Source of the DNA: Candidatus Omnitrophota bacterium
GTDB lineage: Bacteria; Omnitrophota; Gorgyraeia; Gygaellales; Profunditerraquicolaceae
Reading direction: 5' to 3'
Assembly (NCBI GenBank): GCA_028715785.1
Contig: JAQURC010000005.1
Location: 66,095-99,293, forward strand
Length of the DNA stretch: 33,199 nucleotides
Shown here piece after piece: positions 1 to 33,199 of this stretch. Within the stretch, counting starts at the first letter, position 1, and each line of letters opens with the position of its first letter. The notes under the pieces are model-generated. The model did not search any database. It was not told where the DNA came from and saw only the letters and a list, made by a program, of their open reading frames with translations. The position numbers were made by a program, and so were the translations under genes.

Positions 1-870
1 TTGCGCTTTTTTACAAGGCCGGCAGAAAATATCTTTTTTTACAACTATACTATTCTCCGACCAGGGGGCATACCTGGTTTCATCCGTAGGGCCGAATATC
101 GCGACAACCGGCACATTCAGGTAACTGGCCAGGTGCATTACCGCGCTGTCATTGGTAACCAGGAGCTTTGCTTTTTTTAACAGAGCGGCAAGCTGGCCTA
201 AAGTTGTTTTTGCGCAAAGGTCAAGAATTCCCGGACAAGAGTTATGAATATGCGAACACACGGATTGATCGGTTTTATCTCCTACTAAAACTACGCCACA
301 GCCCTCTTTGAGAAGCAGATTGCAAAGCCGGCTGAAATTTTGTTTGTCCCAACATTTAATCCGGCTCCTTGCCCCAGGGGCAACCACGATTAATTTAGCG
401 CAGCCGGTTAATTTTTTTTCGTTTAAAATATCTTCGATATAACCGGCATCCTGAAGAGCAATATCCAATGATTGGCGCTTTTTACCGCCTGCGGGATAAT
501 CGGAAAAACCCGCCCAAAACAGGTGTCTGTCTTTCATATGCTTAATCTTTTTGGGAATTACGCGCAAAGGCGAGCTTCTTTTTTTAGCCGGCAGGAAAGC
601 CCCAAAAAAACTGTTGCGCAGGTCAACCACCAGGTCAAACTTTTCCCTGCTTAAAGAAATAAACAGTTTGAACTTCTGGACCAATTTAATATGTTTGTCA
701 AAAATAACCACTTTGTCAACTGCCGGATTATCGATGAAGATCTCCTTGGGCCGGGGAGGCACAAGGCAGGTAATTTGTCCTTGCGGATATTTTTCCCTCA
801 ATGCATCCAATACCGGAAGGGTCAAAATACAGTCGCCGATATTGCTCAGGGTTATAAAAAGGACCTTCAT
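1..870 (-). CDS. Glycosyltransferase family 9 (ADP-heptose:LPS heptosyltransferase-like), C-terminus cut by the window edge
   Basis: Own translation from ATG at 870 (MKVLFITLSNIGDCILTLPVLDALREKYPQ...VTNDSAVMHLASYLNVPVVAIFGPTDETRYAPWS...) is open to base 1. GT9 hallmarks: N-terminal SNIGD, D-S-A-x-x-H-L-A, and FGPT. Absent from the ORF track because it has no stop in the window. Confidence 0.9.
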   Translation of the reverse strand, partial: MKVLFITLSNIGDCILTLPVLDALREKYPQGQITCLVPPRPKEIFIDNPAVDKVVIFDKHIKLVQKFKLFISLSREKFDLVVDLRNSFFGAFLPAKKRSSPLRVIPKKIKHMKDRHLFWAGFSDYPAGGKKRQSLDIALQDAGYIEDILNEKKLTGCAKLIVVAPGARSRIKCWDKQNFSRLCNLLLKEGCGVVLVGDKTDQSVCSHIHNSCPGILDLCAKTTLGQLAALLKKAKLLVTNDSAVMHLASYLNVPVVAIFGPTDETRYAPWSENSIVVKKDIFCRPCKKAQ

Positions 871-1904
871 GTTTTTTTTATCTTCCTGGCTTCTGCCAAA
901 ACATCTTCAGGGGTAATTGCTTTCATGCAGCGGTTGTCCCGGCAATCCACTTTATAACAAGGTATCGGGCAGCCCGTATCTTTCTGCAAAACAATCACAT
1001 TGGCAGAAGGGTAGGGCCCGGTGACCTCCTTAGAGGTGGGGCCAAAAATGGCGATTATCTTTTTAGCCCCTACGGCATTGGCAATATGTAAAGGCCCGGT
1101 ATCGGCGGTAATGAACAAATCCGCTCTTTTTGCCAATGCGCCTAATTGCTTTATATTAAAAACCCCGCAGGCAACCAGCGGAGCCTCCTTCATCGCCCCT
1201 TTAACCTGGTTTGCCAGCTCCAGGTCAGAAGCGCTTCCGGTGATAATTACCTTTGCCTTCATCTCTTTAATTAATTTATCGGCCAATTGCGCCCAATAAT
1301 CTTTGGGCCAGCGCTTGGGCATCCAATTGCCCCCCGGGTTAAGCGCCACTACAAAACTATCGGGACCGACAGAATTCCGGATTAAAAAATTATCAACGTA
1401 AGTTTCATCCAGGGGGGAAAAGAAGAAATCCGGGTACCTGTCCTCGATACGCAGCCCCGCTTTTTCAATTACATCCAAATAATAATCTATGCGGTGCAGG
1501 GAATCTTTTTTGGGAGGGATGATTTTTTTGGTCAGAAGGAAAGCGCGTTTCCTGGTAAGGTGGCCGATGCGCTGATTTATTCCGGCCAGCCGGCAGATCA
1601 GCGCGCGGCTGAATGAGCGGTGCAACAGGAATACGGTATCGAATTTCTTGCTCTTAAGCAGGCTGACAAAATTAAGTTTGGCCAGCATCCCTTTATGCCT
1701 GTCCTTTTCATCAAAAATTATCACTTCATCCAGATAAGGATTGTCTTTTAATATGGGATAACAGCGGCTGGGAATAACGCAGGCAATATAACTGGCCGGA
1801 TAGTTCCTGCGGATATTCCTGATGGCGGCGCTGGAAAACAAAACATCCCCCAGCCAATTGACATTAAAAATTAAAATGCGTTTTCCCGTATTCTCTTTGC
1901 TCAT
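867..1904 (-). CDS. Glycosyltransferase family 9 / lipopolysaccharide heptosyltransferase II-like
   Basis: 345 aa; N-term NWLGDVLFSSAAIRNIRRNYP, ADTGPLHIANAVGAKKIIAIFGPTS; 4-bp ATGA overlap with the next gene. Confidence 0.9.
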   Translation of the reverse strand: MSKENTGKRILIFNVNWLGDVLFSSAAIRNIRRNYPASYIACVIPSRCYPILKDNPYLDEVIIFDEKDRHKGMLAKLNFVSLLKSKKFDTVFLLHRSFSRALICRLAGINQRIGHLTRKRAFLLTKKIIPPKKDSLHRIDYYLDVIEKAGLRIEDRYPDFFFSPLDETYVDNFLIRNSVGPDSFVVALNPGGNWMPKRWPKDYWAQLADKLIKEMKAKVIITGSASDLELANQVKGAMKEAPLVACGVFNIKQLGALAKRADLFITADTGPLHIANAVGAKKIIAIFGPTSKEVTGPYPSANVIVLQKDTGCPIPCYKVDCRDNRCMKAITPEDVLAEARKIKKT

Positions 1905-2698
1905 TTATTATTATGATTATGGCTGCGAAATGAATTATAATAACCGCTGAGCTTTACCCAAAAAACAAAAAGATTGCCTGCGTTTTCAGAAATACGCACC
2001 CTTTTGATCGCATATACATCCTGATTGGAGAATTTTCTTCCCAGAGCAGTAGAGACGGCATATTTATAGCCTGCCTCTTTTACCAGATCTTTTATATGCG
2101 GGGTAAATATCCCCCCCACGTAACAAAATGTGTCCACCGGCGCTTTTAGTTTCTCCTCAAACATCTTCTTAGAATCGATGATCTGCCTCCTTAACTGCGT
2201 TTCGGAGTTTATATCAACCAGGGGTGTGGCCCCAAACGTATGGCTGCCGAAAGTAATCAAACCGCTATCCTGCATCTCTTTAATCTGCCCCCAATTTAGA
2301 CGGTCGCCTTGAGGCCTGCCTACTTCACCATAAATGAGGAATATTGTCGCAGGTATCCCTAATTTCTTTAAAACCGGATAGGCGTAAGTATAATTATCAA
2401 GAAAGCCGTCATCAAAAGTTACGGCAACGGTCTTAAAAGGAATCCGCTTCTTATCGCCGACCATCCGGCCAATTGCCTCCAGACTGACGATATTATAATG
2501 GTGCGATCTTAGAAACTGCATCTGCTTTGCAAATACCTCGGGAGAAACTATTAATCTATACATTACGCTGTCGCTCTTAGGATTAATTGAGTGATACATA
2601 AGTACCGGCGGCATATATAAAGAACGGGCGCAGGAAGAAAAAACAAAAATAACGACTACGGCGCATAAAGCAGCAATTAATCTTTTTTTTCCAGGCAT
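1901..2698 (-). CDS. Polysaccharide deacetylase family protein (NodB-like, CE4), N-terminal membrane or lipoprotein-type segment
   Basis: 265 aa; VLMYHSI, TVAVTFDDGFLDNYTYAYPVLKKLGIPATIFL, GSHTFGATPL; N-term hydrophobic ending in FSSCA. Confidence 0.85.
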   Translation of the reverse strand: MPGKKRLIAALCAVVVIFVFSSCARSLYMPPVLMYHSINPKSDSVMYRLIVSPEVFAKQMQFLRSHHYNIVSLEAIGRMVGDKKRIPFKTVAVTFDDGFLDNYTYAYPVLKKLGIPATIFLIYGEVGRPQGDRLNWGQIKEMQDSGLITFGSHTFGATPLVDINSETQLRRQIIDSKKMFEEKLKAPVDTFCYVGGIFTPHIKDLVKEAGYKYAVSTALGRKFSNQDVYAIKRVRISENAGNLFVFWVKLSGYYNSFRSHNHNNK

Positions 2699-3774
2699 TT
2701 TTTATAAACCCCCTCTGTGGCAGCGACCATTTTTTCTTTGGAAAAATTTTCAATAATGAATTTACGCGCGTTTTCTCCTAAATTACGGGCCAACTTGCGG
2801 TCTCTGAATAATCTGATAATTGCCCGGGCCAGCCCTTCAACGTCAGCCGGGCCAACCAATAAACCGTTGACTTCATTCCGGATCAAAGTCTTGATCCCGC
2901 CTACGGATGAGCCGATTACGGCAAGCCCCTGCGCCATTGCCTCCATCAGCGCCAGGCCCAGCCCCTCCTGCAATGAAGGCATCACAAAAACATCCATCGC
3001 CGAAAGCATGCCTCTGGTATTGCCGGCCTCCGGAATAAAGAGCACATTCTCTTTAATAGCTAAAGCATCTACTTCCTTGTTCAACGCATTCTTCATTTTA
3101 CCTTCGCCAATGATCAGCAGCTTGGCAGTCGGAAAAATTTCTATAACTTTGCGCATCGCCCGAATTAAATAAATGTGTCCTTTCACATCTGAAAGCCGGG
3201 CAACAATACCGGCCAGGAGAACATCGTTTATGCCTAAGTCTTTACGCAGGGCGTCTCTTGCCGAAAAATCCCCGAAATTATCGGTATCTATTCCGTTATT
3301 TATTACGCTTATGATTTTAGCATTGACTTTGAGATCGGCAATTAAATGCTCTTTAACCTCACTGCTTATGGCAATCACCGCCTGGCCCCAATAAGGAAAT
3401 AACAGACGCGAAAGTTTCGGCTTAAAAAAACCGTGACAGGTAAAAACATGCGCAATATTTAAAGAGCGGCTTAATAAATTCCCTAAAACCTGGGTAGTGC
3501 GGCTGTTGGAATGCACCAGATCAAGATTGAATTTTTTAGCCTCTTTCTTCAGTTTAAAATAACTAAAAATAATCTTCGGGCTGATTTCATTTTTTGTCCT
3601 CAAGGGGACCCTTATGTGTTTTACCCCCAAGCCGATAAATTTCTCCGTCAATTCACCGCCGCTTGAGGCCAGGTAAATATTGTGCCCTCTTTGCTTTAAC
3701 CCGCCGGACAAAGTGTATAAGTAGCTGGTTACTCCCCCGACATTAAGATGATTGGCGATAAAAAGTATGTTCAT
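2677..3774 (-). CDS. Glycosyltransferase family 4
   Basis: 365 aa; N-term NHLNVGGVTSYLYTLSGGLKQRGH, C-term FVMPSLQEGLGLALMEAMAQGLAVIGSSVGGI (E-x7-E donor motif). Confidence 0.9.
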   Translation of the reverse strand: MNILFIANHLNVGGVTSYLYTLSGGLKQRGHNIYLASSGGELTEKFIGLGVKHIRVPLRTKNEISPKIIFSYFKLKKEAKKFNLDLVHSNSRTTQVLGNLLSRSLNIAHVFTCHGFFKPKLSRLLFPYWGQAVIAISSEVKEHLIADLKVNAKIISVINNGIDTDNFGDFSARDALRKDLGINDVLLAGIVARLSDVKGHIYLIRAMRKVIEIFPTAKLLIIGEGKMKNALNKEVDALAIKENVLFIPEAGNTRGMLSAMDVFVMPSLQEGLGLALMEAMAQGLAVIGSSVGGIKTLIRNEVNGLLVGPADVEGLARAIIRLFRDRKLARNLGENARKFIIENFSKEKMVAATEGVYKKCLEKKD

Positions 3775-5864
3775 TTAAGCAGTTTCCCGATTGCCTCAAA
3801 CACTTCCGCAGGGTTGATCTCAACCATACAGCGCTTGGAGCGGCATTTGGTTTTATAGCAGGGACTGCAGTTCAAATCTTTCTTAATTATGATATAATCC
3901 TTGCCCGGCGGCAGGTGCCGGCGCGGGTCAGTCGGCCCGAATAAGGCAATAAACGGAGTGCCTACTGCGGAGGCAATATGCAAAGGCGAAGAATCCGCGG
4001 AAACAAATACATGGCATCTCTTGATTAAAACCGCCAGTTCATTGATGGTAGTCTTGCCGCAGGCATTGATAATCTTGGTGTTCTTCAAAGAATTAATCAG
4101 CAGGCTGGCAAAACCCAGGTCATCCTGGGTGCCGGTAATAACCACGCGGATATCTTTTAATTCCAGCTCCTGGCACAAACAAATCAAATACTCCAATGGC
4201 CAGCGTTTAGTGCCCCATCTGGGCGAAGCGCTGATATTGATCCCCACAACCTTCTGGGCCTGGCTTAACCATTGCGCATTCAAAAGCTCATCCACTGTTT
4301 TTGCGTCTTCGCCGGAAGGCCAAAGCTCAAGCCGGTTATCCAAAAGATCGATTCCCAGCATCTTCAAAATCCGGAATTGATGGGTTACCGGGTCAACGGG
4401 CGGTTTTTCGTCTTTAATAGCATGACTGAGCAAAAAGGCAAACTTTTTGTTATCATATCCATAACGATTAATACAGCCGCTTAAATAAGTTAACACGTGG
4501 CTCCTGCGGTTGTTCTGCAAATCAATAACTATATCAAAATTCTTACTCCTTAAAATCCGCCCGATCCCCCAGAGCCCCATCAGGCCTCTATCTTTATTTT
4601 TCAAATCACAAACTAACAATTCATCGATATAGGGGCTCCTTAAAAGGATGTCTTTGGACTCCTCGCCGATTAAAAAACTGATTTTAAAATTCTCCTGGGG
4701 GAATTTTTCCCGGATCGCCCTTAATGCCGCCGTAGAAAGGATTATATCCCCCAAAGAGCCCAACTTAATGATCAGGATCTTAAAATTACTCAAAGCCTGG
4801 CGATAAACCTCCAAGGTATTCTTGACCATTAATTCAACATTGTATTTTTCTTTAACCTTGGCATAGGCATTCTCCGCCAGTTCCCCGGCTAATTGCGGGT
4901 CATTAAAAATACGCATTACGGCATCGGCCATGCTTTTATGGTCCGCCGGAGGCACTAAAAGTCCGTTTTTACCATCTTCGATAATATCGACCACTCCGCC
5001 GACTTTGGTCGCCACAACCGGAACACCACAGGCCTGCGCCTCAACCACTACCCTGCCGAAGGCCTCATGAGTTGTCGTGGCCAAAACCACCAGATCCAGA
5101 TGCGCCAGTATCCCGGGAACATCCCGCTGCGTGCCCAAAAACTCCGTGCAATGCCAGAGCCCGAGCCTGCGCACCAAAACCTGCACCTCCTCCTTATATG
5201 CCTCCTTAGAAGCAGGGGCATCTCCGACAATCCAAACCTTCAAACGGGGGACTAATCTTGAAACGCGCGCCATAGCTTTGATAAAATGCAGGTGGCCTTT
5301 CAAAGGAGTGATCCTGCCGATAATTGCCACATTAAAATCCTGTTTTCTCTTTGTCCGGGGATCGAGATATTTGAATTTCTCCAGGTCCACGCTGCGCGGC
5401 ACAAGCCTGATCCGTTCATGCGGCACGGAAAAATCTTCAATCATATGCCGGGCGATTACGTTGCTTAAAACAATCACCCTTTTGGCCCAGCCCATCACGA
5501 CGCTAAAAAGATGTTTTTGGTAATAGCCATGGCAGGTGGTAATAAATACCGCCTTTGTCCTGCGGCAGGCAAAAAAAGCAATCCAGGCAGGGACTCTTGA
5601 ACGGGCGTGCACTATATCAATCTCCTCCTTTTTAATTATCTTGGCTAATTCAGGGATTAATTTAAATATGGAGACTATTGATTTCTTGTTTACGGCCAGC
5701 GTATAGTGTTTTGCCCCGCTTGCCTCCAGCTCTTTAACCAGAGCGCCGCCGGCAGAAACAACCACGGATTGATGCCCCAGCCGCACCAGGTATTTGGAGA
5801 GGTCCAGTGTGCCGGTCTCCACTCCGCCCACATTAAGTTCAGGCAGTATTTGCAGTATTTTCAT
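3771..5864 (-). CDS. Two-domain glycosyltransferase: N-terminal GT4 fused to C-terminal GT9
   Basis: 697 aa; residues ~1-360 GT4 (LNVGGVETGTLDLSKYL, HEAFGRVVVEAQACGVPVVATKVGGV); then NFKILIIKLGSLGDIILSTAALRAIREKFPQ starts a complete GT9 domain (SADSSPLHIASAVGTPFIALFGPTDP). Confidence 0.9.
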   Translation of the reverse strand: MKILQILPELNVGGVETGTLDLSKYLVRLGHQSVVVSAGGALVKELEASGAKHYTLAVNKKSIVSIFKLIPELAKIIKKEEIDIVHARSRVPAWIAFFACRRTKAVFITTCHGYYQKHLFSVVMGWAKRVIVLSNVIARHMIEDFSVPHERIRLVPRSVDLEKFKYLDPRTKRKQDFNVAIIGRITPLKGHLHFIKAMARVSRLVPRLKVWIVGDAPASKEAYKEEVQVLVRRLGLWHCTEFLGTQRDVPGILAHLDLVVLATTTHEAFGRVVVEAQACGVPVVATKVGGVVDIIEDGKNGLLVPPADHKSMADAVMRIFNDPQLAGELAENAYAKVKEKYNVELMVKNTLEVYRQALSNFKILIIKLGSLGDIILSTAALRAIREKFPQENFKISFLIGEESKDILLRSPYIDELLVCDLKNKDRGLMGLWGIGRILRSKNFDIVIDLQNNRRSHVLTYLSGCINRYGYDNKKFAFLLSHAIKDEKPPVDPVTHQFRILKMLGIDLLDNRLELWPSGEDAKTVDELLNAQWLSQAQKVVGINISASPRWGTKRWPLEYLICLCQELELKDIRVVITGTQDDLGFASLLINSLKNTKIINACGKTTINELAVLIKRCHVFVSADSSPLHIASAVGTPFIALFGPTDPRRHLPPGKDYIIIKKDLNCSPCYKTKCRSKRCMVEINPAEVFEAIGKLLK

Positions 5865-7786
5865 AGGATTCTATTTAACGCCTTGATTACTTTTAAATTA
5901 TCTTCGGGCGTATTTATTTTGGGTTTATTTACCCACACTTCCCTGATGGCGCCTGCTAAATCCTGGATCTCTTTTAAATATAGATACCCTTTCTCCTGAT
6001 AACTTTTTAAAAAATCCCGGTGCTTACGGCTAAGGCCGCCAGCTTTATATACGACGACGTATTTTTCCGCAGTGACCGCTTCAGAGATCATCGAGATACT
6101 TTCCGGAGAACAGATGATTATACCGCTTAATCCCAATATCCCTCCGGCAACATCGGGATTATTATTTTCATTGGCAATGACCAAAAGTTTGCAGCGCGGG
6201 TAATCGGCAAATTCATCCTTAACTGCCTGTTCCGCTTCAGGAGGGGTGCGCCGCGAAGTAGAGATCAGCAGGCCGGCGTTTAATTCTTCGGCCGATTTCT
6301 TGATCTGCCCGGACAACTCTATTATATCATGCGCATCAATAGAAAACTTCTTACTATTGCCTCCGATTAACACCCCGATACATAAGCCGGATACAGGGCC
6401 TTTTAAAAGATTGGACTGTTGGATCCTTTTTGATTTGGCGTTTAAATAATCCGCGTCAATTAAATTAAGCGCGCCCTCGGTAATCACCACATTCCTTCTC
6501 TCTGCCGGCCGGTCATGTCTTGGGATAATCGCCAAATCAAATTTATTTAAACTCAAATTAGCCGGCCGCATTAACACAATGGACTTAGCCTGGTTTTCTT
6601 TTGCCAGAAGATAATTTACCACGCCGGTTGAGCCTCCGGCGGAAATAATAATATCCGGCCCAAAACGCATCAACTGCGTCCAGCTTTCTTTGGTTAAAGC
6701 CCGGCGCAGGCAACGCAGGCAGCCGGTGGCTTTGGCTAGCGGAAGCCAAACCACGGCCTGCCGGCCAAATTTAACCTCCTGAACGGATAAATTAGTTTTT
6801 ATGCCGCGGCTGGCCAACTGCCGGCCAATTAATTTAACCAACCCTTCAGACTGGCGCAGGTGCCCGGCCCTGCCATCGGAAAGTATTAAAACTTCTCTCT
6901 CCCGGCCGTACTTCCAAATTTTATAGGTCCAAAGATATTCGTGAGGATATTGACGGATATATTTTTCATAAATATTAGTTAGCCTTTGTAAGTTTTCCCT
7001 CAAATCGTTTTCAGGATCAGCGGTTCGGGTTGCCGTATAAACCTGCTCCAGGATCACTTTGGTATACGGCCCTTTGATCCGCGTGTAGAAAACAGGGATG
7101 ATCGAACAATCGTATTTCAACGCCAGCTTCACCGCCCCCACCGACATTGAAGCCTGCCTGCCGAAAAATTTGACTATCTGGCCGCTTTTGCCGCCCTGAT
7201 CCACGGTCATACCTACCGCCTGATTACTTTTTAGCGCCTCAATCAACTGGCGGGTGCCGCCGTCTTTATGGATAATCATTGCCTCCTGCTTAAGCCGGTA
7301 AGAATTAAGCAGGGCGTTTAACCTGGGAAAACCCTGGTCGCGGACAAACAGAACAAAGGGAAAACCTAAATTTGCGCAAATAATATTGGAGAGCTCCCAA
7401 TTACCCTCGTGCACAATCAGAAAAATTACGCCTTTGCCTCTTTTAAAAGCCGCCTCTATATTAGCCTTATTTTCGATATGGATATACTTTTCAAGATACC
7501 GCTTATTTATGCGCGGGATAAATGCAATCTCAATGATGTTCTGGCCAAAAGCCTGATATGCTTTGCGCGTGATCCTGGCGCTGGATGCGCAATCAAACTT
7601 ATCCGCAACAGCCTTTCGGATATTGGCATAGGCAACAGCCCGATGGCGCTTGTCAAAGAAATAAATGAGGTCCCCCAGCCTCCGGCCTAAGAAAAGGCTA
7701 AAATTTAAGGGCACAAAATAAGTAAAAAAGCTTAAACCCCTAAAGAGAATACAAATTAAGTAATCTGCGATTAAATTCTGCTTCAT
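5861..7786 (-). CDS. Fusion of LpxL/HtrB-type lipid A acyltransferase with C-terminal ELM1-like (mitochondrial fission ELM1 / COG3660-type) domain
   Basis: 641 aa; N-half VHEGNWELSNIICANLGFPFVLFVRDQGFPRLNALLNSYR and GGTRQLIEALKSNQAVGMTVDQGG (HtrB-like); C-half starts EVLILSDGRAGHLRQSEGLVKLIG and contains IISAGGST and VLMRPANLSLNKFDLAIIPRHD (ELM1-like). Confidence 0.82.
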   Translation of the reverse strand: MKQNLIADYLICILFRGLSFFTYFVPLNFSLFLGRRLGDLIYFFDKRHRAVAYANIRKAVADKFDCASSARITRKAYQAFGQNIIEIAFIPRINKRYLEKYIHIENKANIEAAFKRGKGVIFLIVHEGNWELSNIICANLGFPFVLFVRDQGFPRLNALLNSYRLKQEAMIIHKDGGTRQLIEALKSNQAVGMTVDQGGKSGQIVKFFGRQASMSVGAVKLALKYDCSIIPVFYTRIKGPYTKVILEQVYTATRTADPENDLRENLQRLTNIYEKYIRQYPHEYLWTYKIWKYGREREVLILSDGRAGHLRQSEGLVKLIGRQLASRGIKTNLSVQEVKFGRQAVVWLPLAKATGCLRCLRRALTKESWTQLMRFGPDIIISAGGSTGVVNYLLAKENQAKSIVLMRPANLSLNKFDLAIIPRHDRPAERRNVVITEGALNLIDADYLNAKSKRIQQSNLLKGPVSGLCIGVLIGGNSKKFSIDAHDIIELSGQIKKSAEELNAGLLISTSRRTPPEAEQAVKDEFADYPRCKLLVIANENNNPDVAGGILGLSGIIICSPESISMISEAVTAEKYVVVYKAGGLSRKHRDFLKSYQEKGYLYLKEIQDLAGAIREVWVNKPKINTPEDNLKVIKALNRIL

Positions 7787-8801
7787 TTTTGGTTATGCTT
7801 AGTTTTATATCCAGGGCCAGTATAGCTGCCCCCCGGATTTGCAGTTCCCTGATCTTTACGGCATCCTTCTGGGTAGTAATAATGGTATCTAAATTTATTT
7901 GGCGCGCCGCTTTGATAATACTATCAATCTCTGCCTGCGTATAATCATGGTGATCGGCAAACCTGAATGCTTTCGCGATCTTGATTCCCAGCGAAGAGAC
8001 ACAATCCTCAAACCCTTGCGGATTACCAATGCCGGAAAATACCGCGACACTCTTGCCTTTAAAAGAATCTAAACCTAAAGAACTGCCGGAAACGGACACA
8101 TTGCTGAATGCTTCTGGCTTATGTATTGACTCAACGATCAAAGCCTGCGGGTTTATACGTTTTAATTTAGCGCAAAGTCCACTTGTATCCTGATCAGGCT
8201 TAACCTGAGTCAATAAAAATATATCTGCGCGCCTTAACGCGCTTAGAGGCTCCCGTAAGAATCCGGCCGGCAGCATGCGGCAATTACCAAAAGGATTGGC
8301 CGCGTCAATAGTCACTATCTCCAGGTCTTTAAATATCCGCCACTGCTGCAGGCCGTCATCCAGGATCAATGTGTCTGCCGCGTAATCCCTGACTGCCTTA
8401 AAAGCCGCCCTTATTCTGTTTTTATCAACGATTACCCGAAGGAACGGAAGTTTTTTTTGCAGCATTGCCGGTTCATCGCCTATGCTTTGGGCACCCTGCT
8501 TTCCAGTATCCCGTTTATAGCCCCGGCTTAAGACCGTAATTTTCTTGCCCTGCGAATTCAACTTTTCGGCTAAATATTCGACAAAAGTGGTTTTGCCTGT
8601 GCCGCCCAGAGTGATATTTCCGACGCTGATTACTTTGGTACTAAAGCGCGCGGGCCTTATTCTATAGAAACTGGCCAGAATAATTACAGCTAGACCGTAA
8701 ACAAGAGAAAGTAAAAATAAAAATCCTCTTAACAATACCGCAAAAGGGCCATTAATCTTGCAGCTAACCAGATTATAAAGATACTCTTTTGCCGAAAACA
8801 T
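7740..8801 (-). CDS. lpxK: Tetraacyldisaccharide 4'-kinase
   Basis: 353 aa; VGNITLGGTGKTTFVEYLAEKL (P-loop), LSRGYKR, LILDDGLQQW, GIGNPQGFEDCVSSLG, FADHHDYT: classic LpxK motifs. Confidence 0.95.
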   Translation of the reverse strand: MFSAKEYLYNLVSCKINGPFAVLLRGFLFLLSLVYGLAVIILASFYRIRPARFSTKVISVGNITLGGTGKTTFVEYLAEKLNSQGKKITVLSRGYKRDTGKQGAQSIGDEPAMLQKKLPFLRVIVDKNRIRAAFKAVRDYAADTLILDDGLQQWRIFKDLEIVTIDAANPFGNCRMLPAGFLREPLSALRRADIFLLTQVKPDQDTSGLCAKLKRINPQALIVESIHKPEAFSNVSVSGSSLGLDSFKGKSVAVFSGIGNPQGFEDCVSSLGIKIAKAFRFADHHDYTQAEIDSIIKAARQINLDTIITTQKDAVKIRELQIRGAAILALDIKLSITKNEAEFNRRLLNLYSL

Positions 8802-8804
8802 GGC

Positions 8805-9077
8805 CTAGATTACCTTAAGCAGCATTAAGAATCCGATAAGGATAAACATAGAAGCGCCGACATAACGGATCAGCTCCGGCCGGATAAACTTTGCCATCAG
8901 CGCCCCCAGAAAAACTGAAATCACCGTAACGACAATATAGGCGCTCACCGAACCTAACCAAACTGCTAGAGGCCTGCCGGTTTTGGCTGCCATGCCAATG
9001 CCGACTAACTGCGTCTTATCCGCCAGTTCCGCGAAAAATACCGCTCCAAAGGTAGCCACAAAAATTTCCCAAACCAT
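8805..9077 (-). CDS. Single-repeat (half-size) GDT1/TMEM165 (UPF0016) family membrane protein
   Basis: EIFVATFGAVFFAELADKTQLVGIGMAAKT (E-x-x-D-K-T motif) plus a second TM region. ATG at 9077 is preferred to the TTG at 9083 of the track because AGGAG lies ~8 nt upstream of it. Confidence 0.8.
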   Translation of the reverse strand: MVWEIFVATFGAVFFAELADKTQLVGIGMAAKTGRPLAVWLGSVSAYIVVTVISVFLGALMAKFIRPELIRYVGASMFILIGFLMLLKVI

Positions 9078-9117
9078 CTTCAACTCTCCTCTCTAAATAT
9101 GCGTACATTAACAAAAT

Positions 9118-9146
9118 ATGATAGCATACAAGAGGCATGCAAGCAA
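9118..9146 (-). promoter_or_regulatory. Possible sigma70-type promoter upstream of the GDT1-like gene
   Basis: Minus strand TTGCTT (9146-9141), 17-nt spacer, TATCAT (9123-9118), upstream of the ATG at 9077. Confidence 0.35.
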
Positions 9147-9203
9147 ATGATTTCAAAGGTAAAAACTTAAGAATGACAATGGGATATGGAAATTATTGTC
9201 TAC

Positions 9204-9367
9204 GCGGGTCCTGCCGAGCCTTGTCTTTGGCAGCACCGCTCGATTTTCCCCAGCGTGGAAAATCTTCGCTTCGGCAAAAATTCTCGCTCTGCCAGGACAT
9301 TTAGTGCGGGCAGCCCTGCCCGCTCGAATTTTTGAGATGCTGCTCAAAGCCAAGGCTCGTCACCCGC
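9204..9367 (-). repeat. Structured repeat, family II copy 1 (three-stem fold)
   Basis: Outer stem 9216-9235 (gagccttgtctttggcagca) / 9338-9358 (tgctgctcaaagccaaggctc), extended by gcgggt 9204-9209 / acccgc 9362-9367. Hairpin gattttcc-ccagcgt-ggaaaatc 9242-9264. Stem aaaaattc 9276-9283 / gaattttt 9326-9333 enclosing hairpin gcgggca-gccc-tgcccgc 9306-9323. Confidence 0.75.
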
Positions 9368-9384
9368 TGGTAGTATACATATAA

Positions 9385-9598
9385 ATGACACTGGCAAGTT
9401 TCGCAGCGAATGTCGATTTTAGCCAATGGAGCTTGAGTATTCCGGGTATCCCGGTGGAGCAAAGCGACAACACCGGGATGGCGAAGCTGTCTGAGGCCGT
9501 CTCCGCTAGAGCGGGACGGCCGAGTTCTGCAGCCACCGGAATACGAAAGATCATTGGCGTTAAAAAATCAACCTGAGCGAGAAACTTGGCAGGGTCAT
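9385..9598. repeat. ~214-bp imperfect inverted-repeat element with two internal hairpins
   Basis: Left arm atgacactggcaagttt...gattttagccaatgg...gtattccgg (9385-9445) pairs imperfectly with right arm ccggaatac...tcattggcg...aaaatcaacctg...gaaacttggcagggtcat (9537-9597). Internal perfect hairpins atcccggtg/caccgggat (9448-9479) and ggccgtc-t-ccgc-taga-gcgg-gacggcc (9495-9521). Confidence 0.7.
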
Positions 9599-9609
9599 TT
9601 GCAGCAGGC

Positions 9610-9644
9610 GGCGAAAATCTTCGTGCCGAAGCAACAGACGGAAA
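9610..9644 (-). repeat. Partial family I repeat (terminal module only)
   Basis: ggcgaaaatcttcgtgccgaagcaacagacggaaa matches the reverse complement of 21470-21504 at 34 of 35 positions. Confidence 0.75.
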
Positions 9645-9663
9645 GCGAAGGTTATTATTGAAA

Positions 9664-10386
9664 TTAATCCGAAGGCCTGAAGGAAAGGTTGCGGTCGATA
9701 AACTCAATCAATTTTTGCTGGTTGGCCGTAGAGATGTTGCGAAATTCCACTCCGATCCCCGGATACTCGTGCATCTGGACTTCTTTATCCGGCACCCAGA
9801 CGACGACCGCCTCAAGCTCCAACTCCTCATTTTTTGGCGCAAGCTTCATTTTAAGCAAAACTTCATCTCCGAGCTTGAATTTAGCGCAGCCAAAGATGAA
9901 GGCGCCCACCGCGCTTAAGTTAATTATATCGACTTTAAGGCATACCGGAGAATCCTCTTTTTTGGATTTTAATTCTATTTTTAGATCAATGGGCAGGCGC
10001 TTAAACCTGCGGCGCAGCTGCATCTTCTTGATATTCTCGATAATCTTATCTTCCTTAAAACTGTTCAGCGCCAAATCTTCGTTGGCATAAATCTCAATCG
10101 CCCTGTCGGTGCCGGAGATCGCAAATACCCCTTTAAGATGCGCCGGGATATTCACAAATTTCATCCTGCCCCGGTGGTTAATCACCTCTTTATAAGCAAT
10201 GATCACCACCGACACCCCCATATAATCTATTGCCTCCACATCCTCCAGGTTGCAAAGGATATCCGTGTATCCGTCGCGCACGCACTGGCCGGCTACCTCC
10301 ACCAGGTTAGCCGAGTCAACATCGATGCGGCCGCTTAAATCCAAAATAACGATATTTCCTGCCTGCCTTGCTTTTATCTCTAGCAT
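9664..10386 (-). CDS. STAS domain (anti-sigma-factor antagonist-like) fused to PilZ domain
   Basis: 240 aa; STAS: VILDLSGRIDVDSANLVEV...ILCNLEDVEAIDYMGVSVVIIAYK; PilZ: LRRRFKRLPIDLKIEL (RxxxR-type) plus NLSAVGAFIF ([D/N]xSxxG). Confidence 0.85.
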   Translation of the reverse strand: MLEIKARQAGNIVILDLSGRIDVDSANLVEVAGQCVRDGYTDILCNLEDVEAIDYMGVSVVIIAYKEVINHRGRMKFVNIPAHLKGVFAISGTDRAIEIYANEDLALNSFKEDKIIENIKKMQLRRRFKRLPIDLKIELKSKKEDSPVCLKVDIINLSAVGAFIFGCAKFKLGDEVLLKMKLAPKNEELELEAVVVWVPDKEVQMHEYPGIGVEFRNISTANQQKLIEFIDRNLSFRPSD

Positions 10387-10763
10387 GTTAACTTAAACTC
10401 GATTAACGGGTTGCCTTTTAAAGTATTATGCGCCGGGCAATTCTTGATAAATTCAAGCAGGGCCTTCTGCCTGCGCTCATCCAGCCCGGAGTCTTTTAAA
10501 TCTATATCAACATTGATTTTTCTAAAAGAAAAAGGCGGCTGGCTGGAAAGCTCCGCAGAAACATTGAGCTTAAAATTCTCCAAGTTTAATTTTGCCCCCT
10601 GGGCGTATTTACGGATATATACGCCCAGGCAGCTTCCTAATCCGGCCAAAAGCGTATCCAGGGGAGTCAACCCCTTGCCCTTTGCGTCGATAATGAATTC
10701 GCTCTCTCCTACTTTAACCGTAAAAGCTAAATCCTGATTGTGGGTAACCTGGGCATTATACAT
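10380..10763 (-). CDS. OsmC family protein
   Basis: 127 aa; GLTPLDTLLAGLGSCLGVYIRKYAQ ... CPAHNTLKGNPLIEFKLTC (two conserved cysteines). Confidence 0.85.
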   Translation of the reverse strand: MYNAQVTHNQDLAFTVKVGESEFIIDAKGKGLTPLDTLLAGLGSCLGVYIRKYAQGAKLNLENFKLNVSAELSSQPPFSFRKINVDIDLKDSGLDERRQKALLEFIKNCPAHNTLKGNPLIEFKLTC

Positions 10764-10786
10764 TCAAACCTCCTATCCAGTAAGGC

Positions 10787-10818
10787 ACACCCGCGTAATT
10801 CCGCCAAGCGCGGGGTGT
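10787..10818 (-). terminator. Possible terminator-like hairpin between deaminase and osmC
   Basis: acacccgcg (10787-10795) / cgcggggtgt (10809-10818) with one bulged G, at the deaminase stop. No convincing T-tract. Confidence 0.3.
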
Positions 10819-11294
10819 CAATATGCTTTTGCTTTGGCCTGTTCCTGCCAAAATTTAAAAAGCGCGATATTCTCTTTTGCCAATAATCCCGATGTGATTT
10901 TAATTTTGCTTTTACCCAGCCTCTTTAACTTTAAATTAGAAACTGCCAGCTCATTAAAACCAAAACTCCGGGCGTCTTTTATCCCGCAGCCAAAAACCAC
11001 CCTCGAGATCCTGGCCCAATGGCAGGCGGAAAAACACATCGGGCAGGGCTCGCATGTGGAATAAAGAGTGCAGCCGGATAAATCTATCCTCTTTAGCGAC
11101 TTACAAGCGGAGCGGATGGCGGTAATTTCAGCATGGGCGGTAATGTCCGTATCCTTCCAGACAAGGTTATGGCTGCAGGCGATAACTTTATCCTTCTCCA
11201 CGATACAGACGCCAAAAGGGGTCTGGCCTTTGCTCACTCCCTCCTTTGCCTTCTCTATCGCCAGGCGCATAAATTTTAAATCTTGTTTTTTCAT
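10818..11294 (-). CDS. Nucleoside deaminase (cytidine/guanine deaminase superfamily)
   Basis: Zn motifs HAEITAIRSAC and CEPCPMCFSAC. Start moved from the track's 11519 to ATG 11294 (MKKQDLKFMRLAIEKAKEG); the extra N-term of the track ORF is antisense-frame UbiA sequence. Confidence 0.88.
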   Translation of the reverse strand: MKKQDLKFMRLAIEKAKEGVSKGQTPFGVCIVEKDKVIACSHNLVWKDTDITAHAEITAIRSACKSLKRIDLSGCTLYSTCEPCPMCFSACHWARISRVVFGCGIKDARSFGFNELAVSNLKLKRLGKSKIKITSGLLAKENIALFKFWQEQAKAKAY

Positions 11295-12211
11295 CAAGCC
11301 CTTCTTGCCAATAAACCCAATATACAACTCAAAGACGTCCCCAAATTTACGATGATCGTCAAACCGCACATTTTTTCCAGCTTCTGCCTGTCTTGATATT
11401 CTCCTTTTAACATCCGGCCGGCTAATATCAGCGCAAGGACAAACACCGGAAAATAAAAAATCCCGCTTATCGCCGGGAACCCTGAAGCCAGCGCCAAAAA
11501 AAACGTAACTGCGGAACAACCAACTAAAAAGGCATAAAGAAAAGCCCCTTTGGCCTTGCCTATGCGCGCCAATAAATTCAGCTTACCGGACTGGATATCC
11601 GCCGGATAATCCGGATATTCATTGATCAATATTATATTAACCACCGCGCAGGCAATGGGGAGAGAAACTAATGTTGGCAGGATAGCAAAACGGGCTGCCT
11701 GGATATAAAACCCCGCGTTTACCGCCAGCCACCCAAAGGCGTAAGCGATGAAAATTTCCCCGATCCCCCGGCTTACCCAGCGCAAAGGCGGCTTGGAATA
11801 GAAAAATCCGCAGATTATCCCCGAAATGCCCAACAATAAAGTCCACTTACCGGTATTAAAATAAAACTGCAAAATCAATCCTAGCGCTAATGCCAGAAAA
11901 ACAACCACGCCGATTAAAATCTTTACTTTTTTAGGCGCAATGATATTTTCTACCACTACCTGGCTGCCGCCGCTAAAAAAATTTTTCTCTAAAGTTATGC
12001 TTAAACGGTCTTCTTTGATATCATAGACCTCTCCGCCATAATGCGCAGCTAACTGCACAAGTAAAGCTCCGCTTAAGCCCAGCAAAAAAACCGGCCAGCT
12101 GAATTTGCCGGCGATATAGCCGGCAAGCAAGGCGCCCAAAATATACGGCAGCACCGTCACGCTTAAAAAAGGAACCCGGGAAAGCAATAACCAGTGTTTT
12201 AACTTTGCCAT
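11294..12211 (-). CDS. UbiA-family prenyltransferase (MenA-like)
   Basis: ~305 aa polytopic protein; VQLAAHYGGEVYDIKEDR (Nx/DxxxD-like motif) and NIILINEYPDYPADIQSGKLNLLARIGK. ATG 12211 (TTG at 12217 also possible). Confidence 0.82.
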   Translation of the reverse strand: MAKLKHWLLLSRVPFLSVTVLPYILGALLAGYIAGKFSWPVFLLGLSGALLVQLAAHYGGEVYDIKEDRLSITLEKNFFSGGSQVVVENIIAPKKVKILIGVVVFLALALGLILQFYFNTGKWTLLLGISGIICGFFYSKPPLRWVSRGIGEIFIAYAFGWLAVNAGFYIQAARFAILPTLVSLPIACAVVNIILINEYPDYPADIQSGKLNLLARIGKAKGAFLYAFLVGCSAVTFFLALASGFPAISGIFYFPVFVLALILAGRMLKGEYQDRQKLEKMCGLTIIVNLGTSLSCILGLLARRA

Positions 12212-12213
12212 AA

Positions 12214-12381
12214 TCAACCTATCTGTTTACGACTACTCCTGCGTAAAGCTTTAACCATGCGGTCATAGGCCTCCTGCGCAGTCTTACCTTCGGTAAGATG
12301 CTCAAAACAGACAGCCGCAAATCCCGCCCTGTTCTTGATCTTGAAAATCTCTACCTTTAAATGCCCGATCTTCTCTAACAT
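12214..12381 (-). CDS. Small hypothetical protein (55 aa), not in the ORF track
   Basis: ATG 12381 to TGA 12214: MLEKIGHLKVEIFKIKNRAGFAAVCFEHLTEGKTAQEAYDRMVKALRRSSRKQIG. Fills the greA-ubiA gap; its stop overlaps the alternative TTG start of ubiA. Confidence 0.55.
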   Translation of the reverse strand: MLEKIGHLKVEIFKIKNRAGFAAVCFEHLTEGKTAQEAYDRMVKALRRSSRKQIG

Positions 12382-12388
12382 TAAAATA

Positions 12389-12859
12389 TTAACGCGATAT
12401 CTTGATTATTTTGTATTTTAGGATCCCGGCAGGAATCTTAATTTGCACAATCTCGTTCTCCTTATGTCCCAATAACCCCTGCCCTACCGGAGAGCTTACC
12501 GAAATTTTATTTTGATTATAATCGGCCTCAAGCTCGGAAACCAAAGTATACTCCAGATCCTCATCCGTATCCATATCCTTTAACTTTACCGTTGCCCCGA
12601 TCAAGACTTCATCTTTGGGCATATCTTTATCCAATATACGCGCACGCGCCAGCTTCTCCTCCAACTCCCTGATCTGTTTTTCATTGTGGGCTTGGGCGTC
12701 TTTTGCCGCGTCATACTCGGCGTTTTCGCTGATGTCGCCATGGCTTCTTGCCTCACCCACTGCTTTAGCAAGCTGCCGGCGCTTGACTGTCTTTAATTGC
12801 TCCAACTGGCTGGCTAATTTTTCATAACCTTCCTGCGTCAGATAAATTTCACCGGGCAT
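12389..12859 (-). CDS. greA: Transcription elongation factor GreA
   Basis: 156 aa; YLTQEGYEKLASQLEQLK, RSHGDISENAEYDAAKDAQAHNEKQI, SPVGQGLLGHKENEIVQIKIPAG. Confidence 0.95.
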   Translation of the reverse strand: MPGEIYLTQEGYEKLASQLEQLKTVKRRQLAKAVGEARSHGDISENAEYDAAKDAQAHNEKQIRELEEKLARARILDKDMPKDEVLIGATVKLKDMDTDEDLEYTLVSELEADYNQNKISVSSPVGQGLLGHKENEIVQIKIPAGILKYKIIKISR

Positions 12860-12867
12860 ATTGGCTC

Positions 12868-14136
12868 CTATCCATTTAATTGCCTGATAACCTGAATGTT
12901 TTTCAGTGTCGCCCCTTTATTGGCGATAATCAATCCATAGCCCCGCTCCGCCATCTCTTTGGCCGCAGGGAGATCGCCTAAAACCTCTTTTATTTTGGCA
13001 ACTAACTCTTGGCAATCATGCGCCATGAACGCGGCTTTATTTTCCAGGAACAGTTCGCTGATATCCCGGAAGTTGAACATATACGGCCCGAAAATTACCG
13101 GTTTTTTCAGGCTGGCCGGTTCAAGGATATTGTGGCCGCCTTTCTTCACCAGGCTTCCGCCCATAAAAACGATATCGGCAACAGAGTAATAATTAAACAA
13201 CTCTCCGATAACATCGAGTATGAATACGGCTTTATTAATGCAGGTCGGGCATGTGCCGCTGATACTGGAAATAAAAATCGGCATAAAACCTTTACCTATA
13301 GCCAGGTCGGCAATTTCTTTACTGCGCTGCGGATGCCGGGGCGCAATCAGAAGTTTTAATTCAGGGAAAACAATCAAAAGCTCCGCGTAAGCTTTAAGGA
13401 TCGACTCTTCCTCTTTGGGATGCGTGCTTCCGCAAACCAATAATTTATCATCCTGGGACAACCAGAGCTTCTGCCGGTAAGCCGCTCCATCGATTCTTGC
13501 GGCGGCTTCTAAATTAAGATCAAATTTTACATTTCCCGTAACCTGGATATTCTGTTCTGCTACTCCTAAATTTTGTAAACGCAGGGCGTCAACCTCTGAC
13601 TGCACGCAGAACCGGCTGACTTTTCTTAATATCGGCCGGATAAATAACTTGACCGCGGAATATCCGCCATAAGAGTTGTCCGAAATCCTGCCGTTGACCG
13701 TAATTACCGGTATCTTTTGCCGATAAAGACAGTTGATCAGGTTCGGCCAGATTTCAGTTTCGGCGATGATAAACATGCAGGGGTCAATCTTTTTTATAAC
13801 CTTGCTGACGATAAAACTAAAATCTAAAGGCAGATAAGTTAAAAAGTCGCCCCTCTTAATTAAACCCTGGGCAATTTTATTTCCCGTGGCAGTCACGGTA
13901 GAGATGACTATTTTCTTCTGAGGGTAAATTTTTCTCAGCTCTGTAACCAGCCCTTTAATGGCAACGACTTCCCCTACGCTTACAGCATGGATCCAGACAG
14001 GCCGGTCCAAATCCAGATCAAGCGGCAGGCTGCCCAGGCGCCTGGTGAACCCCTGGTGGAATTTTCCGCGGAATAAATACAGGGGGAGGTAAATCAGCGA
14101 AAAAATAAAAAATATTAAATCATAAATTATAAACAT
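12868..14136 (-). CDS. waaA: 3-deoxy-D-manno-octulosonic acid (Kdo) transferase
   Basis: 422 aa; VWIHAVSVGEVVA, TATGNKIAQ, ETEIWPNLI, NGRISDNSYGGY, GGSLVKKGGHNILEPASLKKPVIFGPYMFNF. Confidence 0.95.
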   Translation of the reverse strand: MFIIYDLIFFIFSLIYLPLYLFRGKFHQGFTRRLGSLPLDLDLDRPVWIHAVSVGEVVAIKGLVTELRKIYPQKKIVISTVTATGNKIAQGLIKRGDFLTYLPLDFSFIVSKVIKKIDPCMFIIAETEIWPNLINCLYRQKIPVITVNGRISDNSYGGYSAVKLFIRPILRKVSRFCVQSEVDALRLQNLGVAEQNIQVTGNVKFDLNLEAAARIDGAAYRQKLWLSQDDKLLVCGSTHPKEEESILKAYAELLIVFPELKLLIAPRHPQRSKEIADLAIGKGFMPIFISSISGTCPTCINKAVFILDVIGELFNYYSVADIVFMGGSLVKKGGHNILEPASLKKPVIFGPYMFNFRDISELFLENKAAFMAHDCQELVAKIKEVLGDLPAAKEMAERGYGLIIANKGATLKNIQVIRQLNG

Positions 14137-14145
14137 TCTACAGCC

Positions 14146-15015
14146 TTAGGCGTGCGGGTGCGCCTTATCATAAACACTCTTTAATTTCTCGGTGGTTAAA
14201 TGCGTGTAAATCTGCGTTGTCGACAGGTTCGCATGGCCCAGAAGCTCCTGCACTGTGCGCAGGTCTGCGCCGCGGTTTAAAAGATGCGTGGCAAATGAAT
14301 GCCTGAAGGTATGCGCGGAAACTCCCGGCTTAATCCCGGCTGCCTTTAGATATTTTACCAAAACAAAACGCACCCCGCGGGTGGTAATGCGCCGGCTGTT
14401 GTTATTCAGAAATACGGCATCTGCCGGTTTTTTTCTTTTATCCAAATACCTGCGGATGGCCAAAAGCGCCGTGTCTCCCATCGGCACGATTCTTTCCTTT
14501 TTGCCTTTGCCTCTGATTTTAAGGATCCCGCTGATAAAATCGATGTCATCCAGGTTTAATCCTACCAATTCCGAAATACGCAACCCGCTGGAATAAAACG
14601 CCTCTAAGATCGCCCGGTCGCGCAGCCCCAAAAGGTCATCTTTGTCTTTGCCATGAGCCGATTCGATTAATTTATAGACCTCCTCCTCGGTCATAAAGGA
14701 CGGCAGGTGCTTTTCCAGTTTGGGGCTGGAGAGCATCAGCATGGGATTGGTTTTAATGTAGCTTTCGCGGGTAAGAAATTTAAAAAAGCTGCGCAATGAG
14801 GAAAGCCGGCGGCCGACAGTGCGATTCCCCAAGTTTTTTTCCTTTAAGACCGCCAAATATTTTCTAAGCATTAAATAGTCGATCTTTTCAAGATCGGCTC
14901 CGGTGATAAATTTATTAAACCCTTCCAGGTCCAATTTATAATTTAAAATAGTATAGGGAGAATAATTTTTCTCAATCTCCAAATAGCGCACAAACTTTTC
15001 GATATACTTTTCCAT
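14146..15015 (-). CDS. Tyrosine recombinase XerC/XerD family
   Basis: 289 aa; N-term SAM-like KNYSPYTILNYKLDL; catalytic GLRISELVGL, GKGKKERIVPM, HTFRHSFATHLLNRGADLRTVQELLGHANLSTTQIYTHLT. Confidence 0.93.
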   Translation of the reverse strand: MEKYIEKFVRYLEIEKNYSPYTILNYKLDLEGFNKFITGADLEKIDYLMLRKYLAVLKEKNLGNRTVGRRLSSLRSFFKFLTRESYIKTNPMLMLSSPKLEKHLPSFMTEEEVYKLIESAHGKDKDDLLGLRDRAILEAFYSSGLRISELVGLNLDDIDFISGILKIRGKGKKERIVPMGDTALLAIRRYLDKRKKPADAVFLNNNSRRITTRGVRFVLVKYLKAAGIKPGVSAHTFRHSFATHLLNRGADLRTVQELLGHANLSTTQIYTHLTTEKLKSVYDKAHPHA

Positions 15016-15017
15016 AA

Positions 15018-17006
15018 TTATTCTTTATCCTCAGGCAGAGTGCGCGCGGTAAATGTGCACTTGGGAAAATTAGAGCAGCCGTAGAAAACACCGCGTTTAG
15101 AATGGCGCTCGATCAATTCTCCGCCGCAATTTTCAATGGAGCATTTAACCCCGGAGGTAATGGATTTTGAATTTTTGCACTTAGGAAAATCAGAGCAGCT
15201 TAAAAATTTACCGCGCCTGCCCCATTTCACAATCAAAGGCTTGCCGCATTTTTCGCAAACCTGATCGGTAACAATCACTTCCTTGACAATATTTGCCTGG
15301 GCAAAATCCAGGCTCTCTTTAAAAGGCGCGTAAAAATCTTCTAAAACTTTTAGCCGGCTAAGTGTGCCCTCTTCGATCTGATCCAGCTCCTCTTCCATAA
15401 ACGCGGTAAACTTAAAATCGAGGATTTTAGGAAAATATTCCACCAGCATGTCATTGACCTTAAAACCCAGCTCCGTCGGATTAAGGTAACCTTTTATCCG
15501 GCGCACGTAATCGCGCATAATAATCGTATAAATGATCGGCGCATACGTCGAAGGCCGGCCAATCCCCTCCTCTTCAAGGGCCTTAATTAAAGAGCTGTCC
15601 GAATACCTGGGCGGCGGCTTGGTAAAATGCTGCGAGGGAGTAAGTTTCTCTAACCCTAAAATTTCCCCCTCTTCAAGCGGAGGGATCACATTCTTGGCTT
15701 TTTCTTTTTCCTCATCCTCTTTTTCCTCATCCTCACTCTTATTATAAGCCGCCAAAAATCCTTCAAAAAGCAAATGGCTGCCATTGGCAACAAATAAATA
15801 TTTATCCGCCGCAATATCCACAGCGGTAGCTAAAAATTCCGCCGGCTTCATCTGACTGGCCAAAAAACGGTTATAGATAAGTTCATAAAGCCGTAATTGA
15901 TCGTGATCGAGAAAATCTTTCAGGCTCTCCGGAGAGCGGCAAACATAGCTTGGCCGGATTGCCTCATGCGCCTCTTGCGCGGATTTCTTGGCTTTAAAAA
16001 TATTGGGCTTCTCCGGAAGAAAATCTTTGCCAAAACTCCTGCCGATATGCTGGCGCACCTCCTGGATTGCAACGCTGGCGACATTCGGAGAATCCGTACG
16101 CATATAAGTAATTAAACCTACGGGATTATCTTCTCCGATATTGATGCCCTCATAAAGCTGCTGGGCCACCAGCATCGTCTTGGAAGCGTTAAACCTGAGT
16201 TTATTAAACGCTTCCTGCTGCATCGTGCTGGTAATAAAGGGAGCCGCAGGATAACGCTTTTTTTCTGTTTTTTTGATCTCTAAAACTTTAAACTCTTTAT
16301 CCTTTAGCTGATCGCAAATGCCCTGCGCGTCTTGCTGGCGGCTGATCTCTGCTTTCTGACCGTCGATTTTTTCAAGTTTGGCGCAAAAATGGCTCTCTCC
16401 GGAAACCCTGGGCTTAAATAATTCCGCGGCGATCTCCCAATATTCGCTGGCAACAAATTTTTGGATCTGCCTCTCCCTTTCCACGATCAACCTTAATCCC
16501 ACCGATTGCACGCGCCCGGCGCTTAAGCCGCGGGCAAGTTTTTTCCACAGCAAAGGGCTTAAAAAATATCCGACCAGCCGGTCTAAGACCCTGCGGCCGG
16601 CCTGGGCCTCGATCATTTTAGCGTCAAACTCCCGGGCGTTTTTAAAAGCCTCCTCCACCGCCTGCGGAGTAATTTCATGGAAGCTTACGCGCAAAACATC
16701 TTTGCCTTTAAAAACCTTCTCTTTTATCTGCCAGCCAATCGCTTCCCCTTCCCGGTCAGGGTCGGTAGCCACATATATTTTCTCTTTTGCCTTTGCGTCT
16801 TTTTTTAACTGTGCCAATAATTTTTTCTTGGCGGGGATAACGACATATTCCGGCTCAAATTTATTTTCCACATCCACGCCCAGCCTCTTAGCCGGCAGGT
16901 CGATAATGTGGCCCATCGAAGAAACTACGGTATAATCTTGGCCCAAGATTTTGCCGATGGTTTTGGCCTTAGTCGGAGACTCAACGATAACCAGATTTTT
17001 ACTCAA
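15018..17006 (-). CDS. topA: DNA topoisomerase I
   Basis: 662 aa; LVIVESPTKAKTIGKILG, ATDPDREGEAIGW, GLITYMRTDSPN (active Tyr), C-term Zn-ribbon cysteines. TTG start overlaps the dprA TGA. Confidence 0.96.
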   Translation of the reverse strand: MSKNLVIVESPTKAKTIGKILGQDYTVVSSMGHIIDLPAKRLGVDVENKFEPEYVVIPAKKKLLAQLKKDAKAKEKIYVATDPDREGEAIGWQIKEKVFKGKDVLRVSFHEITPQAVEEAFKNAREFDAKMIEAQAGRRVLDRLVGYFLSPLLWKKLARGLSAGRVQSVGLRLIVERERQIQKFVASEYWEIAAELFKPRVSGESHFCAKLEKIDGQKAEISRQQDAQGICDQLKDKEFKVLEIKKTEKKRYPAAPFITSTMQQEAFNKLRFNASKTMLVAQQLYEGINIGEDNPVGLITYMRTDSPNVASVAIQEVRQHIGRSFGKDFLPEKPNIFKAKKSAQEAHEAIRPSYVCRSPESLKDFLDHDQLRLYELIYNRFLASQMKPAEFLATAVDIAADKYLFVANGSHLLFEGFLAAYNKSEDEEKEDEEKEKAKNVIPPLEEGEILGLEKLTPSQHFTKPPPRYSDSSLIKALEEEGIGRPSTYAPIIYTIIMRDYVRRIKGYLNPTELGFKVNDMLVEYFPKILDFKFTAFMEEELDQIEEGTLSRLKVLEDFYAPFKESLDFAQANIVKEVIVTDQVCEKCGKPLIVKWGRRGKFLSCSDFPKCKNSKSITSGVKCSIENCGGELIERHSKRGVFYGCSNFPKCTFTARTLPEDKE

Positions 17007-18100
17007 CTATAGCTCCTCATGAATTGTTTACCCGGCAATTCTCTGATTAATTTTTTTAACTGTAATTTTAAAACTAAACTTAAGACCCGGCTGCTGGGCA
17101 AAGAACTCTTCTCCACTAAATCATCTATTGCCATAGGCTGCTGGCTTATGCATTCATAAAGCATCCCTTCCTCTTTTGTGTATTCAATCTCTTGCTTGGT
17201 TACCGGCATATTTTTTTCTTTTTTACCAACAACGGCTAAATTCAATTCCTCCAGAATATCGTCGCAGCAGGTAACCAATTTTGCCCCCTGCTTAATCAAA
17301 GCGTTGGCTCCGGCTGAACCGCTGGAATCGATCCTTCCCGGTAAAGCAAAAACTTCTCTGCCCTGCTCTAAAGCAAAATCCGCCGTAATTAATGCTCCGC
17401 TATTCCTGGCGGCTTCGGTGATTAAAACACCTAGGCTTAAACCGCTGATTAAGCGGTTACGCCGGGGAAAATTCTGCGCCAAGGGCTTGGCCTCCATAGG
17501 AAACTCAGAAACCACCGCTCCTGACCGGGCGATATCTTTGGCTAAATCCGTATTCTCCGCAGGATAAATATGGTTAAAACCGCTGCCCATCACCGCAATC
17601 GTGCGCCCTTTTATTTTGAGGGCTCCGCGATGGGCACAAGTATCTACTCCCCTGGCCATCCCCGAAACAATCGTTATCTCTTGAGCGGCTAATTGTCCGG
17701 CAAATTTTTCCGCCTGGTTTAACCCGTAAAACGAAGCTTGGCGCGAACCGACAATACCGACAGCTAAATTATCCCGCGCTGTAATACTGCCTAAAACATA
17801 AAGCACAATCGGCGCACCGGGAATCCGCTTTAAATTTTCCGGATACTCTTCATCATTTAAAGTAAGAATTTTAATATTCAGCTTCTCAGAAGAAGAAAGC
17901 TCTTTTTCTACGTTCTCTCTTTTAAAAGAAATAATGTTAGATGCAATTTGGTCCCCTATCCCCAAAATAGAAACCAAATGTTCATATTTGGCGCTAAATA
18001 TATCTTGCGGCTTGCCAAAAACTTCCAGCAATTTGCCCAGCCTTGCGCTGCCAATATTAGGAATTAAGTTTAATCCGACCAACGCTTCCAGCTCAGTCAT
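17003..18100 (-). CDS. dprA: DNA-processing protein DprA
   Basis: 365 aa; VGIVGSRQASFYGLNQAEKFAGQLA, VSGMARGVDTCAHRGAL, FPRRNRLISGLSLGVLITEA, GREVFALPGRIDSSGSAGANALIKQGA. Confidence 0.95.
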   Translation of the reverse strand: MTELEALVGLNLIPNIGSARLGKLLEVFGKPQDIFSAKYEHLVSILGIGDQIASNIISFKRENVEKELSSSEKLNIKILTLNDEEYPENLKRIPGAPIVLYVLGSITARDNLAVGIVGSRQASFYGLNQAEKFAGQLAAQEITIVSGMARGVDTCAHRGALKIKGRTIAVMGSGFNHIYPAENTDLAKDIARSGAVVSEFPMEAKPLAQNFPRRNRLISGLSLGVLITEAARNSGALITADFALEQGREVFALPGRIDSSGSAGANALIKQGAKLVTCCDDILEELNLAVVGKKEKNMPVTKQEIEYTKEEGMLYECISQQPMAIDDLVEKSSLPSSRVLSLVLKLQLKKLIRELPGKQFMRSYS

Positions 18101-18395
18101 TTTTTTCTTTTATCCCAATACCTATCTTATAACTGTACACTAAACAAAAAATTCCAACACTTAAATAAAGCATCACATCAATCAATGCAAAAGTTTTATG
18201 CGCTAAATACCAACTACAGGACCGAAAAAAATAGCGCCTCGGTAAAAACGTTAATGCCTTTTCTACTAATGGTGAACAGTGTTTTACAATAAAAATATGG
18301 TAAGAAAGAAAAAAACTAGCGGAAATTGTCGAAAGACCAATGATTGCTAATAAAACTGCCATTGTTATATACAATCTTCTATCTTTCTTATCCAT
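18093..18395 (-). CDS. Small hypothetical membrane protein
   Basis: 100 aa with three hydrophobic segments; overlaps the dprA start by 8 bp. Confidence 0.5.
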   Translation of the reverse strand: MDKKDRRLYITMAVLLAIIGLSTISASFFLSYHIFIVKHCSPLVEKALTFLPRRYFFRSCSWYLAHKTFALIDVMLYLSVGIFCLVYSYKIGIGIKEKND

Positions 18396-18401
18396 ATATT
18401 A

Positions 18402-18788
18402 TTAGTCAAACAATTTTACAGGTTCCCTCCCCCTTGTGGGGAGGGCTAGGGAGGGGGTAGATTTCAAATGTTCGACAATCTTTTGTAACACTCCATCCCG
18501 TTTTCCCAACACATCATGATTCCAGAACCTTAAAATCTTAAATCCCTGCTCTCTAAGCCATTGGTCGCGAGCGCTATCATACTCACTTTGCGCATGCTGG
18601 CCGCCATCAATTTCCACTATCAACTTATTCTCAAAACAGACAAAATCTACAATAAATTTTCCAATAACAGTCTGCCTGCGAAACTTTACTCCAAGATTCT
18701 TATTCCGAAACATATACCATAAATATTTTTCAGCTTCGGTAGGGTTATTCCTTAATCTCTTAGCATTAGGTGTTAGAAGTTTCTTCAA
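18402..18788 (-). CDS. DUF559 (Vsr/restriction endonuclease-like fold) protein
   Basis: 128 aa from a TTG start; RLRNNPTEAEKYLWYMFRNKNLGVKFRRQTVIGKFIVDFVCFENKLIVEIDGGQHAQSEYDSARDQWLREQGFKILRFWNHDVL is the DUF559 signature. C-terminal STPSLALPTRGREPVKLFD is encoded by a flanking repeat. Confidence 0.88.
   Translation of the reverse strand: MKKLLTPNAKRLRNNPTEAEKYLWYMFRNKNLGVKFRRQTVIGKFIVDFVCFENKLIVEIDGGQHAQSEYDSARDQWLREQGFKILRFWNHDVLGKRDGVLQKIVEHLKSTPSLALPTRGREPVKLFD
18424..18459 (+). repeat. GC-rich hairpin repeat, left arm of inverted pair flanking DUF559 gene
   Basis: tccctcccccttgtggggagggctagggagggggta; hairpin ccctcccc-cttgt-ggggaggg. 27/36 identity to the reverse complement of 18791-18826. 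Confidence 0.75.
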
Positions 18789-18790
18789 TC

Positions 18791-18826
18791 TCCCCCGCCC
18801 CTAACCCCTCCCACGAGGGGAGGGGA
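18791..18826 (-). repeat. GC-rich hairpin repeat, right arm of inverted pair flanking DUF559 gene
   Basis: Reverse complement tcccctcccctcgtgggaggggttaggggcggggga; hairpin cccctccc-ctcgt-gggagggg; ends 2 bp before the DUF559 start codon. Confidence 0.75.
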
Positions 18827-18851
18827 ATCATCTAAAAATAGGACCCTGTTA

Positions 18852-19358
18852 TTATTTTCTTATAATTGGAATCTTAGCGATTTTAGCCACTACTTCTTTT
18901 ATTGTCAGCCCGGAGGTATCGATTGTCTTATCAGCTTGCGCGTAATAAGGCGCGCGCATCTTTAGCAAAAGTTCAATGCGCTCCTTGGGTTTTGCCACAT
19001 TCAGGATCGGCCGATAGTTGCTGGAGGAAACTCTCTTTAAGATCTCCTCGCAATTAGCGCAAAGACAAATTAAAGCTCCGGTTTTTTTCATTAGCTTGAT
19101 GTTGTCTTTATCTAAAACTATCCCGCCGCCGCAGGCCACGACAAACTTTTTTTGGGTAGAAACCTGCTTTAAGAATTTTTTCTCAACTTTGCGGAAATAC
19201 GGCTCACCATCTTTAGCAAAAATATCCACAATCCTGCGCTGTTCTTTCAGTTCGATTAATTCATCCAGGTCGATAAAATTCCACTTCTTCTGCGCGGCCA
19301 ACAGCCGGCCAACAGTAGTTTTTCCTGTACCCATAAATCCGACAAGATAAATATTCAT
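18852..19358 (-). CDS. aroK: Shikimate kinase
   Basis: 168 aa; IYLVGFMGTGKTTVGRLLA (P-loop), FIDLDELIE, FRKVEKKFL, VVACGGGIVL, RPIL, RAPYYAQADKTIDTS. Confidence 0.95.
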   Translation of the reverse strand: MNIYLVGFMGTGKTTVGRLLAAQKKWNFIDLDELIELKEQRRIVDIFAKDGEPYFRKVEKKFLKQVSTQKKFVVACGGGIVLDKDNIKLMKKTGALICLCANCEEILKRVSSSNYRPILNVAKPKERIELLLKMRAPYYAQADKTIDTSGLTIKEVVAKIAKIPIIRK

Positions 19359-19366
19359 ATTTTATA

Positions 19367-19405
19367 CAGGGACGGTTCTTAATAAAACAAAAAGAACCGT
19401 CCCTG
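19367..19405. repeat. GGGACGGTT palindrome, copy 1
   Basis: Perfect 14-bp arms cagggacggttctt (19367-19380) / aagaaccgtccctg (19392-19405), loop 11 nt; 5 nt past the SpoVG stop. Confidence 0.85.
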
Positions 19406-19410
19406 ATCTG

Positions 19411-19668
19411 TTAGCTGCCCTTATACGCTTCCAAAACAACTTCGCTCAACTGCTGCTTTAGCTCTTTGGTCGAAGGAGTTACCGTGTCATACCATTTCCC
19501 GTCTTTACCTTGATGGCGCGGCATACTCACAAATAACCCTTTTTCGCCGTTGACTACGCTAAAACCTTTGATCACCACTCCCGAAAATGAAACATCCGCA
19601 AAAGCCTTAAGCTTGGAATCGGTATCCAGCTTATAGATGCGGCTGACGCTGATTGAATTTGCTTCCAT
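19411..19668 (-). CDS. spoVG: SpoVG family protein
   Basis: 85 aa; SRIYKLDTDSKLKAFADVSFSGVVIKGFSVVNGEKGLFVSMPRHQGKDGKWYDTVTPSTKELKQQL; strong upstream SD aaggaggtg. Confidence 0.93.
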   Translation of the reverse strand: MEANSISVSRIYKLDTDSKLKAFADVSFSGVVIKGFSVVNGEKGLFVSMPRHQGKDGKWYDTVTPSTKELKQQLSEVVLEAYKGS

Positions 19669-19716
19669 CCTAAATCACCTCCTTCTTACGCCAATAGACG
19701 AAGGAAGCGATGGAAT

Positions 19717-20757
19717 CTAACAGATTCTTTTTAAATAATTTTTATAACTTTCTTTTATATCTTTCAAACAATCGGAACCAAACTTTTCTAAGAATGCTTC
19801 GGCTAAAACAAAAGCAGTTACCGATTCAGCCACAACCCCGGCAGATTCAACTACGCAGATATCCGAACGCTCAACCGCGGCCTTAGCCGATTTTTTGGTA
19901 TGGATATTTACCGAATCCAGCGGATTCATCAATGTGGAAATCGGCTTCATGCAGCCGCGTAAAACAATCTCCTGGCCGTTAGATATCCCGCCCTCGATAC
20001 CGCCGGCATTATTAGTCGAGCGAAAATAGCCTTTTTTATTATTATAATAAATTGCATCATGGACCTCAGAGCCAAAACTCACCGCATACCCTAAGCCTAA
20101 ACCAACCTCGAAAGATTTCACTCCGGGGATAGAGATGATACCTGCTGCCAGGCGGCTATCCAGCCTGCGGTCAGCCTGCACATAACTTCCCAGGCCTACC
20201 GGAACATTTTTGGCAACTACCTCAAATATCCCGCCGACCGTATCCTTATTCTCAATCGCCTCATTTATCCTGGCAATGATCCCCTGCTTGGTACACTCGC
20301 CGCCGACCGCCAGCACCTTACTGGTAATGATAATTCCAAATTCATCTAGGAGCCTCTTACATAAAGCTCCGATAGCCACAGTAGCTGCCGTGCTGCGCGC
20401 CGAAGAGCGCTCCAATACTTGCCGAATATCCGTAAAACCATATTTCAATAATCCGGCTAAATCCGCATGCCCGGGGCGGGCAGCCAAAACCTTATGCAAT
20501 TTTTCAATACTTGCGTCTTTGTTCTTGATCAACAAAGTAACTGGGCTGCCGAGGGTATGGTTATTTTTTAATCCGGAGATAATCTCGGCCCGATCGCGCT
20601 CTATTTGCATGCGCCTGCCGCGGCCAAACCCGGACTGCCTGCGTTTTAATTCTTTATTGATCGCTGCCGCATCCACCTTTAAGCCGGCGGGGACTCCCTC
20701 CAGAATGGCAGCCATTCCTTTTCCGTGCGATTCACCTGCGGTTAAACACCTTAACAT
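19717..20757 (-). CDS. aroC: Chorismate synthase
   Basis: 346 aa; TAGESHGKGMAAILEGVPAGL, RRQSGFGRGRRMQIERD, RPGHADLAGLLKYG, RSSARSTAATVAIGA, GGIEGGISNGQEI. Confidence 0.97.
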   Translation of the reverse strand: MLRCLTAGESHGKGMAAILEGVPAGLKVDAAAINKELKRRQSGFGRGRRMQIERDRAEIISGLKNNHTLGSPVTLLIKNKDASIEKLHKVLAARPGHADLAGLLKYGFTDIRQVLERSSARSTAATVAIGALCKRLLDEFGIIITSKVLAVGGECTKQGIIARINEAIENKDTVGGIFEVVAKNVPVGLGSYVQADRRLDSRLAAGIISIPGVKSFEVGLGLGYAVSFGSEVHDAIYYNNKKGYFRSTNNAGGIEGGISNGQEIVLRGCMKPISTLMNPLDSVNIHTKKSAKAAVERSDICVVESAGVVAESVTAFVLAEAFLEKFGSDCLKDIKESYKNYLKRIC

Positions 20758-20769
20758 AAAAACCTCCCC

Positions 20770-21330
20770 CTATTTCCAGAGCCCGCGCTGATTTTGGCGC
20801 GCCTGCCGGTATAATTTTACAAATAAATCCGCGTATTTCACATTCGGAGGATAAGTCATTAACGAAGCATACCCTTCCTCCACAATCCTGGCATTGACAA
20901 ATGTTCCGTCTTCCAAATAAACATAGGCCAGGATCCTTTTATATTTATCATATCTTTCTACGTCAAACTCTAACCTTACCCGTTTTCCTTCGACAAGTTT
21001 TTTGGTAAATTCATAGGACTGCCTGCCTAATTGCTTGATTGTCTCAATACTCTGCCCAGAACGCTGGGCGTCACGGTAAAGCTTGTTAGATTCATGCATC
21101 TCCGGGGTATCGATTCCGATCAAACGCACCTTCTCATTATTTTCTAAAACAAGCGTATCTCCGTCTATGGCCCTGGTTACCAGGATATCGTCATAATTAA
21201 AATTCCTGCCAAAAGGTATCTTCCACCTAAGCTCTTCTTTGGAATGGAAAGCCGGATCCAGGTCGCTGCAAAAAAGATAGCCGGTCAGGGCTAATAATCC
21301 AATAAGCAAAAATATAATAACTTTATTCAT
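20770..21330 (-). CDS. Thermonuclease (SNase-like) with N-terminal signal/TM segment
   Basis: 186 aa; VTRAIDGDTLVLENNEKVRLIGIDTPEMHES, VRLEFDVERYDKYKRILAYVYLEDGTFVNARIVEEGYA, QRGLWK. Confidence 0.9.
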   Translation of the reverse strand: MNKVIIFLLIGLLALTGYLFCSDLDPAFHSKEELRWKIPFGRNFNYDDILVTRAIDGDTLVLENNEKVRLIGIDTPEMHESNKLYRDAQRSGQSIETIKQLGRQSYEFTKKLVEGKRVRLEFDVERYDKYKRILAYVYLEDGTFVNARIVEEGYASLMTYPPNVKYADLFVKLYRQARQNQRGLWK

Positions 21331-21430
21331 CTGCCAAAAATTCTACCGATAAATTCTTGAGCGCCTTAAGGTTAGCTAAATCTTCCCAGGATTTCTTAAG
21401 CGCAGCCTCATACCCTATGGATTTATTATA
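21323..21430 (-). pseudogene. Possible N-terminal gene remnant (no start codon)
   Basis: Open frame between TAA 21433-21431 and TAA 21325-21323 reads YNKSIGYEAALKKSWEDLANLKALKNLSVEFLADE*. Protein-like composition, no ATG/GTG/TTG in frame, runs into the thermonuclease start. Confidence 0.3.
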
Positions 21431-21467
21431 TTATTTTTATTAGATAAATCAATGATTTTGCGCATTT

Positions 21468-21651
21468 GATTTCCGTCTCTTGCTTCGGCACGAAGATTTT
21501 CGCCGTGTGCTGCGGCTTACGGCTCCTTCCGGCAGCGCAGTGTTCCTTACGCGTAATGAGATTGCCTGCACTCGCCGTAACTCCTTGCACACTTTCAATA
21601 GTTAAGAAGCCGAAAATCTTCTAATTGTGCCTCCAGCAAAACACGGAAATC
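21468..21651 (-). repeat. Structured repeat, family I copy B (184-bp imperfect inverted repeat)
   Basis: gatttccgt...ttgctt..ggcac..gaagattttcgcc (21468-21504) pairs with ggcac/gccgaaaatcttc...gtgcc...agcaaaacacggaaatc (21609-21651). Core 21492-21621 (reverse complement) aligns with 24817-24927. Confidence 0.75.
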
Positions 21652-21670
21652 TTAAGAATTAACAGCGGAT

Positions 21671-21818
21671 GGCTTGGCTTGGTTTTGAGCAGGGCGTTTG
21701 CAGGCCGAGCGGGCAAGGTTGCCCGGCTATCTACGAAGCCTGGCAGAGCGAGGCCGAAACCCGAGCGAAGTTTGCCACGCCGGGGCAAACGAGCGTCCCT
21801 GCGAGAAAACAAGCCAAG
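21671..21818 (+). repeat. Structured repeat, family II copy 2 (three-stem fold)
   Basis: Outer stem cttggcttg (21673-21681) / caagccaag (21810-21818), tttt/aaaa, gcaggg (21689-21694) / ccctgc (21797-21802). Hairpin gtttgcc-acgccgg-ggcaaac 21770-21790. Stem gttt..ggcc / ggcc..aaac (21696-21706 / 21752-21760) enclosing hairpin cgggca-aggt-tgcccg. Shares cctggcagagcgag and cgagcgggca exactly with copy 1. Confidence 0.75.
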
Positions 21819-21854
21819 ACAAACGCTAATATAGTAAATCAAAAGATAATTATA

Positions 21855-21882
21855 TTGCGGTTGAGGGATTTTCGCTTATAAT
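21855..21882 (+). promoter_or_regulatory. Sigma70-like promoter for helicase gene
   Basis: ttgcgg (21855-21860), 16-nt spacer, tataat (21877-21882); 6 nt between the -10 element and the ATG at 21889. Confidence 0.55.
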
Positions 21883-21888
21883 GGAAAT

Positions 21889-23769
21889 ATGATTTACGAC
21901 CGTTTTCAGCAGGAAGCCATCGACCACATAAATTGCGGCCATTCGGTGATAGTATCGGCTCCTACCGGAGCCGGCAAAACCGCCATCGCCGAGCATATTA
22001 TTAATGACGCTATCGCCAATAATTTAGGGGTAATTTACACCGCCCCGATCAAAGCCCTCTCCAACCAGAAATTCCGCGACTTTCAGGGGAAATTCCAGGA
22101 TAATATCGGGATATTAACCGGGGATGTTTCGATTAACCCGCATGCTCCGGTCCTGATCATGACTACCGAGATTTTCCGCAACAAAATCCTGGATGAACCC
22201 CAGAGCCTGGATAAATATTCCTGGGTTATCTTTGATGAAATCCATTATATCGATAATCCCGAGCGCGGGACAGTCTGGGAGGAATCATTAATCTTTTTAC
22301 CCAAGCACATGCACCTGTTGGGGCTATCGGCAACTATCCCCAATATCGAACAGTTTGCCAAATGGATTGAATCCATCCATGATAAAAGCGTCAAGGTGGT
22401 CATTGAAGAAAAGCGGCCGGTGCCCCTGCATTTCCTCTTCCAGTGCCAAAATGAGATTATCGATAAAATCGAACACCTTAAACGCATCCGCTCAAGCAAG
22501 CCCAACAGGTTAAACACGCTAATCGATTACCTGCGTAACAATGACGGCCTGCCGGCAATTTATTTTGTTTTCAGCCGCAAGCGCGCCGAAGAACTGGCCC
22601 AGGAATTATACGGATTCAAATTCTTAGACGCCAAAGAAAGCCGCGCCATCACCCAGCTATATGAAGATCTTCTGGTGAGATTTGATTTAAAAAATGAGGA
22701 ATCAGCGCAGGCCCTTTATCCGCTGGTACAGCGCGGCATTGCCTATCATCACGCCGGCATGCTGCCCACGCTAAAAGAAGTAATCGAACGGCTTTTTACC
22801 AGCCGCCTGCTTAAAGTTATTTTTACCACCGAAACCTTCGCCTTGGGAATAAATATGCCCAGCCGCTCGGTAATGTTTGACGGCCTGCGTAAATTTTACG
22901 GCACTTATGTGCGCAATTTAAAGACGCGCGATTTTTACCAGATGGCAGGCCGCGCCGGAAGACGCGGCATAGATAAAGAGGGATTTGTTTACACGCGGGT
23001 TAACACCCAAAGAATGACCCTTGAAGAAGTACGCAGGATAATCTTTGGCAAACCCGAGGAGGTAAAAAGCCAGCTTAATACCTCCTATGCTACCATGCTT
23101 AATCTCTACGAAAAATACCGGGAGGACTTATTTAAAATTTACCCCCTCTCCCTGCATTACTTTCAGTCGCGCAAAAACGAACAGAAACAGGCGCTTAACC
23201 TTCTGGAAGCAAAGCTAAGATTGCTTAAAGAAGCCAATTATATTCATGACGGTAAGCTTACGGAAAAAGGAAAATTTGCCAAAACAGTTTACGGTCATGA
23301 ATTGGTTTTAGCGGAATTATACGATCAGAATATACTTGAACAGCTAGATGAGTTTGGATTAGGAATTGTGGCGGCGGCAGTAGTTTTTGATCCGCGTAAA
23401 AATCAGCGCATGCCCCTGCATATCTCAAAATCGACCCAACACCTTAAAAGAACCTGTGAAGAAGTTTATGATATGATCAAAGCTAAGGAACGCCGTTATA
23501 AAATTTATCCCTTCAGCAAGCTCCCCTATTTTCACCTGTGCTCCTGTATGGAAGCCTGGCTGCGCGGAACAAACTTCGAGAAAACTTTACAGATGACGGA
23601 TTGTGATGAAGGTGAAGTGGTGAGGTATTTCCGAATGAGCGTGCAGGTCTTAAGGGAAATTGCCCAGGCCCCGATTGCCTCCTACCTGCTTAAAGACAAG
23701 ATCAAAGAAACCATCCGCGTTATTAACCGCGATATTGTCGACGCCGAAAAACAACTGCGCGAAGGGTAG
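21889..23769 (+). CDS. Ski2/Mtr4-like DExH-box RNA helicase
   Basis: 626 aa; SAPTGAGKTAIAEH (I), YTAPIKALSNQKFRDF, FDEIHYIDNPERGTVWEESLIFLPKHMHLLGLSATIPN (II/III), FTTETFALGINMPSRSVMF, RDFYQMAGRAGRRGID (VI). The only substantial plus-strand gene. Confidence 0.9.
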   Translation: MIYDRFQQEAIDHINCGHSVIVSAPTGAGKTAIAEHIINDAIANNLGVIYTAPIKALSNQKFRDFQGKFQDNIGILTGDVSINPHAPVLIMTTEIFRNKILDEPQSLDKYSWVIFDEIHYIDNPERGTVWEESLIFLPKHMHLLGLSATIPNIEQFAKWIESIHDKSVKVVIEEKRPVPLHFLFQCQNEIIDKIEHLKRIRSSKPNRLNTLIDYLRNNDGLPAIYFVFSRKRAEELAQELYGFKFLDAKESRAITQLYEDLLVRFDLKNEESAQALYPLVQRGIAYHHAGMLPTLKEVIERLFTSRLLKVIFTTETFALGINMPSRSVMFDGLRKFYGTYVRNLKTRDFYQMAGRAGRRGIDKEGFVYTRVNTQRMTLEEVRRIIFGKPEEVKSQLNTSYATMLNLYEKYREDLFKIYPLSLHYFQSRKNEQKQALNLLEAKLRLLKEANYIHDGKLTEKGKFAKTVYGHELVLAELYDQNILEQLDEFGLGIVAAAVVFDPRKNQRMPLHISKSTQHLKRTCEEVYDMIKAKERRYKIYPFSKLPYFHLCSCMEAWLRGTNFEKTLQMTDCDEGEVVRYFRMSVQVLREIAQAPIASYLLKDKIKETIRVINRDIVDAEKQLREG

Positions 23770-23827
23770 ATAAAAGGGGACGGTTCTATCAAGCGATTTT
23801 ATGAAAAATAGAACCGTCCCCTTTTAT
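23770..23827. repeat. GGGACGGTT palindrome, copy 2 (possible bidirectional terminator)
   Basis: Perfect 20-bp arms ataaaaggggacggttctat (23770-23789) / atagaaccgtccccttttat (23808-23827), loop 18 nt, exactly between convergent stops. Confidence 0.88.
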
Positions 23828-24753
23828 TTTGAATTACAGTAATCCTCAAGGATCTTTTTATGGTCAAAAGCAAAATCCATATTCTTAATTTCGCTTAATT
23901 TAATCACTTTTAAACCCGCGGCATCATCTCCTGCTTTAGGGACACCTTTGGCCCCGGCAATAAAAACCGTCCCCACAGTATGGAATCTTGGGTCACGCTG
24001 GGGATCAGAATAGGCATGGAACTGCCGGACTCCGGTTAAATCCAGGTTAGTCTCTTCTTTGGCCTCCCTGATTACCGCATCCTCCAAGCTCTCCCCGTAA
24101 TCCACAAAACCTCCGGGCAGCGCCCAGCCAAAAGGCGGGTTGCTGCGCTGGATGATTACGATCCCTTCGGGTAATTCGATGATTACATCCACGGTAACAT
24201 AAGGCCCGCCGGATAATTTGGTCGTCACATATTCCAGATAACCCAATACGCCTTTATTAAAAACAACAAAAGCCTCCTGATTATTTAAACAGAAAATTAC
24301 CTCTTTAAGCGTCGTCTCTGCCTGGCGTAAATGCCTTAAAGTTTCCTGGGCCATAATTTTTGCCGACGCTAACAGAGAAAAACCTCCGGTGCCGCAGCCT
24401 AGGGCCGGAAAAACAATTGAATTAATTTTTAATTCCTTAGCTAAATTTAACGCGCTGCGGCAGGCATTGCGGATTTTAATTTCATCTGTCTTAAAATCCA
24501 TACCCATAGTAGCGGCATGGATCACATATTTTGCCGATAATTTTCCCGCCCCGGTTGCAACTGCCTGGCCGATTTCAATCGGGCCATTTTTTACCGCCTC
24601 ATCCTCGATAATCTTGCCGCCTTTTCGCTTAATTGCTCCGGCCACTCCTGCGCCCATCACCAATTTATTATTCGCGGCATTCACAATAGCATCGGCCGGC
24701 CATTCAGTAATATCCCCTATCATCACTTTAATTTCCGTATTTTTAATTTTCAT
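23824..24753 (-). CDS. Macro domain (ADP-ribose-binding) fused to Nudix hydrolase
   Basis: 309 aa; macro: [37 protein letters not shown]...VIHAATM...[12 protein letters not shown]; Nudix box [23 protein letters not shown] (GX5EX7REUXEEX[G/N]). Confidence 0.92.
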
Positions 24754-24786
24754 AATAACTCCTTGAATAATAATTTAATCTTGATT

Positions 24787-24953
24787 AATTTTGTGGTTTT
24801 GGCGGAGCGCGCATTAGAAAATTTTCGGCAAATGTGCGCAAGGATTTACGACGAGTCGGAGTACTCTATCTGCGTAAGGATACTGACGCAGGCGAGGAGT
24901 AAACCGTAGCGCACGGCGAAAATTTTCAGCGCGCCAGGCAAAACCACAAAATT
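24787..24953 (+). repeat. Structured repeat, family I copy A (167-bp imperfect inverted repeat)
   Basis: Perfect terminal arms aattttgtggtttt (24787-24800) / aaaaccacaaaatt (24940-24953), then gcgcgc/gcgcgc and gaaaattttcg (24817-24827) / cgaaaattttc (24917-24927). Confidence 0.8.
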
Positions 24954-24968
24954 AGATCTGAATAAAAC

Positions 24969-25385
24969 TTATTCACCTATTATTTTGATTAAAACCCGCT
25001 TCTTGCGCTGGCCGTCAAACTCACCGTAAAAAATCTGCTCCCATGGCCCGAAATGGAATTTGCCGGCGGTTACTGCCACAACCACCTCCCTGCCCATGAT
25101 CGTGCGCTTTAAATGGGCGTCGGCGTTGTCTTCGCCGGTAAGGTTATGCTGATACCTCTCTTTGCCATACGGCGCCAGCTTTTCAAGCCAGGCGGAAAAA
25201 TCTTTATGCAGCCCGCTTTCATCATCATTGATAAAAACACTGGCGGTAATATGCATCGGATTAACTAAGCACAACCCTTCTTTGATCCCGCTCCTGGACA
25301 AGGATTGCTGGACATGGTCGGTAATATTGATAAACTCCTGCCGGTTTTTCGTATTAAAAAATAACTCCTGGGTAAAAACTTTCAT
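24969..25385 (-). CDS. YjbQ/UPF0047 family protein (secondary thiamine-phosphate synthase-like)
   Basis: 138 aa; [91 protein letters not shown]. Confidence 0.93.
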
Positions 25386-25409
25386 CGCCCCTCCTCCCTT
25401 TAATGAAAA

Positions 25410-27848
25410 TTATTTTCCAAACAGGACATCGGTTAGCCCTTTGATAATATTGGTTACCGCCGGTTTAAAACTGTATTTTGGCTCCTTAAGCGTCCCGCTT
25501 AATTTAATTGAAGCGAATTTCCCCGCCTGGCCGATAATGGCGGTAGTAATATCTTTAAAGGTCCCGCTTACCGGGACCAGTTCACTTAAGATCTGCGCAT
25601 CCAAAACGCCTTCCAGAGACCCGTCAAAACCTATCTTTAACGGCCCGGAAAAATTAACGGCATTGCTTTTTAATTTCAGGTTATCCGTATAAACAAATTT
25701 ATCTTTTACCAAAAAATCCGAAGTGCATTCGGAAAATTTGATATTGCCCAGGTCTTTGGTAAACAGCAATTTACCCAGGCCTTTAAAAAGATCAAACTCC
25801 CAAAGATCGCCCTCCAGGATCGAAAAACTGCCGCTGCCGCCTAGTTTATTAATGTCATTGGCATAACCATTGAGTTTAAGCCCGCCAAGCAATGTCCCGG
25901 AGATCTTCTTATTCTTGAATGCGGTATCCGCTTTAAATTTCTCCAGTTTAATCCCATCGGCCTTTAGCTCCAACTGACAGGCAAGATTGGCATTATCAAG
26001 ATCGAGTTCACCGGTACCCTCGATTAAGCCGTCATAAAGACCAATATTCAGAGCGATTATCCGCGCTATCTTTTGATCCAGTAAAAAATCCAGCGCCAAA
26101 CTCTGCGCGTTTAAGCCATAGAGAGAAAAATTACTGCTGGTAAATTTTGCCTCTAAATAGCAGTTTTTAAAATTATACGGATTACCGCTTAAATTAAACT
26201 GCGCCTCCATTTGGCCCGCAGGCCGCATTGATGTTATCGCCGGATATTGTTTCTCAAGCATCTTTCCTAAACTGCTCAACTCAAAATTAATATCCCCGCC
26301 TAAATCCACCCGGGGATTTGCAGAGTCAGAGTTATCGATATTGCCGCCGGCTGAAAACTGCCAACCAAGGTATTTACCCTTAAGCTGATTTACCTTAATT
26401 TTGCTGCCCGATAAATTAAAATCCGCGGCCAGAGATAAGCCTTCGGAAAAAATCTCCAGGTTAACGCCGGGAGCGCTAAAATCAGACAATCTTCCGCTGC
26501 TCTGGTAACTTATCCCCTGATATTTAAAGCTCGTATCCAGCCAACTCAATCCTTGCCGGCTGAATTCGATGGATGAAACGATATTTTCAACAGGATCTTT
26601 CTGCTTATCTAATTTTAAATTTGCTTCTTTAATCTTGAGCTTACCTTCCAACTGCCAATCTCCTTTTTTATCCGGATGCGCCTTCATGGATAAAGCGGCT
26701 TTGCCGGCGGCGGAATTAATCAGGGTAAAATTAAATTTTTCTTTGGCAATCGCTGGCAGAAAACTCAAATCTAAATCACTGTCTATACTTAATACCGGGG
26801 CATTAAAGTCTTTAATGCCCAGTTTGATCTCAAAAGGCAGACCCAAGAGCTCGGCTCTAAGGTTATCGGCGGCTAAAGAACCTTGATCAAAAGAAATTTT
26901 TCCGCGCAGGTTCTTGACCTCTCCCAAATCCCCTAAGCCTGAAATATCGGCCCGCAGGATATCGCAGGCGCCGTCAAAAGATACCCCTTTAGTCCGCAGG
27001 TTATAAATAATTTTACTTTTTAGGATAGGATTCAATTTAGCTTCTATTTTATCTTTTGCCATAACCAGGTTATTGCTTTTGGCAGTAATATCCGCCTGCA
27101 ATAGCGGTTCTTTAAAATTAATTTGCGCCTGCAAATCCACTAACCCGGAAAGCAAATCGCCTAAATTAATGTAATAAGCTTGAAATTCTTTGCAAGACAG
27201 GTTTTTAACTGTAATGTTAGCGGCTAAACTTTGGTTGAGGATCTTATATTCGCCGCTGGCATTAATGAAAACGGACGGATTATTGGCAATCTCCCCCTTA
27301 AAATTAAACTTCAGGCTTACCGGCAGGCCCAGTTGAAGGTTAAATTGGATGTTCTTGACCTCCTTCTTAAAGCCGGCTGCCAGCGTATCATCCTGGAAAA
27401 CGACAACTCCGGAGGATGCGCTTATTTTAAAAACAGAAATACTGAAATCCGGTTTTTTCGCGGGAGACCCGGCCGACGGTTTAAATAAGTCCTCTAAATT
27501 AAAACTCCCATCCTGCCTGCGCTCTAAAAAGATATACGGGCTTTTAAGGTTGATGCCGGGAATAATGATCTGTTTTTTAAAAACAGGCCAGATAAAAATA
27601 CTGCAGTTTAGCTGGCGGGCGCTTAAAATTACATTCTGTCCGTCAGAAATAACCAGATCGCCTAAAACCAGGCCTTTGAATATGCTAAACTTCACAGATT
27701 GCAAGGTTACGTCTTTGCCGGTCTGTTTTTTCAGGCTGGAAACGATGAGCGCTTTTATTTTTACGGGGAGGATTACTTTGTTCAAATAGATTACCCCGGC
27801 GGTAAGGACTAAAAACAAAACCAGCGCGATGATGATGAATTTTTTCAT
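25410..27848 (-). CDS. AsmA-like family protein
   Basis: 812 aa; N-terminal TM, VTLQSVKFSIFKGLVLGDLVISD, repetitive beta-rich blocks, C-term NAVNFSGPLKIGFDGSLEGVLDAQILSEL and LSGTLKEPKYSFKP. Confidence 0.8.
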   Translation of the reverse strand: MKKFIIIALVLFLVLTAGVIYLNKVILPVKIKALIVSSLKKQTGKDVTLQSVKFSIFKGLVLGDLVISDGQNVILSARQLNCSIFIWPVFKKQIIIPGINLKSPYIFLERRQDGSFNLEDLFKPSAGSPAKKPDFSISVFKISASSGVVVFQDDTLAAGFKKEVKNIQFNLQLGLPVSLKFNFKGEIANNPSVFINASGEYKILNQSLAANITVKNLSCKEFQAYYINLGDLLSGLVDLQAQINFKEPLLQADITAKSNNLVMAKDKIEAKLNPILKSKIIYNLRTKGVSFDGACDILRADISGLGDLGEVKNLRGKISFDQGSLAADNLRAELLGLPFEIKLGIKDFNAPVLSIDSDLDLSFLPAIAKEKFNFTLINSAAGKAALSMKAHPDKKGDWQLEGKLKIKEANLKLDKQKDPVENIVSSIEFSRQGLSWLDTSFKYQGISYQSSGRLSDFSAPGVNLEIFSEGLSLAADFNLSGSKIKVNQLKGKYLGWQFSAGGNIDNSDSANPRVDLGGDINFELSSLGKMLEKQYPAITSMRPAGQMEAQFNLSGNPYNFKNCYLEAKFTSSNFSLYGLNAQSLALDFLLDQKIARIIALNIGLYDGLIEGTGELDLDNANLACQLELKADGIKLEKFKADTAFKNKKISGTLLGGLKLNGYANDINKLGGSGSFSILEGDLWEFDLFKGLGKLLFTKDLGNIKFSECTSDFLVKDKFVYTDNLKLKSNAVNFSGPLKIGFDGSLEGVLDAQILSELVPVSGTFKDITTAIIGQAGKFASIKLSGTLKEPKYSFKPAVTNIIKGLTDVLFGK

Positions 27849-29290
27849 TTTCCCTTCTTGATAATTTTAGCGGCTAACTCCAGGGCCTCTTTTTTATTCT
27901 TGATCTTACCGATTGCCTGGGCCTCCTCTAACGCCTCAAGAATCGTGCCGACCAAAGGAGATGCCGGTAATTTAAATTTACCCATAATATCATTGCCGTT
28001 AAGCAGGCGGGCTGTTTTCTTTTCTTTTTTCTTCTTTAATAATTTACGGATCAATGATTTAACTATTTTCTCATGGCGGATGCGCGAAAGCGCCGTAGTC
28101 AGCGGGCCTTTGGTGGCGCGCTGGTCAGCCAGGGATAACAAAAGCACGGCTAAGGCATCAGTTCCCGTATCGCGAAAATAACGGAAGATCGCCCGCTGGC
28201 TGGGATGCGGATTATCCGCCAGATACCCGGGCCGCAAATGCCAGAGCACAATCCGCTCTAAAGAGCGGCCCTCTTCATTGGATAATTTTAACCTGCGGGA
28301 GATTGCGCGGGTTAAGCCTAAACCCACTCTTTCATGTCCGTGAAAAATAATCCTTCCTTTTTCCCGGCGCAAGGCGCCCGGCTTGCCCACGTCGTGCAAA
28401 ATACAGGCTAACTTTAAAAGGCTTGATCTTTTGCGCAAGCCGGAGACTTCCTCCTCAAGATAATTATTTATATCGGAATTCCGCTTAACAGTTTTTAAGA
28501 TCAATTCAAACTGATTCAATGTCTCTAAAGTATGCTGCCAGACATCCAGATGATGATACGGCCCCTGGCCGATCTTGCGCATCGGTTTTATTTCAGGAAA
28601 AATAATCTCTAAAATCTTTAGTTTATCCAGGACCACCAAAGAGGCATAGGCTGCAGGGCTGTCAAAAACCTTAAACAGTTCTTCACGCACCCGTTCACTC
28701 GATACCGAGCTAATCCTGTTTTTTTCTTTCTTGGCCAGGCGTAAAGTTTCTTTATCCAGGGCAAAATCCAGCATACAGCTAAAACTAAAAGCGCGTAAAA
28801 TCCTCAAGGGATCCTCGCCAAAAGAGTTCTTGCCGGTAACCCTGATTATTTTCCGTCCAAGATCATCCCTTCCGGAATACGGATCAATAATCAAGGCGCT
28901 TAAATCTCTGCCTGAAAAAACATTAGCCAACTCTAAGGCCATAGAGTTAATCGTGAAATCGCGGTGCAGGAGGTCTTTTTCTAAAACCGGAGCGCGGAAA
29001 TTCGTAAAATCAAAAGTATAGAGTTTATTTTCTATTCTTTTTACCAGCCGGCAGGATGCGTGTTCCTCATCTAAAACCACAAAAGCAGCCCTTAGTTCTT
29101 GGGCCAGTTTACGGCCAAAATTCAGGGAGCCGGTTTTTAAGCAGAAATCAAAATCCGGGTTTTGTTTTTTGCGCTTTAAAATTAAATCGCGCAAGGCTCC
29201 GCCGACCAGGTATAATTTTACTTTCCTGGATTTGGCAAAATTATAAACCGGTTTTAAGACGTTCTCATCTTTTAAACTAAATTTAAGCAT
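27845..29290 (-). CDS. CCA-adding enzyme / poly(A) polymerase family nucleotidyltransferase with HD domain
   Basis: VKLYLVGGALRDLILKRKKQNPDFDFCL, RDFTINSMALEL, DPLRILRAFSF, ILHDVGKPGALRREKGRIIFHGHERVG. ATG at 29290 (TTG at 29302 in the track). Confidence 0.92.
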   Translation of the reverse strand: MLKFSLKDENVLKPVYNFAKSRKVKLYLVGGALRDLILKRKKQNPDFDFCLKTGSLNFGRKLAQELRAAFVVLDEEHASCRLVKRIENKLYTFDFTNFRAPVLEKDLLHRDFTINSMALELANVFSGRDLSALIIDPYSGRDDLGRKIIRVTGKNSFGEDPLRILRAFSFSCMLDFALDKETLRLAKKEKNRISSVSSERVREELFKVFDSPAAYASLVVLDKLKILEIIFPEIKPMRKIGQGPYHHLDVWQHTLETLNQFELILKTVKRNSDINNYLEEEVSGLRKRSSLLKLACILHDVGKPGALRREKGRIIFHGHERVGLGLTRAISRRLKLSNEEGRSLERIVLWHLRPGYLADNPHPSQRAIFRYFRDTGTDALAVLLLSLADQRATKGPLTTALSRIRHEKIVKSLIRKLLKKKKEKKTARLLNGNDIMGKFKLPASPLVGTILEALEEAQAIGKIKNKKEALELAAKIIKKGK

Positions 29291-29306
29291 AGATTTAATC
29301 AAAGTT

Positions 29307-29394
29307 AAGGGGACGGTTATATTTTTTAATATAACTTAGTAGCTGACGTTTAAACGTCAGCTACTCTATGAACAAAAAATATAACCGTCCCCTT
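29307..29394. repeat. GGGACGGTT palindrome, copy 3, with a second nested palindrome
   Basis: Perfect 21-bp outer arms aaggggacggttatatttttt (29307-29327) / aaaaaatataaccgtcccctt (29374-29394); inner perfect 28-bp palindrome agtagctgacgtttaaacgtcagctact (29338-29365). Confidence 0.9.
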
Positions 29395-29397
29395 TAT

Positions 29398-29811
29398 TTA
29401 AAGCTTCTCTTTATTGAATGTCTCATACTGCTGGACAATCGAATCTTCCACGAATATCGGCGCATGAGACCTGACTGCCAAAGCAATGCTGTCGCTTGGC
29501 CGGGCGTCGATACTCTTTGATTCCCCGGAGGAAGTTTTAATGATAATCTTGGCGTGAAAGGTATTTTCCTCTAAGCTATCGATGACCACCTTCTCCACGG
29601 TCGCCCCAAGGTCGTTAAGTATCGTAAAGATCAGATCGTGGGTTAGAGGACGCGGAGGATTAAAACCGCTGATCTTTAATTTTATGGCCGAGGCTTCATT
29701 TAAACCAATGACAATCGGCAGGACTCTTGAACCCCCTTTTTCTTTTAAGGCAATCAGCTGATCATGCCTCTTTTCATCGATTACAATTTTATTCAACTCC
29801 ATTTCAATCAT
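29398..29811 (-). CDS. Bifunctional nuclease family (DUF151) protein
   Basis: 137 aa; LPIVIGLNEASAIKLKISGFNPPRPLTHDLIFTILNDLGATVEKVVIDSLEENTFHAKIII, IDARPSDSIALAVRSHAPIFVEDSI. Confidence 0.93.
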   Translation of the reverse strand: MIEMELNKIVIDEKRHDQLIALKEKGGSRVLPIVIGLNEASAIKLKISGFNPPRPLTHDLIFTILNDLGATVEKVVIDSLEENTFHAKIIIKTSSGESKSIDARPSDSIALAVRSHAPIFVEDSIVQQYETFNKEKL

Positions 29812-29812
29812 T

Positions 29813-30286
29813 TTATGTCCTTTTTTTCTTCTTATCTTTGTCGAGAATATCCTTTAATTCCACCATAAACTGGCCGACATCTTTGAACTGCCGGTACACC
29901 GAGGCAAAACGCACGTAAGCAACATCATCGATGAATTTAAGCCTCTCCATTACCAACTCCCCGATCTTGCTTGCAGGAACTTCCCGGTCATTCTTCTTTT
30001 GGATCAGACGCTCCACTTGGGTAACCACATCCTCCATTTTTTCAACGCTCACCGGCCTTTTCTCGCAGGCGCGGATTATTCCGGCTAAAATCTTCTTGCG
30101 GTCAAACGCCTGGCGGCGGCCGTCTTTCTTAATCACCAATAAAGAATTTTCTTCGATATATTCATAAGTAGTAAACCGCTTGCCGCACTTCAAACATTCC
30201 CTTCTGCGCCTGACCGCCGACTCCTCGGCGGTAGCGCGGGAATCAACCACTTTATCTTCTTTGAATCCGCAAAAAGGACATTTCAT
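29813..30286 (-). CDS. nrdR: Transcriptional repressor NrdR
   Basis: 157 aa; [45 protein letters not shown] (Zn-ribbon), then an ATP-cone. Confidence 0.96.
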
Positions 30287-30744
30287 ATCTTCCTGATCTT
30301 AATTTTTGCCTGCTTCAATAAATCCATCGACATCTTATCCGGATAACCGTGGGTAATGGCAATCTCTCTTATCCCGGCGTTAATCAGCATCTTGGCGCAG
30401 ATGACACAGGGTTGAGTAGTGGAATATAATGTGGCGCCTTTGACGCTTATCCCGTGTAAAGATGCCTGGATAAGGGCGTTCTGCTCCGCGTGCAGCGCGC
30501 GGCATAATTCATGGCGCTCCCCCGAAGGGATTTTTAATTTCTGGCGCAGGCAGCCTATTTCAACGCAGTGTTTCAGCCCGCTGGGCGCCCCGTTATAACC
30601 GGTAGCCAGGATCCTTTTGTCCCTGACCAAAACAGCGCCCACGCTGCGGCGTAAACAGGTGGATCTTTTGGAAACCAGCTTAGCCATCTCCAGGAAATAT
30701 TCATCCCAGCTGGGGCGCTTGTGCGTAATTATTTTCTTCTTCAT
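30283..30744 (-). CDS. dCMP deaminase (ComEB-like)
   Basis: 153 aa; [74 protein letters not shown]. Confidence 0.94.
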
Positions 30745-30745
30745 T

Positions 30746-31993
30746 TTATTTTAACAGCTCCGGATATAATGGAAATTTTTTGGTTAAAGCAATCGTCTCT
30801 TTTTTAATCTGCGCTAATTTTTGCGCATCTGCCTGATTTTCCAGCGCCTCATTAATCAAAGAAGCGATTTTCTGCATCTCTGCCTCTTTCATCTTGCGCG
30901 TGCTTATTGCGGCAGTCCCTAAACGTATACCGCTGGTTACGGTCGGGCTTTTTTCATCAAAAGGAATCAGGTTTTTATTTACCGTAATATTAACTTCACC
31001 CAGGATCCTTGAGGCATCTGCTCCGGTGGTATTCTTGGCATTTAAATCTACCAGCATCAAATGCGTATCCGTGCCTCCTGAAACAATCCGGAAACCTTTT
31101 TTCTCCAAAGAATCCGCCAATTCCGCGGCGTTTTTGACCAGCTGGACCTGATACTGCTTAAATTCCGGGGTCAGGGCTTCGGCAAATGCCACCGCTTTTG
31201 CCGCGACTACGTGCATTAAAGGCCCGCCTTGAATTCCGGGAAAAATCTGGCTGTCAATTTTTTTGGCAAATTCTTTTTTACACAAAATAAAACCTCCGCG
31301 CGGCCCGCGTAAGGTTTTATGCGTGGTGGAAGTAACAAACTCCGCGTAGGGCACCGGTGATGGATGCAGGCCGGCGGCAATTAAGCCTGCGATATGGGCC
31401 ATGTCCACAAAGAGATAAGCCCCGACGCTATCGGCGATCTGGCGGAACCTTTTAAAATCGATTGTCCTGGGGTAGGCTGAAGCCCCTGCCAAAATCATTC
31501 TTGGTTTATGAATTTTGGCCAGCTCCTGGATCACATCATAATCTAAAGCCTCGGTTTTTCTGTCGACCCCGTAACCAACCATCTTAAAAAATCTTCCGGA
31601 AAAATTATGCGGATGCCCGTGGGTAAGATGGCCTCCGGCGGCCAGGTCCATGGCCAAGACGGTATCTCCCGGATTTATCGCCGCAAAATAAACCGCCATA
31701 TTCGCCTGCGAGCCGGAATGCGCCTGGACATTGGCGTGCTCTGCGCCAAATATTGTTTTGGCCCGCTCGATCGCCAGGCTTTCGACAATATCGATGTATT
31801 CGCACCCTCCATACCAGCGCCTGCCGGGATAGCCCTCGGCATATTTATTGGTCAACACCGAGCCCTGCGCCTCTAAAACCGCCAGCGACGTAAAATTCTC
31901 CGAGGCAATCATCTCTAAGTTATCATTCTGGCGCCTTACTTCTTTTTGGATCGCCGCAAAAACTTCCGGATCAGTCTGCTTTAAATGTTTCAC
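30746..31993 (-). CDS. glyA: Serine hydroxymethyltransferase
   Basis: 415 aa; [47 protein letters not shown] (PLP Lys); GTG start overlaps the rpiB TGA. Confidence 0.97.
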
Positions 31994-32451
31994 TTTACAC
32001 CACCTCTTATTTTTTGATCAATACAGTTGATTAATTTCACCCTCTTTAAATGCCTCCCCCCTGAAAACCCGGTATTTAGCCAGGCCAAAATAATCCTTTT
32101 GGCCAAATCCGCTTTTACAAAAGCTGAACCCAAAACTAAAACATTGCTGTCGTTATGCTCCCGGCTTAACCTGGCGATGGTAATATTATGGCAGAGCGCG
32201 GCGCGCACTCCCGGCAGGCGGTTGGCAACGATGGAATTGCCGATCCCGCTTTTACAAATAAGGATCCCGCGCTTGTATTTTCCCGAAGCAATATTCTTGG
32301 CTAATTCATAAGCATACAGCGGATAATCGCAGCGCTCTTTGGAATAAGTACCCAGGTCCTTCACACCTATACCCTTTTCCTTAAGATAGGCCTTTAGCTT
32401 TTCCTTCAAACTAAACCCGGCGTGGTCGGAAGCAATCAATAGCTTGCTCAT
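31990..32451 (-). CDS. rpiB: Ribose-5-phosphate isomerase B
   Basis: 153 aa; [85 protein letters not shown]. Confidence 0.95.
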
Positions 32452-33199
32452 ATGATCTTACTTATCCTTTCTACGGCGTCTTTAATGGTGGCAAACACCT
32501 CTCCGTAAAACTCAAAACTCCCTCCGATAGGATCGGCAATATTCAAACTACTGTCATTTATTCTAGCAAATTCCTTTAATAAAAAAAGCCTATTTTTTGC
32601 CTCCGGCGCAAATTGTAAAATCCTTTCCTCATGTATTTTTTCCATGACCAGGATAATATCCGATTCATCCACCAATTCTTTATTTACTCTTTTAGTCCGG
32701 TGCGCCAGGACATCCATCCCCTCTCTGGCCAATACTTCACGCGTCTCTTCAGTGGCGCCCATACCGTCAAGGGCGATCATCCCGGCTGAATCTACTTCCA
32801 CATCGGTCCTGCCCCGGCTCTTTAAAATTTTCTTTAAATACGCTTCTGCCATTACCGAGCGGCAGGAATTGCCCGTGCAGACAAAAAGCACTTTTTTGGT
32901 TTTAGCGGCTGTCAATATTTCCTCATCTTTGATTGCCCCGCTTCTGACTATCTTAAGGGGTTCAACTGTCAAATCAACGACAGTGGATTCTTTCCCCAAT
33001 TTTGTCGATCCGGCGTCAACAGCCAGGTCAACCAAACCATCCAAATCTTTAATCGCCTGTTCAAGATCAACTGGAGCGGGTTTATCTGAAATATTTGCCG
33101 ACGGGCAGGCCAAGGCGGTTTTTGATTGGAAAATAATTTCTAATGCCACCGGATTATCCGGCATACGCAACCCCACCTTGCCCTGTCCTTTGGCTTTCA
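32448..33199 (-). CDS. Fusion of Sua5/YrdC/YwlC-type threonylcarbamoyl-AMP synthase (C-terminal part visible) with low-molecular-weight protein tyrosine/arginine phosphatase domain; 5' end off the window
   Basis: Frame stays open to the window edge (KAKGQGKVGLRMPDNPVALEII...CPSANISDKPAP...DAGSTKLGKESTVVDLTVEPLKIVRSGAI), followed by LFVCTGNSCRSVMAEAYLKKIL (P-loop CX5RS) and ADPIGGSFEFY (DP motif). Confidence 0.9.
   Translation of the reverse strand, partial: KAKGQGKVGLRMPDNPVALEIIFQSKTALACPSANISDKPAPVDLEQAIKDLDGLVDLAVDAGSTKLGKESTVVDLTVEPLKIVRSGAIKDEEILTAAKTKKVLFVCTGNSCRSVMAEAYLKKILKSRGRTDVEVDSAGMIALDGMGATEETREVLAREGMDVLAHRTKRVNKELVDESDIILVMEKIHEERILQFAPEAKNRLFLLKEFARINDSSLNIADPIGGSFEFYGEVFATIKDAVERISKII

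Follow-up and report, generated by a model that had tools for sequence, protein, structure and literature searches.

The BoxC/PIT triplex repeats, familiar since the 1990s, are present in hundreds of genomes and are markers of unstable sites. The Escherichia coli motif forms a stable triplex in vitro, and in vivo footprinting detected no stable triplex in the duplex context (Holder et al. 2015; PMC4666352). In K-12, each of the five inverted pairs combines an A with a B motif, sites of the motif are prone to rearrangement, and neither a transposase or integrase near the E. coli motifs nor any other mobility gene was found; work cited in the same paper reported no promoter or terminator activity, and the words "DUF" and "endonuclease" are absent from it (PMC4666352). 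A second described system is that of REP/REPIN repeats with their RAYT enzyme, in which a single gene is flanked by hairpin repeats, gene-less inverted doublets spread in trans and the repeat type follows the enzyme type (PMC3116915). Among DUF559 proteins, NGO0050 (PDB 3hrl), E. coli YcjD and Caulobacter VsrA (PMC12907096) have been studied or annotated as host proteins, and flanking triplex motifs were not noted.

The stretch of DNA analysed here (the window; 33,199 nucleotides) lies on contig C5 of a 1.46-Mb genome in 18 contigs. Between two genes presumed from their sequence to be aroK and dprA, it carries a DUF559 gene enclosed by two inverted hairpins.

17003..18100, minus strand: dprA (presumed), flanking host gene
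18402..18788, minus strand: DUF559 (PF04480) gene for a predicted PD-(D/E)XK / Vsr-like nuclease, 128 aa, TTG start (uncertain)
18424..18826, minus strand: putative whole unit, about 400 bp, between aroK and dprA
18425..18457, plus strand: A-type triplex hairpin at the gene's 3' end, with Y-arm CCCTCCCC (18425-18432), loop CTTGT (18433-18437), R-arm GGGGAGGG (18438-18445), turn CTA (18446-18448) and mirror tail GGGAGGGGG (18449-18457)
18792..18825, minus strand: B-type triplex hairpin at the gene's 5' end, with Y-arm CCCCTCCC (18825-18818), loop CTCGT (18817-18813), R-arm GGGAGGGG (18812-18805), turn TTA (18804-18802) and mirror tail GGGGCGGGGG (18801-18792)
18852..19358, minus strand: aroK (shikimate kinase; presumed), flanking host gene

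Both GC-rich hairpins lay where the original prediction had placed them, and their inverted 36-nt match was identical at exactly the 27 positions it had counted. The window contained four perfect GC-rich stems of at least 8 bp, the unit's two hairpins among them, where shuffles gave an expectation of 0.1. Across the whole 1.46-Mb genome, the pattern CCCTCCC-N3..9-GGGAGGG matched twice, at the unit's two ends, and both the unit and the DUF559 gene were present as a single copy. Unlike REP sequences, the palindromes carried no GTAG/CGTC tag (as defined in PMC3733652), the window flanks reading GATT-CCCC and GGTT-CCC, and they bore a triplex tail instead. A 100-aa membrane-protein-like open reading frame was also observed between the unit and dprA (18093-18395, minus strand); none of the congeners examined showed a match to it at the orthologous site, and it may have arrived with the unit or have been lost elsewhere.

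The encoded protein matched the Pfam DUF559 profile PF04480 with an E value of 2.2e-39 (134 bits against a curated cut-off of 20.6, residues 6-108). No transposase was found in the unit, since Pfam gave only DUF559 and a sub-threshold MTES_1575 match, and no Vsr family profile was reported by Pfam for the window protein. An AlphaFold2 model reached a mean pLDDT of 77.5 overall and about 90 in the core. The Vsr-like fold that had been anticipated was borne out by this model, for which Foldseek retrieved, from nearest to farthest, NGO0050 from Neisseria gonorrhoeae (3hrl), the catalytic domain of I-Bth0305I (3r3p) and Vsr (1vsr). NGO0050 belongs to the same family (profile E 5e-39, 40% identity in the fold match), as do YcjD and VsrA. 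The likeness to the EDxHD homing endonuclease I-Bth0305I lies in the catalytic fold (Foldseek E 5e-5, profile match E 9e-4). Residues D47, E58, D60 and H64 were invariant in the alignment columns of 51 sequences, and these conserved acidic and histidine active-site residues together with the predicted fold assign the protein to the PD-(D/E)XK / Vsr-like nucleases. Its dN/dS values of 0.05-0.19 show that the nuclease is under purifying selection.

The hairpins had also been proposed to supply the gene's ribosome-binding site and the protein's C-terminus. The first proposal proved weak, because the G-run of the 5'-end hairpin ends only about 3 nt before the TTG codon, a spacing too short for a good Shine-Dalgarno sequence; as the frame is, in addition, open for only four codons upstream of TTG, the start itself is uncertain. 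As to the second, the frame does pass through the 3' hairpin (TPSLALPTRGREP), but a functional meaning did not follow: the part read from the hairpin (residues 110-126) was predicted by AlphaFold2 to be disordered (pLDDT <50), and such a tail is absent in about 40% of loci. Among 86 loci, 52 genes read into or past the stem, 5 stopped in the tail and 29 stopped before it. The protein tail is thus read-through and not common to the family.

We then compared the ends of 106 DUF559 loci and found a shared layout of pyrimidine arm, loop, purine arm, a 3-nt turn (most often TTA, CTA or CCG) and a purine tail in which the purine arm returns as its mirror image, with A or T facing A. Examples are GGGGGAAGG-TTA-GGATGGGGG, GGGAGAGGG-TTA-GGGTGAGGG and GGGGAGGG-CTA-GGGAGGGG; the two window ends conform as well (GGGGAGGG-CTA-GGGAGGGG and GGGAGGGG-TTA-GGGGCGGG). 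Some Rhizobiales and one further genome (G010) carry an extra small hairpin within the turn. Tails agreed with the mirror of their own R-arm at 0.784, compared with 0.698 +/- 0.008 when tails were permuted between loci (1000 permutations, maximum 0.726). Read as a direct repeat the agreement was 0.695 and as a reverse complement 0.23; Watson-Crick pairing of the tail with the C-arm was ruled out, as the tail matches the mirror and not the reverse complement. This layout has what an antiparallel purine-motif intrastrand triplex would need. It shares with BoxC/PIT/TM repeats the Y-arm, loop, R-arm, TTA- or CCG-type turn and purine tail as a third strand (PMC4666352), and judged by sequence the ends correspond to this known motif rather than to plain hairpins. 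The original prediction had described plain hairpins; hairpins are indeed present, but it overlooked that each tail mirrors its purine arm and that the two ends differ in type, with CCCCTCCC at the gene's 5' end and CCCTCCCC at its 3' end. Folding z-scores from Vienna with DNA parameters, a method that cannot model triplexes, were unremarkable for the two ends (-0.96 and -1.34). A plain hairpin or terminator was ruled out by control genes and shuffles and by the published lack of terminator activity.

Next, we examined how regularly DUF559 genes and such ends occur together. A widespread association had been expected, with hairpin-free flanks of homologues, or a lack of association, named as the outcomes that would speak against it; this test was run and did not refute the expectation. 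Within a sample of 285 genomes of the phylum, the distribution of DUF559 was sporadic (about 28 genomes), and nearly all of the about 25 single-domain genes were bracketed by the ends. To collect the 80 best relatives, 84,980 species genomes were scanned with a protein pattern that took no account of flanks; these relatives came from many phyla and were mostly bracketed, and altogether the pairing is found in more than twelve bacterial phyla. As controls for inverted flank similarity, 455 genes neighbouring DUF559 on the same contigs were scored; of the 105 scorable DUF559 loci, 80 lay above the 99th percentile of these controls (p 5e-46, p-values being indicative as the loci are partly related by descent). 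A strict triplex-hairpin detector found inward-facing motifs at 8.05/kb within 50 bp of DUF559, compared with about 0.02/kb at distances above 1 kb; in 647 kb of shuffled sequence it found none. By this detector, 57 of the 106 loci had both ends, 26 had one and 23 had none, against 0 of 424 shuffled ends. A few DUF559 loci had outward tails or no motif, one of them (L027) without any.

The motif CCCTCYCC-N3..8-GGRGAGGG-NNRGGG was present in 48 of the 285 phylum genomes, and its reversed control in one. It occurred in 18 of 28 genomes with a single-domain or degenerate DUF559 gene versus 30 of 257 others (p 2e-9), an odds ratio of 13.6 that partly reflects the counting of the unit's own ends; the latter 30 genomes have dispersed motifs with no single-domain DUF559 detected. 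In other phyla, 35 of 42 DUF559 genomes contained the motif, in up to 136 copies, and controls gave 0. A Chlamydiota sequence falls inside the DUF559 clade of the window. Phage matches to DUF559 were few; on an unannotated gut phage scaffold (MT835749), a DUF559 gene was seen with short GC-rich palindromes nearby. On pSymB of Sinorhizobium meliloti Ak57, a DUF559 unit was nested in a longer inverted duplication that adds, to either side of the unit, a second hairpin and a spacer of identical sequence. Searches of the open-licence literature showed no published link between DUF559 and triplex motifs.

Within a locus, the two ends are alike, and they follow the protein that they enclose. The mean score between a locus's own left and right ends was 48.7, compared with 23.3 +/- 0.8 when ends were permuted between loci, and end similarity tracked protein identity (Mantel rho 0.45, p 0.0005). 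In the window's clade, where proteins are 61-94% identical (one pair 55%), the ends are CCCCTCCC/CCCTCCCC, with, in the loci inspected, the B type on the 5' side of the gene and the A type on its 3' side; the DUF559 proteins of G222 and G286, which are 91% identical to each other, have ends of the CCCCTTT type. These patterns show that gene and ends move together as one unit.

Gene-less derivatives were also observed. The congener G289 contains 98 hairpins dispersed over its genome (pattern control 1), and gene-less inverted doublets were present in both G125 and G289. In 14 regions inspected in G289, G290 and G125, neighbouring motifs of opposite orientation always consisted of one A and one B, as the inverted pairs of the dispersed BoxC/PIT/TM repeats do in E. 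coli (PMC4666352). Three G289 pairs of 98-102 bp join the 5' leader GGGGGAGATTG to CATTTGAAAT, with about 5 nt between, and CATTTGAAAT encodes HLK, close to the end of the nuclease gene. Because remnants of both gene ends are retained, at least these gene-less pairs appear to derive from the gene-bearing unit, and we regard them, on sequence grounds, as its internal-deletion derivatives. The three pairs share about 20 nt of outer flank, so some G289 pairs may be portions of a larger repeat. In loci L191, L192 and L194 of this genome, the outer flanks read GATTTTAGATAAATT on one side and GAATYCGTTTTTTC on the other, and the window's 5' flank TTTTTAGATGATTCCCC looks similar; these common flanks may represent an extended end, a larger repeat or a preferred target. 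The bracketed loci and the gene-less doublets together lend support to the proposal that the unit is a one-gene nuclease element with a layout like that of REP/RAYT.

To trace gain and loss, we compared the aroK-dprA junction in about 20 relatives of the window's genus. Solo hairpins and empty sites, which the original prediction had suggested looking for in relatives, were both found there. In most congeners the site was empty, the two genes abutting or being separated by unrelated sequence, and in G286 a solo CCCCTCCCC-ACAAG-GGGGAGGGG with the same loop and no gene stood exactly at the place of the window unit. Two congeners had a different palindromic repeat, of the type GTCATTCTGAG...AGATCCTTC...CTCAGGATGAC, at this site, and the junction seems to collect repeats. 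Units of the same type in the congeners G125, G289 and G290 occupied loci other than that in the window's genome, with no flank homology, and no fixed insertion target was found.

A case inside a host gene came from G010, a metagenome assembly of 98% completeness. On its 131-kb contig C3, an N6/N4 DNA methyltransferase gene contained two complete end-DUF559-end units within one open frame of 873 aa; gene-less hairpin clusters lay farther away on both sides, and the frame is broken by the last of them. Over the queried stretch, homologues in G149 (77% identical) and G054 (76%) were uninterrupted, and no hairpin was found at the insertion points in these empty homologues, which implies that homing into pre-existing hairpins alone cannot account for new sites. 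No target-site duplication was recognised by eye at the aroK-dprA or G010 sites. These comparisons show gains or losses of units at orthologous sites and their insertion into a host gene.

The E. coli DUF559 gene ycjD was considered as a further empty-site test and rejected. Here ycjD replaces eefRABCD between sapF and fabI, so the difference is an allele swap; the swap has been described with the repeats unmentioned (PMC12817139). The ycjD-type allele was present in 3,362 of 5,426 genomes. The ycjD allele examined carried three BoxC-like copies, two of them degenerate and all on the fabI side, and neither ycjD nor BoxC-like copies occurred on the eefRABCD allele that was inspected. For units on Sinorhizobium meliloti and Azospirillum plasmids, the end repeats recur elsewhere in Sinorhizobium/Rhizobium plasmids, and no clean empty site was found.

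Taken together, the unit is probably a minimal selfish element that consists of one PD-(D/E)XK Vsr-like nuclease gene between two inverted, non-identical triplex hairpins. The nuclease would recognise the triplex-hairpin ends, either as a duplex or, at forks, in single-stranded DNA, and would cut at the ends or at target sites. We know of no strand-joining activity of a lone PD-(D/E)XK enzyme, and spread is for this reason placed with host break repair, which might then copy the unit or a gene-less pair into the break, as with homing endonucleases. The scattered BoxC-like repeats, solo or paired, would then descend from it as non-autonomous elements, in the way proposed for REPINs and RAYTs. 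On a broader scale, we lean slightly towards the view that DUF559 genes with triplex-hairpin ends form a bacteria-wide, transposase-less mobile class, that E. coli, Neisseria, cyanobacteria and others carry its solo and gene-less relics in the form of their BoxC/PIT/TM repeats, and that the instability of repeat sites is caused, now or formerly, by the nuclease acting on triplex-forming DNA. The last point follows if the repeats are relics of DUF559 units.

Other accounts of the same observations were weighed. The motifs might be older, independent repeats, with DUF559 as a homing endonuclease that invades solo motifs and ends up between two. The solo hairpin at the orthologous site in G286, the fold relation to I-Bth0305I and the existence of motifs without DUF559 would agree with this; we nevertheless think it rather unlikely, given that gene-less pairs keep remnants of both gene ends, that ends co-vary with protein type and that the insertion points of the empty G010 homologues bear no motif. 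It is a more doubtful proposition still that DUF559 is a passenger, enclosed by chance in some of the hairpin pairs that a trans-acting transposase or recombinase moves. About 1% of the neighbouring genes tested score as high, the association concerns DUF559 specifically, in over a dozen phyla, the end type follows the DUF559 type, and Holder et al. (2015; PMC4666352) report that the E. coli motifs have no transposase or integrase nearby; these observations stand against the passenger account, which can draw on the many genomes that have motifs with no DUF559 detected and on the want of a known strand-joining activity in a lone PD-(D/E)XK nuclease.

A host function, with DUF559 acting on triplex hairpins as a Vsr-like or structure-specific repair nuclease and those beside its own gene serving in autoregulation, appears very improbable. 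Purifying selection on DUF559 is compatible with it, as is the link of the Caulobacter DUF559 protein VsrA to SOS induction on loss of a cytosine methyltransferase (PMC12907096), but such a role sits poorly with the sporadic distribution (about 28 of 285 phylum genomes), the different loci of congener units, the in-frame insertion into another gene in G010, the lack of a conserved partner and the absence of promoter or terminator activity of the motifs (work cited in PMC4666352). GC-rich hairpins are common and triplex-motif sites are prone to rearrangement (PMC4666352), and one could regard the ends as terminators or low-complexity GC-rich sequence paired with DUF559 by coincidence or by hitchhiking at hot spots; the control genes, shuffles, mirror-tail covariation and left-right matching exclude this, and we give it practically no weight.

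We therefore return to the selfish element as the preferred reading and to its relation to known systems. BoxC/PIT/TM repeats are orphan repeats with no mobility gene nearby, whereas here the motifs are the two ends of a nuclease gene. RAYTs are HUH Y1 transposases, and DUF559 proteins are PD-(D/E)XK nucleases. With EDxHD homing endonucleases the element may share, as a model only, selfish spread by cleavage and repair; unlike them, it has no intron, no extra DNA-binding domain and no fixed target gene, and it brings its own structured ends. Its gene-less derivatives are reminiscent of MITEs, and its in-frame insertion into coding sequence recalls the palindromic elements in genes of Rickettsia and Wolbachia; in contrast to both, a gene-bearing parent is identified here and can itself sit in frame. 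By analogy, RAYT/REPIN (PMC3116915) and homing endonucleases (PMC3943268) may serve as the closest working models. The element belongs to neither group by the features compared, having no HUH transposase and no fixed target gene, and for this reason we rate the kind as new, although its two parts, DUF559 and BoxC/PIT, were each already known. To our knowledge, this would be the first mobile element with DNA-triplex ends and a Vsr-like nuclease as its only protein. The finding also offers another reading of the published Caulobacter work on VsrA as a mismatch-repair enzyme. The link to DUF559 makes the origin of BoxC/PIT repeats directly testable; it would give them a candidate enzyme and would give a function to a large "domain of unknown function".
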